Assembly (NCBI GenBank): GCA_024655885.1
Contig: JANLFN010000011.1
Coordinates: 1 to 64,000, forward strand
Direction: 5' to 3'
Length of the DNA: 64,000 nt
From: Eubacteriales bacterium
GTDB lineage: Bacteria > Bacillota > Clostridia > Acetivibrionales > JANLFN01
Position numbers and translations under genes: made by a program. Positions 1-64,000 of this stretch are shown here, in pieces (positions within the stretch are counted from its first letter, which is position 1; every line of letters begins with the position of its first letter). The notes beneath the pieces are model-generated. The model was not told where the DNA came from. It ran no database searches and saw only the letters and a program-made list of their open reading frames with translations.

Positions 1-1065
1 TTCAAAAAGGCCATCGCACTGGAAAAGCCGGATAAAACGCCCATGCAGTTTAACGGAGATGCTTTCTGTGCCAACCACATGGGTGTAAAGCTTTCCGAAA
101 TAGCTGTAAACACCGAACTTTGCATAACCACTATTATCAACTCCGTTAATGAGTTAGGGGATATTGACGTAGTGGATTATGGTGCAACGTATGCGCCAGC
201 GGTTGGAATGTATAATCTTTCAAATACCAAGGTTCCGGGAAGGCAGCTGCCGGAAGATTCCCTGTGGCAGGTTGACGAAACAGGGACGATGACGGAGGAG
301 GATTACGATACCATTTTGGATAAAGGATTCGAAGCCTTTTTTAATGATTTCACGGCAAACAGACTGAATATAGACTTTCAGGAAATGGAAGAACAAATGG
401 GTAAAGCGGCTGAAGCTCCGAAAAGATACGCAGAGGCAGGATATGTCAACTCATCAACGATTGCGCCAGGCGGTGAGGTAGATTATCTCAGCGGCGGACG
501 TACAATGGCCAAATTTGCCAGGGACTTGTATCGTATGCCGGATAAGGTTTACGCTGCTTTGGATATTATCCACGAATATAATATAAATAGCTTAAAACAG
601 CAATTGAAAAATGGTAATGCTGTTACAGGAATGATAGCTGCAGGTCGAGGCGCTTGCGATTTTTATTCGCCAAAGATATGGGAAAGAGTAATATGGAAAT
701 ACTATAAAAACTTAGCTGACCTACTCATAGAAAACGGTGTAACTGTTCAATGGCATATGGATGGGAATTACGAGCGCGGGCTTTCGTATTTCAGAGATTT
801 CGAAAAGGGAACTTGCCTTTTTTGTCCGGATGGGCAAACGGATATTTATAAGGTAAAAGAAGTCCTGGGAGATATATCGTGCATCCGAGGAGATGTTCCG
901 GCTCCGTTGCTGGTGCTTGGCACTCCTGAGGATGTCCACAACTATGCAAGCAGGCTTATAAGGGATATGGGTCCCGGCTTTGTGATGGGAGTTGCATGTT
1001 GTACTCCTCCAAACGCAAAGGTTGAAAACGTAAAAGCCATGATCGCTGCAGCTAGCGGCAAATAA
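1..1065 (+). CDS. UroD-fold corrinoid methyltransferase, 5' end outside window
   Basis: The frame is open from base 1, and its first residues (FKKAIALEKPDKTP) align with residues near 10-25 of the paralogues at 4370, 5579 and 47625, so only about 10-15 N-terminal codons are missing; the ATG at 43 is internal. The family is the uroporphyrinogen-decarboxylase/MtaA superfamily, whose anaerobic members move methyl groups between a substrate or thiol and a corrinoid protein. Visible landmarks are LSGGRTMAKF, a possible metal site W-H-M-D-G and a C-terminal CCTPPNAKVENVKAM. MtaA-type enzymes have H-x-C where this has H-x-D. It is probably cytoplasmic and part of the same system as the corrinoid protein at 3739. 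The substrate is unknown. Confidence 0.85.
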   Translation, partial: FKKAIALEKPDKTPMQFNGDAFCANHMGVKLSEIAVNTELCITTIINSVNELGDIDVVDYGATYAPAVGMYNLSNTKVPGRQLPEDSLWQVDETGTMTEEDYDTILDKGFEAFFNDFTANRLNIDFQEMEEQMGKAAEAPKRYAEAGYVNSSTIAPGGEVDYLSGGRTMAKFARDLYRMPDKVYAALDIIHEYNINSLKQQLKNGNAVTGMIAAGRGACDFYSPKIWERVIWKYYKNLADLLIENGVTVQWHMDGNYERGLSYFRDFEKGTCLFCPDGQTDIYKVKEVLGDISCIRGDVPAPLLVLGTPEDVHNYASRLIRDMGPGFVMGVACCTPPNAKVENVKAMIAAASGK

Positions 1066-1146
1066 TACTTATATAGAGAGAATAAGCAATAAAAATCAGA
1101 TCAAGAGAGACTGCAGTTATTGATGATAAAACAGTGGCTGGAATAG

Positions 1147-1191
1147 AATGGTTAAGCTGATATTTGGAAATCAGATATCTGTTTAACCATT
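1147..1191 (+). terminator. hairpin after the first methyltransferase gene
   Basis: AATGGTTAA (1147-1155) pairs with TTAACCATT (1183-1191), and an inner GATAT/ATATC pair extends the fold. The T-run that follows is weak (GATTTC), so termination is inferred from position, about 80 bases after the stop codon. Confidence 0.5.
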
Positions 1192-1297
1192 GATTTCATC
1201 TCAAACTGAAAGCAAAGTGCTAAAAGTAAAAGCGAATATTACAAAAGAATCCAAATTAAGTATGGATACGGAACATTATTTCACAAGGAGGAGTAAG

Positions 1298-1804
1298 ATG
1301 ATGAAACAAACAAGCAGGGCTCCTATCTTATAAAGATGCTGTATGATTCTGCCGTGAAGAAGGGTGTGGAGGTCCATACCGGTACCCCTGCTGTCGAGCT
1401 GATCCAAAATAACGGTGCTGTAGTTGGATTGAAAGCTACAAATAAGAATGGCGATCAGATCACGATCAACGCGAAGGCAGTGATCCTTGCTAATGTGTGC
1501 AGCCGGTAAAGACACAGACTTCGGAAAACCTGCACAATTCCTTAAGAGCTTAAAGGCTCCGTACTATGCAGTACCGCTTTCACCGGATATTCTGGACACC
1601 GATGGAGGCTTGTCTGTCAATACCAATTCACAGGTACTGAAAAAGGATAACCAGCCAATACCGGGTCTGTATGCAGCCGGCTCTGTCGCTAACCCTGAAG
1701 TGTCAAGTGCTGAGTATTACAGCACCGGCTTTGCAAATTTCTCAGCAAATATATTCGGAAGGCAGGCTGGTGACCAGGCAGCAGCCTATGCAAAGGCGAA
1801 ATAA
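1298..1804 (+). pseudogene. fumarate-reductase-type flavoprotein, internally deleted and frameshifted
   Basis: Two pieces of an FAD_binding_2 (flavocytochrome c/fumarate reductase flavoprotein) family protein lie in different frames. The first piece (frame of 1318-1509) encodes GSYLIKMLYDSAVKKGVEVH and then AKAVILA, the stretch just before the usual TGGF motif. The second (about 1490-1804) encodes CAAGKDTDFGKPAQFL and the C-terminal IPGLYAAGSV cap. The roughly 200 residues normally between them are missing. A good ribosome site (AAGGAGGAG) and ATG at 1298 precede it in a third frame that stops at once (MMKQTSRAPIL). It is therefore a dead gene. Such flavoproteins reduce activated double bonds, which would fit an aromatic-acid locus, but that is inference. 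Confidence 0.8.
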
Positions 1805-1903
1805 AAACCATGTATTCAAACTCTTTCTGGCTTTTTTTCGAGCTTTTACTCAACTATTGCATAAAAATTATTACATCTTATAATTGGTTTATTGGTTTAA
1901 CAG

Positions 1904-1963
1904 AAGGGACGGCTGCCTTAAATCGGATTATGTAAATGTCTGATTTATGCAGCCGTCCCTTTA
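1904..1963. terminator. bidirectional terminator between convergent genes
   Basis: AAGGGACGGCTGC (1904-1916) is perfectly complementary to GCAGCCGTCCCTT (1949-1961); AAATC/GATTT extends the stem inward. It lies between the flavoprotein remnant (+) and the LigM-like gene (-), and T-rich sequence follows on the plus strand. Confidence 0.8.
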
Positions 1964-2084
1964 TTATCCGGTGTTGATTAGCAGCTTTTACGTCTTGTTT
2001 AAATGAGGAATGGATTCAATATAGTAATTCGGGTTCAATGGCAGATCAAGAGATGGAAAATTTGCAACTTTTGCACGGGTCTTC

Positions 2085-3458
2085 TTACTTATTTCCCTGA
2101 GGGATCTTCGAAACATCCACATGCTTGTTGAGCTCTGCCTGGAGGTAGGGGAATCTTGCTACCGTTGCCCTGATTTCCTTCTGGCGGGTTCCCGGTTCTC
2201 CCCATACAACGGTTACTTCCTGACCGATTTTTGCATACTCCGTGTCTATCGAGCACAGCGAAATCATGCGGTGATAGTGTTCGCACCTTGCGCGGCCGCT
2301 GCTGATGCCGACAAACTTGCCGTTTACGAGAACTTTATCTGCATGGTATGTAAAACCTGATGATAAGTCGAAATTATAATAATCGTTAGGCTTATCCATG
2401 TTCTTGTACGGAACGTCATCTCTGAACTGGGATGCGAAAACATCTCCTATGTCTTCAGCGTTCCATTCAAGCGTAACCATTTGGCGCTTTGGGTTTTTCT
2501 TCATTTCAGCAAGAGCTTCCTTGCCTACAAAGTCATGGTTAAAATTGATCATGCCGCCCCAGCCCAGCTCGATAGGATTGCGATAGAAACTTTCATGGTC
2601 ATTGCCTATGCTGCCGAGAAGCGTGGGTTTTGCAGTGTAAAAAGCCAACATGGGATCTTTCTTAAGCCATGCAATAAAATCTTTATCATCATGATAGGCA
2701 TAATCGAAGTGGTACGTAGCTTGCGGGTATCCATCTTCGGTATGGTTCAGCATATATGCCTGGTAGCCCAGTTTCTTCATTTTATATTCGCCTTTGCCGG
2801 CTTCCCATATAGCGTTGTATACATCGTGGGCATCTTCCATTTTGCCGTGAACTTCATACGCCAGCGTTCCTGCCATTCCGAGACGCAGGATGCGCACGTC
2901 GTGACCCGCTATTTTAGACATCCTGTGATGCAGAAATTGTATGTCGTGGAGGTTTTCACCGGTCGCTTTCTCCAAAATTTGAAGCGATGTAGGCCCTGCG
3001 ACCTGGAATAAATATACTTGTCCGGTTAGCAGCGTTCCAACAGCATCAAATTTGCTGGTCTCCAATGCATACTGGATATAAGGCCAGAGCCATACCGTAT
3101 AGTATTCATCTTCGGCGATTCTCAGGATTACGCCATCCGACATGATCTTGCCGTTTTCATAGCACATGATTCCGTGTTTGGCCTTTCCTACCGGGAAATT
3201 GTCGAAATCGTTTACGAAGTACTTCTTAAAAAAGTCTCTAGCTTCCGGTCCTTTTACGCTGTAAGTAAAGGAAATGCTTATTGATGTACCCAGATATGAG
3301 CCGTCCACCCATGCATTTACTTCATCGCGCCAGCCGGTGTACTCGAACGGAATTACTGGCTCATAAGGAGATACTATGCCCATAAAGCTGTCATCTCCCA
3401 CGGGCACGGTTGGGGTGAGTTCCAAAGTCGATGGTTTGAACAAACTTTCTTCTTTCAT
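2085..3458 (-). CDS. GcvT-family methyltransferase, LigM-like O-demethylase
   Basis: 457 residues with a GcvT/aminomethyltransferase fold. The pattern resembles LigM, the tetrahydrofolate-dependent vanillate/3-O-methylgallate O-demethylase of sphingomonads (about 470 aa): GWRDEVNAWVDGSYLG near residue 42, VGKAKHGIMCYENGKI near 92, QVAGPTSLQILEKATG, LGMAGTLAYEVHGK, YMLNHTEDGYP and GMINFNHDFVGKEAL. The likely reaction is transfer of a methyl group from a methyl ether (or similar donor) to tetrahydrofolate in the cytoplasm. The start is fixed by AAGGAG nine bases before the ATG. It is divergent from the corrinoid protein gene, with about 280 bases between them. The substrate is inferred only; glycine-cleavage T protein is unlikely because no gcvH or gcvP is nearby and the C-terminal half matches LigM better. 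Confidence 0.75.
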   Translation of the reverse strand: MKEESLFKPSTLELTPTVPVGDDSFMGIVSPYEPVIPFEYTGWRDEVNAWVDGSYLGTSISISFTYSVKGPEARDFFKKYFVNDFDNFPVGKAKHGIMCYENGKIMSDGVILRIAEDEYYTVWLWPYIQYALETSKFDAVGTLLTGQVYLFQVAGPTSLQILEKATGENLHDIQFLHHRMSKIAGHDVRILRLGMAGTLAYEVHGKMEDAHDVYNAIWEAGKGEYKMKKLGYQAYMLNHTEDGYPQATYHFDYAYHDDKDFIAWLKKDPMLAFYTAKPTLLGSIGNDHESFYRNPIELGWGGMINFNHDFVGKEALAEMKKNPKRQMVTLEWNAEDIGDVFASQFRDDVPYKNMDKPNDYYNFDLSSGFTYHADKVLVNGKFVGISSGRARCEHYHRMISLCSIDTEYAKIGQEVTVVWGEPGTRQKEIRATVARFPYLQAELNKHVDVSKIPQGNK

Positions 3459-3738
3459 ATTATTTGACTCCTTTTAAATTCTTGGTTAATAAAATATTTG
3501 CTTTAGCACTTCAGAGCTGTTGTTCCAGTCAGACAAAAACCCCCTTTTCTTTAAACTAAAAAACAAATTTCAAACAACATCCTTTAAATAAATTATATCA
3601 ATCACCTAACAATAAAAAACTAGGCAACTGCTACAGTTTTTCATCCGATTTTTTGTAGTACGTGCTGAATGATTTCGGCAAGTCAGCGTGCTATCATCGA
3701 AATGTATTATTAATGTAAAAATAAAGGGGGACTTTTTA

Positions 3739-4365
3739 ATGAGTAAAAAGCTGATCGAAGCAATGGCAGATCTGGATGAGGATCTTGTATTATCAGAAGT
3801 AAAGGCTTTAATAAGCCAAAACGTACTTGCCCTGGACATCATCGCATACCTGCAGGAAGGAATGGGTATCGTTGGAAAGAGGTTTGAAGAAAAGGAATAC
3901 TTCCTTTCAGAGTTGATCATGTCTGCTGAAATATTTAACGAAGCTTCCCAACTGCTTGGCGGAGTTGGTGGAGCAGGTGCAACCTCTAAATATGGAACTT
4001 TTGTTATGGGAACCATCTATGATGACATCCATGACATCGGCAAGAACATAGTCACCACTGTTATGAGCAGCAATGGCTTCAATGTAGTGGATCTTGGAGT
4101 TGATGTATGTACCGAAAAGTATATAGACGCAATAAAAGAATACAAACCCAAGGTAATAGGCATATCCTGTCTTCTTACAACAGCCTTTGACAACATTAAG
4201 GAATGCATACAGTCCATAGAAAAAGCAGGCCTTCGTAAAGACTTGAAAATATTGATAGGCGGAGGCCCTGTTGACGAAGCTACATGCAAGTATGTAGGAG
4301 CTGACCATGTCTGCAAAAATGCACAGGAAACAGTAGAATATTCAAAAAAATACATGGGGGAATAA
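3739..4365 (+). CDS. corrinoid (cobalamin-binding) methyl-carrier protein
   Basis: 208 residues in the two-domain MtaC/MtbC/MtvC layout: an N-terminal helical cap (residues 1-85) and a Rossmann-like B12 domain. The base-off/His-on signature is present: D96-x-H98-x-x-G101 in YDDIHDIGK, then S-x-L in ISCLLTT and GGG in ILIGGGPV. His98 should be the lower cobalt ligand. The protein shuttles methyl groups between a substrate-specific methyltransferase and a second methyltransferase that makes methyl-folate or a methyl-thiol. AAAGGGGG sits eight bases before the ATG. The next methyltransferase gene starts 4 bases after its stop, so the two are co-translated. No reductive-activation (RACE) ferredoxin gene is present in the window. 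Confidence 0.93.
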   Translation: MSKKLIEAMADLDEDLVLSEVKALISQNVLALDIIAYLQEGMGIVGKRFEEKEYFLSELIMSAEIFNEASQLLGGVGGAGATSKYGTFVMGTIYDDIHDIGKNIVTTVMSSNGFNVVDLGVDVCTEKYIDAIKEYKPKVIGISCLLTTAFDNIKECIQSIEKAGLRKDLKILIGGGPVDEATCKYVGADHVCKNAQETVEYSKKYMGE

Positions 4366-4369
4366 CATT

Positions 4370-5479
4370 ATGACAAATCAGGAAATGTATCAGCTTCGTT
4401 TAGACAGGATAAAAAAGGCAATTAAGCTTGAAAAGCCTGACAAGACACCTTTTGTTCCGGTAGCGGATTCGTTTTATGCAAAACTGGCGGGCGTTACTCT
4501 GGCTGATTTTATAACCAGCGCTGAAGCATCTCATAAAGCATTCATGTATGGAGCACAATGGCTTGGAGATGTAGAAGCAGTATCGTTTTCTTACAGTGGA
4601 ATCGGAGACTTCATGGGAGCTTTTTTTTTCTCAAAGATGAAGCTACCCGGACGCGAGCTTGGCGAAAACGTACTCTGGCAGTTTGATGAACAGGAACTTA
4701 TGTCGACAGAGGACTATGATACGATATTAAAGGGCGGTTTTCGGGCGTTTGCCGAGGACTTCTATGTCAACAGGCTTCATATTGATTTTGAGAAACTCGC
4801 TCCGGTATTTGAAGTAGGGCCTCAGTATGATCAGGAAATGAGGGATTTGGGTTATCCCATGTATGACAACCTTAATATGACTTTTCCGATTGATTGTTTG
4901 AGCGGCGGCCGTACAATGGCAAAATTCATGGTCGATATCAGAAGAATGCCTGAGAAGATTATAGAGGTATTGGATATAGTCGTAAAGGCAAACATTGAAG
5001 ATATGAAAAATATGGCTGCTGCATGGGTCGACCCATTGGATGTTTGGTTTTCAATGGGACGTGCGTGCCCGGATTTTTACAGTACGAAAATATGGGAGAA
5101 GTTCGTTTGGAAATATCTAAAAGAAGAAATCGAAGCCTGCATTGAGATTGGTATCCCTGCGAACTTACACATAGACGCCAACTGGGAACGCGCGCTCCCA
5201 TATTTTAAGGAATTGCCAAAAGGAACCTGTGTGTTTGAAACAGACGGAACGACAGACATCTATAAAGTGAAAGAGGTTCTGGGCGATAAAATGTGCATTA
5301 AGGGTGACGTCCAGGCGGCAAAGCTTGTTCTTGCCACAGCGGAAGATGTATATAAGTACAGCTGCCAGCTCATCAAGGATATGGGACCAGGTTTCATACT
5401 GTCTTCAGGCTGTTCGATTCCTTATAATGCCAAGCCCGAAAATGTGAAAGCCATGGTAGCAGCTGCGTCAGGCAAATAG
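4370..5479 (+). CDS. UroD-fold corrinoid methyltransferase
   Basis: 369 residues, full length for the family. N-terminal MTNQEMYQLRLDRIKKAI is followed by EKPDKTPF, LSGGRTMAKFMVDIRRMPEK (about residues 175-195), the possible metal site LHIDANWERALPYF, GDVQAAKLVLATAEDVYKYS and a terminal GCSIPYNAKPENVKAM. It should catalyse methyl transfer to or from the corrinoid protein encoded immediately upstream, from which it is separated by 4 bases. Relative to MtaA/MtbA the conserved H-x-C is H-x-D, while the late Cys is retained. Substrate-side (MT I) enzyme is my preferred reading because there are several divergent copies sharing one corrinoid protein. Confidence 0.88.
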   Translation: MTNQEMYQLRLDRIKKAIKLEKPDKTPFVPVADSFYAKLAGVTLADFITSAEASHKAFMYGAQWLGDVEAVSFSYSGIGDFMGAFFFSKMKLPGRELGENVLWQFDEQELMSTEDYDTILKGGFRAFAEDFYVNRLHIDFEKLAPVFEVGPQYDQEMRDLGYPMYDNLNMTFPIDCLSGGRTMAKFMVDIRRMPEKIIEVLDIVVKANIEDMKNMAAAWVDPLDVWFSMGRACPDFYSTKIWEKFVWKYLKEEIEACIEIGIPANLHIDANWERALPYFKELPKGTCVFETDGTTDIYKVKEVLGDKMCIKGDVQAAKLVLATAEDVYKYSCQLIKDMGPGFILSSGCSIPYNAKPENVKAMVAAASGK

Positions 5480-5578
5480 GCTTAATAAATCCTGAATAGC
5501 ATATTACAAGGTTCTGAATCTTCAACTTGGATGAGACTGTGTTAAATAAAAGTATGAGAGAATGGGGGAATTTAATAA

Positions 5579-6688
5579 ATGACAAATCAGGAATTGTATC
5601 AGCTTCGTTTAAACAGGATAAAAAAGGCAATTAAGCTTGAAAAGCCTGACAAGACTCCATTTATACCTATGGGAGACGCTTTTTTTGCAAAGCGCGCAGG
5701 AGTAAAATTGTCAGAATTTGTAAGCAACATGGAAGTTTCTCATAAGTGCCTGCTGGATGGCGTGAAATGGATGGGTGATTGTGAAGCCACTCCTGGCGGC
5801 TCCTATTCAATAGCAAAAATTACGGGAACAATGTTTTGGTCAAGGATAAAACTCCCGGGTATTGAACTGCCGGACGATACTTTATTCCAGATCGATGAAC
5901 GGGAGCTTATGTCGGCCGAAGACTATGACAAAATTATCAATGGTGGGCTTGAGGCATTTAAAGGGGAATATTTTGCCTCAAAATTAAATGTCGATTTCAG
6001 CTTTTTTGATGAAATGGCAGAGAAGGGTCCAGTTATGGATCAAGCCATGAGAGATGCAGGCTATCCGGAATACGTTAATTTATTAGTATCTCTACCTATT
6101 GATTACCTAAGTGGTGGTCGTACTTTATCGAAATTTTTGTCAGATGTGAGGAAGATGCCTGAGAAGGTAACTGAGGTTATGGATATCATACTTGATGCCA
6201 ACATCAAAGAAATGAAAAATATGGCAGGCATGGTGATTGATCCGATTGACGTCTTTATAGCAATGGGAAGAGGCTGCCCTGACTTCTATCACCCTAAGAT
6301 ATGGGAAAAATTTGTGTGGAAGTATCTGGAGAAAGCCGTCAATGCTTGTATTGATATAGGTTTGCCTGCCAATCTGCATATAGATTCAAATTGGGAGCGC
6401 GGGCTTCCATATATGGCCGGATTTCCGAAGGCAACCTGTATTTTTGAAACCGATGGCGTGACGGATACTTATAAGGTAAAAGAAATATTGGGCGATAAAA
6501 TGTGTATTAAGGGTGATGTGCAGGCAGCAAAGCTCATGCTGGCTGATCCGGACGAGATTTATAAATACAGTTGTCAGCTTATCAGGGACATGGAACCTGG
6601 ATTCATACTTTGCTCCGGCTGCTCTATTCCTCCAAATGCCAAGCCGGAAAATGTAATGGCAATGGTACATGCAGCTTCAGGAAAGTAA
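5579..6688 (+). CDS. UroD-fold corrinoid methyltransferase, tandem paralogue
   Basis: 369 residues, the same length as its upstream neighbour, with the same landmarks: LSGGRTLSKFLSDVRKMPEK, LHIDSNWERGLPYM, GDVQAAKLMLADPDEIYKYS and CSGCSIPPNAKPENVMAM. The first 80 or so bases are almost identical to the start of the gene at 4370 (two differences), after which the two diverge strongly. GGGGG lies about eight bases upstream of the ATG. A 99-base spacer without a clear promoter separates it from the gene before, so both probably belong to one transcript. It may serve a different methyl donor using the same corrinoid protein; this is inference. Confidence 0.88.
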   Translation: MTNQELYQLRLNRIKKAIKLEKPDKTPFIPMGDAFFAKRAGVKLSEFVSNMEVSHKCLLDGVKWMGDCEATPGGSYSIAKITGTMFWSRIKLPGIELPDDTLFQIDERELMSAEDYDKIINGGLEAFKGEYFASKLNVDFSFFDEMAEKGPVMDQAMRDAGYPEYVNLLVSLPIDYLSGGRTLSKFLSDVRKMPEKVTEVMDIILDANIKEMKNMAGMVIDPIDVFIAMGRGCPDFYHPKIWEKFVWKYLEKAVNACIDIGLPANLHIDSNWERGLPYMAGFPKATCIFETDGVTDTYKVKEILGDKMCIKGDVQAAKLMLADPDEIYKYSCQLIRDMEPGFILCSGCSIPPNAKPENVMAMVHAASGK

Positions 6689-6798
6689 TAGGTTAATGCA
6701 TATACATGGGATCTAAAGCAATTTACAATCGCTGTTTAATCTTATGTTTAAATAGTAGGTTGTCATTACTATTTAAAACAAACAAGGGGAGTGTGTTT

Positions 6799-7989
6799 AT
6801 GAAAAACAATTTATTAACAAAAATCACCGTTGTCCTGCTCACTTTTGCTTTGATGGGCGACATGGTGGTTATCCCTGCAGCAGGTGGTATATTCACAACT
6901 TTTTATGATGCAAATCCTGCCCTATTAAATTTTATATTGACAGGACCAATGCTGATTTCAGTTGCTGCATCATTTTTATGTGGGTTCCTTGCAAGAACCA
7001 TCAGCAAAAAATATTTGCTGATTGGCGGATATGTATTATTTATAGTTGCAGCATGTGGAGGCGCTCTAATTGACAATATTTACTACGTGGTGACCATGAG
7101 GGCAATTGCAGGGTTTACATACGGTATTGTTGGTACTGCAGCAACGGGTCTTATTGCTGAAATCTTTTTAGATGAAAAAGTCCGCAGCTTTATGATGGGA
7201 GCATATAACGCAGCGATGTCTGCAGTTGGAGTAATACTGTCCCTGATATCAGGTTTTCTGGCCGTTGGAAACTGGCATAATTCATTCTATATATACCTTG
7301 CAGCAATTCCCATCCTGATCATGGCAATCGCTTTCCTGCCTAAAACGCCTCCTGAAGGAAAAGCTTCCGCAGACGCATCAGCAAATACAGATCGGTTGCC
7401 TCTTGGCAAGTTTCTTCCTGTGGCTGCAGCCTTTCTCCTGCTCAGTGCTTTGTACTACATCGTTGTTTATTTTATTGCCATTTACGTGGAAGAAATGAAG
7501 CTGGGAGATGCATCAACAGCTGGAATTTTCGGTTCGGCTTCAACTGTTGGAAGCTTTGTTGCCTGCATGCTCTTTTCAGTTATTTACATGCGTTTAAAAA
7601 GAGCTACGCCCATTGTTGTATTTTTAGTGATGGCTGCAGCTTATATAGTAATGGCTTTTCCGTCAAACATCTGGGTTGTTGGAATCATGTGCCTCTTGAG
7701 CGGTGCGGCATATGGGCTCGGTATGTCCTATTATTTTATGCATTCTTCCATGATTGTACCTGCCGGAGTAATGTCTCTTGCTATGGGAATTATTAACGCC
7801 GTCATAGGTCTGGGAGGGTTTTTCTCCTCCTACGCTTTAGAATTATATAAGGGTGTATTCCATGCCGAAACAATGGCCCCAACATTTATGTATATAGGAA
7901 TAACCTTGGCAATAGGCGGAATACTTTCAATTATTTTGACCATCAGGGCTGGAAAGAATCCCGTTAATGTTGAGAACACAAATGCCTAG
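6799..7989 (+). CDS. major facilitator superfamily transporter
   Basis: 396 residues, strongly hydrophobic along the whole length with about 12 predicted membrane spans, in the usual MFS size range. The ATG at 6799 is chosen because AAGGGGAG lies about nine bases upstream; an in-frame upstream extension has no ribosome site. It follows the methyltransferase genes by 110 bases and is likely the uptake (or efflux) route for the methylated substrate or its demethylated product. The start of a second, related MFS gene survives as a stub at 8075. The loop after span 6 carries TPPEGKASADASANTDR, a typical hydrophilic centre. Confidence 0.85.
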   Translation: MKNNLLTKITVVLLTFALMGDMVVIPAAGGIFTTFYDANPALLNFILTGPMLISVAASFLCGFLARTISKKYLLIGGYVLFIVAACGGALIDNIYYVVTMRAIAGFTYGIVGTAATGLIAEIFLDEKVRSFMMGAYNAAMSAVGVILSLISGFLAVGNWHNSFYIYLAAIPILIMAIAFLPKTPPEGKASADASANTDRLPLGKFLPVAAAFLLLSALYYIVVYFIAIYVEEMKLGDASTAGIFGSASTVGSFVACMLFSVIYMRLKRATPIVVFLVMAAAYIVMAFPSNIWVVGIMCLLSGAAYGLGMSYYFMHSSMIVPAGVMSLAMGIINAVIGLGGFFSSYALELYKGVFHAETMAPTFMYIGITLAIGGILSIILTIRAGKNPVNVENTNA

Positions 7990-8074
7990 ATTTGGAATGC
8001 AGTGACGGCCGATTAAGATTCAAATACCAGTAAAGATTAATAAAAAATAAACTGGAAGAATGTGAGGGCTTGTT

Positions 8075-8149
8075 ATGAAAAATAGTGTATGGTTAAAAAC
8101 AACTGTTGTTCTAATCAGCTTTTTGGTTATGGGGGACATAGAAAAATGA
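8075..8149 (+). pseudogene. 5' stub of a second MFS transporter
   Basis: A 24-codon frame beginning MKNSVWLKTTVVLISFLVMG and ending D-I-E-K-stop parallels the first residues of the intact transporter at 6799 (MKNNLLTKITVVLLTFALMG). The rest of the gene is gone. This is the remnant of a tandem MFS duplicate removed by a deletion. Confidence 0.8.
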
Positions 8150-8178
8150 TCTGAGCTGATGCGGGTTCGGCATATAAT

Positions 8179-8209
8179 CCCGGGATGATATATCTCACTG
8201 CATCCCGGG
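8179..8209. terminator. hairpin between the methyltransferase locus and the regulator genes
   Basis: CCCGGGATG (8179-8187) pairs with CATCCCGGG (8201-8209) around a 13-base loop, one base from the stop codon of the convergent regulator gene. T-runs on either side are poor. Confidence 0.6.
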
Positions 8210-8210
8210 G

Positions 8211-9803
8211 TTACTGCCGGGCCTTTTCGATTTCAGACGTGCCCATAAAATCTGTTTCACCCAGGTATTCCAATATTTTAAATGAAAGATAAAGATGAAA
8301 AACCAATTCTTCATTATCTAAATCAACATCCATAATTTCCTTGACTTTGCTCAAACGGTAAGCTACCGTTCCCCTGTTGATATTTAATTTACTTGCCGTA
8401 TCAAGCTGGTTTTTACTGTTTTTCAGATAAGTATACAGAAACTGGGTATAACGGGTATTGTTTTTCCTGTCATAAGATATTAATTCAATGAGCGATTGAT
8501 GGCAGAAAGCTTTCACATCAGCCTGACGCGAACATAGGCTCATGATATGATAATGGACATAATCCTCATAGGAATATATTGTTTTGCCGGCATCCATGCG
8601 AAGACCCAGCTCAATGGCCATCAAAGCCTGCAAATAGTAATCCTGCAAATCCCTGATGTTGCTGAAGCTTCTGCTTATTCCGCCATAAAGATGGTTTTTT
8701 GACAAGAATTCATTAAGGGCTTCCATTTTTCTTAAGTTTATAATATGATCCTTATCGAAAGTGTAAATAATTACAATATAATTATTATGTATGACTGTCC
8801 TGCTGTCGCTGATCATTTCCTGAAACCTGTCGCGTAAATAGACAATCATGGTATTATCAAGTTCATCCTTTGGGATTTCTACAATGAAAACCGATTTTAA
8901 TTCCTTTAAATCTTTGTTTAATGCCTTCACCCTTTCATCAAAATCAAGCGTAATGCTCTTTTTACCATTTAATAAATCATGAATCACTGATTCGAAGGGA
9001 GTTCCTCTTGAATAATAGTAATAATTGCTTTTTTGCATTTCATGGGATACGATGTTGCAAAGGAGATAGATCAGGTCATAGTCTGATTCACTAAACCTTT
9101 TACTCATTTCTAAAACTGAAATATATGCAATTATTTGGTCATCCATATATATATTTGAGACTATAAAGGCTGGTAAGTTTGCCTCTTCTGCAAAATATAC
9201 CGGAACCCTGCTCTTGTGGACCTTTTCAAAGGCTCTATCATTCCTGTAATGTTCATAAAAAAAGGTATAATTGCTGTTGAACATATCAACAACCCGGGCC
9301 ACTTTCTGATAATCAATGTTATCTCCAGGACCCCATGTAATTTGCCTGAATCCGATATCATCAAGGGAAATGGGATTATCAAGAATCTGGCTTGCCTTAT
9401 AAATAATGTTCTGTAGACCTTTGCCCTCATAAAGAAGATCAAGCAGCTTTTCTGATTTCTCCGTAAATTTTCTCTTTTCGGCCAAAATATCATAGATTAA
9501 CTTGAATATTTTACTGAGATCCGAATCTTTTTTTATAAGCAGCAGGTTCATGCCTGCAGTCTCAACTAAATTTTCTGACAGAATGCAGTCTCCGATAATA
9601 AGAACATTTGAAACGGTTTTATCCTGAATGAGTTCAGGGAAATAGGAAGCCCTGGCAATATATAAGACATTATCACCTGACTTTTGAGGCCTTCCATCAT
9701 AGAATTTTACTTTATCGATTTCCCTAGTTTTATGGTTTCCAATAAAGCATTTAGGATGATAATCCTTAAGCTGGTTTTGAATCCGGAATATATCAACTCT
9801 CAT
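8211..9803 (-). CDS. PucR/CdaR-type transcriptional regulator
   Basis: 530 residues. The C-terminal 60 residues form the HTH_30 (PucR C-terminal) helix-turn-helix: TASKLNINRGTVAYRLSKVK near residue 470. The centre resembles a GAF-like sensor followed by a CdaR-type degenerate GGDEF-like domain, as usual for this family. It is a cytoplasmic ligand-responsive regulator. GAGAGGATAA precedes the ATG. It lies 36 bases downstream of a 527-residue paralogue and is probably co-transcribed with it. The pair is convergent with the methyltransferase operon, and a third paralogue is divergent from the second methyltransferase locus, so all three probably sense methylated substrates. The effector is unknown. 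Confidence 0.85.
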   Translation of the reverse strand: MRVDIFRIQNQLKDYHPKCFIGNHKTREIDKVKFYDGRPQKSGDNVLYIARASYFPELIQDKTVSNVLIIGDCILSENLVETAGMNLLLIKKDSDLSKIFKLIYDILAEKRKFTEKSEKLLDLLYEGKGLQNIIYKASQILDNPISLDDIGFRQITWGPGDNIDYQKVARVVDMFNSNYTFFYEHYRNDRAFEKVHKSRVPVYFAEEANLPAFIVSNIYMDDQIIAYISVLEMSKRFSESDYDLIYLLCNIVSHEMQKSNYYYYSRGTPFESVIHDLLNGKKSITLDFDERVKALNKDLKELKSVFIVEIPKDELDNTMIVYLRDRFQEMISDSRTVIHNNYIVIIYTFDKDHIINLRKMEALNEFLSKNHLYGGISRSFSNIRDLQDYYLQALMAIELGLRMDAGKTIYSYEDYVHYHIMSLCSRQADVKAFCHQSLIELISYDRKNNTRYTQFLYTYLKNSKNQLDTASKLNINRGTVAYRLSKVKEIMDVDLDNEELVFHLYLSFKILEYLGETDFMGTSEIEKARQ

Positions 9804-9839
9804 TTATCCTCTCCCATAAACTTGAAATTTTCTATATTT

Positions 9840-11423
9840 TTATAAATTAGAATTGCCTGTTTCTTTGCAATCAACAGTGAAATTCAATTCATTCAGATAT
9901 TCAAGCATCTTGAATGAAAGAAACAACTGAAAGTTAAAATCTTCATCATTCAACTCAGAATTTATGATTCCTTTTATTTTGTTTAACCTGTATATCAACG
10001 TGCTGGGATAAATATGGAGCTCTTCCGAGGTTCCCTTGTGATTTCCTTTATGCTTGAGAAATACGTAGAGACTGTATGTATAGCTTGTGTTGTTTTTACG
10101 GTCATACTCAATTAATTCCAATAAAGCTGGATTACATAGCTTTTTAAGGTTTTCCTGATTAGAACACACATCCACCATATGGTAAACTGCATAATCCTCA
10201 TAAAAGAAAACTACTTTATCTCTGCCCAGATATGAGCCTAATTCAATAGCTTTTAAAGCCTGCCGGTAGTATACAGCAATATCCTTAAGCTCATTAAATC
10301 TACGACTGAATCCACCACAGATTGAATTGCTTTTGAGAAAAGCTTTAAGACTGGCCAAATTCTGTTCACTCATAGGTCTTTTATCATTAGAGTCAACGAT
10401 TACAACAATATGGTTATTATAGATGATTGATCTGTTAAAATTAAACATATTCTGCAGTGCATCTTTTATTTCCATATTATGGTTATCATAAAAATCAGTG
10501 GTAATTGCAAGCAGGAAGAGGTTTCTCTTTAAATCCCAGTTACAGGCCTTAACTCTTTCTTCTATCAGAAGGGGGGTCTTGATCCTTCCTTCCAATAAGT
10601 CCAGAATCAGGTATTCATACAGAAAGCCTTTTGCATTTTTATTGAATTTGTCCTTTTGCATTTCCAGTGATATTACTTTACATAACAGTGAAACAACTTC
10701 ATAGTCTATTGCTTTGAAAGGACGTTCAATCTCTGTGACTGTAAGCCGTGCAATTTGTTTGTTTTCTATAACTACATTTGAAACAATGGAAGCATATTCA
10801 TCCGTATCTTTTATATAGACGGCTGAATTGCCAGTGAAGGCCTTATCAGGTTTTTTTTGAGATGCATATTTTCTGAAGATTGACCTGGAAGTATCGAAGT
10901 AGTAGTCTTTTAGTATCAGGTTGCTGCGGGAACCATCGGGACGGTTTTTCATAGCATAGGCAATAAGCTTTGAATCGGCGTCTTCCAGTCTAATAGGGTT
11001 TCCCAACATTTCATAACCTGCATCAAGGATTTTCTGAAGCCCTTTACCCTCAAAAACGAGTTTATGAAGCTTCTCGGAATTCTTTACAAGCTGTTTATGT
11101 CCCTCCAAAAGGGTGCGGATTTCTTCGTATATCAGGTCAATATCAACATCTTTTTTTAAAATTAAAATATTTCCATTTAGTTTTTTTAAGTATTCTACCT
11201 GTAAGGCATTATCCATTACACAAAGTATATTGACATAAGAACCTACATTAAGGAGATGAAAGCTTGATGATTTTATAATATATAGAATATCGGGATCAAA
11301 ATAGGATTGATTTTCTTCATATAGTTCAACATCGTATATAGAAATAGCTTCGGGTTGGTTGATAAATATTTCCGGATTATATCGCTTTAATTTATCGGAA
11401 AGGACAGAGATCGTTATCCCCAT
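9840..11423 (-). CDS. PucR/CdaR-type transcriptional regulator
   Basis: 527 residues with the same architecture as the downstream gene: N-terminal region with the paralogous block EGKGLQKILDAGYEMLGNPI (residues near 128-150), a middle sensor region and a C-terminal HTH_30 (TSEELHIYPSTLIYRLNKIK). GGAGGT lies seven bases before the ATG, and the gene is first of a two-gene unit. Its promoter should lie in the A+T-rich stretch 11440-11640, but I could not fix boxes there. The HTH is less canonical than in the two paralogues (YPSTLIYR rather than HRNTMVYR). Confidence 0.85.
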   Translation of the reverse strand: MGITISVLSDKLKRYNPEIFINQPEAISIYDVELYEENQSYFDPDILYIIKSSSFHLLNVGSYVNILCVMDNALQVEYLKKLNGNILILKKDVDIDLIYEEIRTLLEGHKQLVKNSEKLHKLVFEGKGLQKILDAGYEMLGNPIRLEDADSKLIAYAMKNRPDGSRSNLILKDYYFDTSRSIFRKYASQKKPDKAFTGNSAVYIKDTDEYASIVSNVVIENKQIARLTVTEIERPFKAIDYEVVSLLCKVISLEMQKDKFNKNAKGFLYEYLILDLLEGRIKTPLLIEERVKACNWDLKRNLFLLAITTDFYDNHNMEIKDALQNMFNFNRSIIYNNHIVVIVDSNDKRPMSEQNLASLKAFLKSNSICGGFSRRFNELKDIAVYYRQALKAIELGSYLGRDKVVFFYEDYAVYHMVDVCSNQENLKKLCNPALLELIEYDRKNNTSYTYSLYVFLKHKGNHKGTSEELHIYPSTLIYRLNKIKGIINSELNDEDFNFQLFLSFKMLEYLNELNFTVDCKETGNSNL

Positions 11424-11670
11424 TTAAAACACCTCCACAATTGAATATTATGGAAATAGAAATACTAAGCATCATTTATTTGTTAAGGTTCAAATGATAC
11501 CAATTTCATCTGGGAATATTTTGATATTTCTTTATGCCAAAAAATTATTGTGAGTATGCCTTGACGAAAGTAAAATACTGGAATCCGACAACACTTAAAT
11601 AAAGCGTTTTTTCAAGAAAATTATATCACAAATAAATTATATCATAAATATTGAAATTAATTTTAATAAT

Positions 11671-11719
11671 AAGAGGAGTGTTCCGGAAGTGTTCTGATTC
11701 CGCAGCATTCCTCTTTTTT
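11671..11719 (+). terminator. rho-independent terminator with no plus-strand gene before it
   Basis: AAGAGGAGTG (11671-11680) pairs with CATTCCTCTT (11706-11715) with one G-T pair, then a run of Ts. The nearest upstream plus-strand gene is 3.5 kb away, so it may end a small RNA or an attenuated leader in 11424-11670. No protein-coding gene is visible in that stretch. Confidence 0.65.
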
Positions 11720-11822
11720 ATATTCTTCCGCATGGCGTTTAATACAACCAGTTCAAGGTTCACGTTTGGAAAAAATTCAGGTAACCGGAGCATTTCCAGC
11801 GATTTCATGCAGCATCAAATAT

Positions 11823-11834
11823 TTAGGAACCTAA
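11823..11834. promoter_or_regulatory. upstream palindromic operator of the marR gene
   Basis: TTAGGAACCTAA is an imperfect palindrome just upstream of the -35 box, followed by AATAAAT. The same core recurs at 11881. MarR proteins bind such palindromes as dimers, so autoregulation is the simplest explanation. Confidence 0.75.
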
Positions 11835-11842
11835 ATAAATTG

Positions 11843-11871
11843 TTGACATTGGGGTGCAAGGGCGGTACAAT
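11843..11871 (+). promoter_or_regulatory. sigma-A promoter of the marR-fur unit
   Basis: TTGACA (11843-11848) and TACAAT (11866-11871) are separated by 17 bases. The promoter is flanked on both sides by copies of a TTAGG-N2-CCTAA palindrome. Confidence 0.85.
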
Positions 11872-11880
11872 TAAATTAAG

Positions 11881-11892
11881 TTAGGTACCTAA
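11881..11892. promoter_or_regulatory. downstream palindromic operator of the marR gene
   Basis: TTAGGTACCTAA is a perfect 12-base palindrome at the expected transcription start, followed by AATAAAA. Its centre is 58 bases from that of the copy at 11823, so the two could be bridged or bound cooperatively to shut the promoter. Confidence 0.8.
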
Positions 11893-11937
11893 ATAAAAAT
11901 TAAAATTGAAATAACCAGATTCAGGAGGGATTCTTCT

Positions 11938-12528
11938 ATGTCAACAGCAGATCCAAACAATCTGTACCACGCCTTAGTCAGGCTGTACCGGCAGATGTTC
12001 CGCCTGGTGCACCTTGAAATGCATGGAAAATATGAGCTTTACCGCGGACAGGCAAATTTGCTTCTTTTAATTTTAAAGAATAATGGAGCCAGCCAGGGAG
12101 ATCTGGCGGAACAGCTGGACGTCCGCCCCTCTTCTATGACCGAGATGGTTGCAAAAATGGAACGGGCCGGCCTGGTTACGCGCAAGCAGGATGAAAAAGA
12201 CCAGCGTGTAATGCGTATTTATCTGACCGAGGATGGAAGGAAAGCTGCCGAGTCGTTAGCCGGCACCACCGATGAGTTTTTAGGCTCCATTTTCAATTCT
12301 CTGACAGATGAAGAAAAGGAGCAAATGCTTGTAATCACTGAAAAGTTATGTGCAAGTATGGAGGCAATGAATGTGTCTAAAGGTGAGGATATGTTTCATG
12401 GGGACACCGGATTTCATCATGGCTGTCACCATAGGCATCACGGCTCAGGCGATGGGCATTGGCCTCATGGATACGGACATCATCCCATGCACCATATGCC
12501 GTATAACCACTGGTGCCGTTGCAGGTGA
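11938..12528 (+). CDS. MarR-family regulator with His-rich C-terminal tail
   Basis: 196 residues. Residues 1-150 are a standard MarR winged helix (GDLAEQLDVRPSSMTEMVAKM, then the wing VTRKQDEKDQRVMRIYLTEDG). Residues 152-196 form an unusual tail with 14 His and 3 Cys in 45 residues, ending H-W-C-R-C-R. Ordinary MarR proteins are about 140-150 residues and lack this. The tail looks like a metal-binding or metal-storage segment (Ni, Zn, Cu or Co). AGGAGGGA precedes the ATG. The two palindromes around the promoter point to autorepression. The downstream Fur-family gene overlaps its stop codon, reinforcing the idea of a metal-linked regulatory pair. Confidence 0.9.
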   Translation: MSTADPNNLYHALVRLYRQMFRLVHLEMHGKYELYRGQANLLLLILKNNGASQGDLAEQLDVRPSSMTEMVAKMERAGLVTRKQDEKDQRVMRIYLTEDGRKAAESLAGTTDEFLGSIFNSLTDEEKEQMLVITEKLCASMEAMNVSKGEDMFHGDTGFHHGCHHRHHGSGDGHWPHGYGHHPMHHMPYNHWCRCR

Positions 12529-12975
12529 TCGGCATAGCACAGAGTACCGAAACGAATTTTTGGGAATTGATGAAAGAAAAGGGTTTTAAATTTACAGAGC
12601 AAAGGCAGACCATATTGGACATAATGGCGGAAAATTCGGGCAAGCATTTAAGTGCCGAAGAGATATACGGACTCGTAAAAGAAAAGAACGGCAGAATAGG
12701 ACTTGCGACGGTCTATAGGACGCTTCTGCTCATGGAAAGACTGGGCATTGTGGCCAAGTTGAACAAAAAAGGATGAATTGGGTAAATATGAGCTGAATAT
12801 GGACAGCAAAGGCTGCAGGCATCTCCATCTTTTTTGTGCGAAATGCGGCAAGATCATAGAGATCGAGGAAGATTTCCTTGTGGGTGATTTTCCCACAAAA
12901 ATTCTTGGAAAATATAATTTTGAAGTGCAGGATATCAATCCCTATGGAAGCTGCAGGGAATGCTCAAAAATATAA
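12525..12975 (+). pseudogene. Fur-family metalloregulator interrupted by a frameshift
   Basis: A Fur/PerR/Zur-like protein split into two frames. The first part (from GTG at 12525, overlapping the marR stop) carries the winged helix: FTEQRQTILDIMAENSGKHL and GLATVYRTLLLMERLGIV. At A6-G2 (12765-12772) the frame runs into TGA. Shifting by one base restores DELGKYELNMD, H-L-H-L-F and two CxxC motifs (CAKCGK, CRECSK) of the dimerisation and zinc domain through 12975. Both halves are well conserved, so this is a very recent mutation, a sequencing error, or a site of polymerase slippage on the A-run. It is translationally coupled to marR by overlap. Confidence 0.8.
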
Positions 12976-13010
12976 TCGGATACGGCTGCCTTTGCCACAT
13001 CTCCAGGAAG

Positions 13011-13057
13011 CCCCCCATTGAGGCCATGGGTGAGCCCAAAAACAGCACAATGGGGGG
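13011..13057. terminator. hairpin between the fur-like gene and argB
   Basis: CCCCCCATTG (13011-13020) is perfectly complementary to CAATGGGGGG (13048-13057), with GGG/CCC pairing possible inside the loop. It sits between convergent genes; the T-tract is weak. Confidence 0.65.
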
Positions 13058-13145
13058 TTCATCCTATGGATAATTGAAGGTTGTAAATAATAGAAATAGC
13101 CTTTGCACTCTGGTGAAAAAGCTATATCAGTACGGCCCATGCCCG

Positions 13146-14072
13146 TTATAATTTCTCATTGCTGTGGTACAGGATTTTTTCCTTCATGATCATTGTTCCA
13201 ATCCCCTTATAGGTGAATATCTCCAGGAGGATGCAGTGGGGGATTCTCCCGTCGATGATGTGGGTCCTTCCCACACCCCTGTTCAGCGCTTCCACGCATC
13301 CCAGCACTTTGGGGATCATGCCGCCGCTGATAATGTTCTGGTCAATCAGGTCGTAGACCTGCTGGACTGTCAGGGCGTGCAGAATGTCGGGGCTGTCCTT
13401 GGACATCTTGACCCCCTCCACGTCCGTCAGCAGCATGAGCTTCTCGGCCTTCAAAGCGGCAGCGATTTCCCCCGCCACCGTGTCGGCATTGATGTTGTAA
13501 CTCTGGCCGTCCGGGCCCACCCCGATGGGGGCCACTACGGGGATGTACTCATCCCTGGCGATGAGGTCCAGCACCTTGGAATTGATGCGGGTTATCTTTC
13601 CCACGTAGCCCAGGTCCGCTTCTTTCCCGTCCACATTGGTTTTTAACTGCTCGCATTCAATGAGGCTGCCGTCAATTCCGCACAATCCGATGGCCTTGCC
13701 TCCTTTCTGGTTCAGCAGGGACACGATTTCCTTGTTTGTTTTGCCCACCAGCACCATTTGGGCCACTTCCATGGTGGCTGTGTCGGTTACCCTGAGGCCG
13801 TTGACAAACTCGCTTTTGATATTCAGCTTCTCCAGGGTTTTATTGATATCCGGTCCGCCCCCGTGAACCACTATAGGGTTCATGCCTATGTATTTCAGCA
13901 GGGTGATGTCCTCCATGACCGAATTTTTTAATTCCTCGCTGACCATGGCATTTCCGCCGTATTTTATGACCACCGTTTTGCCGTACAGCTTTTGTATATA
14001 GGGCAGGGCTTCTATGAGAATTTCCGCCTTTTTTATGATGTCTATGACGCTGCCGTTTGTATTGGTGTCCAT
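13146..14072 (-). CDS. argB: acetylglutamate kinase
   Basis: 308 residues of the amino-acid kinase family. It phosphorylates N-acetylglutamate with ATP, the second step of arginine synthesis, in the cytoplasm. Signatures: VIKYGGNAM (lysine of the phosphate site, residues near 34-42), [31 protein letters not shown] and [14 protein letters not shown] lies eight bases before the ATG. It is downstream of argC on the same strand; the 186-base gap holds a CTGAG-rich repeat. The C-terminus is about ten residues longer than in many homologues. Expression should follow the ArgR-type box in front of argC. Confidence 0.95.
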
Positions 14073-14112
14073 GTTTTAGCACCTCACATCCGAAATTTGT
14101 ATACTGAAATAT

Positions 14113-14252
14113 TCACTTCATGAACGCTGAGCTTTCTGCTTCGCAAAGGCTGAAACTTTGCTGCGCAAAAGCTGAGTTTCTGGCCCTGCCAGGCTGAGCC
14201 TGTTTACTGCGCAACTGGTTTTCCCTCAGCCCCTCAGCCCTCAGCCTTTTCC
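14113..14252 (-). repeat. CTGAG-rich interspersed repeat, copy 1
   Basis: Read on the minus strand, this argC-argB spacer closely matches 37771-37905: both share GCTGAGGGAAAACCAGTT, then AGGCTCAGCCTGGCAG-GCCAGAAACTCAG and GCAAAG blocks in the same order. It is non-coding and located between two co-oriented genes in both places. Confidence 0.8.
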
Positions 14253-14258
14253 GCCGCC

Positions 14259-15299
14259 TTACAGGTACAGCCCCGGAGCGCCCAGGCCGGTCTCCTCCGG
14301 CAGTCCGCACATGATGTTCAAGTCCTGCACGGCCTGCCCCGCCGCGCCTTTCCCCAGGTTGTCCAGGGCTGAGAGCACCACCACCCGGTTCAGCCTCTTG
14401 TCCACCACAAGGCCTATGTCAATGAAATTGGACCCGGCTACATGTTTCGTTTCAGGCAGCCTGCCTTCGCCCAGTATTCTGACAAAGAATTCACCCCTGT
14501 AATATTCCCTGTACAAGTGGATCAACTCGGCGGTGGACTTTTGGGTTTTCAAATTTGCATATATGGTGGCCAGCATCCCTCTTTTCATGGGGGCAAGATG
14601 GGGAGTGAAGGAAATCATGACCTCCTCGCCGGCCAAAAGGCTCATCTCCTGTTCTATCTCGGAGGTATGCCTGTGGACTGCCACCTTGTATGCCTTAAAG
14701 TTCTCGCTGCACTCGCAAAACTGGTATGCAAGCTCGGTGTTTCTCCCTGCGCCCGTCACCCCCGAAGCCGCATCCACAATAATGTTTTTTGTATCAACCA
14801 GTCTGTTTGCCAGCAGGGGGGCAATGCCCAGGAGGGTGCATGTGGGATAGCATCCCGGATTCCCCACGATTTGGGCGTCTTTTATCCTTTCGCGGTATAT
14901 CTCGGGGAGGCCATATACGGCCATATCCAGCAAGTGGGGCATTTCGTGCCTTATTCCATACCATTTTTCATATACCTCGACGGATTTATACCTGAAATCC
15001 CCGCTGTGGTCAATGACCCTTTTGCCCTTTTCAATGAGCCTGGGGATCACTTCCTTTGAAACCCCGTGGGGCAGGGCTGTTACAAATATGTCCGCGCTGC
15101 CGGCGATTTTGTCTATATCAAGGCTTTCACACTCCATATCGAAAACGTTCTTCAGATGCGGATAAATATCGGAAATTTTCTGTCCTGCAAAGCTCTGGGA
15201 AACAACGGAAGTTATATGAATACCGGGGTGGCCTGCAAGAAGCCTTACAATTTCAATGCCCACATACCCGGTAGCGCCGATTACTCCAACATTAACCAT
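14259..15299 (-). CDS. argC: N-acetyl-gamma-glutamyl-phosphate reductase
   Basis: 346 residues. It reduces N-acetylglutamyl phosphate to the semialdehyde with NADPH, third step of arginine synthesis. The N-terminal Rossmann motif is VGVIGATGYVGIEIVRLL; the catalytic cysteine lies in VGNPGCYPTC (near residue 148) and the conserved VHRHTSEIEQEM follows. The ATG at 15299 is chosen over a longer frame because AGGAGGTAATAAGG immediately precedes it. It leads the argC-argB unit, is driven by a promoter at 15344-15372, and is probably repressed by an ArgR/AhrC protein through the box at 15356. No argJ or argD follows here, so the pathway is split on the chromosome. Confidence 0.95.
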   Translation of the reverse strand: MVNVGVIGATGYVGIEIVRLLAGHPGIHITSVVSQSFAGQKISDIYPHLKNVFDMECESLDIDKIAGSADIFVTALPHGVSKEVIPRLIEKGKRVIDHSGDFRYKSVEVYEKWYGIRHEMPHLLDMAVYGLPEIYRERIKDAQIVGNPGCYPTCTLLGIAPLLANRLVDTKNIIVDAASGVTGAGRNTELAYQFCECSENFKAYKVAVHRHTSEIEQEMSLLAGEEVMISFTPHLAPMKRGMLATIYANLKTQKSTAELIHLYREYYRGEFFVRILGEGRLPETKHVAGSNFIDIGLVVDKRLNRVVVLSALDNLGKGAAGQAVQDLNIMCGLPEETGLGAPGLYL

Positions 15300-15343
15300 C
15301 CTTATTACCTCCTGGCGTCGTAAAAGATACATCCGATTACATA

Positions 15344-15372
15344 ATTATACATATACATGCATAAAAATGCAA
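15344..15372 (-). promoter_or_regulatory. sigma-A promoter of argC-argB
   Basis: On the minus strand TTGCAT (15372-15367) and TATAAT (15349-15344) are 17 bases apart, about 45 bases before the argC start codon. Confidence 0.85.
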
Positions 15373-15373
15373 C
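15356..15373. promoter_or_regulatory. ARG box (ArgR/AhrC operator)
   Basis: CATGCATAAAAATGCAAC matches the Bacillus AhrC consensus (CATGAATAAAAATKCAAK) at nearly every position, with the palindrome TGCAT-AAAA-ATGCA at 15358-15371. It overlaps the -35 box, the usual placement for arginine repression. Confidence 0.8.
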
Positions 15374-15492
15374 AGAAAAAGATAGATTTTATTTTCCGTT
15401 TTTTTGCCCGGACATGGGTGAGGGCCGCTTTATCCAAAGGGGAAAAGTCGGGTAATAAATTATTATCAATTAAAATGGGGGATTAAGAAGGA

Positions 15493-15521
15493 TTTACATA
15501 TTCAATGTAGAAATATAAAAT
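15493..15521 (+). promoter_or_regulatory. likely sigma-A promoter of the ftsE operon
   Basis: TTTACA (15493-15498) and TAAAAT (15516-15521) are 17 bases apart. The leader to the ftsE GTG would be about 255 bases and holds no recognisable gene; it is G+C-rich with CCTCAGC and TTCTCAGC blocks near 15670-15730. Confidence 0.6.
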
Positions 15522-15781
15522 AAAATTGGAATTGTAAGGCCGTTAAGGAAACATTTTTATACAAGGTTTCGTCGAATAATGAAGCGCGTTTTGGGACGCA
15601 CGCCGGAAAGCCGGGTAAGGCGGCTGCTTTGCCGAGGATGGGGAGAGGAAGGTTGAATGCGCATTATTTCGCCTCAGCTTTTCGGTTCTCAGCTGAATTA
15701 CCATCGCGGCCTTTCTTCCTCAGCAACAGAATGCGCAGCCTGCCGTGCATTCTGCGAATACCGCACATGGGGAGTGTTTGC

Positions 15782-16489
15782 GTGATTGAATTTAGAGGGG
15801 TCACAAAAAAATATCCGAATGGAACTGTCGCATTGAAAAATATAAATTTGAAGGTCATGAAGGGAGAGTTTGCCTTTATTATCGGTTCAAGCGGCTCAGG
15901 GAAGTCCACCTTGATTAAGCTGATACTGAAGGAAGAGGATGCAACGGAGGGAGAGATTCATGTCAACGGATACTCTGTCTCCACGATGGGGAGGAAGCAG
16001 GTGCCTTATCTGAGAAGGAGCCTGGGGGTTGTATTCCAGGATTTCCGGCTGCTGCCCAACAAAACGGTCTATGAAAATGTGGCTTTCGGGATGCAGATCA
16101 CCGAAGCGCTGCCCAGGGAAATTAGGAGACAGGTCCCTATGGTCCTGGGCCTGGTGGGCCTCAGCAAGAAGGCCAATGTTTATCCGAGCCAGCTTTCGGG
16201 GGGAGAGCAGCAAAGGGTTGCCCTTGCCAGGGCCCTAATAAACAAACCTGCTTTGCTGGTGGCGGATGAGCCCACCGGCAATCTGGACCCGGAAACTTCA
16301 TGGGAAATCATGAAACTTCTTACCGAAATAAACCACAGGGGCACCACCGTCCTTGTGGCTACACATGAAAAAACCATAGTAGATGCCATGAAAAAACGTG
16401 TCATTGCACTGGACAGGGGAGTCATGGTGAGGGACGAGCAGAAAGGAATTTACGAGGATGAAAGTAAGGACGGTCAGGTACATTATTAA
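15782..16489 (+). CDS. ftsE: cell-division ABC ATPase FtsE
   Basis: 235 residues from the GTG at 15782, chosen because GGGGAG lies seven bases upstream and the protein then begins MIEFRGVTKKYPNG like other FtsE. Walker A is IGSSGSGKSTLIKLI, the signature is LSGGEQQRVALARAL and Walker B is LLVADEPTGNLDP. FtsE powers FtsX in the membrane to control murein hydrolases at the septum or, in Gram-positives, along the side wall. The 3' end overlaps ftsX by 32 bases, and a coiled-coil M23 peptidase follows, the natural partner. The C-terminus is a little longer than usual (YEDESKDGQVHY). Confidence 0.95.
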   Translation: MIEFRGVTKKYPNGTVALKNINLKVMKGEFAFIIGSSGSGKSTLIKLILKEEDATEGEIHVNGYSVSTMGRKQVPYLRRSLGVVFQDFRLLPNKTVYENVAFGMQITEALPREIRRQVPMVLGLVGLSKKANVYPSQLSGGEQQRVALARALINKPALLVADEPTGNLDPETSWEIMKLLTEINHRGTTVLVATHEKTIVDAMKKRVIALDRGVMVRDEQKGIYEDESKDGQVHY

Positions 16490-17357
16490 GGAAGGCTTGA
16501 AAAATGCATACAGGAACAAGCTCATGTCCTTTGCATCCATAGCCATTGTCACCGCGTCATTAATCATGTTCGGCGCATTCTACCTGTTTACGGTTATCGT
16601 GAATTACAACACACAGGCTTTTAAGGATAAGCTGGAAATGGAAGTTTTTTTGAAACCCGAGCTGGATGACGCCCAGGTGGATCGCATCGAAGAGTCCATA
16701 AAGGCTAACGGGAAGATAGGGGAGTATAAGAAGGTCACAAAGGAAGAGGCCTATGAAAAGGCAAAGCAGCTTCTGGGGGATGACGGGAAGGTGCTGGAAG
16801 GCATCGACGCCAGCTTTCTCCCCGTTTCTTTCAAAATAAAGCTCAAAGACCCCCAGGACAGCAAGGAAGTGGTGGAACAGTTTAAAAATATGAGCGGTGT
16901 GGAGAATGTGGCCTATTCGCAAAAAACGGTGGAGCTGTTTTCAAAGGTTTCTTACTGGGTGAGGGTGATCAGCACGGTTTTAATATCCGTCCTGCTCATC
17001 GTTTCCATGTTTATTATTTCAAATACTATAAAACTTACGGTGTTTGCCAGGAGGAAGGAGATCGGGATCATGAAATACATCGGTGCAACGGATGGGTTCA
17101 TACGGTGGCCTTTTGTGGTAGAAGGCGTTATCATCGGCATTATTGGGGCTGTCCTTGCGTTTGTGGTTACCGGCAATGCCTACCATGCCCTTGAAGTGAG
17201 ATTTAACGCGGATGTGCTGAACATGGGCGCCGATTTGTTCACCTTTGTGAAATTCAGGGACATAGGCCTGCAGCTCATAGGAATTTACTGCCTGGCGGGC
17301 ATTTTTATAGGCGCGGTGGGGAGCCTGATTTCCATTAGAAAATATTTGCGCGTGTAG
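16458..17357 (+). CDS. ftsX: cell-division permease FtsX
   Basis: 299 residues. The first membrane span (residues near 22-47) is followed by an extracellular loop of about 120 residues, then three spans (near 170-195, 215-240 and 265-290). The conserved FARRKEIGIMKYIGAT block sits between spans 2 and 3. It forms the membrane half of the FtsEX complex, transmitting ATP hydrolysis to an extracellular peptidoglycan hydrolase. Its start lies inside ftsE, so translation is coupled. The large loop VFLKPELDDAQVDRIEESI is the expected hydrolase-binding region. Confidence 0.95.
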   Translation: MKVRTVRYIIKEGLKNAYRNKLMSFASIAIVTASLIMFGAFYLFTVIVNYNTQAFKDKLEMEVFLKPELDDAQVDRIEESIKANGKIGEYKKVTKEEAYEKAKQLLGDDGKVLEGIDASFLPVSFKIKLKDPQDSKEVVEQFKNMSGVENVAYSQKTVELFSKVSYWVRVISTVLISVLLIVSMFIISNTIKLTVFARRKEIGIMKYIGATDGFIRWPFVVEGVIIGIIGAVLAFVVTGNAYHALEVRFNADVLNMGADLFTFVKFRDIGLQLIGIYCLAGIFIGAVGSLISIRKYLRV

Positions 17358-17401
17358 CGAAGGAAATACAGAAGAAAATTCCGTCCAGGAGGGGGTTACT
17401 G

Positions 17402-18538
17402 ATGAAAAAAAAGTATTTTTTATACGGATTATCGCTAACGCTGATGCTGGTATGGACTTTGCCGGCCATGGCGAGCCCGCTGACCGACGCTCAGAAGGAA
17501 AAAAGCAGAGTGGACAGTAAAATAAACAGCCTGAGCAAGCAAAAACAGACGGCAACCAAGCAAAAAAACCAGCTGAACGAAAAGGACAAGGCTTTGCAGC
17601 AAGCCCAGCAGGAGGCGGACAGGCAGTATAATCAGCTCAAGAATGAGGTCAACACTTTGACCAATCAAATAAAGGACATTGAAAAGGCACTGGAGGAAGC
17701 TGAGGCAGATTACAACCATCAGCAGGAATTGTTCAAAACCAGGCTTAGAGTCATGTACGAAAACTCCTCAAACAACTCGTACCTGGAGGCCTTGCTTGAA
17801 TCCAAGAGCATCACCGACTTTTTCAACAAGCTTCAGATTATGTCCCTGGTTTCCAAAAATGACAAACAGATGGCCAAAGAGCTTGAATTGGCCAAGCAGG
17901 ATGTGGAGTACAAGAGACAGATGGCCCAAGCCGAAAAACAGGAAAAGCAGAAGCAGGCGGACGCCAAAAAGAAGGATATCCAGGCCATCACGGCGTCAAG
18001 AGCAAGCCTGGAGAGCCAGAGGAACGCACTCAATTCAGTGCTTGAAAATCTTGAACAGCAGGAAGACGCCCTGCTTCAGCAGTCAAAGGAACTGGAACAG
18101 ACCATAAGGAACCTTCAAAAAAAAGGGACCAAGTATGCGGGAGGGATCATGACCTGGCCCACTCCTTCGTGCACTGAGATTACCTCGTCCTTCGGCAGCC
18201 GGTATCATCCCATACTTAAAAAGACCAAGGAGCATACCGGCATTGACATAGGTGCATCCAAAGGTGCTTCTATTGTTGCCGCCAATAAAGGCACCGTAAT
18301 ATTCGCCGGGTGGAACGATGCTTACGGCAATGCGGTGATCATAGACCATGGGGGAGGGATTACCACCATGTATGGCCACTGCAGTAAGCTTCTCACCAGC
18401 GTGGGAAGCAACGTGGAAGCGGGGGACGTGATAGCAAAAGTGGGGAGCACCGGGCTGTCCACAGGGCCTCACCTGCACTTCGAGGTGAGAAAAGACGGGG
18501 TTCCCGTGGACCCCATGGCATACTTTAAGGAACAGTAA
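17402..18538 (+). CDS. secreted coiled-coil M23 peptidase (EnvC/PcsB-like)
   Basis: 378 residues. A signal peptide (MKKKYFLYGLSLTLMLVW, ending near A-M-A-S) is followed by a long coiled coil (residues about 25-250, rich in Q, K and E) and a LytM/M23 domain at the C-terminus: HTGIDIGASKGA holds the first zinc ligands H and D, and TGPHLHFEVRKDG holds the catalytic H-x-H. It should cleave peptide cross-links in peptidoglycan. Position directly after ftsEX argues that its coiled coil is the FtsX-controlled segment. AGGAGGGGG precedes the ATG. The zinc ligands are intact, so unlike EnvC it should be an active enzyme. Confidence 0.92.
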   Translation: MKKKYFLYGLSLTLMLVWTLPAMASPLTDAQKEKSRVDSKINSLSKQKQTATKQKNQLNEKDKALQQAQQEADRQYNQLKNEVNTLTNQIKDIEKALEEAEADYNHQQELFKTRLRVMYENSSNNSYLEALLESKSITDFFNKLQIMSLVSKNDKQMAKELELAKQDVEYKRQMAQAEKQEKQKQADAKKKDIQAITASRASLESQRNALNSVLENLEQQEDALLQQSKELEQTIRNLQKKGTKYAGGIMTWPTPSCTEITSSFGSRYHPILKKTKEHTGIDIGASKGASIVAANKGTVIFAGWNDAYGNAVIIDHGGGITTMYGHCSKLLTSVGSNVEAGDVIAKVGSTGLSTGPHLHFEVRKDGVPVDPMAYFKEQ

Positions 18539-18556
18539 AACCAACTCTGATACAGG

Positions 18557-18575
18557 CCCGGAGAAATCCGGGTTT
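18557..18575 (+). terminator. short terminator after the M23 peptidase gene
   Basis: CCCGGA-GAAA-TCCGGG followed by TTTAATATT. The 6-bp stem with a GNRA-type loop is weak and may only partly separate the ftsEX unit from ctpA. Confidence 0.55.
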
Positions 18576-18654
18576 AATATTGCGGCAAAGAGCATATATA
18601 TTAATAAGCGCTTGGCTATAATAGGAACGAACACAGATAAAGGAGTGTGTCCAG

Positions 18655-19884
18655 TTGATAAGAAATAAAAAACTGCTAGTGGGAATGATATCCTTGGTTG
18701 TGGTAACCGCGGTAATTACCTTTTCGGTTACCGCCCTTGCTTTTTTCGGTTGGAATTATTTCAGCCCCAGCTATAAAATTTCATTTGATTCTAAAAAAGT
18801 CAGCCTTGAAAATATCAACAAATTCAACCAGGTCAGAAAAATACTGGAGACCAATTTTTACCAAGACGTGAAGGAGGATACTCTTCTGGAGGGGGCTGTA
18901 GCCGGGATGGCGGAGTCCCTCAAGGACCCGTATACCGTATATTTTACTAAGGAACAGATGCAAATGTTCAATGAGGACATCGCCGGCAGCTATGTGGGGA
19001 TAGGAATTTCCATTTCTCCCCCCGATGAGAATGGGCTGATTTCGGTTGTAGAGCCCTTTGAGGGCTCTCCTGCCCAAAAAGCGGGAGTGAAACAGGGGGA
19101 TAAAATAGTAAAAGTGGATGACAGGGATGTGACGGGTTTAAAGGATGAGAATCTGGTTGTGAACATGATCAGGGGAAAAGAAGACACAAACGTCAAAATA
19201 ACTTTCTACAGGCCGTCAGAGGGCAGATACATTGAACTGGAGATGGTCAGAAAAAACATAAAGATCGAAAACATTAAAAGTGAGGTGCTGCCGGGCGGTA
19301 TAGGGTATATCAAGCTGATAAAATTCGATGCGGAGATTGCAAACTATTTTAAAGACCATCTTGACAAGCTGCTGGGAAAAGGTATAAAAGGGCTGATCAT
19401 TGATGTGAGGGATAACCCGGGAGGCAGGTATGACCAGGTTGTGGCCATCGCCGACAGGCTTCTGCCCAAGGGGAAAATTGTTTACACCGAGGATAAATAC
19501 AAGAACCAGAGAATTGAGTATTCGGATGAGAAGGAGCTGAACCTCCCCATGGTGCTGCTGGTCAACGGCAACAGCGCCAGCGCTTCCGAAATCCTTGCAG
19601 GTGCGTTGAAGGACTTTAAAAAAGGCACCCTGGTAGGGACAAAAACATTTGGGAAGGGGCTGGTGCAGACCGATTTTCTCCTGAATGACGGGTCGGGCAT
19701 CAAAGTGACCATAGCCAGATATTTTACCCCCTCAGGGGTGTGCATACAGGGAATCGGAATCGTACCCGATGTGGAGGTGCAGCTTCCGGATAAGTATAAG
19801 AATGTTCCGGTATCTCAATTACCCAGGGCTGAGGATTCACAGCTGACCAAGGCCGTAGAAGTCATAAAGGGGCAAATACAGTAG
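18655..19884 (+). CDS. carboxyl-terminal processing protease (S41, CtpA-like)
   Basis: 409 residues starting at TTG 18655, with AGGAG nine bases upstream. A single N-terminal membrane anchor (residues near 8-32) places the rest outside the membrane. A PDZ domain (near 110-190; GSPAQKAGVKQGDKIVKVDD) precedes the S41 core. The catalytic serine is in NGNSASASEILAG and the lysine in GTKTFGKGLVQ. These serine-lysine proteases process secreted or membrane proteins and often regulate murein hydrolases, which fits the ftsEX-M23 neighbours. TATAAT at 18617-18622 may be a -10 box for its own promoter, but no good -35 box is present. Confidence 0.93.
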   Translation: MIRNKKLLVGMISLVVVTAVITFSVTALAFFGWNYFSPSYKISFDSKKVSLENINKFNQVRKILETNFYQDVKEDTLLEGAVAGMAESLKDPYTVYFTKEQMQMFNEDIAGSYVGIGISISPPDENGLISVVEPFEGSPAQKAGVKQGDKIVKVDDRDVTGLKDENLVVNMIRGKEDTNVKITFYRPSEGRYIELEMVRKNIKIENIKSEVLPGGIGYIKLIKFDAEIANYFKDHLDKLLGKGIKGLIIDVRDNPGGRYDQVVAIADRLLPKGKIVYTEDKYKNQRIEYSDEKELNLPMVLLVNGNSASASEILAGALKDFKKGTLVGTKTFGKGLVQTDFLLNDGSGIKVTIARYFTPSGVCIQGIGIVPDVEVQLPDKYKNVPVSQLPRAEDSQLTKAVEVIKGQIQ

Positions 19885-19953
19885 GTTTTATCACTCTATT
19901 ATTGCATAATAAAGGGTGATTCTTCACATACTACCCTGTGGAGGTGGCATAAA

Positions 19954-20127
19954 GTGGAGAATTTAGATGAAAAGCTCAAATATGACATCATAACCGAGCT
20001 GGGGCTGTTTGAGAAGGTTAAAAACTACGGCTGGAAGAGCCTGACGGCAAAGGAGACGGGCAAGATAGGCGGGCTTATAACGAAAAGAAAGAAGCTTATG
20101 GACAGCAGCAAAAGTCCGCAGGCGTGA
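19954..20127 (+). CDS. alpha/beta-type small acid-soluble spore protein
   Basis: 57 residues from a GTG start with GGAGGTGG seven bases upstream. The protein reads LKYDIITELGLFEKVKNYGW and then SLTAKETGKIGGLITKRKK, the conserved helix-turn-helix core of alpha/beta SASPs, which coat DNA in the dormant spore and protect it from damage. It is shorter than Bacillus SspA (about 70) but similar to clostridial variants. The classical GPR protease site is not obvious. It stands alone; a sigma-G promoter would be expected, but I could not place one with confidence. Confidence 0.82.
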   Translation: MENLDEKLKYDIITELGLFEKVKNYGWKSLTAKETGKIGGLITKRKKLMDSSKSPQA

Positions 20128-20290
20128 GAACAGCCGAGCGTTAATCCAGGAATAGGTTGTAACGGCCTGTGAAAACAGTGTATAATGAGGGTTAAGGCCA
20201 GGCTTGGAAGAGAAACCTGCAACAAGTTTTTTTCCAGCCTCAGCCTTGGCCCTGTTTTTTTCTGTAAGCCTAAAATCTTTGCCACCGGGG

Positions 20291-21037
20291 GTGAATGGGA
20301 TTTATACCGATTTTGCGCATATTTATGACAGGTTGATGTATGATGTGGACTATGGCACATGGGCGGATTATATAGAAGGGATTTTTCATAAAAACGGGCT
20401 CAAGCCTTCTTTATTGCTTGATTTGGGGTGTGGTACAGGCAGCTTTTGCATTGAGATGGCCAAAAGGGGCTATGATATGATTGGCATCGATTTATCGAAT
20501 GAAATGCTGTGGTGTGCAAAGCAAAAGTCTGTCCAAGAAAACCTGGACATACTGTTTCTCAACCAGGATATGACCAGGTTTGAGTTGTACGGGACCGTGG
20601 ATGCGGTTGTGTGCCTTATGGACAGCCTCAATTATATAACCGATAAAAGAGGTTTAAAAAGGGTTTTCAAGCTTGTGGAGAATTATTTAAACCCCGGGGG
20701 ACTGTTTATCTTTGATGTCAACACTGTGTACAAATTTGAAAATATACTAAAGGATAATATTTTTTTTGAAATTGGCGACGACATAACCTATATCTGGGAA
20801 AATCATTACGACAGAAAAAGAAAGATATGCAGGTTCGATTTAACGTTTTTCGTAAAAGAGGGACAGGCTTACAGAAAATTTGAGGAGACTCATTTTGAAA
20901 GGGCTTTTTCAGCGGATGAGCTGAAGAAAATCATCAGTGAATCCGGACTTGAATTGGCCGGAATTCTTGATGAAATGAGCTTTCACAGTTTTTCCGCCAA
21001 AAAAAGCAAAAGGGCTTTTTTTGTGTGCAGAAAATAA
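20291..21037 (+). CDS. class I SAM-dependent methyltransferase (YqeM-like)
   Basis: 248 residues if the GTG at 20291 is the start; the protein then opens IYTDFAHIYDRLMYDVDY, the normal beginning of YqeM-type proteins. An in-frame extension reaches 20204, but its sequence is low-complexity and not conserved-looking; the ribosome site is poor either way. Motif I of the SAM fold is LLLDLGCGTGSFCIEMA (near residue 40), followed by IGIDLSNEML and LNPGGLFIFDVNT. It is cytoplasmic. The substrate (RNA, small molecule or quinone) cannot be told from sequence, and there is no informative operon partner. Confidence 0.8.
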   Translation: MNGIYTDFAHIYDRLMYDVDYGTWADYIEGIFHKNGLKPSLLLDLGCGTGSFCIEMAKRGYDMIGIDLSNEMLWCAKQKSVQENLDILFLNQDMTRFELYGTVDAVVCLMDSLNYITDKRGLKRVFKLVENYLNPGGLFIFDVNTVYKFENILKDNIFFEIGDDITYIWENHYDRKRKICRFDLTFFVKEGQAYRKFEETHFERAFSADELKKIISESGLELAGILDEMSFHSFSAKKSKRAFFVCRK

Positions 21038-21153
21038 AAATTTGAAGGCCCCGAAGTGCAAAAAAAATGCTTGAAGCAGAGGGAATAATATTTGATGAAA
21101 ACGGAATAATAAATTTAGAAAAATACTTATGGAAACCGGACAATGAGTTGACA

Positions 21154-21171
21154 TAATAATGAAAATTATTA
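21154..21171. promoter_or_regulatory. A+T palindrome next to the cold-shock promoter
   Basis: TAATAAT-GAAA-ATTATTA is a perfect 7-bp inverted repeat ending one base before the -35 box at 21173. It may be an operator; the binder is unknown. Confidence 0.45.
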
Positions 21172-21172
21172 A

Positions 21173-21200
21173 TTGACAATCATTTCAATGGTGTGATACA
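21173..21200 (+). promoter_or_regulatory. promoter of the cold-shock gene
   Basis: TTGACA (21173-21178), 16-base spacer, GATACA (21195-21200) with an extended TG at 21192. The leader to the ATG at 21271 is about 60 bases. Confidence 0.7.
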
Positions 21201-21270
21201 CTAATAAGAGTTTAGCGCTAATGGTACATGCTAACAAAATTTTCAGTAATTATTTCAGGAGGATGCAAGG

Positions 21271-21471
21271 ATGGAAAGAGGAAAAGTAAAATGGTTTAAT
21301 GCTGAAAAAGGATTCGGATTCATAGAAAGAGAAGGCGGAAATGATGTGTTCGTCCACTTTTCGGCAATAAACATGGAAGGGTTTAAGACACTGGAAGAAG
21401 GAGCAGAAGTAGAGTTTGAGGTTGTTGAAGGCGCCAAGGGACCTCAGGCGGCAAATGTGACCAAAGCATAA
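21271..21471 (+). CDS. cold-shock protein, CspA family
   Basis: 66 residues, the exact family size. A single five-strand OB-fold domain with RNP1 (KGFGFIE) and RNP2 (DVFVHF). It binds single-stranded RNA and DNA and melts RNA structures, as a cytoplasmic RNA chaperone at low temperature or during growth. AGGAGGA lies about eight bases before the ATG. It is monocistronic, with a promoter at 21173 and a terminator at 21527. Confidence 0.97.
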
Positions 21472-21526
21472 GTTTATGAGATTAAAGTTTGTAAACTTTA
21501 ATATAAATGAATATTGCTGATCATTA

Positions 21527-21555
21527 CCCCGGTATGCTTGAGATATCGGGGTTTT
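21527..21555 (+). terminator. terminator after the cold-shock gene
   Basis: CCCCGGTAT (21527-21535) pairs with ATATCGGGG (21543-21551, one G-T pair), followed by TTTTC. A second hairpin ATTAAAGTTT/AAACTTTAAT lies just upstream at 21481-21502. Confidence 0.75.
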
Positions 21556-21619
21556 CAATTGCATGGGGCAGGACCGCCCAATTGTGTTTTTTAAATATAA
21601 CGATGGAAAAGGGATGTCT

Positions 21620-22495
21620 ATGGAAGACCATATCGTAAAGGCAACGGCTGCAGGGGGGACAATAAGGGCGCTTGCGGCAGTAACGACGGATATTGTGAGG
21701 GAGGCAAAAGAAGTCCACAGCCTGTCTCCGCTGGCTTCAGCGGCCCTGGGGCGCACATTGACGGCGGCGGCAATGATGTCGCGGCTGCTTGAGGGCGCAA
21801 GGGACACGATAACCATTCAGATCAGAGGAGATGGACCCCTGGGCGGCATTGTGACCGTTTCGGATTCCAAATCCAATGTGAGGGGGTATGTATATAACCC
21901 TCAGGTATACCTTCCCTTGAATCAGGAAGGCAAGTTCGACGTAGCGGGGGCTGTGGGAAAAAAAGGATATTTGAACGTGATCAGGGACCTGGGGCTGAAA
22001 GAGCCCTATATAGGGTATGTTAACCTGGTATCGGGCGAAATCGGGGATGACATAGCCTACTACTATGCATTTTCAGAGCAGATTCCATCCGTTGTAGCTT
22101 TAGGAGTGCTGGTGGACAGGGATGGGAGCGTTTTGGCGGCAGGCGGCTATATCATCCAGCTGATGCCCGGGGCAGACGAAGAGACGGTCCCCTTTTTGGA
22201 AAACAGGGTTGCATCCGTTCCTTCCGTGACCAAGCTTCTGCATGAGGGAAAAACACCTGAAGATATTTTAAGCCTGCTGCTGGGAGATAAAGATTTGAAT
22301 ATGGGGGAAAAGTCTCCCTGCAGGTACGTCTGCGACTGCACCAGGGACAGGATGGAGAGGAATATAATCAGCCTCGGGAAGGACGAAATCCGCGATATCA
22401 TCCGCGAGCAGCACGGCGCGGAGCTGGTATGCCATTTTTGCAACCGGAAGTACCGGTTTTCTGAAGATGATCTGCTGAAGCTTTTAGAGGGATGA
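21620..22495 (+). CDS. hslO: redox-regulated chaperone Hsp33
   Basis: 291 residues from the ATG at 21620 (AAAAGGG six bases upstream); an ATG two codons earlier is possible. The N-terminal domain opens MEDHIVKATAAGGTIRALA. The C-terminal redox switch has the four zinc cysteines as CDC (VCDCTRDR) and CxxC (VCHFCNRKY), near residues 230-265. Oxidation releases zinc, unfolds the linker and activates the holdase that protects proteins under oxidative stress. In an anaerobe this belongs to the oxygen-exposure response. No partner genes are close. Confidence 0.95.
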   Translation: MEDHIVKATAAGGTIRALAAVTTDIVREAKEVHSLSPLASAALGRTLTAAAMMSRLLEGARDTITIQIRGDGPLGGIVTVSDSKSNVRGYVYNPQVYLPLNQEGKFDVAGAVGKKGYLNVIRDLGLKEPYIGYVNLVSGEIGDDIAYYYAFSEQIPSVVALGVLVDRDGSVLAAGGYIIQLMPGADEETVPFLENRVASVPSVTKLLHEGKTPEDILSLLLGDKDLNMGEKSPCRYVCDCTRDRMERNIISLGKDEIRDIIREQHGAELVCHFCNRKYRFSEDDLLKLLEG

Positions 22496-22694
22496 GTGGA
22501 GGCCTGCGAGCAGGCTATAGGGTACGGCATGAATTCCGCCGATTCGGGAGCAGGGGACTGTTCCAAAGGGATTCAAGGCAAAGGGGAGCAAAATAGGGAT
22601 ACTTTGAATGAGGGATAAACCGTCGTATAAGAAAGCATTCATTAGTTAAAACGAGGTACGCTTTAATATTTTTAATTTAAATACGATTTTTATA

Positions 22695-22723
22695 TTGACT
22701 TTGCTATATAATTTTTGTATACT
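22695..22723 (+). promoter_or_regulatory. promoter of the tRNA cluster
   Basis: TTGACT (22695-22700) and TATACT (22718-22723), 17 bases apart, 31 bases before the first tRNA. Confidence 0.8.
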
Positions 22724-22753
22724 ATGTATTGTCTCTTGAGAGAGGGTCGAAAG

Positions 22754-22829
22754 GGGCGCTTAGCTCAGCTGGGAGAGCACCTGCCTTACAAGCAGGGGGT
22801 CATAGGTTCGAGCCCTATAGTGCCCACCA
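22754..22829 (+). tRNA. tRNA-Val (anticodon TAC)
   Basis: 76 bases including an encoded CCA. Acceptor GGGCGCT/AGTGCCC (one G-T pair), anticodon stem CCTGC/GCAGG around loop CTTACAA, T-loop GGTTCGAGCC. First gene of a five-tRNA cluster. Confidence 0.97.
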
Positions 22830-22899
22830 CATTTCTTAGCATTGCTGAGAAAGGCGAAGGTAACGAGTCGGCCTTCAACAAAGGGTTGCCTTATTGTTT

Positions 22900-22976
22900 G
22901 GCCCGGTAGTTCAGTTGGTTAGAATGCCAGCCTGTCACGCTGGAGGTCGAGGGTTCGAGCCCCTTCCGGGTCGCCA
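22900..22976 (+). tRNA. tRNA-Asp (anticodon GTC)
   Basis: 77 bases with encoded CCA. Acceptor GGCCCGG/CCGGGTC, anticodon loop CTGTCAC, T-arm GAGGGTTCGAGCCCC. It lies 70 bases after tRNA-Val. Confidence 0.97.
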
Positions 22977-22983
22977 GACGGAC

Positions 22984-23061
22984 GTCAGAAACCGGAGGTC
23001 AGAATTTGGGAAGTGCTTCGAAGGTATGCTAAAATCTGATTTCCGACATCCGGCATCTGAC
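22984..23061. repeat. imperfect inverted repeat between tRNA-Asp and tRNA-Phe
   Basis: GTCAGAAACCGGAGGTC (22984-23000) is complementary to GACATCCGGCATCTGAC (23045-23061) at 14 of 17 positions. The spacer is otherwise unlike a gene. It may be a mobile-like palindromic element or an RNA processing hairpin. Confidence 0.6.
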
Positions 23062-23070
23062 CTTTGATAT

Positions 23071-23146
23071 GCCCAGATAGCTCAGTAGGTAGAGCAGTGG
23101 ACTGAAAATCCTCGTGTGGCTGGTTCGATTCCGGCTCTGGGCACCA
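23071..23146 (+). tRNA. tRNA-Phe (anticodon GAA)
   Basis: 76 bases with encoded CCA. Acceptor GCCCAGA/TCTGGGC, anticodon loop CTGAAAA, T-arm GGCTGGTTCGATTCCGGC. Confidence 0.97.
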
Positions 23147-23149
23147 TAT

Positions 23150-23224
23150 GCGGGTTTAACTCAGCGGTAGAGTGTCACCTTGCCAAGGTGGAAGTCGCGA
23201 GTTCAAATCTCGTAACCCGCTCCA
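23150..23224 (+). tRNA. tRNA-Gly (anticodon GCC)
   Basis: 75 bases with encoded CCA, three bases after tRNA-Phe. Acceptor GCGGGTT/AACCCGC, anticodon loop TTGCCAA. Confidence 0.97.
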
Positions 23225-23258
23225 CATGGTCGGCCTGATGATCAGGGCGACCATTTAT

Positions 23259-23333
<75 letters not shown>

Positions 23334-23334
23334 A

Positions 23335-23368
23335 AACCTGTAGGATTAATGTTTCTACGGGTTTTTTT
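23335..23368 (+). terminator. terminator of the tRNA cluster
   Basis: AACCTGTAG (23335-23343) pairs with CTACGGGTT, followed by an uninterrupted run of Ts to 23368. It starts two bases after the tRNA-Cys CCA end. Confidence 0.9.
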
Positions 23369-23428
23369 AGTTTCTCCGAGAATTATTATAATATTATTGA
23401 GGGAATAATTATGAATGAATTTTGGAAA

Positions 23429-23830
23429 TCAAAGCTTCACTATCCTGGGGGATGGGCTGGTCATTGAATAAAATGCAGCTTCGCCGTCTTCCAGGTAAAA
23501 GACTTCAAAAATAGGGTTATCGGGAGATTTGTAGAGATTGGCCAGGGCTGGCGCTACTTCAAACACCTTTGCTTTGGCGGCGGGGTTATTATCGAATACA
23601 GCCCTGCCCTTAAGCCGTATCCACTCTCCGTTCGCATTTGTTGTGCTGACTTCAAAGTTGGGATTTGCCTTTAACTGCTTGTAGACGTTCTTTTCGTTGT
23701 TGGTGCAGAAATAAAGCTTGCCCTCATACTCCATAATGAAGCCGAAAGGGCGTACTTTTGGCTTGTCTCCCTCAACGGTGGCAATGTAAAACGTATGGTT
23801 GTCCTGGAGAAATTTCAATACCTCATTCAT
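23429..23830 (-). CDS. pyridoxamine 5'-phosphate oxidase-like flavin protein
   Basis: 133 residues of the PNPOx-like split-barrel superfamily: FYIATVEGDKPKVRPFGFIM (residues near 14-33), then LYFCTNNEKNVYKQLKANP. Members bind FMN or F420/haem and act as small reductases or stress proteins. It is far shorter than PdxH, so vitamin B6 synthesis is unlikely. GGAGCGGTAACC lies upstream of the ATG. It is divergent from an HxlR regulator 121 bases away, the usual layout for a regulator and its target. The exact reaction is unknown. Confidence 0.85.
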   Translation of the reverse strand: MNEVLKFLQDNHTFYIATVEGDKPKVRPFGFIMEYEGKLYFCTNNEKNVYKQLKANPNFEVSTTNANGEWIRLKGRAVFDNNPAAKAKVFEVAPALANLYKSPDNPIFEVFYLEDGEAAFYSMTSPSPRIVKL

Positions 23831-23951
23831 GGTTACCGCTCCTTTACTTTCAATTTAAGCTATAGTATTATTATAAGTAAAAAACAGTATAATGCAAGTA
23901 TGCAGTATTTCCTATCTTGATCAGCATTTTATGAGTAAAGGGGAAGAATGA

Positions 23952-24311
23952 ATGGATAATAAAGCTGAAATGGATAAATTAGAGAATTTAGATGATTGCC
24001 CCATTAAATATTCCCTGAGCATCATAGGGGGGAAATGGAAGCTGCCTATCATATGGCAACTCAGCCAACACGAAAAACTGAGGTACAACGAGTTGAAGCG
24101 AAGCGTTTCAGGCATTACCAATATGATGCTGACCCAATCCCTGCAGGAATTGCAGGAGCATTCAATAGTGAAACGCACCCAATATATGGAAATACCCCCG
24201 AGGGTAGAGTACTCGCTTACCGAGGCCGGACGGACTCTGCTCCCGGCATTATACACGCTGGCGCAGTGGGGAAAGGCACAGATGAAAAGAGAAAAAGCAG
24301 GCGGCCATTGA
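23952..24311 (+). CDS. HxlR-family transcriptional regulator
   Basis: 119 residues, a winged helix of the HxlR/DUF24 type: CPIKYSLSIIGGKWKLPIIW with the hallmark N-terminal Cys (residue 16) and GGKW, then RYNELKRSVSGITNMMLTQS and the wing VEYSLTEAGR. Such proteins sense reactive electrophiles or oxidants through the Cys and control adjacent reductases. Divergent orientation to the flavin protein at 23429 suggests that gene is its target. AAGGGGAAG is upstream of the ATG. Confidence 0.92.
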   Translation: MDNKAEMDKLENLDDCPIKYSLSIIGGKWKLPIIWQLSQHEKLRYNELKRSVSGITNMMLTQSLQELQEHSIVKRTQYMEIPPRVEYSLTEAGRTLLPALYTLAQWGKAQMKREKAGGH

Positions 24312-24442
24312 ATGGGTGCAAAAAATGCAGGAATCAATCCTGACCCAAACAAGACCGACTCCTTTTTTCGTTGATTGCTTCAAAGTCTATTTTGCTGTCC
24401 GTCCGCTGCTATGCTCAGGCCTGATGTAAAAGAAAAGAATGC

Positions 24443-24673
24443 CTACATGACATTCCCTTCTCTCTCTTCTTCCTTTATCTCATACAGGTTATAGGTGATG
24501 CATTTTGAAGCTCTTTTGGTCCTTGCCGGCTTTGCTTCCTTCTTTTCCGGGCTGGCCTGCTTCCGGGAAGCCGGTTTGGGTGCCGAGGATTTTGCCGCAG
24601 CTTTGAAGGTGCAATTCTTGTTGGTGCAGTGGCCGTCGATGATGATGGAACCGCAGGTACAAAATTCTGCCAA
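24443..24673 (-). CDS. small Cys-rich protein with basic Ala/Lys-rich tail
   Basis: 76 residues from TTG at 24673, chosen because AAGGAG lies eight bases upstream; an in-frame GTG nine bases earlier is too close to that site. Residues 1-21 hold C-x-C and C-x4-C (CTCGSIIIDGHCTNKNC), a likely zinc knuckle. Residues 24-55 are rich in A, K, S, P and R (KSSAPKPASRKQASPEKKE), like histone-H1-type or ribosome-associated tails, then a short charged end. I do not recognise the family. Nucleic-acid binding is a plausible guess. It stands alone, convergent with the HxlR gene. Confidence 0.65.
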   Translation of the reverse strand: MAEFCTCGSIIIDGHCTNKNCTFKAAAKSSAPKPASRKQASPEKKEAKPARTKRASKCITYNLYEIKEEEREGNVM

Positions 24674-24905
24674 GTATATCACTCCTTTTTATACTATTTA
24701 AGTATATCACTAAAACAGGATTTTAATAATCATTTATATAAATTATTTCGCTCTTGCTTTGTGGAAGCACGGGATTGGGAAATCGCCACAGACGGCTTGC
24801 AAATTATCCTTTTTACTTTTCAAATGCCCGCATATATTATATAATCTATATGATTGAATGCTGTTAAAATCTACAAGCAGCCCCATATTTTCTTGGAGTT
24901 GAGGT

Positions 24906-25838
24906 ATGTTTAAGAAAAAAATCTTAATTATAGATGATTCGGTGCTTATGGTCAGATACATAACGGATATTCTTCAAAATGCCGGTTATGAAGTGGTTTC
25001 AGCCTCTAACGGGCGGGAAGGCATAGCCAAGGTCAGAGAAGAGAAGCCCGACCTTGTCCTGCTTGACGTTGTTATGCCGGAAATCGATGGGTTCGAGGTT
25101 TGCAAAATATTAAGAGAGGACGACAGCAACAATTTAATGCCCATCATTATTCTCACTTCCCAGGGAAATGAAGATGACAAGCTTACAGGACTTGAGCTGG
25201 GGGCGGATGATTATATATTGAAACCCTTTAACCATAGGGAGCTGCTGAGCAGGGTCAGAAATACCCTTCGGCGGGTAGAAAGAAATAGAAGGGCCAACCC
25301 GCTTACGGGATTACAGGGAAATATAGAAATACAGACCGAAATCAACTACCGGATTGCCAAAAAGGCCGTTTTTGCGGTGATATATGCGGATCTGGACAAT
25401 TTTAAGGCTTACAACGACGTATACGGATTCGCGAGCGGCGACAGGGTCATTATTCTCACGGCAGATATCATTGCGGACAATGTCCACCAGTATGGGACAC
25501 CCGGTGACTTTATTGGGCATATCGGGGGAGATGATTTTGTCGTTATTACTGTTCCTGAAAATGTGGTCCAAACCTGTGAAGGCATCATCAGGGATTTTGA
25601 CCGTAAGATTCCGGAGCTATACCTGGAGGAGGACAGGAAGAAAGGGTATATAACCACCGCCAACAGGCAGGGAGAGGTTATTACATACCCCATCATGTCT
25701 ATTTCCCTGGCTGTGGTGACCAATGAAAACAGAGAGATCGAAAGTTACCTGCAGGCGGCTGAAATAGCCGCAGAGCTGAAGAAAAAGGCCAAAGCCGTCA
25801 ACAGGAGCGTCTACGTCAAGGATTGCCGCAGGGAATAG
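24906..25838 (+). CDS. response regulator with GGDEF-type output domain
   Basis: 310 residues. The receiver domain (1-120) has the acidic pair IIDDS, phospho-acceptor in LVLLDVVMPEIDGF, and LKPF with the conserved lysine. The output domain (130-300) is GGDEF-like: NPLTGL, IYADLDNFKAYNDVYGF and GGDDF in place of GGDEF. GGDDF can be active, and the D-x-D-x-F metal region is intact, so a c-di-GMP synthase is plausible. No RxxD inhibitory site precedes the GGDDF. GGAG-TTGAGGT precedes the ATG. No partner kinase is adjacent. Confidence 0.9.
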   Translation: MFKKKILIIDDSVLMVRYITDILQNAGYEVVSASNGREGIAKVREEKPDLVLLDVVMPEIDGFEVCKILREDDSNNLMPIIILTSQGNEDDKLTGLELGADDYILKPFNHRELLSRVRNTLRRVERNRRANPLTGLQGNIEIQTEINYRIAKKAVFAVIYADLDNFKAYNDVYGFASGDRVIILTADIIADNVHQYGTPGDFIGHIGGDDFVVITVPENVVQTCEGIIRDFDRKIPELYLEEDRKKGYITTANRQGEVITYPIMSISLAVVTNENREIESYLQAAEIAAELKKKAKAVNRSVYVKDCRRE

Positions 25839-25982
25839 GCCCTGAATTATAAAAAATTATGGTTCCCCCTCATTGTTTCAATTTTACACCTGCATTTCAT
25901 TAAAAGCTTTTGTTCCTTTTGCATATGTCCAACCTGTGTACGAATATCCATATAATAAAGCGACAAATACAGGCGGGATGTT

Positions 25983-26705
25983 ATGATTATCGTTGTCAGG
26001 AAGTATAATGCGGTACTGATTGCCCTTATTTTTTTACTGGTGTTCACTCTTTTTATGATTAATATATGGGATGGGAAGGCATTCCCGGCTGCAAAAGACC
26101 AGAACATGGACAGAACAGTATTGCTGGACCCCGGCCATGGGGGAGAAGACCCTGGAGCAGTGAGTGATTATAGCGGCGTCAAAGAAAAGGATATCAATCT
26201 TTTGATTGCCATGAAAGTAAAGGAACTTCTTGAGCGTGAAAATTACAAGGTGCTGATGACAAGAAGCGAGGATGTGCTTCAATACACCTCGGACACCGGA
26301 AATATCGTGCAGAAGAGAAGGGAGGACCTGCAGAGAAGAAAAAAAATGATGGACAGCGGGGATGCGGACATTGTGGTGAGCATACACCTGAATAAGTTTC
26401 CACAGACCCAATACCACGGGGCCCAGATCTTTTTTCCTCCCGATTCGGTTGAAAGCCGCAAGCTGGCTATGGATATCCAGAAAGCTATCCGTGAGACCGC
26501 CGACCCTGGCAATACCAGGGAGGCGCTTGTAAAAAAAGAACCGATTATTATTTTGAAAGACAGCAAAACCACAACGGTGATTGTGGAATGTGGATTTTTA
26601 TCAAACCCGGAGGAGGAGAAGCTGTTGAGGACCGGGGAGTACCAGGAAAAGCTGGCGCTGGCCATCAAGAATGGAATTGCGGCCTTTTTCGAAGAACGGC
26701 ATTGA
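25983..26705 (+). CDS. cwlD: N-acetylmuramoyl-L-alanine amidase CwlD-like
   Basis: 240 residues: an N-terminal signal anchor (residues 9-28), then an Amidase_3 domain with zinc ligands in LLDPGHGGEDPG (His), the Glu in VKEKDINL and VVSIHLN (His), and the catalytic Glu in VIVECGFLSN. Size and single-domain layout match CwlD, which with PdaA makes muramic-delta-lactam in the spore cortex. It fits the spore-forming context. CATATAATA at about 25950 could be the -10 of a sporulation sigma promoter, but the -35 spacing did not fit sigma-E or sigma-G well. Confidence 0.88.
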   Translation: MIIVVRKYNAVLIALIFLLVFTLFMINIWDGKAFPAAKDQNMDRTVLLDPGHGGEDPGAVSDYSGVKEKDINLLIAMKVKELLERENYKVLMTRSEDVLQYTSDTGNIVQKRREDLQRRKKMMDSGDADIVVSIHLNKFPQTQYHGAQIFFPPDSVESRKLAMDIQKAIRETADPGNTREALVKKEPIIILKDSKTTTVIVECGFLSNPEEEKLLRTGEYQEKLALAIKNGIAAFFEERH

Positions 26706-26710
26706 GGCTC

Positions 26711-28633
26711 TTAGAACAGCCCTTCTTTTTCGTTGGAAAGCGCTTCCCAGAGGCTGTAGAGCTCTTCCAGCCGGTCCTTCAGGCCCACCTGCTCATCGTG
26801 AAGCGCCGTAAGCCGGATGTGGTCGGTATAGATTTCCTCCAAGCACATCAGGGCTTCAATTTCCTTCAGGCGGCCGTCGATTTTGTCTATTTCCCGCTCG
26901 GCATCCTCCAGCTGCTTTTCAAGTTTTCTCTGCCTGGCTTTGCTCTCTTTATTTTCTATATACTCAAGTTTTGAACGGGTAGGGGCACTTTCGCTCAAGC
27001 CGCCCTGTGCGCTGTTGTTTGGCAGTTTCCTGTGATCCATGTAAAAAAGGTAATTTCCCTTGTAATCCACCAGGGAGGTGCCGTCAAACTCAATGATTCT
27101 GGTTGCAAGTTTTTTTATAAAGTACCTGTCATGAGAAACGGCAAGGATGGTTCCGTCAAAGTTTAAAAGGGCATCCTCCAGAGCTTCTCTTGAATTTATG
27201 TCCAGGTGGTTTGTGGGTTCGTCCAATAGGATGAAATTGGCCTCGGACAGAATCAGCTTTAAAAGCGCCACCCGGCTTTTTTCACCGCCGCTTAAGCCGG
27301 ATATGGGCTTGAATACGTCCTCTCCCTTAAACAGGAATGAAGCCAGCATGTTTCTAAGCTGTGTTTGTGTTATTTTGGGGTTGGAGCTCCACACCTCTTC
27401 AATGACCGTATTGAGCTCATTCAAGTTTTCTTGTTCCTGGTCGTAATAGCCAATGTGGATGTTATGGCCGTACTCAAAACTCCCGGAGGTTTGCTCCAGC
27501 CGGCCTGAAAGTATTTTCACCAGGGTGGACTTTCCGCACCCGTTGGGCCCTAAAAGGAATACCCGTTCTTTTTTATATAAATTGAAATTGATGCGGCTGA
27601 AAAGAGTTTTTCCCGGGTATTCCTTCGTAAGATTTTCCACAAACAGTACGTCGTTCCCGCTGATGATACCGCTTTTAAACTTAATCCTGATTTTACCGGG
27701 AAGCGCTTTGGGCTTCTCTATCTTATCCATCCTGTCAATGGCTTTTTGCCTGCTCTCGGCGGCGATAATATTCCTTTCCCTGTTCCACCTTTTTTGCTGC
27801 TCAATAAAGGCCTCCAACCGGGCAATTTCTCTTTGCTGCATCTCGTAATGCTTTTGCTGGATATCCCTTTCAACGGCCTTCTGGCTAACATAGGCGCTGT
27901 AATTTCCATCGTATACTTTGCACCTGCAGTTTTCGAGTTCGATGGTTTTGTGGGTTACGGCGTCCAGGAAATACCTGTCATGGGAGACCAGCACAATGCT
28001 TTTCCCATAGTTTTTTAAAAATTCCTCAAGCCATTCCAAAGCTTGGATATCCAGGTGGTTGGTAGGCTCGTCCAGGAGCAGTATATCGGGCTCTTCCAGG
28101 AGCAGCCTGGCCAGTGCCAGCCTTGTCTTTTGTCCACCGCTCAAAGCCTGCACCTTCAGCTCAAATTCCTCATCCCTGAAGCCAAGGCCCTTAAGGACAC
28201 CTCTAACCTTGCTGTTGTACTCATATCCGCCGGAATAGGAAAATTTATCTGCCAGGACAGAATACTCCTTCATAAGGGAGGACAGAACGGCGCCGTCTTT
28301 TTCGGTGCTTATCCTGCTCTCCAGCTGCTTCAGCCTTTTTTCCATTTCAATTAATTCCGAGTATACCCGCATCAATTCATCCCACAGGCTCCGGGATGAG
28401 TCAAGGCCTGTATTCTGCTCAAGGTAGGCCAATTTGTGCCTTTTTGACGTAAATACCTCTCCTGCATCCGGCTTCAGTATTCCCGCAATTATTTTTAGAA
28501 GGGTGGTTTTGCCTGCCCCGTTAACTCCTACAATCCCCACTTTTTCGGAGTCCTGTATGTTGAATGTAATGTCCTCAAGGATCTTAACGGTTCCGAAGGA
28601 CAAAGATATATTTTTACAGCTCAATAGAATCAT
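26711..28633 (-). CDS. ABC-F family ATPase (YdiF-like)
   Basis: 640 residues from the ATG at 28633 (GAGGT five bases upstream); a longer frame lacks a site. Two ABC cassettes: Walker A GVNGAGKTT and GPNGCGKST, signatures LSGGQKTRLALARLL and LSGGEKSRVALLKLI, and DEPTNHLD twice. The linker between them (residues 225-310) is basic, and the last 80 residues are a coiled coil. There are no membrane segments, as expected for ABC-F proteins, which act on the ribosome in translation or antibiotic protection. Its stop lies 5 bases from the convergent cwlD stop. Confidence 0.93.
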   Translation of the reverse strand: MILLSCKNISLSFGTVKILEDITFNIQDSEKVGIVGVNGAGKTTLLKIIAGILKPDAGEVFTSKRHKLAYLEQNTGLDSSRSLWDELMRVYSELIEMEKRLKQLESRISTEKDGAVLSSLMKEYSVLADKFSYSGGYEYNSKVRGVLKGLGFRDEEFELKVQALSGGQKTRLALARLLLEEPDILLLDEPTNHLDIQALEWLEEFLKNYGKSIVLVSHDRYFLDAVTHKTIELENCRCKVYDGNYSAYVSQKAVERDIQQKHYEMQQREIARLEAFIEQQKRWNRERNIIAAESRQKAIDRMDKIEKPKALPGKIRIKFKSGIISGNDVLFVENLTKEYPGKTLFSRINFNLYKKERVFLLGPNGCGKSTLVKILSGRLEQTSGSFEYGHNIHIGYYDQEQENLNELNTVIEEVWSSNPKITQTQLRNMLASFLFKGEDVFKPISGLSGGEKSRVALLKLILSEANFILLDEPTNHLDINSREALEDALLNFDGTILAVSHDRYFIKKLATRIIEFDGTSLVDYKGNYLFYMDHRKLPNNSAQGGLSESAPTRSKLEYIENKESKARQRKLEKQLEDAEREIDKIDGRLKEIEALMCLEEIYTDHIRLTALHDEQVGLKDRLEELYSLWEALSNEKEGLF

Positions 28634-28810
28634 TTTTACCTCGAAAGCCTTTACATTCGCATCTCCCATATGTAGTGCAAAGAAAATCATTGAATTCCTC
28701 GAAATGGTTTTTTCCGGCCGCCGCCGGACAGCAGCCGTAAACCGGGCAAATACCGGATATTATGCATTTCAACGTATACATTGTAGCAGAAAGCCGTATA
28801 AGTAGCAATA

Positions 28811-28839
28811 TTGACAGTAAAAAAACAACAGTATATAAT
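28811..28839 (+). promoter_or_regulatory. consensus sigma-A promoter of rex
   Basis: TTGACA (28811-28816), 17-base spacer, TATAAT (28834-28839): both boxes perfect. The leader to rex is about 155 bases. Confidence 0.9.
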
Positions 28840-28849
28840 CACATTATTA

Positions 28850-28887
28850 CTAGGATTGAATATGCTGACTAGAATTGAATATGTTGA
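28850..28887 (+). repeat. tandem 19-base repeat in the rex leader
   Basis: Two adjacent copies of CTAG(G/A)ATTGAATATG(C/T)TGA start near the transcription start. Function unknown. Confidence 0.6.
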
Positions 28888-28998
28888 AGAATTTATGAAA
28901 TAGGTAAAATACGCCATGCGTGCTCAATATCAGCCGAAAAAACAACAAGGTTTCGTAAATCCTAGAGGACCATATTTTGCTTTTTAGGGGTGAAGACG

Positions 28999-29649
28999 AT
29001 GAATTCGAAAAAAAAGGTGTCCATTGCGGTTGTTAGACGTCTCCCGAGATATTACAGGTATCTTTCGGATTTGCTTGAACTTGATATAACGAGGATTTCT
29101 TCAAAGGAGCTCAGCGCCAGGATGGGTATTACGGCATCCCAGATCCGGCAGGATTTGAACTGCTTCGGCGGCTTCGGGCAGCAGGGCTACGGCTATAATG
29201 TAGAATCCCTTTTTAATGAGATAGGAAATATCCTTGGGCTAAACAATAAATTTCAAATGATCATTATCGGTGCAGGGCATATGGGCCAGGCCCTGGCCAA
29301 TTACTCCAACTTTGAAAAGAGGGGCTATAAACTGGTGGGCATATTTGATGTTGACCCGGGGCTCATCGGCAAAAAAATCAAAAACATAGAAATAGAGCAC
29401 TACGATAAACTGGAAGAGTTTGTGAAGCACCACAGGGTTGACGTAGCCATACTCAGTGTGCCTTACGACCGCACGCGGATGGTGGCCGACAAGGTTGCAA
29501 GCCTGGGAATTAAAGGTTTATGGAATTTTTCTCCCATGGATTTAAAAATCCCTTATGATGTGGTTATTGAGAATGTGCACTTGAGTGACAGCTTAATGGT
29601 ATTGGGATACCGGTTGAATGAAAAATTTAAGTGTAAAAAAAATAAGTGA
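28999..29649 (+). CDS. rex: redox-sensing repressor Rex
   Basis: 216 residues from the ATG at 28999 (AGGGG eight bases upstream; a GTG at 28990 is inside that site). The N-terminal winged helix (RRLPRYYRYLSDLLELDITR, ARMGITASQIRQDLNCFGGFG) is followed by a Rossmann NAD(H)-binding domain with IIGAGHMGQALANY. Rex leaves DNA when the NADH/NAD ratio rises, derepressing fermentation, hydrogenase and alcohol genes. TGTTAA-type repeats before the hydrogenase operon at 36.5 kb are plausible targets. It is monocistronic, with a terminator overlapping its stop codon. Confidence 0.96.
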   Translation: MNSKKKVSIAVVRRLPRYYRYLSDLLELDITRISSKELSARMGITASQIRQDLNCFGGFGQQGYGYNVESLFNEIGNILGLNNKFQMIIIGAGHMGQALANYSNFEKRGYKLVGIFDVDPGLIGKKIKNIEIEHYDKLEEFVKHHRVDVAILSVPYDRTRMVADKVASLGIKGLWNFSPMDLKIPYDVVIENVHLSDSLMVLGYRLNEKFKCKKNK

Positions 29650-29675
29650 CCTTAGCGTATAAGGTCACTTTCTTT
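29644..29675 (+). terminator. rex terminator
   Basis: AAGTGACCTTA (29644-29654) pairs perfectly with TAAGGTCACTT (29660-29670), then TCTTT. The rex TGA lies inside the stem. Confidence 0.85.
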
Positions 29676-29761
29676 AAGGGCTAATCTTTAACTATAGGGC
29701 CACTGCTTAAACCGGCAATATTTTCAATTCATAAAATGCTGTGAATATGGCCTAGGCATGG

Positions 29762-29804
29762 AGTGACAAAACTATTTTTTGGGTAATAAAATAGTTTTGT
29801 CACT
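29762..29804. terminator. 17-bp perfect hairpin at the aroA stop
   Basis: AGTGACAAAACTATTTT (29762-29778) is perfectly complementary to 29788-29804 across a 9-base loop, and the aroA stop codon is in one arm. The T/A tracts are inside the stem rather than after it, so it could also protect the 3' end or bind a protein. Confidence 0.7.
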
Positions 29805-31077
29805 AAAGCCTGTTTAAAGTCGCAAAGAACTCAGGGAAAACAATATCCACAATCTGGGCTTTTCTTATCATAGTTTCACCCTCTGCGGCGAGTCCTGCAA
29901 TAGACATGGCCATGGCAATAGCATAATCGTTATAGCTTTCTATGATTGTACCCCTTAGGGGCTTGCCCCCTTCAATCACCATCCCGTCCTCGGTTTCGTG
30001 CACAGAGGCCCCCATTTTGGACAACTCGGTGCACAGCGCTTTTATCCTGTTTGACTCCTTGATTTTGTAACCCTTCAGGTCTTTGATCACCGTTGTCCCC
30101 TTTGCGAGAGCGGCGGCGATGGCAATAACCGGAATTTCGTCAATAAGCCTGGGAATGATTTCGCCTTCAATGGTCACGGCATTTAATGAAGAACTGGAGA
30201 CTCTTATATCTCCTACCTTTTCATTGCAAACGCTTCTTACATTCTCAACCTCTATCTTTGCCCCCATGGACCTGTATACATCCAGAATACCTGTCCTGGT
30301 GGGATTTACACCTACATTTTTGATCACAATGTCCGAATTGGGCACCAAAAGTCCTGCCGTAATAAAATAGGACGCAATAGAAATGTCCCCCGGAACTTCT
30401 ATGTGCTGTGCGTACAAATTCGCAACCGGGTGGCTGGTTACACTCAGATTGTCAATTTTAATGTCTGCGCCGAAATTGTTCAGCATCAATTCGGAATGGT
30501 CCCTGGACTTAAAAGTTTCCGTGACTGTGGTTTCACCTTCCGCATATAGTCCGGCGATGATCAGCGGCGACTTTATATAGCTGCACAGGGGAGGGAGTTC
30601 ATACTGTATTCCCTTGAGCTTTGACGGAGAAATATAAAGGGGACAGAAATTCCCATCCTCCCGGCCGTTTATGTTCGCACCCATCTGTCTGAGAGGCTTT
30701 ACAACCTTTCCCACTGGCTTTTTTTGGGACGGCTCGCTCCTGTTGACGGTAGAGCTGAAAGGCTGGCCTGCCAGGACTCCCAGCAGCAGCCGGATGGTTG
30801 TGCCTGACCTCCCGGTGTTTAGCGGGGCCGCCGGAGGTTTTAAGCCATAAAGGCCTTTGCCGTGCACTTTTACCTTATTATTGGGTAAAATATCTATTCC
30901 CACCTGCATTTTTCTGAAGCAATCAATGGTGCTCAAACAGTCCTCACCTAAAAGAAATCCGTCGATTTCGGTGGTCCCCAGTGCCAGGGAGCCGAACAGT
31001 ATGGCCCGGTGGCATATGGATTTATCTCCGGGTACGGTAATTTCACCTTTCATCGAATTTCTTTGTCCGATCAGCAT
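29803..31077 (-). CDS. aroA: 3-phosphoshikimate 1-carboxyvinyltransferase (EPSP synthase), divergent active site
   Basis: 424 residues from the ATG at 31077 (GGGGGG about eight bases upstream). It makes EPSP from shikimate-3-phosphate and PEP. DKSICHR (K19, S20, R24), D313 in RLIDEIP, E341 and R344 in KESNRI are canonical. However, the RP motif is QKKPV (K120 for Arg124 of E. coli), S-x-Q is CSY (Tyr167 for Gln171), and the conserved D-H-R-I-A-M is D-Y-A-I-A-M (A386 for Arg386). Two of the three PEP-binding arginines are thus replaced. It is last of an aroF-tyrA-aroA unit, 100 bases after tyrA, so a shikimate role remains likely. Activity may be altered. Confidence 0.85.
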   Translation of the reverse strand: MLIGQRNSMKGEITVPGDKSICHRAILFGSLALGTTEIDGFLLGEDCLSTIDCFRKMQVGIDILPNNKVKVHGKGLYGLKPPAAPLNTGRSGTTIRLLLGVLAGQPFSSTVNRSEPSQKKPVGKVVKPLRQMGANINGREDGNFCPLYISPSKLKGIQYELPPLCSYIKSPLIIAGLYAEGETTVTETFKSRDHSELMLNNFGADIKIDNLSVTSHPVANLYAQHIEVPGDISIASYFITAGLLVPNSDIVIKNVGVNPTRTGILDVYRSMGAKIEVENVRSVCNEKVGDIRVSSSSLNAVTIEGEIIPRLIDEIPVIAIAAALAKGTTVIKDLKGYKIKESNRIKALCTELSKMGASVHETEDGMVIEGGKPLRGTIIESYNDYAIAMAMSIAGLAAEGETMIRKAQIVDIVFPEFFATLNRL

Positions 31078-31179
31078 TTTGCATTCCCCCCTTAAAGTAT
31101 GGCCGGTGCTTTTTAACATAAAAACATTATCTTCCGCGGGTTAAAATGTTAAAATGCCCTTTCTTTGGCCAATAGCCTG

Positions 31180-32280
31180 TTACCTGTTTCTATATACTTT
31201 ATAACCTCTATTGCTAAGTAAATCAAATGCAAAATTTTCACTTTCGGCATCGGGTAAGGTGATTGTCAGGCACCCCTGCTCAAATTCCCTGCTGTTGGAC
31301 ACATTGATGTTTTTAATATTTATGCCGTTCTGCCCCAGCAGTGTGGCGATTTCTCCTATGATACCGGGCTTATCCACAACATCTACCGCAATCTCGTATA
31401 AGGGGTATAGCAAGCTCTTTTTGCCTTCAGCCAAATTGTCCCGGTAAATTTTGGAGGATTCAAAAAAACTGTAAATTTTTTCTGAATCGTCCTTTTCCAT
31501 ATATTCGTTAAATTCCTTCAGAATTTTCATATAACCGTCTAAAATTCCCATAATATGCCGCTTGTTGCTTAATACTATACTCTCCCATATCCCCGGGCTT
31601 GAAGAGGCAATCCTTGTGATGTCTTTAAATCCTCCGGCGGCAAGAATTTGCATTTTGCCGTCGGGGGAGTCGGTTTCCTTCACCATGTTTACCAGGGCGG
31701 CGGCTATGATATGAGGCACATGGCTTACGCTTCCCGTCACCCGGTCATGTTCGCCGGCTTCCATTACAAGAGGGATGCCGCCTATGCCTCTCACCAGCTC
31801 GGTCATGCATTTCAGCGCACTGTCGTCGGTGCTTTTACCCGGTGTTAAGATATAATATGCATTTTCGAAGAGATGTGCGAAGCTGGCCGAGTAACCTTCC
31901 TTTTCGCTGCCTGTCATGGGGTGTCCTCCCACGAACCGCGGAGGCTCCCGCATTCCGTTGATGCAGCCGAGGATTTCTGTTTTGGTGCTGCACACATCTG
32001 TGACGATACAGCCTGGTTTTACCTTGGAGGAAATTGTCTCGAGATACTCTAGGGCCTTTTTTACGGGAGTACACAGGAATATGATGTCTGCATTCCAGAC
32101 ATATTCATTCACTTCGGTAAAACCCCTTGCTACGGTTTTATCCTTCACGGCCTGTTCAATGGACCCGGTATTTAAATCTACGGCTGTAATATCGTAAATT
32201 CCCAGCCGCTCGCTCAAGGCTTTCGCAAGAGAGCCGCCAATAAGCCCCAGTCCTATGATGGCAATTTTTTTATCCCCCAT
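31180..32280 (-). CDS. tyrA: prephenate dehydrogenase with C-terminal ACT domain
   Basis: 366 residues from the ATG at 32280. It oxidises prephenate to 4-hydroxyphenylpyruvate for tyrosine. The N-terminal Rossmann motif is AIIGLGLIGGSLAKAL; VGGHPMTGSEKEGY and SVSHVPHIIAAALVN carry the conserved catalytic His residues. Residues from about 295 form an ACT domain (IAVDVVDKPGIIGEIATLL), the usual site for tyrosine feedback. The start overlaps the end of aroF by 11 bases, so translation is coupled. Confidence 0.95.
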   Translation of the reverse strand: MGDKKIAIIGLGLIGGSLAKALSERLGIYDITAVDLNTGSIEQAVKDKTVARGFTEVNEYVWNADIIFLCTPVKKALEYLETISSKVKPGCIVTDVCSTKTEILGCINGMREPPRFVGGHPMTGSEKEGYSASFAHLFENAYYILTPGKSTDDSALKCMTELVRGIGGIPLVMEAGEHDRVTGSVSHVPHIIAAALVNMVKETDSPDGKMQILAAGGFKDITRIASSSPGIWESIVLSNKRHIMGILDGYMKILKEFNEYMEKDDSEKIYSFFESSKIYRDNLAEGKKSLLYPLYEIAVDVVDKPGIIGEIATLLGQNGINIKNINVSNSREFEQGCLTITLPDAESENFAFDLLSNRGYKVYRNR

Positions 32281-33295
32281 GCGTGAACTCTCTTCCGACG
32301 ATTTCCGCAATCCTGCTTATATCCCTGCACAGGATATCAAAGTCTCCCGGTGTTATTTGCTGGGCCGCATCCGATAAAGCGCATCTGGGATTGGGGTGAA
32401 CTTCGATGATCAATCCGTCCGATCCGGCTGCGATGGCAGCTTTTGAAAGGGAAAGAATGTACTGGGATTTTCCCGCCGCATGACTCGGGTCTACGATGAT
32501 GGGAAGATGGCTCGAATTCTTTATCACCGGTACCGCACTTATATCCAGGGTGTTTCTCGTGGCGGTCTCAAATGTCCTTATTCCTCTTTCGCACAGGACT
32601 ACGTTGTAATTTCCTTCATTCATTATATATTCTGCCGCGTTAAGCCATTCATCAATGGTTGTGGAAGGTCCCCGCTTCAATAAAACCGGCTTCATGGAGC
32701 GTCCTACCTCTCTTAAAAGTTGAAAGTTCTGGACATTCCTGGCCCCGATCTGAAACATGTCTACATAGAGGTCCGCTATTTCAACAGCCCTTTCGCTGGT
32801 GACTTCACTGATTGCCAATAGACCTGCAGCCTCTTTTGCTTCCTTTAAAAGCTTCAAGCCCTCTTCTTCGAGACCTTGGAACGCATAGGGGGATGTTCTG
32901 GGTTTAAAAGCGCCGCCTCTTAGGAATTGAGCGCCTGACTTTTTTACAGCCATGGCGGCTTCAAAAATTTGTTCACGGCTTTCGATGGCACAGGGGCCAG
33001 CCATGATTACCAGTTCCTTGCCGCCGATTTTTACCCCCTTCACGTCGATGATGCTGGGCTCGGGCTTGAAGGTTTTGCTGGCAAGCTTATACGATTCAAC
33101 AATGGGTACGGTTTTTTCAACTCCAGGCATTAATTCGATGGGAATGTCGTTAAGCAGCCTTTTATCCCCTATCACGCCGATGATGGTCCTTTCCATGCCC
33201 CTGGATATATGAACTCCCAAGCCCAGGGATTCAAGGGCCTTTGAAACTTCCGAAATTTCGCTGTCCTGACAGCCGGGTTTCATTACGATAACCAT
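32270..33295 (-). CDS. aroF: 3-deoxy-7-phosphoheptulonate (DAHP) synthase
   Basis: 341 residues, the short type I-beta enzyme with an N-terminal ferredoxin-like regulatory domain (residues 1-70), as in Thermotoga. It condenses PEP and erythrose-4-phosphate, the entry step of the shikimate pathway. Core motifs are IMAGPCAIESREQI (near 95), GGAFKPRTSPYAFQG, LKRGPSTTIDEWL and PIIVDPSHAAGKS with metal ligands. AAGGAAGG lies eight bases before the ATG. It leads the operon; a promoter is at 33471 and a stem-loop lies in its leader. Confidence 0.96.
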   Translation of the reverse strand: MVIVMKPGCQDSEISEVSKALESLGLGVHISRGMERTIIGVIGDKRLLNDIPIELMPGVEKTVPIVESYKLASKTFKPEPSIIDVKGVKIGGKELVIMAGPCAIESREQIFEAAMAVKKSGAQFLRGGAFKPRTSPYAFQGLEEEGLKLLKEAKEAAGLLAISEVTSERAVEIADLYVDMFQIGARNVQNFQLLREVGRSMKPVLLKRGPSTTIDEWLNAAEYIMNEGNYNVVLCERGIRTFETATRNTLDISAVPVIKNSSHLPIIVDPSHAAGKSQYILSLSKAAIAAGSDGLIIEVHPNPRCALSDAAQQITPGDFDILCRDISRIAEIVGREFTHGG

Positions 33296-33400
33296 ATTCT
33301 TAGCCTTCCTTTCTACAATTCTACAAAAATAAGACCTTGCACCAAAAAATTCTTCTTTCCGTCCTACCGTTTTACAATGTTAAAAATAAATACACTCCCC

Positions 33401-33449
33401 CCGTCATTGTGTCCTGCTTTAATGCATGCAGGACCCATAGCCATGACGG
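33401..33449 (-). promoter_or_regulatory. two-tier stem-loop in the aroF leader
   Basis: Outer arms CCGTCAT (33401-33407) and ATGACGG (33443-33449) enclose GTCCTGC/GCAGGAC (33411-33417/33428-33434). It lies in the 165-base leader between promoter and aroF. No T-box motif is present. It may be an attenuator or a protein-binding RNA. Confidence 0.55.
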
Positions 33450-33470
33450 CTGTTGAAAATATACAACTTA

Positions 33471-33499
33471 AATTTACAATGATAAAGTTTAAATGTCAA
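33471..33499 (-). promoter_or_regulatory. sigma-A promoter of aroF-tyrA-aroA
   Basis: Minus-strand TTGACA (33499-33494), 17-base spacer, TAAATT (33476-33471). Confidence 0.75.
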
Positions 33500-34020
33500 T
33501 AAAATGTTCGGTTGTTGATAAAAAACTATTTAACTATTTTTAATAAATGATATAATATAGATGCTGCTTTTTCAAAATGCATAGGAAATCAGATTTCTTC
33601 TCAATTTTTTTCACAAGTGTTTCCGGCAGGCTTTAATTACCTTAAAATACTTGATTGCCGCTGAGAGCATTTTTAGGGAAGCAGCCTTAATTTGTTTTTT
33701 CAACATGTTGCTTTATTTTTACTGCCAAGATATATTAAAAAATTGCTGGTTTTCCTTTGAATTAAAAACCTGGCTTTAACCGGACAACTATGTATTTTTT
33801 TCCTCCAATGAGGCATGATATACTTGACAGCGGAAAATGGGGCTTTAGCCTTCGGCAGGGTAAAAAGGTGAAAGTGTGTAAACCTTTTTGAATATAGACC
33901 GGGCAGTGTCACAGCAAGTCGGTCAAAATCAGGTGACCTTGTCCGTTACAACTGCGGCAGCAATTTTGCAATATACGGTTCAAATTATCAACAGGAATAA
34001 ATACAAGGGGGAATATTTAT
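33500..34020. other. 520-base gene-free stretch before the EF-G paralogue
   Basis: No coding gene is visible. TTGACA at 33824 has no matching -10 box. A hairpin AAAAAGGT/ACCTTTTT (33862-33869/33882-33889) could terminate a leader, and GACCG/CGGTC arms around 33897-33925 suggest further structure. I do not recognise a known riboswitch. Confidence 0.5.
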
Positions 34021-36111
34021 ATGAAAGATTATACCGTTGAAAAGTTGCGCAACGTTTGTCTTATGTCCCATGGCGGAGCGGGTAAGACTACCCTGGCAGA
34101 AGCAATGTTGTTTAACACGGGAGTGCTTGACAGGTTTGGGAAGGTAGTGGACGGAACGACAACCACCGACTATGATCCGGAAGAAATTAAAAGGAAAATT
34201 TCTATAAGCACCGCCATAGCTCCATGTGAATGGAAGGATTATAAAATAAATATTATCGATACTCCCGGCTATTTTGATTTTGTTGGTGAAGTGAAGCAGG
34301 GCATCAGGGTGGCGGACGGCTGCATCATTCTGGTTCCTGCGAAGGGCGGAGTTGCAGTTGGAGCTGAAAAGTCCTGGGCCTATGCCAAGGACCAGGGTAT
34401 ACCCAAAATGTTTTTCGTGAGTAAAATGGACGAGGAAAATGCCAATTTCTTTGAGGTTTTGGACCAGCTGGTCAATACTTTCGGCAAAGGAGTCATTGCA
34501 TTTCAAATTCCCATAATTGAGGGGGGCAAGTTTACCGGCTTTGTTGATGTGATTAACATGCAGGGAAAAAAGTTCGACAAGGATAAGCTGGTGGATACGG
34601 CCATTCCCGCAGGCCTGAACGATAGGATTTCCGCAATAAAGGAGGCCTTGAACGAGGCCATCGCCGAGAGTGATGAAGAACTGATGGAAAAATACTTCGG
34701 CGGGGAGGAATTTACTCCCGAGGAAATCCGCAAGGGATTGCGCAATGGGATTGGAGACGGCTCCATTGTCCCCGTGTTTTGCGGTTCTGCGGCAAACAAT
34801 ATGGGCGTGCAGCCGCTGATGGACGCAGTTATAGAATATTTGCCTTCCCCTTCCGACAGACCGGCTGTAAAGGCAAAAAAACCGGGCAGCAACGAAACCA
34901 TAGAACTTAAGGCGGCAGCCGATGCACCGCTTTCCGCCATCGTATTCAAAACAGTGGCGGACCCCTTTGTAGGCAAGATTTCTCTGTTCAGGGTATACAC
35001 CGGTACATTGAAATCCGACTCGGTGGTGTATAATACAACTACCGAAAAGACTGAAAAAATCGCCAACCTTTTTATAATGAGAGGCAAAAAGCAGATTCCT
35101 GTGGATAAACTCATCGCAGGAGATATTGGAGGAGTTTCCAAGCTGCAGGCTACGAATACAAATGACACTCTCTGCGACCAGGGCAAGCCTGTTGTGCTTG
35201 ATAAGATAGAATTCCCAGAGCCGGTAATTTCCCTGGCTGTGGAGCCCAAGGCAAAGGGGGATGAAGAAAAAATAAGTTCGGGCTTGCAGAAGCTGCAGGA
35301 TGAAGATCCCACATTCAAGGTAGCCCTGAATAACGAGACGCACCAAACTCTCATTTCCGGTGTGGGAGAGCAGCACCTTGATGTGGTCGTGAGCAAGCTG
35401 AAGGCTAAATTCGGCGTATCCGTCAACCTTGTGGACCCGAAGGTCCCATACAGGGAAACCATCAGGAAAAAAGTCAAGGTGGAAGGCAAGCACAAAAAGC
35501 AGTCGGGCGGACACGGCCAGTATGGCCATGTGTGGATAGAATTCGAACCGGGTGAGAATGAGGACCTGACCTTCGAAGAAAAGATTTTCGGAGGCGCAGT
35601 GCCCAGACAATACTTCCCGGCCGTTGAAAAAGGCCTCCGTGAGGCAATCTTAAAAGGTGTTTTAGCCGGATATCCCGTTGTGAACCTGAAAGCCACCCTG
35701 GTGGATGGTTCTTTCCACCCTGTGGACTCTTCGGAAATGGCTTTTAAAATAGCCGCACGCCTGGCGTACAAGAAAGGCCTGGAGCAAGCTTCCCCGGTAT
35801 TGCTTGAGCCCATTGCCCATGTGGAGGTGTATGTGCCCGACAACTATATGGGCGATATCATCGGAGATTTGAATAAGCGCAGAGGCAGAATACTGGGTAT
35901 GAATCCGCAGGATGGGGGACTGCAGCAGGTTGTGGCCGAAGTGCCCCAGGCGGAAATGTTCAAATACGCAACGGATTTGAGGTCTATGACACAGGCGAGA
36001 GGTTTCTTCAAGCTGTGGTTTGAAAGGTATGAGGAGGCTCCTCCCAGCGTAAGCCAGAAGGTAATTGAGGAAGCCAAGAAGACAATGACTGATGAGGATG
36101 AAGACGAATAA
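34021..36111 (+). CDS. elongation factor G-like translational GTPase
   Basis: 696 residues with the full EF-G domain order: GTPase (1-270), beta-barrel domain II (300-390), domains III-V. The P-loop reads SHGGAGKTT (residues 16-24) rather than the AHIDAGKTT of FusA, and the G4 motif is SKMD rather than NKxD, which marks the EF-G-like paralogue group. G3 is DTPGYFDF. There is no str operon around it (no rpsL, rpsG or tuf), so it is not the main FusA. Paralogues act in ribosome recycling, stalled translation or under stress; the role here is open. AAGGGGG lies nine bases before the ATG. The acidic tail TDEDEDE is notable. Confidence 0.88.
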   Translation: MKDYTVEKLRNVCLMSHGGAGKTTLAEAMLFNTGVLDRFGKVVDGTTTTDYDPEEIKRKISISTAIAPCEWKDYKINIIDTPGYFDFVGEVKQGIRVADGCIILVPAKGGVAVGAEKSWAYAKDQGIPKMFFVSKMDEENANFFEVLDQLVNTFGKGVIAFQIPIIEGGKFTGFVDVINMQGKKFDKDKLVDTAIPAGLNDRISAIKEALNEAIAESDEELMEKYFGGEEFTPEEIRKGLRNGIGDGSIVPVFCGSAANNMGVQPLMDAVIEYLPSPSDRPAVKAKKPGSNETIELKAAADAPLSAIVFKTVADPFVGKISLFRVYTGTLKSDSVVYNTTTEKTEKIANLFIMRGKKQIPVDKLIAGDIGGVSKLQATNTNDTLCDQGKPVVLDKIEFPEPVISLAVEPKAKGDEEKISSGLQKLQDEDPTFKVALNNETHQTLISGVGEQHLDVVVSKLKAKFGVSVNLVDPKVPYRETIRKKVKVEGKHKKQSGGHGQYGHVWIEFEPGENEDLTFEEKIFGGAVPRQYFPAVEKGLREAILKGVLAGYPVVNLKATLVDGSFHPVDSSEMAFKIAARLAYKKGLEQASPVLLEPIAHVEVYVPDNYMGDIIGDLNKRRGRILGMNPQDGGLQQVVAEVPQAEMFKYATDLRSMTQARGFFKLWFERYEEAPPSVSQKVIEEAKKTMTDEDEDE

Positions 36112-36131
36112 ACGTGAATAAACGGTAATGG

Positions 36132-36172
36132 AAAGGGATGCTGTAAACTTATACGGCGTCCCTTTAATTTTA
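36132..36172 (+). terminator. terminator after the EF-G-like gene
   Basis: AAAGGGATGCTGTA (36132-36145) pairs with TACGGCGTCCCTTT (36152-36165) with two G-T pairs, then AATTTTA. Confidence 0.85.
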
Positions 36173-36207
36173 GATAACGTATGGAAAATTTAAAGAAAAT
36201 GTGTAAA

Positions 36208-36244
36208 AAATAACTGTCTTGCACACGCAGCACAGTTATTTTAT
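36208..36244. terminator. second terminator-like hairpin
   Basis: AAATAACTGT (36208-36217) pairs perfectly with ACAGTTATTT (36232-36241), preceded by A-run and followed by TATTG. Confidence 0.7.
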
Positions 36245-36363
36245 TGACAATCGCCTAATTTCCATAAGATTTTACCTGATCTTAAATTCCATGTCGATTT
36301 CTATCAATGTTCATAAATAAATACAATAAATCTAAATATGTTTATATAAATTTCTATCAATCT

Positions 36364-36381
36364 TTGTTAATATTTTGATAA
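36364..36381. promoter_or_regulatory. possible Rex operator
   Basis: TTGTTAA-TATT-TTGATAA matches the clostridial Rex pattern TTGTTAA-N4-TTAACAA in 12 of 14 arm positions. It lies about 200 bases upstream of the hydrogenase promoter. Confidence 0.5.
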
Positions 36382-36500
36382 AGTTATGATTTTACTGGCC
36401 TTTCAACAGCGAAATTTTCAAAAAGCATATTTACAAAACAGCAAATGTACAAATATAAATACATAAGGCGTAAGGGGATGGACCTTGAATAGAAGCAAAC

Positions 36501-36552
36501 ATTGTTAAATGAAACCACAAAGATTGTTAATTAAATGCGTAAAGACTGTTAA
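36501..36552 (+). repeat. three TGTTAA direct repeats, 22-base period
   Basis: TTGTTAA at 36502 and 36524 and CTGTTAA at 36546 are spaced exactly 22 bases, two helical turns, and the first two units also share a trailing AAAG. The third ends 13 bases before the -35 box. They look like phased binding sites for a regulator of the hydrogenase operon. Confidence 0.75.
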
Positions 36553-36564
36553 TATTTAAATTAA

Positions 36565-36593
36565 TTGACAATTATATTCCCGGGGACTAAAAT
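36565..36593 (+). promoter_or_regulatory. sigma-A promoter of the hydrogenase operon
   Basis: TTGACA (36565-36570), 17-base spacer, TAAAAT (36588-36593). The leader to hndA is about 220 bases and contains TTGTAT-TTCTT-ATACAA (near 36751) and TGTTAACA (near 36738). Confidence 0.85.
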
Positions 36594-36819
36594 TATTAAA
36601 TATCAGATGAACAATGTATACAAAATAGGCTGTCAGACGTTTCTTGGATAGAGAGTGAAAATTGTCATAGCATAGCTCCGGAATATAGAAGAACTGGTAT
36701 ATAAACCACGAGGTAGTGCAACCGGAAAACGGTATTATGTTAACAAAAGGTTGTATTTCTTATACAAGCGAGGCAGAATTAATGAATAAAAATATATAAC
36801 TTGTAAAGGGGTTTTAAAA

Positions 36820-37317
36820 ATGAGTGTAGCTGGCGAATGCTGCTGTGGAAATGTGGATACAAGGGAACAGAAGCTTACGGAAATTATAGAAAAGTATAAA
36901 AACACCAAGGGGGCATTAATTCCGGTGCTGCATGAAGCACAGGAGCTGTACGGCTATCTTCCCTTAAAGGTGCAGAAAAAGATTTCGGAGGGGTTGGACG
37001 TACCGCTTGCTGAAATTTATGGGGTTGTGACGTTTTATACCCAATTTTCACTGAATGCGAAAGGCAAGTATAAGATACAGGTATGCCTGGGAACCGCGTG
37101 CTATGTCAAGGGGTCCAGCAAGGTGCTGGACAAACTGAGGGAAAAGCTGGGAATCAATGTGGGAGAATGTACCGAAGATGGCCTGTTTTCCCTGGACGCA
37201 TGCCGGTGTGTCGGGGCTTGCGGTTTGGCGCCGGTGATGATGATTAATGACGACGTCTATGGGAGACTGACTGTGGATGATGTGGAAGGGATTATTGAAA
37301 AGTACAGGAACAAATGA
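36820..37317 (+). CDS. hndA: hydrogenase subunit HndA/HydC-like (NuoE family)
   Basis: 165 residues of the NuoE/thioredoxin-like [2Fe-2S] family. Helical N-terminal part (LIPVLHEAQELYGYLP, IYGVVTFYTQF) and ligands in CLGTACYVKG and DACRCVGACGLAP, giving the usual four cysteines. It passes electrons between the flavin subunit and the rest of the complex. The extra N-terminal CCCG is unusual. AAGGGG lies eight bases before the ATG. First gene of hndABCD. Confidence 0.92.
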   Translation: MSVAGECCCGNVDTREQKLTEIIEKYKNTKGALIPVLHEAQELYGYLPLKVQKKISEGLDVPLAEIYGVVTFYTQFSLNAKGKYKIQVCLGTACYVKGSSKVLDKLREKLGINVGECTEDGLFSLDACRCVGACGLAPVMMINDDVYGRLTVDDVEGIIEKYRNK

Positions 37318-37389
37318 GTTTTACGGTCCAATCAATGGTTTTCAAAAGTGCAGGCAGGTACGTGAAAGATATTATTGGAGGTATTTTCA

Positions 37390-37773
37390 ATGAAGACAAT
37401 AACTGAGCTGGAGGAAATAAGAAAGAGGACCCTGGAAAAAATAAAACCGGGAACAAACAGCAACAGGCTGAGAATCCTGGTGGGAATGGCAACCTGTGGG
37501 ATAGCGGCGGGTGCAAGGCCGGTCATGAATGCCTTTATAGAAGAATTAAAGAAAAGGAACATAAGCGATGTGACCGTTACTATGACAGGATGCATCGGTG
37601 CTTGCAGGCTTGAGCCCATTGTAGAAGTAATAGACTCCGACGGGAGACGGGTCACCTATGTCAAAATGACCGAGGAGAAAGCAGCCCGGGTGGTGGTTGA
37701 ACACATTGTAAACGGCCGGGTGTGCGTCGACTATACCATCGGTGAGGCGGAAAGGAAAACGGCGGAAGGCTGA
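37390..37773 (+). CDS. hndB: hydrogenase subunit HndB-like (2Fe-2S thioredoxin fold)
   Basis: 127 residues from the ATG at 37390 (GGAGG upstream). Thioredoxin-like [2Fe-2S] ferredoxin with cysteines in GMATCGIAAGARP and MTGCIGACRLEP, as in HndB of Desulfovibrio and clostridia. It is a small electron-transfer subunit. It follows hndA by 72 bases; the 139-base gap to hndC holds a copy of an interspersed repeat, which does not contain an obvious promoter. Confidence 0.9.
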   Translation: MKTITELEEIRKRTLEKIKPGTNSNRLRILVGMATCGIAAGARPVMNAFIEELKKRNISDVTVTMTGCIGACRLEPIVEVIDSDGRRVTYVKMTEEKAARVVVEHIVNGRVCVDYTIGEAERKTAEG

Positions 37774-37905
37774 GGCGGGAAAGGCTGAAAAGCTGAGAGG
37801 CTGAGGGAAAACCAGTTACGCGGTAAATAGGCTCAGCCTGGCAGAGCCAGAAACTCAGTGTTTGCAAAGCAAAATCTCAGCATTTACGCAGTAAACAAGA
37901 GGGAG
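37771..37905 (+). repeat. CTGAG-rich interspersed repeat, copy 2
   Basis: This spacer between hndB and hndC matches the minus strand of 14113-14252 in the same block order (GCTGAGGGAAAACCAGTT, AGGCTCAGCCTGGCAG, CCAGAAACTCAG, TACGCAGTAAAC). Copies therefore sit inside two unrelated operons without breaking a gene. Confidence 0.8.
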
Positions 37906-37912
37906 GATCAAA

Positions 37913-39709
37913 ATGCAAATATATAGGGCACATGTGCTGATTTGCGGGGGGACCGGATGTACCTCTTCCGGGTCCGAAAACGTGAAGAAGGAATTTGAAG
38001 AACAATTAAAAAAGCATCATTTGGAAAATGAGGTCCAAATTGTGGGGACAGGGTGTTTCGGCTTGTGTGCCAGAGGTCCTGTCGTGGTGGTATACCCTGA
38101 AGGGGCCATGTACACCATGGTGCGGGTAGAGGATGTAGAAGAAATCGTCACCGAGCACCTCTTAAAGGGGCGGATGGTCCGGAGGCTTTTGGCAGGGGGC
38201 CAGGAGGCAGGAGATGTCACCCAATCCCTGGACAAAGTGGACTTTTTCAAAAAGCAGTTGAGGATTGCCCTGAGGAACTGTGGAATCATCAACCCGGAGG
38301 ACATTGACGAGTACATCGCCTTTGACGGGTACAAAGCCCTTACCAAAGTCCTCACCGAAATGACCCCGGAGCAGGTCATCGACACCGTGAAGAGGTCGGG
38401 GCTGAGAGGAAGGGGAGGAGCGGGATTCCCCACGGGGTTGAAATGGGAGTTCGCCGCCAGGCAGCAGAACGAGACCAAATACGTGTGCTGCAATGCGGAT
38501 GAAGGAGACCCGGGAGCCTTCATGGACCGGAGTGTCCTGGAAGGAGACCCCCATTCGGTTATTGAGGCCATGATCATCGCAGGGTACGCCATCGGGGCGC
38601 ACCAGGGCTTCATCTATGTGAGGGCCGAATACCCCATCGCTGTGAAGCGGCTGGAGATTGCCATAGGGCAGGCTAAAGAATACGGGCTGCTGGGGAAGAA
38701 CATCCTGGGGACGGGTTTTGCCTTTGACCTTGAACTGAGGCTGGGGGCAGGGGCCTTTGTATGTGGAGAGGAAACCGCCCTTATGACCTCCATCGAAGGG
38801 CACCGGGGAGAGCCGAGGCCTAGGCCGCCCTTCCCGGCCGTAAAGGGTCTGTGGGGGAAACCCACCATTCTCAACAACGTAGAAACCTTTGCCAACATTC
38901 CCAGGATCATCCTCAACGGGGCAGAGTGGTTTGCGGGCATCGGCACCGAGAGGAGCAAAGGCACCAAAGTCTTTGCCATGGGAGGAAAAATAAACAACAC
39001 GGGGCTGCTGGAAGTCCCCATGGGGACCACCCTAAGGGAGGTCATCTACGACATCGGGGGAGGGATTCCCGGAGGGAAGAAATTCAAGGCCGCCCAGACC
39101 GGAGGGCCGTCGGGAGGATGCATTCCTGCCAGCCATATCGACACGCCCATCGAATATGACACCTTGGTCCAGCTGGGGTCTATGATGGGCTCCGGAGGAC
39201 TTATCGTCATGGACGAAGACACCTGCATGGTGGACATCGCCCGGTACTTCCTGGACTTCACTGTGGACGAATCCTGCGGGAAATGTCCACCATGCCGCAT
39301 TGGCACCAAGAGGATGCTGGAAATACTGGAGAGGATTACCGGGGGCAAGGGAGAAGAAGGAGACATTGAGAAGCTGGAGACCCTGGCCAAAAACATCAAG
39401 GCCTCCGCTCTGTGCGCCCTGGGGCAGTCGGCGCCTAACCCGGTGCTGAGCACCTTAAGGTACTTCCGGGACGAATATGAAGCCCACGTGAAAGAAAAGA
39501 GATGCCCGGCGGGCGTATGCAAAGCCATGATGAAATACGTCATCAACGCGGACAGCTGCAAAAGCTGCGGCATCTGTGCCAAGAACTGTCCTGTGGGGGC
39601 CATTGAGGGAGAGAAAAAAGTACCGTACCGCATTGATCAGGACAAGTGCATCAAATGCGGGACATGCATGGAAAAATGTCCATTCAAGGCCATATTCAAA
39701 AACGTGTAG
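37913..39709 (+). CDS. hndC: hydrogenase flavin subunit HndC/HydB-like (NuoF family)
   Basis: 598 residues. An N-terminal [2Fe-2S] thioredoxin-like domain (CGGTGCTSSGS, GTGCFGLC) is followed by the NuoF core: GRGGAGFPTGLKWEFA and NADEGDPGAFMDR for NAD(H) and FMN, CGEETALMTSIEG, and SCGKCPPCRIGTKRML for [4Fe-4S]. The C-terminus has a 2[4Fe-4S] ferredoxin: CKSCGICAKNCPVGAI and CIKCGTCMEKCPFKAI. It is the probable site of electron bifurcation or NAD reduction. Codons end in G or C much more often than in neighbouring genes, as in hndD, possibly reflecting high expression. hndD starts 18 bases later. Confidence 0.95.
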   Translation: MQIYRAHVLICGGTGCTSSGSENVKKEFEEQLKKHHLENEVQIVGTGCFGLCARGPVVVVYPEGAMYTMVRVEDVEEIVTEHLLKGRMVRRLLAGGQEAGDVTQSLDKVDFFKKQLRIALRNCGIINPEDIDEYIAFDGYKALTKVLTEMTPEQVIDTVKRSGLRGRGGAGFPTGLKWEFAARQQNETKYVCCNADEGDPGAFMDRSVLEGDPHSVIEAMIIAGYAIGAHQGFIYVRAEYPIAVKRLEIAIGQAKEYGLLGKNILGTGFAFDLELRLGAGAFVCGEETALMTSIEGHRGEPRPRPPFPAVKGLWGKPTILNNVETFANIPRIILNGAEWFAGIGTERSKGTKVFAMGGKINNTGLLEVPMGTTLREVIYDIGGGIPGGKKFKAAQTGGPSGGCIPASHIDTPIEYDTLVQLGSMMGSGGLIVMDEDTCMVDIARYFLDFTVDESCGKCPPCRIGTKRMLEILERITGGKGEEGDIEKLETLAKNIKASALCALGQSAPNPVLSTLRYFRDEYEAHVKEKRCPAGVCKAMMKYVINADSCKSCGICAKNCPVGAIEGEKKVPYRIDQDKCIKCGTCMEKCPFKAIFKNV

Positions 39710-39727
39710 GGAAAGGGGAGAAAACAC

Positions 39728-41479
39728 ATGGAAACAGTCAACATCACCATCGACGGAAGAAAACTGCAGGTACCGGGGAACTATACCGTGCTGGAAGCAG
39801 CCAAGCAGGCCAACATCGCCATACCCACCCTGTGCTTCCTGAAAGACATCAATGAAATCGGGGCCTGCCGGATGTGCGTCGTAGAAATCCAGGGGGCGAG
39901 AAGCCTGCAGGCCGCGTGCGTCTACCCTGTCTCCGAGGGATTAGTCATCAACACCCAGACCCCTGCCGTCCGCGAATCCAGGAAAGTCACCCTGGAGCTC
40001 ATCCTGTCCAACCATGACCGGAAATGCCTCACCTGTGTGCGGAGCAACAACTGTGAGCTGCAGAAGCTGGCCGAGGAACTCAACATCAGCGACGTGCGGT
40101 TTGAAGGAGAGACCTACCGGCTGCCCGTCGACCACCTGTCGCCGTCCGTTGTCCGGGACCCCAACAAATGCATCCTGTGCCGGCGGTGTATCAGCATGTG
40201 CAAAAACATCCAGAAAGTAGGCGTCATCGATACCAGCCAGAGGGGCTTCAAGACCATCGTATCCTCCGCCTTCAACCAGTCCCTGGCTGAAGTGCCTTGC
40301 ATCAACTGCGGGCAGTGCATCACCGTATGTCCCGTAGGAGCCCTCAGAGAAAAGGACGATACCGACCGGGTATGGGAGGCGCTGGCTAACCCGGAGCTGC
40401 ACGTCGTCGTGCAGACTGCGCCGGCCGTCAGGGTGGCCCTGGGAGAAGAATTCGGCCTGCCCATCGGCAGCCGGGTCACCAGCCAGATGGTGGCGGCCCT
40501 CAAGAGGCTGGGATTCAGCAAAGTCTTCGACACCGACACCGCGGCAGACCTGACCATCATGGAGGAGGGGACCGAACTGCTGGAGAGGCTGAAAAACGGA
40601 GGAAAGCTGCCTCTCATCACCTCATGCAGCCCGGGATGGATTAAATACTGCGAACACAACTACCCCGAATTCCTAGACAACCTGTCCAGCTGCAAATCGC
40701 CCCATGAAATGTTCGGGGCCGTATTGAAATCCTACTATGCCCAAAAACAGGGGATAGACCCGGACAAAATCTTTGTCGTGTCCATCATGCCGTGTACCGC
40801 TAAGAAATTTGAGGCCAAACGGCCGGAACTGGCAGCCACGGGGCGCCCGGATGTGGACGTGGTATTGACCACCCGGGAGCTGGCGAGAATGATCCGGGAA
40901 GCGGGCATCGACTTTACAGGACTGCCGGAGGGGCACTTTGACGACCCCATGGGAGAGGCCACAGGAGCAGGAGTCATCTTCGGGGCCACCGGAGGAGTCA
41001 TGGAGGCTGCGCTGAGGACTGTGGCGGAAATCCTGGAAGGAAAGCCCGTAGACAACATCGAATACACAGCCGTCCGGGGGACCGAAGGGATCAAGGAAGC
41101 CGTCGTAGAAGCCGGAGGAATCAAAATCAAGGCGGCGGTAGCCCACGGCACGGGGAACGCCAAAAAGCTGCTGGAGCGGATCAAGGCGGGAGAGGCAGAG
41201 TACCATTTCGTAGAAATCATGGCATGCCCGGGGGGCTGCGTGACCGGAGGAGGACAGCCCATTCAGCCGTCGAAGGTAAGGAGCTGGGTAGACCTGAGGA
41301 AGGAGAGGGCCAAAGCCATCTATGAAGAGGATAGGAACATGCCCATCCGGAAGTCCCATGAAAATCCGAAGGTCAAAATGCTGTACGAGGAGTACTTTGA
41401 GAAGCCGGGGAGCCATAGGGCCCATGAGCTGCTGCATACCCACTACACCCAGAGGGAGAACTACCCCGAGGCCAGGTGA
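39728..41479 (+). CDS. hndD: [FeFe] hydrogenase catalytic subunit HndD/HydA-like
   Basis: 583 residues. It makes or oxidises H2. Accessory clusters in order: N-terminal [2Fe-2S] (GACRMCVVEI), His-ligated [4Fe-4S] (HDRKCLTCVRSNNC), two [4Fe-4S] (CILCRRCISMC, CINCGQCITVCP). H-cluster motifs: L1 TSCSPGW (residues 298-304), L2 MPCTAKKFEA and L3 EIMACPGGCVTGGGQP. L1 has Ser at the second position of the usual Cys pair. Together with hndABC it should form a cytoplasmic, probably electron-bifurcating complex coupling ferredoxin, NAD(H) and H2. GGAAAGGGGAG is the ribosome site. Last gene of the operon; the terminator is at 41713. Confidence 0.95.
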   Translation: METVNITIDGRKLQVPGNYTVLEAAKQANIAIPTLCFLKDINEIGACRMCVVEIQGARSLQAACVYPVSEGLVINTQTPAVRESRKVTLELILSNHDRKCLTCVRSNNCELQKLAEELNISDVRFEGETYRLPVDHLSPSVVRDPNKCILCRRCISMCKNIQKVGVIDTSQRGFKTIVSSAFNQSLAEVPCINCGQCITVCPVGALREKDDTDRVWEALANPELHVVVQTAPAVRVALGEEFGLPIGSRVTSQMVAALKRLGFSKVFDTDTAADLTIMEEGTELLERLKNGGKLPLITSCSPGWIKYCEHNYPEFLDNLSSCKSPHEMFGAVLKSYYAQKQGIDPDKIFVVSIMPCTAKKFEAKRPELAATGRPDVDVVLTTRELARMIREAGIDFTGLPEGHFDDPMGEATGAGVIFGATGGVMEAALRTVAEILEGKPVDNIEYTAVRGTEGIKEAVVEAGGIKIKAAVAHGTGNAKKLLERIKAGEAEYHFVEIMACPGGCVTGGGQPIQPSKVRSWVDLRKERAKAIYEEDRNMPIRKSHENPKVKMLYEEYFEKPGSHRAHELLHTHYTQRENYPEAR

Positions 41480-41690
41480 AATGGGGCTGAGAGCTGAGGT
41501 AGCAGATGGGCTCTGGAGAAGGGGCAAGATTGAGAAAACACTTGAACCTTGAACAACTAATAAGCAATGCTGCAGCTTCTAACCTTGAACAGCTCATAAG
41601 AAAGGCTTCAACCTCAACCTTGAAGGGCTAACAAGGATCACTTCAGCCTTTCTGTCAAGGGGACTGAAGTTTAAGGGATGAGTAAAAGAG
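41480..41690. repeat. low-complexity repeats after hndD
   Basis: AACCTTGAACA-CT-ATAAG occurs at about 41547 and 41581, with a further CAACCTTGAAGGGCTAAC near 41619, and GGCTGAGAGCTGAGG at 41486. Non-coding; no terminator until 41713. Confidence 0.5.
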
Positions 41691-41712
41691 AGATATTTAT
41701 TAATAGAGATAA

Positions 41713-41755
41713 AATAATTAAAGGACCGGTTTTCCGGTCCTTTAATTATTTATTT
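41713..41755. terminator. bidirectional terminator of hndD and hup
   Basis: A perfect 17-bp stem (41713-41729 with 41734-41750) closed by TTTT, core AAAGGACCGG/CCGGTCCTTT, with A/T runs on both outer sides. It overlaps the stop of the convergent HU gene. Confidence 0.92.
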
Positions 41756-42021
41756 ACCATATCCTTTAAGGCTTTCCCAACTTTAAATATGGGCACCTTG
41801 GATGCCGGGATGGTTATCTCGGACTTGGTCTGGGGATTTCTGCCCTTTCTGGCGGCCCTCTGCCGGACTTCAAATGAACCGAAACCTACCAGTTGGACCT
41901 TGTCACCCTTTGCCAGCGCCTCTTCAACGCTTTCTAAAAATGCGTTGAGCGCTTTTTCCGCGTTCTTTCTGGGCATATTGCCCTTTTCAGCCATATCTGC
42001 GATCAAATCTGCCTTATTCAT
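41746..42021 (-). CDS. hup: DNA-binding protein HU
   Basis: 91 residues, standard HU length: [19 protein letters not shown], the hinge [20 protein letters not shown] and the DNA-clasping arm [16 protein letters not shown]. It bends and compacts DNA as a dimer. AGGGAGG precedes the ATG. It follows mazG by 35 bases and shares its transcript, a common clostridial arrangement near yabM/mazG. Confidence 0.97.
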
Positions 42022-42056
42022 TATTAACCTCCCTTCTGCCTTTTCCCAATATAGTT

Positions 42057-42857
42057 TTATCCTTTTTTTCCAGAAATATGTATTTTCGCTTCATTCCACA
42101 GTTTGTCCATTTCGGAAAGTGTCATTTCCTCCAAATTTTTGCCTGATTTCAGGGCCTCCTTCTCGATGTATTCGAACCTTTTGATGAACTTGTTTGTTGT
42201 TTCGCTTAAAGCGAGTTCAGGCTGAACATCAAGAAACCTTGACAAATTAACGAGCGAAAAGAATACATCTCCCATTTCATCCGTTATTCTTGCCACATTT
42301 TTACTTTTATATACATCCTTTAATTCCTGTATTTCTTCAAGCACCTTGTCAAACACATCCTCCGCGTTATCCAAGTCAAATCCTACCTGTGAAGCCTTTT
42401 GCTGAACTTTGAAGCTTCTCATCAAGGCCGGTAAATTGGAAGGGACGTCTTTCAACACTTCGGTATGGCTTTTAATTCCCTTTTCCTTCTTCTTAATAGC
42501 CTCCCAGTTATTCACAACCTCCTCGGGGGTGTCCGCCTTATCATTGCCGAAAACATGGGTATGCCGTAGAATCAGCTTGCGGCATATGGCAGTGATGACA
42601 TCCTGCATGTTGAAGGCATTTTTTTCGGAGGCGATCTGTGCCTGGAATACCACTTGCAGAAGCAAGTCTCCCAACTCTTCACACATTTTTTTACTGCTGT
42701 TGAGGTCTATTGCCTCCAGGACCTCATAGGTTTCCTCAATCAAATACCTTTTCAGGCTCTCATGGGTTTGCTCCCTGTCCCACGGGCACCCCTTTTCGCT
42801 TCTTAAAAGGGCCATGATTTCCAGCAAATCCTTTAATTCATACTTGTCTTTTAACAT
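42057..42857 (-). CDS. mazG: nucleoside triphosphate pyrophosphohydrolase MazG
   Basis: 266 residues from the ATG at 42857 (GGGAG about nine bases upstream). Two MazG all-alpha domains: [19 protein letters not shown] with EExxE metal ligands and [20 protein letters not shown] in the second. It hydrolyses NTPs and dNTPs to monophosphates, a house-cleaning and stress role. First gene of a mazG-hup unit; a hairpin AAAATTGG/CCAATTTT (42967-42987) lies in its leader. Confidence 0.94.
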
Positions 42858-43011
42858 AATTGCGTCTCCCATCCTGAGTAAATTAATTTATGCACGGCGG
42901 CTCCGCCATTACAGATACCCTCATTCAATTTTTAATGCCTCTATAGATACCGAACTCTAAAGTTAAAAATTGGATCAATACCAATTTTTATTTTTAAAGT
43001 ACTTTATCGAT

Positions 43012-43039
43012 ATTATAGCACAGTGCGTTAAAGCTGCAA
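43012..43039 (-). promoter_or_regulatory. likely promoter of mazG-hup
   Basis: Minus-strand TTGCAG (43039-43034), 16-base spacer, TATAAT (43017-43012). The remaining 43040-43296 is A+T-rich with no recognisable gene. Confidence 0.55.
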
Positions 43040-43296
43040 TTTACAATTGTGGATAGAGAATTTGTATATGGATTTTATTTACTTTAATAGATTTAAACAT
43101 ATCATCATCTCCTTTTCCATTATAATCGTTTATACAGGATCCGGTCCATACATTTAGGTCATAGCGGCCATACATATATATAAATGGAGAGAAATAGTAT
43201 ATAATAAAAGCAAATGGCCTTTTTCTAAAATTTCAATTAAAAAACACCACTATTTTTTATTTTATATTTTAACAGCAATACAGGGGGGATAAGTCT

Positions 43297-44679
43297 GTGG
43301 AAAACAAATCAAATAAAGGAATTATTCTCTTTATATGCACGCTGGGTGCCTTTTTAACCCCTTTTATGAGCTCTTCCATCGTTGTTGCGCTTCCATCCAT
43401 TGACCGGGAGTTTGCGATGAGCACAGCCCTGCTGAACTGGGTCCCTACCTCATTTCTCCTCGCTTCCGCCATTTTTGTCGTCCCCTTCGGAAGGGCGGCG
43501 GACATATTGGGGAGAAAGCGTGTTTACCTGTTCGGCATATCGCTTTTTACCCTGGCTTCGGTATTATGCGGGTTGTCCCTGTCTTCTCCCATGCTTGTAG
43601 CTTTAAGGGTTATACAGGGCATAGGGGCCGCAGCCATATTCGGAACGTCGGTGGCCATACTTACCGCTGCATATTCACCGGGAGAGAGGGGTAAAGCCCT
43701 CGGGATCAATGTGGCGGTCACCTATTTGGGGCTTTCCCTGGGGCCGTTCTTAGGAGGTTTTTTAACCGAACATCTGGGGTGGAGAAGCATCTTTTTTGTC
43801 AATGTCCCCCTCGGGCTCGCGGTTATCATTCTGACGCTTGCCAGGATTAAACAGGAGTGGGCCGAAGCGGTGGACGAAAAATTTGACTATGTGGGATTTC
43901 TCGTTTACGGAACGGGACTTTTTTGCCTTATGGCAGGCCTTTCCTTCATCCGGTCGGAATGGCTGGGCCCCTTTCTTCTCTCCACCGGCATTGCCGCAAT
44001 GGCTGCTTTTAGCTTTATGGAGGCCAGGGTGGAAAATCCCGTAATCAACATGAATTTACTGAAAAACAACAGGATCCTTGTTTTTTCAATACTGGCCGCT
44101 CTCATCAACTACTGCGCTACCTATGCGGTAACCTATCTTCTGAGCCTGTACCTGCAGTATATAAAAGGCTTTGGCCCCCAGTATGCCGGTCTGATTCTTG
44201 TAGCTCAACCCGCCGTACAGGCCGTATTTTCACCGCTGGCAGGCAGAATGTCGGATAGGCTTGAGCCGCAGAAGGTGGCCTCTATGGGGATGGCCCTGAC
44301 CACCCTGGGCCTGGCGGTGCTGGTGTTTGTAAACAACAATACTTCTGTTTTATTCCTCGTAGCCGCTTTACTGGTTCTGGGCCTGGGATATGCCCTCTTT
44401 GTGTCGCCCAATACAAACGCCGTCATGGGCTCGGTAGACAAGAAGTACTATGGTGTCACATCAGGGTTGATCGGCACGGCGCGCCTGGTTGGACAGACCT
44501 TCAGCATGGGCATAACCTCCCTGATCTTTTCCATATACATCGGGAATGCACAGATTGCGAGAGAATACCATCCCCACTTTATTGAGAGTATAAGGATGAT
44601 TTTTATCATCCTGACCGTTTTAAGCTTTCTCGGAATTTTTTTCTCCCTTGCAAGGGGCAAGCTGCGGGAGGAAGGTTGA
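43297..44679 (+). CDS. MFS drug-efflux transporter, EmrB/QacA (DHA2) type
   Basis: 460 residues from a GTG start (GGGGGG about nine bases upstream), with 14 likely membrane spans. Motif A is GRAADILGRKRVYLFG and motif C-like GLSLGPFLGGFLTEHLGWR is present, both typical of proton-driven DHA2 exporters. It probably exports drugs or toxic metabolites across the membrane. It is monocistronic and has no adjacent TetR/MarR regulator, so control is unknown. Confidence 0.92.
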   Translation: MENKSNKGIILFICTLGAFLTPFMSSSIVVALPSIDREFAMSTALLNWVPTSFLLASAIFVVPFGRAADILGRKRVYLFGISLFTLASVLCGLSLSSPMLVALRVIQGIGAAAIFGTSVAILTAAYSPGERGKALGINVAVTYLGLSLGPFLGGFLTEHLGWRSIFFVNVPLGLAVIILTLARIKQEWAEAVDEKFDYVGFLVYGTGLFCLMAGLSFIRSEWLGPFLLSTGIAAMAAFSFMEARVENPVINMNLLKNNRILVFSILAALINYCATYAVTYLLSLYLQYIKGFGPQYAGLILVAQPAVQAVFSPLAGRMSDRLEPQKVASMGMALTTLGLAVLVFVNNNTSVLFLVAALLVLGLGYALFVSPNTNAVMGSVDKKYYGVTSGLIGTARLVGQTFSMGITSLIFSIYIGNAQIAREYHPHFIESIRMIFIILTVLSFLGIFFSLARGKLREEG

Positions 44680-44694
44680 TGTGTCCCCATTCGG

Positions 44695-44723
44695 TTGATT
44701 TGTTATTGCAGATATTCTATAAT
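44695..44723 (+). promoter_or_regulatory. promoter of the zinc-ribbon/HTH gene
   Basis: TTGATT (44695-44700), 17-base spacer, TATAAT (44718-44723). The same layout is duplicated at 45642-45670. Confidence 0.75.
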
Positions 44724-44756
44724 ATATTAATATAAGAGATTTTTGGGGGTGGCGAA

Positions 44757-45137
44757 ATGGAGTGTGCACGGTGCAAGCAGCCTATTCCGGAGGGAGAGGA
44801 ATGCAATTATTACGGGAAAATCCTGTGTGAGGACTGCTATATTGAGGCGGCGGAACCGCCCAAAACCTGTGATGTGGCAGCCGTCTATTCGGCCAAAAAG
44901 CACAGGGCGTTGGCGGGCCAGACAGGCACCGAGGGCCTGACCGAACAGCAGAAGAACATTTATGAATATGTGAAGAAGCACGGCAAAGCCACAAAACAGG
45001 AATTGCTTGACGCCCTGGGGCTTTCGCCCAGGGACATGGACAGGCAGCTGCCCATATTGAGGCATTGTGAACTGCTGAAAGCACATAAAATCGGGCAGGA
45101 GATTTATATAGTGCCCTTTGATTTCGAGGCGCCATAG
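44757..45137 (+). CDS. zinc-ribbon plus winged-helix protein of unknown function
   Basis: 126 residues. Residues 1-30 have CxxC (MECARC) and CxxC (ILCEDCYIEA) around a short loop, a treble-clef or LIM-like zinc site. Residues 65-126 look like a winged helix (IYEYVKKHGKATKQELLDAL, RDMDRQLPILRHCELLKAHK). A small DNA-binding regulator is the best guess. GGGGGTGG precedes the ATG. Its promoter, ribosome site and first eight codons are duplicated 950 bases downstream. I do not know its target. Confidence 0.75.
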   Translation: MECARCKQPIPEGEECNYYGKILCEDCYIEAAEPPKTCDVAAVYSAKKHRALAGQTGTEGLTEQQKNIYEYVKKHGKATKQELLDALGLSPRDMDRQLPILRHCELLKAHKIGQEIYIVPFDFEAP

Positions 45138-45173
45138 GGGACGGCTCGAGTGAGCCAAAAGAGAACCGTCCCC
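45137..45173. repeat. GGGGACGG/CCGTCCCC palindromic element
   Basis: GGGGACGG (45137-45144) pairs with CCGTCCCC (45166-45173); GGCTCGAG and its echo GGCTCGAGG flank it. A related GGGGACA/TGTCCCC element lies at 60879. Likely a dispersed REP-like unit that may also terminate transcription. Confidence 0.6.
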
Positions 45174-45192
45174 TGTGGCTCGAGGCTAAAAA

Positions 45193-45636
45193 ATGAGTTT
45201 TACAAAAGATGCCTGGGCAGGCAAAAGAATAAGGATAATTTTTATTTTGCTGTTTATACTCTATATTGTATACCTCTCCTATCTGCTGTTTTTCAGCCGG
45301 GATTACGGGCGGACACCGGGGAGCCGCAGCTATAACCTGGTTCCTTTTGCCACAATCCGGAAATACCTGTATGCGTCCGGCAATGCGGATATCGCCCTGA
45401 CAAATTTGATGGGAAACATTGGGGCCTTTATACCCATGGGATTCCTGCTGCCCCTTGCTTTTAAAAAGTTTTCCGGCTTCCTGGGGACAGCTTTGACCAT
45501 CCTGCTTGCAACGGCGGCGGTGGAAACGGTTCAGTACATTACAGGAGTGGGAATCTGGGACGTGGATGACATTATTTTAAATATGGCCGGCGGAATCATA
45601 GGACTTGCGGCCAGCCGCCTGGTCAGAAGACCCTAG
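45193..45636 (+). CDS. VanZ-like membrane protein
   Basis: 147 residues with four membrane spans. Conserved VanZ features are NLVPFATIRKYL, LMGNIGAFIPMGFLLPL, ETVQYITGVGIWDVDDIILN and NMAGGIIGLAA. In enterococci VanZ gives low-level teicoplanin resistance, but most homologues are of unknown function in the cell envelope. It is flanked by the zinc-ribbon gene and its partial duplicate; no van cluster is present. Confidence 0.88.
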   Translation: MSFTKDAWAGKRIRIIFILLFILYIVYLSYLLFFSRDYGRTPGSRSYNLVPFATIRKYLYASGNADIALTNLMGNIGAFIPMGFLLPLAFKKFSGFLGTALTILLATAAVETVQYITGVGIWDVDDIILNMAGGIIGLAASRLVRRP

Positions 45637-45641
45637 GGCCG

Positions 45642-45748
45642 CTGATTTATCATTACAGGGATTTTATAATATACTTAACCGGGAAATTTGGGGAGGTGCC
45701 GTTATGGAGTGTGCACGGTGCAAACAGCATTGTAAAATAAAGGAATGA
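45642..45748 (+). pseudogene. duplicated promoter and first codons of the zinc-ribbon gene
   Basis: CTGATT-N17-TATAAT (45642-45670), a GGGGAGGTG ribosome site and ATG at 45704 reproduce the layout at 44695-44757. The frame MECARCKQ is identical for eight codons, then HCKIKE and stop at 45748. It is a partial duplicate that flanks the VanZ gene. Confidence 0.85.
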
Positions 45749-45767
45749 AAGAAGCATCTTTTTGCAG

Positions 45768-47375
45768 TCAATCCGTAATTCCCTGGGGTATAGTCCGGCT
45801 GTTCTCCGGATTGTTCTTGGCTATCAATTTTTTTGAGTTTCTGTCGATATACTCCAGAAACTTATAGGAAATATTGAAGTGAAGTCTTATATTACTATCG
45901 TTCAGGTCTACCTGAATAATCTCCTGGATTTTGTCAATACGGTATACCATGGTATTTCTATGAATGTGCAGTGCTTGCGCCGAAGCAACAAGATTTCTTT
46001 CATTTTGGAGAAAAACCTTTAGGCTGTGTGCAAGAAGCGTATTATTTTTCCTATCATATTCAATAAGCTTTATTAAGGAAGGATGGCAGAGACTGATTAG
46101 ATTCTCATGATTATTACATAAATTTACAATATGGTACAGGACATAATCCTCATATTCAAAAATGAACCTATTATTCTCCAGTCTTATTCCAATTTCAAGC
46201 GCTTCAAGTGACTGATTGAAATATATCTGAATTTCGCTTATGTCATGGAAGCATCGGCTTAAACCTCCATACATTCTATTTTGTCCAAAATAATGATCAA
46301 TTTCTTTAAGTTCATTTTTATCTAAAATATTTGAATAATCTCTGCTTATTACCAGTACGATATTCCCATTGAATATTATGGCCTTACTGCCAAAAATATT
46401 TTGCTCTATCAAGTCTCTTGTATACTCCAGAGAAGAATTGTAACGTTCCTCAAGATCAAACGTGACAGACATAACATATAGATTCTGCTTCAACGGCCAC
46501 TTTAATAACTTTAACCTTTCGTGGATAACATCTCTGTCCTTTAGTTTCCCATCTAATAGATCTGCTATCAGGTATTCATACATCAGTCCTTTGGCATGAT
46601 GGTAAAAGGTATCCTTTTGCATTTCCCTGGATACTATTTTAGCTAAAAAAGCAGTCGGTTCCACATCGCTTTTAAGAAAGGGGCGGTTGTATTCAAGGAG
46701 TGACATATATGCCATAACAGTGGTACCACTTACTATTGTGGCCATAATGTTGGCTTTATCTTTGATTTTGGATTTAATCAGGAATGGGGTATAACTCTTA
46801 TGCAATTTTTGGAATACTTTTTCAATTTTCATAATATGTACAAGTTCCTGTGAGAAGTAGCCTTTTTCCAGTATTTCTTTCCAAAATATATCGTCAGTAT
46901 CAACCCGTCTGGAAATGGAGAGAAGTTTAAGGCTGCAATCCACAATGCAGACAGGGTTTCCAATGAATTCTTCGCCCAATGAAAGAATATACTTAAGGCC
47001 TTTATCCTGCATTAAAGCATTTGAAAGTTTTTCTGTCCACTTCCCATACTCTAAAACGATTTCTTGGACCTCATTAAATACAGAAATGACACTCATTTTT
47101 TCTTTTACTACGAGCAGGTTTAAATTAGGCTTTTGACAGCTATCAAAATCCAGAGCGGTGTCTTCTATACAAAGTATGTTAATAATCTGGTTTTCAGGGA
47201 GAGTGGAAGGCAGCTCGGAGCTTTTTCCAACATAAAGGTACTCAGATTGAAATGTGCACCATTTTTCATCGAACAGCTTGATCCCAATTATATCAGGTTG
47301 CTTATCAGAAAAAGATCGGACTCCTATGGTGAATCCTTTTATTCTATCTGCTATAAAATTTATACTTATTCCCAT
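45768..47375 (-). CDS. PucR/CdaR-type transcriptional regulator
   Basis: 535 residues, third paralogue of the proteins at 8211 and 9840. The C-terminal HTH_30 is canonical (ASAQALHIHRNTMVYRIDKI), and the middle carries the shared block QNRMYGGLSRCFHDISEIQI. AAGGAG lies seven bases before the ATG. It is divergent from the methyltransferase unit at 47528, with a 150-base intergenic region where both promoters must lie, so that unit is its likely target. The effector may be the methylated substrate. Confidence 0.86.
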   Translation of the reverse strand: MGISINFIADRIKGFTIGVRSFSDKQPDIIGIKLFDEKWCTFQSEYLYVGKSSELPSTLPENQIINILCIEDTALDFDSCQKPNLNLLVVKEKMSVISVFNEVQEIVLEYGKWTEKLSNALMQDKGLKYILSLGEEFIGNPVCIVDCSLKLLSISRRVDTDDIFWKEILEKGYFSQELVHIMKIEKVFQKLHKSYTPFLIKSKIKDKANIMATIVSGTTVMAYMSLLEYNRPFLKSDVEPTAFLAKIVSREMQKDTFYHHAKGLMYEYLIADLLDGKLKDRDVIHERLKLLKWPLKQNLYVMSVTFDLEERYNSSLEYTRDLIEQNIFGSKAIIFNGNIVLVISRDYSNILDKNELKEIDHYFGQNRMYGGLSRCFHDISEIQIYFNQSLEALEIGIRLENNRFIFEYEDYVLYHIVNLCNNHENLISLCHPSLIKLIEYDRKNNTLLAHSLKVFLQNERNLVASAQALHIHRNTMVYRIDKIQEIIQVDLNDSNIRLHFNISYKFLEYIDRNSKKLIAKNNPENSRTIPQGITD

Positions 47376-47527
47376 AATAATGCTCCTTCATTAGCGGCTT
47401 AGTATCAAAGGTACAATCCGGCCATTTTTTTTTGTATTAAGCATACAGGGATTTAAAAGTGGCTATTCATTATACTTATATATAAATAATACTAAAAGCA
47501 ATTAAAAATTTCAAAGGGGGATATTTT

Positions 47528-47620
47528 ATGAGCCAAAAACTGATCAATGCTATGGCGGACCACGTATGCAAGAACGCTAAGGAAACGGTGGAATATTGCA
47601 AAAAGTATATGGGGGTATGA
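47528..47620 (+). pseudogene. corrinoid protein gene reduced to 30 codons by in-frame deletion
   Basis: The frame reads MSQKLINAMAD then HVCKNAKETVEYCKKYMGV. It matches residues 1-11 and 190-208 of the intact corrinoid protein (3739), with 178 codons removed at an Ala-Asp pair that occurs at both break points. The ribosome site AAAGGGGG and the downstream spacing are preserved. The cobalamin domain is wholly lost. It may survive only as a translated leader for the methyltransferase that starts 4 bases later. Confidence 0.9.
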
Positions 47621-47624
47621 GAAC

Positions 47625-48743
47625 ATGAAGACAAATCAGGAATTACTTATTGAACGTACCACCAGACTAAAAAAAGCGATTGCTCTTGAAAAACCTGACA
47701 GAACTCCGGTTATTGCCTGGGCGGATGCATTTTGTGCAAACTATATGGGAGTGAAGATGTCGGAATTCTCATCCAATATGATATTATCCAGCGATACTAT
47801 GGTAAATACGTTTAAAGATTTTCCAACACTCGATGCAACCGAGGTTGCCACAACAGCTCCCGATGCGGTAGCAATGGGGTTTTTGAGCAAAATGAAGATT
47901 GCCGGAAGGGATCTTCCGGAGGGCAGCAACTGGATTGTTGACGAGCAGGAAAGATTAAGCGTTGAGGACTATGATACCATCCTCAATATGGGCTGGACTC
48001 CTTTTTACATGAAATTTTTAAACGAGAAACTCGGAATAGATGTTCAAACCTTTTTTGCGAAAATAGGTGAAGCAACAGGATATGGAACAATGAAATTCAT
48101 CGAAGCCGGTATACCGGTCTATTCCGTAGCTATCGGTCCTGCCATTCCATTGGAGACTCTGGCAGGGGGCCGGACAATGGCAAAATTCATACAGGATCTC
48201 TACAGGATGCCGGACAAGATACAGGCCGTTATGGATATAATGATGGATGAAATTGTTGCTCAAACGATAGGGGCGCTCAACATGAGTCCCGAAAAACCCC
48301 TTACGGTATTTTTAGGAATTGCAAGAGGGGCTGGTGAATTTCTTTCACCCAAGCTATGGCAGCGTTTCACACTGCCTTATATGGTAAAAATTATAAATTC
48401 GATTATTGGGCAAGGCGTTGTTTGCAACCTGCATTTTGATTCCTGCTGGGACCGTGACCTTGAGTATTTAAAACAATTCCCCAAAGGCACCTGTGTATTC
48501 GGCTGCGACCATCTCACGGATATATACAAGATCAAGGGAACCCTTGGTGAAAGCATGGCTGTAAAAGGAGATGTCCCATCCGCAATGCTGGCCTTCGGAA
48601 CTCCCGATGATGTATACAATTACTCTACAAGACTCATCAAGGATATGGGCAATGGATTTATCCTCGCACCAGCATGCACCTTGCCTGCAAACGCTAAAGT
48701 TGAAAACGTGAAGGCACTGCTTGCGGCTGTTGAAGGAAAATAA
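47625..48743 (+). CDS. UroD-fold corrinoid methyltransferase
   Basis: 372 residues from the ATG at 47625, which matches the paralogue starts (MKTNQELLIERTTRLKKAI, then EKPDRTP). Landmarks are LAGGRTMAKFIQDLYRMPDK, LHFDSCWDRDLEYL and APACTLPANAKVENVKAL. Here the metal-site region is H-F-D-S-C, so a cysteine follows two residues after the Asp, unlike the other copies. It is intact but lacks its own corrinoid partner; it would have to use the protein encoded at 3739 or one outside the window. It is probably under the divergent PucR-type regulator. Confidence 0.88.
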   Translation: MKTNQELLIERTTRLKKAIALEKPDRTPVIAWADAFCANYMGVKMSEFSSNMILSSDTMVNTFKDFPTLDATEVATTAPDAVAMGFLSKMKIAGRDLPEGSNWIVDEQERLSVEDYDTILNMGWTPFYMKFLNEKLGIDVQTFFAKIGEATGYGTMKFIEAGIPVYSVAIGPAIPLETLAGGRTMAKFIQDLYRMPDKIQAVMDIMMDEIVAQTIGALNMSPEKPLTVFLGIARGAGEFLSPKLWQRFTLPYMVKIINSIIGQGVVCNLHFDSCWDRDLEYLKQFPKGTCVFGCDHLTDIYKIKGTLGESMAVKGDVPSAMLAFGTPDDVYNYSTRLIKDMGNGFILAPACTLPANAKVENVKALLAAVEGK

Positions 48744-48765
48744 AATATTAAAATTTCTGACGGCA

Positions 48766-48858
48766 AAATACTCACAAAAAACACATGGGGGTATAATAAG
48801 AAAAAATGCTAAATTGGAGAATGTTGAGATGATGATCACGGCAGCTACAGGTAAATAA
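48766..48858 (+). pseudogene. 3' ends of a lost corrinoid/methyltransferase gene pair
   Basis: Bases around 48766-48795 (ATACTCACAAAAAACACATG then GGGGGTATAA) match the end of the corrinoid gene near 4338-4366. From 48805 an open frame NAKLENVEMMITAATGK-stop matches the C-terminus NAKVENVKAMIAAASGK of the methyltransferases. Everything between is deleted. Confidence 0.8.
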
Positions 48859-48905
48859 AAAATATATGTAGTAAATGCAGATATAAAAAAAGAGAAATAA
48901 TGGGG

Positions 48906-48940
48906 GGCCGGCTTTCCATTTGGATTGAAAAGCCGGCCTT
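48906..48940. terminator. terminator-like hairpin after the methyltransferase remnants
   Basis: GGCCGGCTTT (48906-48915) pairs with AAAGCCGGCC (48929-48938), then TT. Confidence 0.75.
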
Positions 48941-48992
48941 CCTATGAAAGGCAGATATGGAACTGCTCTTGGCGGTATTGTCCAAAAAACTC

Positions 48993-49763
48993 TCATGTAA
49001 CCGTTCTGAGATTTCTTATTTTATACAGGTAGTACTTTTCCTCCCGCATCATGTGGTCGGGCATCAGGGGTTTTAAGGTGCCCAGGATTTTGCATTCCTT
49101 TCTCAGCATGCGTATTTTGTCCAGGAAGTAAATAAAATCGTTGATTTTGGCCTCCACTTCCGTATTAAAATGCGACAGGGCTCCGTCGCTTAAGCCGGTC
49201 CTTTCCAGCAAAGCACCTAATTCCATGGCTTTGATAAACAGGTGGTCAAATGCATTTTTAAACTCCTCTGCTTCCTTTATAAGCGCGGCCTCAACAGGGT
49301 CCAGGTCAGCAGCAATGGTGGCTGCGTGGCCTGCCGCATCGGCAAGCCATACTTTATGTAGCCGGATATTTTTCATTATCCTGTTAACCGGCCTGATTGC
49401 TTGAAGCATGCACAGGGTCTGGAAATATTCCATGGCTTCATTGATCATATGGTTTATAAATGTGGGAGAGAGGCTTATTTCAAGTTTACACTGCAGGGAC
49501 CTGCCGGCGAGCAGGCGCTTGAAGTCAATGAAGCCGGTAACGGCGCTCATGCTCTGCCTCACCAGTTCCATCACCGACCGGGGCGAGTCTTCTGCGGCAG
49601 GCAGGTCTTTTGCCCTGCGGCGCAGCTCCATAAAGGTGTTTTTGAAATATCCGGCGGCAGACACAGACGGCTGCTCCCTTGCCGACAGTGAAATCAGCAT
49701 GAACTCGGCGTGGTCTCTCATGATACCCGACCAAAAATAGATCTCTTCCAAAGGATTGAACAT
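48993..49763 (-). CDS. DUF2935-like four-helix-bundle protein
   Basis: 256 residues from the ATG at 49763 (GGGAGG ten bases upstream). All-helical, with two similar halves; the first opens FWSGIMRDHAEFMLISLS, the pattern of DUF2935 proteins of Bacillus and Clostridium, whose known structure is a ferritin-like bundle that may hold metal. EEIYFW, RDHAEF and HMMREEKYYLYKI supply candidate E and H ligands. Function unknown. Monocistronic. Confidence 0.75.
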   Translation of the reverse strand: MFNPLEEIYFWSGIMRDHAEFMLISLSAREQPSVSAAGYFKNTFMELRRRAKDLPAAEDSPRSVMELVRQSMSAVTGFIDFKRLLAGRSLQCKLEISLSPTFINHMINEAMEYFQTLCMLQAIRPVNRIMKNIRLHKVWLADAAGHAATIAADLDPVEAALIKEAEEFKNAFDHLFIKAMELGALLERTGLSDGALSHFNTEVEAKINDFIYFLDKIRMLRKECKILGTLKPLMPDHMMREEKYYLYKIRNLRTVT

Positions 49764-49781
49764 TTTTACATGGCCTCCCAA

Positions 49782-50189
49782 AGGTTTCTAATATTAGAAT
49801 ATGAAAACAGCCTTAGTGCAGTTACATAAAATTAAAATGTGGTTTACCGCGGCAGGGGATGGCTGCGGCGCACTCAGCCCTCTACAGCCTCAGAGAAACA
49901 TTGCGGATGGGTTTGCGAACGGATAGGGGTTAATTTTTTGACATCTTTTGACGATATAGTATAATAATGTGCAGTAGCCCATTATATGCTGAGATAGAAA
50001 AGCTTCAGCGGTAATTTATGCTGAGAGCTGAGAAACAGGGTTATTTTGATGAGCTTTCGACATTGACATATTCCGGCAATTGTCCTTCAGCGCCTTTACT
50101 CTCGGCACCCGGCAGGGCATCAGCCCAACTCAGCCTTTCAGCGTGCGTCCTGAGGCGCAGTTTTCATAAAATGTTTCGGGGGTAATCCA
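49782..50189. other. leader region of the S-layer protein with CTGAG-type repeats
   Basis: No gene. After the promoter at 49938, GCTGAGA, GCTGAGAGCTGAGAAA and CTCAGCC blocks (50009-50165) resemble the CTGAG-rich repeats at 14.1 and 37.8 kb but align only partly. The leader is about 220 bases. Confidence 0.5.
49938..49965 (+). promoter_or_regulatory. promoter of the giant S-layer-domain protein
   Basis: TTGACA (49938-49943), 16-base spacer, TATAAT (49960-49965), both boxes perfect. Confidence 0.85.
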
Positions 50190-53100
50190 ATGAAATTCTT
50201 TAAAAAATTTTTTGCCGTAATACTTTCATTCCATATCCTGATTTTCGGGCTGTACCCGGGCCTCCCGGATGCCGTTTTTGCAGCCGCGGGGCAGTCTGCC
50301 GTTGTCACGGGCCACTGGGCGGCGGACGTAGTCAATAAGTGGATTTCAAAAGGGCTGATTAAGGACTACGGCGGTATAAAAGGAAGGCTGGATTATCCGG
50401 TAACCAGGGCGGAGATGGTGGCACTGCTCGACAGCGTGTTCAATTTTACGGATAAGAATTATGTGGCCTTTTCCGACGTGCCGGCGGGTTCGAAATATGC
50501 GGATGCAATTTACAAGGCCGTAACGGCAGGGATCATTAAAGGCTATGACGACGGCACCTTCCGCCCCGACGCCTTCATCAGCCGGCAGGAAACAGCCGTC
50601 CTCCTGTATAAAGCCTTTGACCTGAAGGTAAAGGATAAAAACGCGGCAGAGAAATACAGCGATTATGATTCCCTGACCAGTTGGAGCAGGGATGCCGTAA
50701 GCGCATTGTCTGAAAACGGCTATGTCACTGAAAAGGCGGGCAACCGTTTTGCCCCTTCCGAGAGCATCACCCTTGCGGAAGCAGTAACGTTAATCGATAG
50801 AATCGCAGGACAGATTATAAACACTTCCGGTACGTTTTCAGGCAACGTCAATGGGAACCTTCTTTTGAATGTGCCCAGCATCACGCTGCAGAACGTGTCT
50901 GTCGTAGGAAACCTGTTCCTGGCCCAGGGCATAGGCACCGGACATGTCACGCTGAACAACCTTAAAATAACGGGAAATCTGGTAATCCGCGGAGGCGGGG
51001 AAAACAGCATTTACCTTAATAATACAACGGTTCAGGGAATTCTCGTCATCGATAAAAGGGACGGCAAGGTCAGGGTGGTTGCCAAGGGAACCAGCGATGT
51101 CCCCAATGTACAGGTGAACTCCGGGGCCAGCATAGGAGAAGACGGCGTAACCGGCAGGGGTTTTGGAGATGTGGACATCCCGAAAGAGACCCCCGCAGGC
51201 AGCCAGATTAATCTGGACGGCAGTTTCGGCGCTGTCTCGGCGGCGGCAGCCGGGGTCACCATCCAGGTGCAGAGGGATGCGTCGGTGAGCAGGCTGGAAT
51301 TAAAGACCGGAGCCAAGGATTCGAGTGTACTCATGTATGGAAAAAGCATAGGCGAATTAAACCTCCGGGCCAAGTCCAATGTCCGGCTGTTCGCCGGAAC
51401 GGTGGGAAAACTGGAAATCCAGGAAAATGCGGCAGCCTCGGATGTAAATGTGGAGGGTGCCGCAGTGACCGCCCTGGCTGTGAAGGCCAAGTCGTCGGTG
51501 GATATCCTGTCGGGGTCGGTGGCCACCCTGGACATCGATGAAAAATCGGCGGGCTCCAGCGTATCGTTGGCCGGGGGAGCCTCCGTCGGAACACTGAACG
51601 CCAACGGGGATGTAAATGTCACCGGGCAGGGGAGCATCGGAACGGCAAACGTCAATGCGGAGAATGTGGCCATAGAGAGGCAGCCGGCCACGGTGGCCGT
51701 GGCGCCCGGGGTTTCGGCGGTCATCGGAGGAAAGGTGTCCACATGGTCCGATACGTCCTCAACAACCGCCGCAAGCAGCGAGTTGACCGCCACTTTAACT
51801 CCTCCCACTGCCGGCCAGTATACGACACAGCTGGTGGTGACCTTCAGCAAAGCCTTGAGCGCGTCCACCCTGGCCATTACGGACAGGAGCGAGCTGCTGG
51901 AATCCATCACCTATGACAGCACCGCTCTATCCGTATCTTCCAGAAAGGGCACGGTTGTGTGGAGCGGTACGGTGGATAATCCTGTGGCCACAATTACAAC
52001 CACCAGCACAAAGTATGAGGCCGACCACACGGTGGGCATGAGCTTTATTGACGGCGTGGTGATGGACCTTTCGGGGAATCCCCTTTCCACCACAGGCATA
52101 TCGGCGGAGATCAGGGAGAACCCGACGGGCATCCTGGCCCTGAACCCCACCAGCGGGACGGCAGGGGCAACGGGCCAGACCATAACGCTGACCTATACGC
52201 CCAGTGAATACCTGGAGAACGGCTCGGTAACCTTTACGCTGCCGGCGGGCTTTGCGCCCTCCGCCGCAGACGATACCTTCAGTGTGGCCGGCGGGGAAGC
52301 CCAGGACCTGTCTTCCAGCCAGGTGGAAATTTCGGGCCAGAAAGTAACCATAAAAGATTTGACTATTTCGGAGAATCAATCGGTGGTACTGACATTGAAC
52401 AACAAGACCATACCCGCGGCGGGTTCCTACACCTTCAGGGCCGTGTGCGACCCGGACGGCACCGGGACGGCAAGGCTCCCCAGCGGGGGGACGGGCACCG
52501 AGGCAAAGACCTTCACCTCAGGGGCCGCCTCATCCACCGAAGCAGGGACCCTTGAGGTCTCACCCACCGGTGCGCCTACCGGCACAAAGAAGAGTATTGT
52601 GCTGACCTATACGGTGGGAGAGACAATGGAAAACGGCATGGTTGTATTTACGCTGCCCACCGGCTTTGCCGCGGCCGTTGCCGCCGACACGGTGAGCGTG
52701 TCGGGCGGGACGGCGTCCGGACTGATGTCGGGGCAGGTCGCAGACGGTGGACATACGGTGACCATTTATGACCTGAATATGTCGGCAGGACAGCAGGTGG
52801 TGCTGAGCTTGAACAACAAGACCATGCCCCCTGCAGGTGTTTACAATTTCAGCGCCAAAGCCGACGCCGACGGGACAAAAGGCGCCCAGACAGCCAGCCC
52901 GGGAACCGGGACCGAGGTGTTCTCGTTTATTTCCAGTTCCTCCAATGCCACAACGGCGGGCTACCTGGCCATATCGCCGTCCAGTGCGTCCTCGGGAGTA
53001 ACCCAGGATATTACGCTGACCTACACGCCGGGTGAGACGCTGACCCTGGGCACGGTGGTGTTTGCACTGCCCTCCGAGATACCTGCCACCGTTTCGGACA

Positions 53101-56100
53101 GCGTAAGCGTGGCCGGAGGAAATGCGGAGGCCCTGGTGCCAGGACAGATTTCAAGCGGGGGCCGGACGGTCACCATCACGGGAGTCACTGCCACTCCAAG
53201 CCAGTCGGTGGTGCTGCTGCTGAAAGGGAAAACCATGCCTGCCGCCGGCAGCTACAGGTTCAGCGGAGCGGCGGATACCGACGGGTCGGGACCCAGGACC
53301 ATGTCCCCCGGTACCGGCAACGAGACGGTGACCTTCCTGTCCAATGCGGCCACCTCCACTAACCCGGGTACCCTTGAGATAAGCCCTGCTAATGCCTATG
53401 TAGGGACAACCCAGGATATCACCCTCACCTATAGGCCGGGCCAGGCCCTGGCCAACGGGACGGTAACATTCACGCTGCCTGCGGGCTTCCCGCCGGTACA
53501 GGCTACCGACACCGTCACGGTGCCCGGCGGGACCGAGACCAATCTCACCAGCCAGCAGGTGAAGGGGCAGGTGGTGGAGATCACGGGAGTGAATGCAGAC
53601 ACCCTCCAGCAGGTGGTCCTGAAGCTGAAGGGCAAGACCGTTCCGGCGGCGGGAAGCTACGGCTTTTCCGCCACAGCGGACGCCGACGGCCCGGCGACGG
53701 TTAAGCTGCCCAGCCCGGGGACCGGCACCGAAGCGGCGGCGTTTACCTCTAATTCCTACAACGCTCCCCTGCTGACGGCGGACCCCAGCGCCAAAGTGGA
53801 CGACACCGGCATTGACATCACTTTTGCCGACGATGGGGCCTGGTGGAAAGCCGTAACAGGGGTGACGGTGGATGGTTCCGCTTTGCCCGCCAACGCTTAC
53901 AGCATATCGGTGGACTCTGGAACAGGCACAATCAGCCTGCACCCGTCCCAGAGCCCGCTGCTGCAGAGGCCGGGAAACAAAACCGTGGCCGTCAGTGCCA
54001 CAAATTACGGTACGGCCGTCATCAGCCAGGTGATCAACCCGGGCAATGCGGCAAGCCTGGCCATCGACACACAGCCCGTGGCCCCGGTGGTCAACGGCGG
54101 CCTGCTGGCAGTCCAGCCGGTGGTGAAGATCGTGGATATCTACGGGAATACCTGCACCAATATAACCAATACGGCGGTGACGGCGGCCAAAGGGGATGCG
54201 GGTGCATGGACGCTGGAGGGGCCCCTCACGGCGGATACGAACAGCGGAATAGCCGCATTTTCGGGGCTGATGGCCAGGAGCTCCGCCCAAGTCCTGGGCG
54301 CGAAGCTGTCCTTCAGCTATCCCGGCCTCACCCCCGTCGATTCCAATATATTCACCATACCCTCTCCGGCGGTGCCGGTGCTGACGGCGGATGCCACCGC
54401 GTCGGTGGACGACCCCAGCATTGACATCACGTTTTCGGAGCCCGATGAGAACTCGGTGGGCTACGCCTGGAGGACAAAAATCACCTCCATCAAGGTGGAT
54501 GGGGTGCAGCTGCAACCAGGAGACTATGATATCAGCAGTGCCGGTGCCGTCAAGCTGATTCCGTCCTCCGCCGCGCCTCAGGCCCTGAGGACGGCAGGCA
54601 ATAAAGTGGTCACCATTGATGCCGACACCTTCCCTCAGGTGACGGTGAACCAGACCATCAAGCACGGTGCGGCCAAGAATATTGTCATCTCGGTGGCTCC
54701 CGTGCCGCCCGCCCAGGACAGCACGGCGTTTTACGTACAGCCCGTGGTCCGGCTCCAGGACAGGTACGGCAACAACTGTACCGGCGACAGCTCCACCCAG
54801 GTAACCGTATCCAACGGAGGGTCAGCGGAATGGACACTGGGAGGAACCACCACCGTCACGGCGGCCAGCGGGGTAGTGGCCTACACCGACCTCACGGCGG
54901 CCAGAGAAGGCCAGGTGACAGGCGCGGTGCTGGTATTCACCGGTACCGGCCTGGCCCAGGCACAGTCCGCTCCCTTCACCCTGCCCGCTCCCATGGGAGA
55001 CGATACGGCGGTGGTTGTGAGCACAAGCCCGGCGGTGAACGAGTACGGCTATATGAACGGCGACCTGGCCTCCATTACCGGCACGGCCACCAACAACCAC
55101 AACAACCTGTCCGCCGTCAAGGTCAGGATTAAAAAGGAAGACCCTCAGAACGGCTTTAAATATTTAAGCAGTGTGACCAGTGGGGCTTTTAACAGCACCA
55201 GTCCCGTCAGCTTTACGGTCTCCTCCTTCAGCGGCACCGAGAATAGCTGGTCCCTGCCCGTCACAGGGGTGGTTTTCGGAGACGGGAAATATACGGTGGA
55301 AACCCTGGCCAATGACGGAGTGGATGGAAGTACCGTCAATTACTATACATGGATTGTGGACAAGACGGCCCCTTCGGCCATCACCGCCAGTTCCTCCACC
55401 CCCAATGTCCTATCCGGGAATAACGGAGGAGGACTGGTCCTCACGGTGGTTGACGGGCCTCTGACAAACCAGTCCTGGTACGGCATCCTTGATCAAATCA
55501 AGGCAAACACAGGCACCGGAGGCAACTGGATCACCGGTATCTCGCCGGGAAGCCTGTACCTGGACATCGCTTCGGACGGCAAGAGCGCGGAACTGAAGAA
55601 CAGCTCTTCGGTGGATGCCGCCATTGCAGCCGACTTTTTGATCAGCAAATCCAATGTGGTGGATTTTGCGGGCAATACGGCGGAAAACGACATCCCCGTT
55701 CACGCCTATAAATCGGCGCCGGCAATCACCGGCGCGGTATGTGCGGAAGGGGGGGCGGCCGAAGCCGGACTGGGCGCCGGGGACACCCTGACCCTCACCT
55801 TTGATGTGGCCACCAACCAGACCACCGGCGTAAACCTGAGCAAGAGCGCGGTGGACAGCCTTCTGACCTTCAGCAGGCCCTTCGGCGCCAATTACACCGG
55901 GAAGTGGACCAACAGCAAGACCCTGGTCATCACCTCAGTGGATGCTTCGGGAGCGTCTTTCTCCTTAGGGGACACGGTGACCGTCAATGAGACGGCCAAT
56001 GTCCGGACATCGGACGGATTGTCCTGGAGCTCCACCTCTACCAGCCCGGCATGTACCGGGACCCTGGACCCGGTGCCCTCCATCGTGAGCGCGGTGTGCG

Positions 56101-59100
56101 CGGAGGGAGGGACCCTGGAAGCGGGCTTTGGAGCGGGGGATACCCTGACCCTCACCTTTGACATCCCCACCAACCAGGTGGCGAATACCACCTATGCGGA
56201 CAAAGGGGAGGTGGACGCCGTACTGACCTTCAGCGCACCCTTCGGGACCGACTACAGCGGGAAGTGGACCGACAGGCAGCACCTGGTCATCACTTCCGTG
56301 GACCCCGCCAGTGCGGGCTTCACCATAGGGCAGGATTTTGTAACTGTAAAGGCCTCTGCCAACATCAAGTCGCAAAATGGGACCACCGCGGCATCTTCTT
56401 CCACCAGCCCTTTAAGCACGGGCACCTTTGACCCGGTGCCTGTCATAACCGCCGCGGTGTGCGCGGAAGGCGGGCCCTCGGAGGTGGGCTTCGGCACCGG
56501 GGACACCCTCACCCTCACCTTCAGCCTGCCCACCAACAAGACGGCGGGGACCTCCTATGGGAACAAGGCGGCGGTGGACCAGATATTGGCCTTCAGCACC
56601 TCCCTGGGGACCGACTACACCGGGGTGTGGACAGATAACCAGACCCTGGTCATCACCTCGGTGAATGCTTCGGGTGCCACTTTTGCCCTGGGCGACAAGG
56701 TCACGGTAAAGCCGGAGGCCAACATAAGGACCGCCGACGGTTCCTCTCCGGCTTCCACCTCCACCAGCCCGGCCAGCACCGGGAACCTGGACCCCATACC
56801 CTTCATAACAGGGGTGGTGTGCGCCGAGGGGGGAACTGTAGAAGCCGGGTTCGGGGCAGGAGACACCATCACCATAATTTTCAGCATACCCACAAACAAG
56901 GCCGCGGGCACCACCTATGGAGATAAAGCGGCGGTAGATAGCATACTGACCTTCAGTTCATCCTTCGGTGCGGACTACAGCGGAAGCTGGAGCGACAGCC
57001 AGCACCTGGTCATAACGTCGCAGGACCCTTCGGGAGCGGCTTTTGCCGTAGGTGGAACAGTGACGGTTTTAAGCGCGGCGGACATCCGGTCGGCTAGCGG
57101 GACATCCCAGCCCTCCACATCTACAAGCCCGGCCAGCACAGGCTCCTTTAATTATATTGACTTGTCCGACGCCGTTCTCACCGCTCCGGCGGCACCTGCC
57201 GCAGGCGTCCCTTTCAATATCGGCATCAGCGGTGCAAAGGGCACCGGCGGTACGGCACTATCGGGGCCGGTGAATGTGACGGTGACCAGCAGCAATACCT
57301 CGGAAGGGACGGGCGGTGTGGTGTATAATACCGCCTGTAACTTTACCGCCGGAGCTGCGGCGGTGCCTGTCACTTTGAACACTACGGGACCCCAGGTCCT
57401 GACGGTCCAAATTACGGGGGTGACGGCCTCCAAGACCGTCAATGTCAATGTGCAGAGCAGCGACAATGACATAACGGCCTTTACACTGGCGGCGCAGACA
57501 GGGCCCGCTGTGATTGACCCTGTAAACCATACGGTCAGCATCCAGGTAGCTTACGGCACCAGCCTCACTTCGCTGGCTCCCACCATATCCGTGTCCTCCG
57601 GGGCCACCATAACCCCGGCGTCGGGAGTGGCGAGGAATTTCACCAGCCCTGTGACCTATACGGTCAAGTCGGCCGGCGGGACTAGCCAGACCTGGACGGT
57701 GGCCGTTACGGTTGCTCCCAGCAGCGCCAAGGATATAACCAGCTTTTCCATTCCGGGACAGGTGGGAACCGCGGCCATTAACACAACGGCCCACACCGTG
57801 GCGGTCCAGATGCCTGCCACCACCGATCTGTCTTCACTCACGCCCACCATCGGGGTGTCTGCAGGCGCATCGGTTGATCCTGCGTCCGGTGTGGCCCAGG
57901 ACTTTACAAGCCCGGTGACCTATAGGGTCACGGCCGCCGACCTGAGCACCCAGGACTGGACGGTGACGGTGACTACGTTGCCCATTATTACCGTTGCCGG
58001 AAGCGCAGCGGCGGACAGCACGGTAACCATGGTGGCGCCGGCCAACACCGCGGTGAGCTCTTCGGACAAAACCTGGACCATTGACATAACTTCGGGCACG
58101 GTGAAATCAGGGGTCAGTATCAGTGACCTGGATATCAGCGGTTTGCCCTCCGGCCTGGGGGCGACGGCGGCCAAGGCCCCGGGCACCGGTGTCAATAAAA
58201 TCGTCATTACCGTGAGCGGCACGGCGGTTCCGGCCATTACAGGCAAAACCTTCATTAATATAATCGTTAAAGGAAGCGCCGTAACCGAAGCGGGAGCGCA
58301 AAACTCCGCAGCCATTCCTGTGACCATAGAGGCAGGCTCCTTCCAGATCACAGGCACGGCGGGGACCAACAATACGGTGAAAATGAAGGGACCCGACCAG
58401 AAGGATGTGGACCCTGCCTATAAAACCTGGACCATTAATGTGACCACCGGCACGGTGAATACGAGCAACATCACGGCAACGCCCGTAGAACTCACCGGTG
58501 CTTCGGACGAGCCTCTGACCGTCATCGGCTTGCCCTCCGGGTTAAAAGCCTCCTTCTCCAAGGGGGCGGGAAACACCATAGACCTCCTGGTCAGCGGCAC
58601 GGCGGACAATGCGCTCACCGCCGCCGTCACCGTCAGCGTGGTGCTGAAGGACAAGGCGGTGGCCGAAGCAGGGGCCACCCCCTCCAATGCCATCGCCCTG
58701 ACCCTGGCGCCGGGGTCCTTCCAGATAGCCGGAAGCGCCGCCGATGACGTGGTGGAAATGAAATCGCCGGCTTATACCGTACCGGATACATCCAATGACA
58801 CCTGGGAATTGAGCGTTGACAACGGCAAGGTAAAAGAGGGACTGACGGTCAATGACCTGACAATTACCGGCTTGCCCTCCGGTTTGACGGCATACGCCGT
58901 GAAAGGCACGGGCGACACCATCCTTGTGACGGTGGGCGGTGCCGCAAGCAGCGCGGTAACGGCGGCAGCCGCTGTGAATATAGTGATCAAGGCCAGTGCC
59001 GTGCTGAATGCAGGGGCCGTGAATTCGGCACCCATTGCCGTCCGGGTGGTGCCGGCGCCCTTTGCGCTGACGGCCGGTGCAGAGGACGACACGGTCGTCA

Positions 59101-60848
59101 TGACGGCGCCCGCCCTGACAGCCGTGAGTCCGGAGGATAAAACCTGGACCCTCAGCACCGATGGAACGGTGAAGAGCGGTGTGACCATCAATGACCTCAC
59201 TGTTGCCGGATTGCCCCAGGGGCTGACCCTGACGGCGGCCAAAGGCACGGGCAACACCATCGTGGTCACCGTAGGCGGAACAGCCGCCTTGCCGGTATCC
59301 ACCAGCACCAGTGTCAGCATCACGGTGAAAGGCAGCGCGGTCACCAACACGGGAGCCACCGATTCGGCGGCGGTCACCGTAAAGCTGGTGCCGGGCACCT
59401 TCCAGGTGGCGGGCAACGCCACGGGGGGCTCCAGGGTCTATATGGTCAATACCTCCGACCCTGCCACCAACAACACGGTGGTGGACACCCTGCATGATTC
59501 CTGGATATTGACGGTGACCAGCGGCACCGTCAAGCCGGATGTGAGCAAATCGGATATAGCAATTTCACCTGCCCTGCCCGCCAACCTGGACTATTCCGCG
59601 GCGGCGGGCACCGGCAACACCATTGTTGTGGAAGTGGCAGGCACCGCATCCGCCGGCGTGCTCTCCACCTTCGGCACCAATATAGTGATTAAAAATACGG
59701 CGGTGAAGGAGTGGGCCGTTGCCGCCGATTCCCCGGCCATACCCGTCACCATTGAGCCGGGAGAATTCCTGGTGGCGGGGAACGCGGCGGACTACACCAT
59801 AGCCGTGGCCGCTCCCGACTTGAAAACCGTGGATTCCGCAGACGATGAGTGGACAATTCAATTGACCAGGGGCACGCTGAAAACCGGCTTTAATATCGAC
59901 GACCTCTCCTTTGTGGGACTGCCCCAGGGCTTGCAGGCAACAGCATGGGCAGAAGGTGGTGCAATAAAAATTCGGGTATACGGCACGGCGGCAAGCCCAA
60001 TCACCAATAACACCTGTGTGGGTGTAATCGTCAAGGGCAGCGGGGTTACCGACCCGGGGGCGGTGGATTCCTCGGCCGTCCCGGTGTACATCATACCGGC
60101 CCTGGGAGCCCCCGGAGTTACCTTTGCCTTTGACGGACCGTATCCCAACCGGCTGATAGGCTCGGACGACACCATGGAGTACAGCCTGAACGGAGGCGCC
60201 AGCTATACCTCCGTCACCTCGTCAAACCAACAGCTGACGGATTCGGAGCTCAAAGCTCTCACATCCGCCAATGGCATTTACATAAGGGTCAAGGGCAGTC
60301 CGCCGGGGGTACCGGCCGTGATTGCCATACTGCCGGCGCCGGCGGCTCCGGCGGTTGCGCTGAATACGCAGACGGGGGCGACAACCGGCTCTGCCACCAA
60401 TATGGAGTACAGTGTGGACGGGGGCAATACCTGGACCGCATTTACCGGGAATAACCAAATCCTGCCGCCGGGCGTGCTGGCAAGCCTTGACGCCTCAAAG
60501 GACTTTAAAGTCAGAGTGAAGGCGGCAGGCCAGACCCTTCCCGGAAATATTCAGACAATTAACATTCTGGCTTCATCCGCCCCAGATCTTGGGACGGTAA
60601 GCTATTCCCGGACTCTTAAGAAGCTGACGGGAGGCAATCTGACAAGCGGACAGGTTATTCTTTACAGGACGAAGAGCAGCGATACGCCTGAAACATGGAA
60701 TAATTGGAGCCTTGGCACGGTGAACAGCTCCGATGAGCTGACCGTCGCGGACACACAGGCGGGAAATGCGGATCCTATTGAGGTGAAGCTGATCACCGTG
60801 TTCAATGAAGCGCCGGGAACCAGTTATACCATAAGCTCAAGCGATTGA
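50190..60848 (+). CDS. giant SLH-domain surface protein with six repeat families
   Basis: 3552 residues. Signal peptide (1-33, ending VFAAA), three SLH domains (about 36-210: GHWAADVVNKW, FSDVPAGSKYADAIYKAV, FRPDAFISRQE) that bind pyruvylated cell-wall polymer, then a beta-helix-like stretch (215-500). Repeat families follow: A, four Ig-like units of about 136 aa (645-1188; ITLTYTPGE, VTFTLPAGF); B, two units (1190-1600); a single block to 1837; C, four units of about 120 aa (1842-2320; AVCAEGG, GAGDTLTLTF); D, two units (2425-2597); E, six units of about 115 aa (2600-3303; GLPSGL, VTVGGTA); F, two units (3305-3463; NMEYSVDGGNTW). It is anchored outside the cell as a stalk or adhesin. GGGGG precedes the ATG. 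Confidence 0.92.
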   Translation: MKFFKKFFAVILSFHILIFGLYPGLPDAVFAAAGQSAVVTGHWAADVVNKWISKGLIKDYGGIKGRLDYPVTRAEMVALLDSVFNFTDKNYVAFSDVPAGSKYADAIYKAVTAGIIKGYDDGTFRPDAFISRQETAVLLYKAFDLKVKDKNAAEKYSDYDSLTSWSRDAVSALSENGYVTEKAGNRFAPSESITLAEAVTLIDRIAGQIINTSGTFSGNVNGNLLLNVPSITLQNVSVVGNLFLAQGIGTGHVTLNNLKITGNLVIRGGGENSIYLNNTTVQGILVIDKRDGKVRVVAKGTSDVPNVQVNSGASIGEDGVTGRGFGDVDIPKETPAGSQINLDGSFGAVSAAAAGVTIQVQRDASVSRLELKTGAKDSSVLMYGKSIGELNLRAKSNVRLFAGTVGKLEIQENAAASDVNVEGAAVTALAVKAKSSVDILSGSVATLDIDEKSAGSSVSLAGGASVGTLNANGDVNVTGQGSIGTANVNAENVAIERQPATVAVAPGVSAVIGGKVSTWSDTSSTTAASSELTATLTPPTAGQYTTQLVVTFSKALSASTLAITDRSELLESITYDSTALSVSSRKGTVVWSGTVDNPVATITTTSTKYEADHTVGMSFIDGVVMDLSGNPLSTTGISAEIRENPTGILALNPTSGTAGATGQTITLTYTPSEYLENGSVTFTLPAGFAPSAADDTFSVAGGEAQDLSSSQVEISGQKVTIKDLTISENQSVVLTLNNKTIPAAGSYTFRAVCDPDGTGTARLPSGGTGTEAKTFTSGAASSTEAGTLEVSPTGAPTGTKKSIVLTYTVGETMENGMVVFTLPTGFAAAVAADTVSVSGGTASGLMSGQVADGGHTVTIYDLNMSAGQQVVLSLNNKTMPPAGVYNFSAKADADGTKGAQTASPGTGTEVFSFISSSSNATTAGYLAISPSSASSGVTQDITLTYTPGETLTLGTVVFALPSEIPATVSDSVSVAGGNAEALVPGQISSGGRTVTITGVTATPSQSVVLLLKGKTMPAAGSYRFSGAADTDGSGPRTMSPGTGNETVTFLSNAATSTNPGTLEISPANAYVGTTQDITLTYRPGQALANGTVTFTLPAGFPPVQATDTVTVPGGTETNLTSQQVKGQVVEITGVNADTLQQVVLKLKGKTVPAAGSYGFSATADADGPATVKLPSPGTGTEAAAFTSNSYNAPLLTADPSAKVDDTGIDITFADDGAWWKAVTGVTVDGSALPANAYSISVDSGTGTISLHPSQSPLLQRPGNKTVAVSATNYGTAVISQVINPGNAASLAIDTQPVAPVVNGGLLAVQPVVKIVDIYGNTCTNITNTAVTAAKGDAGAWTLEGPLTADTNSGIAAFSGLMARSSAQVLGAKLSFSYPGLTPVDSNIFTIPSPAVPVLTADATASVDDPSIDITFSEPDENSVGYAWRTKITSIKVDGVQLQPGDYDISSAGAVKLIPSSAAPQALRTAGNKVVTIDADTFPQVTVNQTIKHGAAKNIVISVAPVPPAQDSTAFYVQPVVRLQDRYGNNCTGDSSTQVTVSNGGSAEWTLGGTTTVTAASGVVAYTDLTAAREGQVTGAVLVFTGTGLAQAQSAPFTLPAPMGDDTAVVVSTSPAVNEYGYMNGDLASITGTATNNHNNLSAVKVRIKKEDPQNGFKYLSSVTSGAFNSTSPVSFTVSSFSGTENSWSLPVTGVVFGDGKYTVETLANDGVDGSTVNYYTWIVDKTAPSAITASSSTPNVLSGNNGGGLVLTVVDGPLTNQSWYGILDQIKANTGTGGNWITGISPGSLYLDIASDGKSAELKNSSSVDAAIAADFLISKSNVVDFAGNTAENDIPVHAYKSAPAITGAVCAEGGAAEAGLGAGDTLTLTFDVATNQTTGVNLSKSAVDSLLTFSRPFGANYTGKWTNSKTLVITSVDASGASFSLGDTVTVNETANVRTSDGLSWSSTSTSPACTGTLDPVPSIVSAVCAEGGTLEAGFGAGDTLTLTFDIPTNQVANTTYADKGEVDAVLTFSAPFGTDYSGKWTDRQHLVITSVDPASAGFTIGQDFVTVKASANIKSQNGTTAASSSTSPLSTGTFDPVPVITAAVCAEGGPSEVGFGTGDTLTLTFSLPTNKTAGTSYGNKAAVDQILAFSTSLGTDYTGVWTDNQTLVITSVNASGATFALGDKVTVKPEANIRTADGSSPASTSTSPASTGNLDPIPFITGVVCAEGGTVEAGFGAGDTITIIFSIPTNKAAGTTYGDKAAVDSILTFSSSFGADYSGSWSDSQHLVITSQDPSGAAFAVGGTVTVLSAADIRSASGTSQPSTSTSPASTGSFNYIDLSDAVLTAPAAPAAGVPFNIGISGAKGTGGTALSGPVNVTVTSSNTSEGTGGVVYNTACNFTAGAAAVPVTLNTTGPQVLTVQITGVTASKTVNVNVQSSDNDITAFTLAAQTGPAVIDPVNHTVSIQVAYGTSLTSLAPTISVSSGATITPASGVARNFTSPVTYTVKSAGGTSQTWTVAVTVAPSSAKDITSFSIPGQVGTAAINTTAHTVAVQMPATTDLSSLTPTIGVSAGASVDPASGVAQDFTSPVTYRVTAADLSTQDWTVTVTTLPIITVAGSAAADSTVTMVAPANTAVSSSDKTWTIDITSGTVKSGVSISDLDISGLPSGLGATAAKAPGTGVNKIVITVSGTAVPAITGKTFINIIVKGSAVTEAGAQNSAAIPVTIEAGSFQITGTAGTNNTVKMKGPDQKDVDPAYKTWTINVTTGTVNTSNITATPVELTGASDEPLTVIGLPSGLKASFSKGAGNTIDLLVSGTADNALTAAVTVSVVLKDKAVAEAGATPSNAIALTLAPGSFQIAGSAADDVVEMKSPAYTVPDTSNDTWELSVDNGKVKEGLTVNDLTITGLPSGLTAYAVKGTGDTILVTVGGAASSAVTAAAAVNIVIKASAVLNAGAVNSAPIAVRVVPAPFALTAGAEDDTVVMTAPALTAVSPEDKTWTLSTDGTVKSGVTINDLTVAGLPQGLTLTAAKGTGNTIVVTVGGTAALPVSTSTSVSITVKGSAVTNTGATDSAAVTVKLVPGTFQVAGNATGGSRVYMVNTSDPATNNTVVDTLHDSWILTVTSGTVKPDVSKSDIAISPALPANLDYSAAAGTGNTIVVEVAGTASAGVLSTFGTNIVIKNTAVKEWAVAADSPAIPVTIEPGEFLVAGNAADYTIAVAAPDLKTVDSADDEWTIQLTRGTLKTGFNIDDLSFVGLPQGLQATAWAEGGAIKIRVYGTAASPITNNTCVGVIVKGSGVTDPGAVDSSAVPVYIIPALGAPGVTFAFDGPYPNRLIGSDDTMEYSLNGGASYTSVTSSNQQLTDSELKALTSANGIYIRVKGSPPGVPAVIAILPAPAAPAVALNTQTGATTGSATNMEYSVDGGNTWTAFTGNNQILPPGVLASLDASKDFKVRVKAAGQTLPGNIQTINILASSAPDLGTVSYSRTLKKLTGGNLTSGQVILYRTKSSDTPETWNNWSLGTVNSSDELTVADTQAGNADPIEVKLITVFNEAPGTSYTISSSD

Positions 60849-60878
60849 GCGCAGGGTGAGCTATGAAACAAAAGGTAT

Positions 60879-60930
60879 GGGGACACACTCGCTGAGTAAC
60901 GGGTATTCCTATAAAGGAGAGAATGTCCCC
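60879..60930. repeat. GGGGACA/TGTCCCC palindromic element
   Basis: GGGGACACACTC (60879-60890) and GAGAATGTCCCC (60919-60930) form an imperfect inverted repeat 30 bases after the S-layer gene. It resembles the element at 45137. Confidence 0.6.
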
Positions 60931-60940
60931 GGATAAAATT

Positions 60941-60980
60941 AAATCAGTAGGGCAGCACTAAGGGTGAGCTACTGATTTTC
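60941..60980 (+). terminator. terminator of the giant surface-protein gene
   Basis: AAATCAGTAG (60941-60950) pairs perfectly with CTACTGATTT (60969-60978), followed by TTC. Confidence 0.65.
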
Positions 60981-61072
60981 TGGAATAAATTACATGTGCA
61001 ATTAGTTCTTTTGACCAGCGTACAAGGGGATGGAAATATGGTAAAATGGAAAGACGGACGGGGGATTGTGGG

Positions 61073-64000
61073 ATGAGAGGCTTTAGACGGATTGTGGCAG
61101 GCATGCTGGTATTCATGATGGTTGCCGGCATGCTTCCTTGGGGACCCGGGCTTTTTATAAACCAGGCAAAGGCTGCGGGTACCTTGGTTGTAAATATATC
61201 GGAGGACAGCACGGGCAAGCTGCTGTCCGAAGACAGCGTTACGCTGGAATGGAAGGATATCGGGGCGGACTCTTACACCCTGTCCTTTTATGATCCTCAG
61301 AAAGTATTTCACACCATGACATTAACGGCGGCCGGGGAGTCCGTCATCAAGCAAAAGATAGGCGACCCCAATATGGGTTTCACGCTGCAAAAGGATTTTA
61401 TTTACCGGTTTACCGTTACCGCCAATTTCAACGGCAGTCCGGCCCAAACTTATACAAAGACGGTGATCACGGGGATCACCTTTGAGGTACCCAAGGAAAT
61501 CAGCGAGGGAAGGCTGCCCGATTCTCCCGTTTCCCTTTCAGGAGGAGGAAAGGAGATCGGGGCAAAGCCGGGGCTCAGGTTCAAGTGGAAGATACCCACC
61601 ATGTATGATCCGGGCAGCAGTTCCATAGTCCCATATACCAGCATGACAGGGATTTTTCCCGTCCCTATCGACTATAATATCAGCATCGGTACCGACAGCT
61701 CGGGGACAAACAAAACCCAGCTGAAGGTCAGGTACAGCAATTTGATCAAGCAGTACATAGCCACCATGTTTACCGGTTCCCAAATAAGGACTATTGCGGA
61801 AAAAGTAGAGGTAAACCCGGCCGATGAGCCGGGGTATATCCGGTTTGACTGCTATGGGCCGGACGCCAATAATTTGGCCGACCTGATAAGGGAGGATGCG
61901 GCCCCCAACAATTACCCTGCAGGGAATATCGACCCCCAGTTTAATGTGAACAACATGTGGGACTTTCCCAAAGATGCCGGCGGTAACTTTGATTTTTCTT
62001 CCGTGGACCTGAAAACCATCTATTACGACCCCGACATTAAACCGGGGACCGTCTACAGGATGAAAATCGAGCCCGTCTTTAACGACGCCTCCAGTTCCAA
62101 TTTTGTGGAGTTCCTTCCCACATCCGTTAAAGACGGCTATACATATACCCCTGTCCGGTTCCAGCTTTTCAAGGACAGCTCCAACAACCTGCTTATGACC
62201 ATCTTTAAAATAAACCAGCAGGATGCCCTGGCCGGACAGACAGTCAATTTTACATACCAGGCATATTATTCTACGAATCCGCAGTTTGCAGGGGCCAGCC
62301 TCAGTGCCCAGCAGTCGGATGAGTTTGCCATGGGGGACGTTGTGGTCATATTCATAGAGAATAAGAATTACAACACGCCCTTCTACTACAAGGTTAAGGC
62401 AAGCTCGCCCACCAGCGGACAGGTATTAAGCTCAAACGTCATCGATTACACCGTTTCCCTGGACAAGTCCCAGCCCCCGCTGCCTGAAGATGTGGAGGTG
62501 GTGGATGTGACCCTTGACAAAGGGACGGTTACCAATACCTTTTACCCTAACCGGCAGGCTGCGGACAACCAATCCTATGATGTAAATACTTCGGATGTAA
62601 AAATAAGATGGAAAAAACCCTATAATTACACCGAACTGATGGAAAGCGACGACCCGCTGTACTACCACATACTTCTTTCGACGGTGCAAAATCCCGTTAC
62701 CGGCGGGGAAGAACGGGTAGACCGGATTTTTGAAAATGATGCAAACTCCAAGACCTATCACCATCCTGACACCGAATCGGAGAGCAAGGGCTACAGGGAG
62801 GTATTCAGGGTGAACCTTAAGGCCTGTACTCTCTCGGCGGACGGCAATTACCTGGAGTTCACCCTGAAGGGCGCCATGCTTTTCTCGGATGTGGAGCTGG
62901 TGGACGGCCAGCCGGAGTATACACAGAAGCTGGACAAAAACAGCGATGATTACCCAACCTACCTGTTGCCGAACAAGGTTTACTATATCAAGATGTATTC
63001 CAAGAGGGATACCATGACTTCAACACCGGTATCCGACACCTCCATACCCGTGAGCTTTACAACGGCGGCTGAGCTCCAGACCAGTCCGCCTTCACCCATG
63101 AATTTCACGGTCCTGAAAAATGGCGTAACCGATGCATCCGGGCAGGTGAACCATGAGCCGGTGGTTTTAGAGTGGCAAAAGGTCACTTACAGTCCCGCCC
63201 AATCGATCCACTATGAGCTGTTTATGAGCAAGGGAACCTATGTTGAGGGCCATGAAAATGATGCGGACAACTATTATTATACCGGTATAGACAGTAAGGA
63301 CAGCCAGAGCACCTTTGTAAAAATCGGGACTACGGCGGAAGCTTCCGATGTGGCCTTCAGCGGATTTTCCAGTTCCGCCAGCCCTATAGTGGACGCTTCT
63401 GTAAGCAATTTCACCTCTTCAGCGGCTACGGGCATTTTCGGGGAAGGCTTAAGACCCAATACCACCTACTATTTTGTGGTAAGGACAGTGGCGGAGGTGG
63501 ATGGGAAAATCAAAAGGTCCAATTTTTCAAAGATTATTGCCGTTACCACTCTCAAGGGGAAAATACAGGAGCCCGGGGAAGACTCTTTAAAGCCGCTGAC
63601 CCCGGAGAATTTTGGGATTGCTGTGGACGACAAGGGCAACAAAATGGTGGACGGCACTTCGGTCACACTAAAGTGGACGGAGGCGGAAAGCAGCGTAAAA
63701 TATACGCTTATACGCACCTCATTGAAGATTGATAATAATGCGGACATCGACACCATTGCCCAAAACCAGCAAAATAAATATGTGGAATATCTGAGGTCCA
63801 AGGATGCTACGGGAGACAGCCCTGATTTTACTTACGACAGCCAGACCAAGGAATTCAGGTTCAAGGTAAGCGGCCTGTATCCCAATACCGTGTACTACTT
63901 CAGCCTCCGTGCGGAGAAAAAGACCTCGGACGGCACCGAGCTTGACTCACTGTGGGTCACCATTCCCGTCACCACCCTGCTCATTGAATCCCCCCAGCTT
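61073..64000 (+). CDS. secreted protein with FN3-like repeats, 3' end outside window
   Basis: An uninterrupted frame of 976 codons from the ATG at 61073 (GGGGG eight bases upstream) to the window edge. A signal peptide (IVAGMLVFMMVAGMLPW, cleavage near QAKAAG) is followed by beta-rich repeats of about 200-300 residues with the fibronectin-III pattern: RPNTTYYFVVRTVAEVDGK and YPNTVYYFSLRAEKKTSDG before the last strand, and VTLKWTEAESSVKYTLI at strand B. It has no SLH domain in the visible part, so an anchor may lie further on. It is 224 bases downstream of the SLH protein and probably belongs to the same surface structure. G+C-rich codon use matches that gene. Confidence 0.85.
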   Translation, partial: MRGFRRIVAGMLVFMMVAGMLPWGPGLFINQAKAAGTLVVNISEDSTGKLLSEDSVTLEWKDIGADSYTLSFYDPQKVFHTMTLTAAGESVIKQKIGDPNMGFTLQKDFIYRFTVTANFNGSPAQTYTKTVITGITFEVPKEISEGRLPDSPVSLSGGGKEIGAKPGLRFKWKIPTMYDPGSSSIVPYTSMTGIFPVPIDYNISIGTDSSGTNKTQLKVRYSNLIKQYIATMFTGSQIRTIAEKVEVNPADEPGYIRFDCYGPDANNLADLIREDAAPNNYPAGNIDPQFNVNNMWDFPKDAGGNFDFSSVDLKTIYYDPDIKPGTVYRMKIEPVFNDASSSNFVEFLPTSVKDGYTYTPVRFQLFKDSSNNLLMTIFKINQQDALAGQTVNFTYQAYYSTNPQFAGASLSAQQSDEFAMGDVVVIFIENKNYNTPFYYKVKASSPTSGQVLSSNVIDYTVSLDKSQPPLPEDVEVVDVTLDKGTVTNTFYPNRQAADNQSYDVNTSDVKIRWKKPYNYTELMESDDPLYYHILLSTVQNPVTGGEERVDRIFENDANSKTYHHPDTESESKGYREVFRVNLKACTLSADGNYLEFTLKGAMLFSDVELVDGQPEYTQKLDKNSDDYPTYLLPNKVYYIKMYSKRDTMTSTPVSDTSIPVSFTTAAELQTSPPSPMNFTVLKNGVTDASGQVNHEPVVLEWQKVTYSPAQSIHYELFMSKGTYVEGHENDADNYYYTGIDSKDSQSTFVKIGTTAEASDVAFSGFSSSASPIVDASVSNFTSSAATGIFGEGLRPNTTYYFVVRTVAEVDGKIKRSNFSKIIAVTTLKGKIQEPGEDSLKPLTPENFGIAVDDKGNKMVDGTSVTLKWTEAESSVKYTLIRTSLKIDNNADIDTIAQNQQNKYVEYLRSKDATGDSPDFTYDSQTKEFRFKVSGLYPNTVYYFSLRAEKKTSDGTELDSLWVTIPVTTLLIESPQL

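Follow-up and report, generated by a model that had tools for sequence, protein, structure and literature searches.

Hydrogenases linked to both NADH and ferredoxin provide an electron outlet in fermenters of this kind. One of the closest described control elements is the Rex operator (TTGTTAANNNNTTAACAA) found before clostridial hydrogenase operons, which shares the word TTGTTAA with the repeat array described here and which occurs in many relatives as tandem sites 21-22 bp apart, similar to the 22-bp period of the array. In contrast, the array consists of direct repeats and holds no inverted right half. An iron-only hydrogenase operon of Clostridium thermocellum (PMC8457756) and hydrogenase genes of Caldicellulosiruptor bescii (PMC6391272) are Rex targets.

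Some boxes recognized by response regulators also resemble the array. In Escherichia coli, TGTTAA is the core recognized by ArcA (PMC7303359), and additional repeats are located 11 or 22 bp away around a core 11-bp pair (PMC3798270). The ArcA box TGTTAA(N5)TGTTAA has in common with this locus the TGTTAA core, the extra repeats at 22 bp and the association with redox genes, but in the latter study each ArcA site is cored by an 11-bp pair, which the array lacks. In the Pho (PhoP/PhoB) box of this bacterial order, half-sites score like the copies of the array, whereas the period is 11 and not 22 bp, and the gene served is a phosphate gene and not a hydrogenase. Direct repeats of the LytTR type, whose spacing in the surveyed systems is usually 12 bp and less often 11 or 13 bp, and which tend to lie 10 bp before the −35 box (PMC6193735), share with the array its period and its distance to the −35 box, while their consensus sequence is matched only partly. 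In the titles and abstracts searched, a scope that most subscription papers fall outside, 22-bp TGTTAA repeats before a hydrogenase were not found.

The hydrogenase operon and the repeats before it

The window, that is, the whole 64-kb stretch of DNA analysed, encodes on the + strand an A6-type hydrogenase operon with the order hydC-Fd-hydB-hydA (Table 1). A terminator-like hairpin (36132-36165) is located just 3' of the EF-G-like gene, and ~700 bp of AT-rich DNA separate this hairpin region from hydC. This gap also holds a 23-nt direct repeat (36297-36372), with copies 53 bp apart and 83% alike, and a three-copy tandem repeat with a period of 16 (36405-36453). Among 80 related hydC loci, which reach up to 6 kb upstream of hydC and in some cases far less, an EF-G gene beside hydC is represented by a single distant match (24%). 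Rfam revealed only five tRNAs in the 64 kb, and a structured leader RNA before hydC was rejected, as 193 of 200 shuffles fold equally well or better.

Table 1. Position of the genes and sequence elements discussed in the text (window coordinates)
Feature	Position	Strand	Basis
rex, redox-sensing repressor	28990..29649	+	PF06971; NF003990 above cut-off
EF-G-like gene upstream of the hydC gap	34021..36111	+	annotated from sequence scans
Near-Rex palindrome TTGTTAATATTTTGATAA, 2/14 mismatches to TTGTTAANNNNTTAACAA	36364..36381	.	consensus and matrix scans
Repeat 1 AAACATTGTTAA (TGTTAA 36503-36508)	36497..36508	+	sequence
Repeat 2 AAAGATTGTTAA (TGTTAA 36525-36530), then TTAAATGCGTAA	36519..36530	+	sequence
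Repeat 3 AAAGACTGTTAA (TGTTAA 36547-36552)	36541..36552	+	sequence
Sigma-A-type promoter TTGACA-N17-TAAAAT (−10 at 36588-36593)	36565..36593	+	consensus scan, 11/12 bases
hydC (NuoE-like subunit)	36820..37317	+	NCBIfam TIGR01958 above cut-off
2Fe-2S ferredoxin-like protein	37390..37773	+	NCBIfam weak matches, below cut-off
hydB (NuoF-like subunit)	37913..39709	+	NCBIfam NF010120 above cut-off
hydA, NADH-dependent [FeFe] hydrogenase group A6	39728..41479	+	NF040763, 940 bits, cut-off 765

Three copies of TGTTAA, spaced exactly 22 + 22 bp, precede a promoter that was recovered with the pattern TTGACA-N16..18-TATAAT, and the transcription start of the operon is presumed to lie near 36600. Each hexamer is embedded in a longer repeat (YAAASAYTGTTAA), and the 13-nt copies (CAAACATTGTTAA, CAAAGATTGTTAA and TAAAGACTGTTAA) are identical in 10 of 13 columns. 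A previous sequence-only reading had placed the half-sites at 36502, 36524 and 36546. The three copies and their spacing hold, although TGTTAA itself starts one base later, the bases at those positions beginning TTGTTAA, TTGTTAA and CTGTTAA. Its placement of the repeats on one DNA face is fair, because 22 bp approximates two helical turns, and the repeats do run up to the −35 box, the last copy ending 12 bp before the TTGACA hexamer.

Chance explains this array poorly. The window has no excess of the word TGTTAA (26 observed, 35.5 expected), and none of 1000 dinucleotide shuffles of 36112-36819 produced an equally spaced TGTTAA triple; a triple of any hexamer (spacing 8-45) appeared in 31 of 1000. 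The 10 identical columns of 13 were reached in 0/400 of these shuffles and, for three equally spaced copies with a period of 10-40, in 18 of 20,000 first-order Markov sequences. Moreover, 0.11 triples with up to 3 mismatches are expected in the whole window, where 2 were found, one of them mismatch-free. With a frequency of about one in 1000 per gap, a genome may well contain a few arrays of this kind by chance, so that the statistic supports a function but does not prove it.

It is nevertheless possible that no dedicated regulator is involved, and that the repeats are an AT-rich upstream element bound by the alpha subunits of RNA polymerase, or a decayed tandem duplication, in front of a strong constitutive promoter. 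The promoter, with 11 of the 12 consensus bases, the 70% A+T content of the region, the 73% likeness of copies 1 and 2 over 22 nt, and the 31 shuffles with some equally spaced hexamer are all consistent with this explanation, which is nearly as probable as the response regulator box proposed below, given the near-perfect promoter and the absence of conservation. Against it stand the rarity of 10 identical columns in three copies (the 18 sequences mentioned above), the fact that identity among the copies is sharpest at TGTTAA and not in the A-tracts, and the result of Tandem Repeats Finder, which reported no 22-bp array.

The sequence-only reading had also suggested looking for the 22-bp pattern before other redox genes. 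The perfect triple occurs only once in the genome, but a search allowing up to 3 mismatches gave 17 matches versus 6 in the reversed control, and the sole place with 2 mismatches (L134; C57:119174-119245) is flanked by an operon labelled flavodoxin-like by our own reading. This 22-bp TGTTAA-like array is situated between that operon and a divergent alkaline phosphatase gene (Pfam), and its TGTTAA words point at the flavodoxin-like operon, away from the alkaline phosphatase gene. In the window, a weak 11-bp/22-bp TGTTAA-like array (3 mismatches) precedes the EF-G-like gene at 33494-33543. At 0-2 mismatches, the 13-mer pair is absent from the 59 other genomes searched, none of which belongs to the same genus, and this absence, like that of a second perfect array in the genome, also fits a promoter with no regulator. 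A regulon defined by the 13-mer pair outside the own genome was discarded, as the 16 matches, all with 3 mismatches, compare with 14 in the reversed control; since these outside matches are at control level, the array has no support from conservation.

Rex-like sites in relatives and the split operon

The relatives used for comparison are the best 80 of 470 hydC relatives found (L036-L115; rows L007, L009-L011, L014, L017, L026, L027, L029, L031, L034 and L035 were left out of all counts). In 72 of the 80, a Rex-like palindrome with up to 2 mismatches is present within 250 nt before hydC, often just 3' of a TTGAAT-N17-TATAAT promoter. In 31 of 79 hydC loci of relatives, the best Rex-like palindrome is accompanied by a second one no more than 60 bp away. 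Among the 33 tandem spacings listed, a distance of 21 bp accounts for 18 and one of 22 bp for 4, and many of the second sites overlie the −10 box, so the paired palindromes are likely double operators. The hydC gene of the window does not show a Rex-like palindrome as in these relatives, the best one within 420 nt having 4 mismatches, and no Rex site was found at the promoter of its operon.

The sequence-only reading had considered that Rex may bind the repeats cooperatively in an unusual way, which would make the array a degraded series of Rex operators in tandem. A rex gene is present in the window, and the period fits the spacing of 21-22 bp predominant among the tandem sites of relatives. 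The same reading had correctly pointed out that direct repeats differ from the classic Rex palindrome; the inverted right half is missing, and no 18-bp Rex palindrome has both halves at the repeats. Using a matrix built with the 42 distinct sequences among the 72 sites of the relatives, the three repeats score -10.5, -3.8 and +2.7, compared with at least 11.9 for those 72 sites, which were picked by consensus likeness and owe their own high scores partly to this construction. As these values are far below those of the relatives, the interpretation of the repeats as a Rex array was rejected, and we consider Rex binding to them very improbable. Good Rex palindromes elsewhere in the genome also suggest that the specificity of Rex is unchanged. 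Rex sites with 3 mismatches are not enriched genome-wide (296 versus 395 reversed).

The near-Rex palindrome announced at 36364 does exist. Palindromes of this grade are expected by chance 0.41 times per 64 kb and are present in 34 of 100 shuffles, while its Rex score of 11.66, the best in the 64 kb, is reached by 2.1% of 3000 shuffled gaps; it may be a weak Rex site, although a borderline one. Rex could still act on the operon through weak palindromes of this type, with the repeats serving otherwise, an explanation that we regard as possible but rather unlikely; it is compatible with the other ones, and its probability is not to be added to theirs. The second and third best Rex scores of the 64 kb are in the same gap (36729, 7.8; 36233, 6.1), three sites scoring at least 6.13 occur together in 0.07% of 3000 shuffled gaps (a threshold chosen afterwards), and in relative L058 the Rex-like site differs from the palindrome at 36364 by a single base. 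However, none of the three is at the promoter. The palindrome at 36364, with its 2 mismatches and the chance expectation already given, lies ~185 bp upstream of it, where a repressor would not block the polymerase, and the site at 36729 is ~130 bp beyond the start presumed for transcription. A consensus scan near 36364 revealed no promoter on the + strand.

The presumed leader contains the inverted repeat TTGTAT-N5-ATACAA at 36751-36767, ~50 bp before hydC, which is possibly a worn Rex site, not significant as such. Homology of the leader to the promoters of relatives, which a MAFFT alignment suggested at 36729-36767 in the form of a worn −10 box and a Rex site, is regarded as unproven, as 4 of 100 shuffles align equally; in a homology scan of the hydC gap, the top z was 3.4 and the best two stretches were those sharing TTGTTAA.

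Comparison with a relative of the same family provides the firmer result of this analysis. In L046, whose gene order is our own reading, a hydrogenase-like sensor, a small gene and a PHP gene are followed by a promoter, hydC, a kinase-like ATPase, the 2Fe-2S protein and hydB, and the promoter before hydC has tandem Rex-like sites. In contig C39 of the genome studied here, the order is sensor, PHP gene, Rex-type promoter, kinase-like ATPase and 2Fe-2S protein (named from NCBIfam matches that stay under the cut-offs and by likeness to L046), and in the 15 kb read at this locus there is no hydC, hydB or hydA of this type. The C39 promoter, TTGATT-N17-TATAAT, holds two Rex palindromes 21 bp apart that score 16.1 and 15.4, one of them over the −10 box (L153:12531-12618; G000 contig C39, ~129530-129617). 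The window carries these absent genes together with another copy of the 2Fe-2S gene, 75% identical to that of C39. Because the Rex-type promoter of C39 precedes the kinase-like gene and the ferredoxin where relatives have hydC, the hydrogenase operon is read as split, with the window genes separated from a Rex-type promoter like the ancestral one, which the genome still contains. The HydB tree, made to tell vertical descent from transfer, places the row of the window in an unresolved fork, so that the operon may have moved within the genome or entered from outside. With either origin, the predicted promoter that the hydrogenase genes now have lacks the tandem Rex operators seen in the relatives.

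A second A6-type hydrogenase operon is encoded just upstream on C39, with a hydC-like protein 49% identical to that of the window, and a third hydC-like gene is located on C57. Rex palindromes precede both of these hydC-like genes (C39:120150, score 17.5; C57:165082, score 17.0), which suggests that hydrogenases of this genome are still controlled by Rex. The only perfect Rex palindrome of the genome (L116; C39:125844-125861) is upstream of the operon with the hydrogenase-like sensor.

Candidate regulators of the array

The genome contains an 11-bp TGTTAA array of four copies in a row, with 0 mismatches, before its own pit/DUF47 operon (L147; C9:81609-81657), and another one with 3 mismatches in the gap between pstB-phoU and pstS, as we read these genes (L151; C39:102673-102713); both are probable Pho boxes. 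Up to 3 mismatches, there are 6 such arrays in the genome versus 3 in the reversed control, one of them between leuB and a peptide-type transporter and not at a phosphate gene. A search of 60 genomes for four-fold arrays at 11 bp, allowing up to 2 mismatches, yielded 48 matches versus 19 reversed, and 12 of the 30 loci examined (two of which, L201 and L202, are off register) are beside genes read as phosphate genes. The Pfam families beside eight arrays were PHO4 (two), Na_Pi_cotrans (one), PhoU_div (two), PBP_like_2 (two) and ABC_tran (one); PHO4, Na_Pi_cotrans or PhoU_div accompany 5 arrays, whereas PBP_like_2, whose fold is not specific to phosphate, accompanies 2 or 3. The 11-bp TGTTAA array is here taken for the Pho box of this order.

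A Pho matrix was constructed with 12 arrays chosen by the phosphate gene read alongside, 8 of them Pfam-scanned and four (L195, L196, L203 and L207) named from likeness only. With this matrix, the three repeats before hydC score 9.7, 8.8 and 7.2, compared with a median of 9.6 for Pho repeats, and the array is by far the best 22-bp triple of the window (25.8; next, 8.2). In contrast, the positions shifted by 11 bp, between and after the repeats, score -13.7, -3.1 and -10.5. The worst repeat in the Pho arrays used scores -4.2, so that two of these values are below it and the third is hardly above. If read as an 11-bp array, the hydrogenase site ranks only fifth in the window (2.5 versus a best of 7.8). 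The genome encodes 12 Trans_reg_C domains (PF00486), one of them beside phoU-pst genes. Its PhoP-type regulator maps to the region of C39:100205.

According to these data, our tentative preference, at less than even confidence, is to read the array as a box of direct repeats at 22-bp spacing recognized by an OmpR/PhoB-family response regulator, most likely one of the PhoP type or a sibling sharing its half-site. Apart from the scores and the domains just mentioned, this proposal draws on the 11-bp TGTTA arrays that mark phosphate genes in this genome and in the set of 60, on the excess of 22-bp triples over their reversed control, with the 2-mismatch place by alkaline phosphatase, and on family member ArcA of E. 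coli, whose sites combine a TGTTAA core with extra repeats at 22 bp. By a count made by eye, repeat 2 and its sequel match a footprinted ArcA site (TGTTAAGTAAATGTTAA) in 13 of 17 bases. On the other hand, the usual 11-bp partner is absent from the array, and in the study of ArcA the 22-bp repeat is an addition to the 11-bp pair. The search for 11-bp arrays in the own genome exceeded its control by 6 to 3 only, with one match at a non-phosphate locus; the TGTTAA words at alkaline phosphatase face away from that gene; outside the own genome the 13-mer pair remains at control level; and since the promoter is nearly perfect, an activator should be unneeded. As for the suggestion that another redox regulator acts here, a regulator other than Rex is indeed likelier, but its redox character is unsupported, the nearest match of the half-site in this genome and order being the phosphate box.

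The geometry of the array also fits a LytTR-type regulator acting on direct repeats with a 12-13 bp spacer, as the repeats can be read as 9-10 bp long, 12-13 bp apart and 11 bp before the −35 box. A single LytTR domain was found in the genome, inside an agr-like cluster of contig C57 (L180:4675-7541) encoding a LytTR response regulator, a kinase-like protein and an AgrB-like protein, with matches to the AgrA and AgrB models that do not reach the cut-offs. An AgrA-like regulator is nonetheless an improbable candidate. Compared with a consensus that we take to be that of LytTR sites, the copies match at 6, 7 and 8 of 9 positions, and the best hydrogenase pair, with 15/18, is one among 12 pairs that reach 15 or more in the 64 kb. 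The pairs near the agr-like genes (L180:4167, 16/18; L180:4511, 14/18, ~160 bp before the regulator gene) use words unlike those of the hydrogenase array. Furthermore, AgrA promoters are described as having poor −35/−10 spacing (PMC4227749), unlike the ideal spacing of the hydrogenase promoter.

If the array is an OmpR/PhoB-family box, it would act from a position 5' of the −35 box in the promoter now serving the hydrogenase genes, which lie apart from their ancestral Rex-type promoter. Each dimer would place one subunit on a strong TGTTAA and the other one on poorly matching DNA 11 bp on, and three dimers, aligned on one face and centred near −94, −72 and −50, would touch the RNA polymerase. 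The array, promoter hexamers, operon, Rex gene, two-palindrome promoter of C39 and Pho-like half-site scores are read from the sequence; that a protein binds, which protein it may be and the direction of its effect are inferences.

Implications

Taken one step further, control of the bifurcating hydrogenase might have passed in this lineage from Rex, with its sensing of NADH, to a two-component system that responds to phosphate or to another input, through OmpR/PhoB half-sites at a double turn without the 11-bp partner, in genes parted from their Rex-type promoter; this scenario is conceivable, with a probability that we judge to be low. Structural genes leaving a Rex-type promoter behind would represent a natural case of regulatory rewiring, in which the Rex-type promoter remaining in the same genome provides an internal control. 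An array that functions as an OmpR/PhoB box in the absence of 11-bp partners would widen the definition of such boxes.
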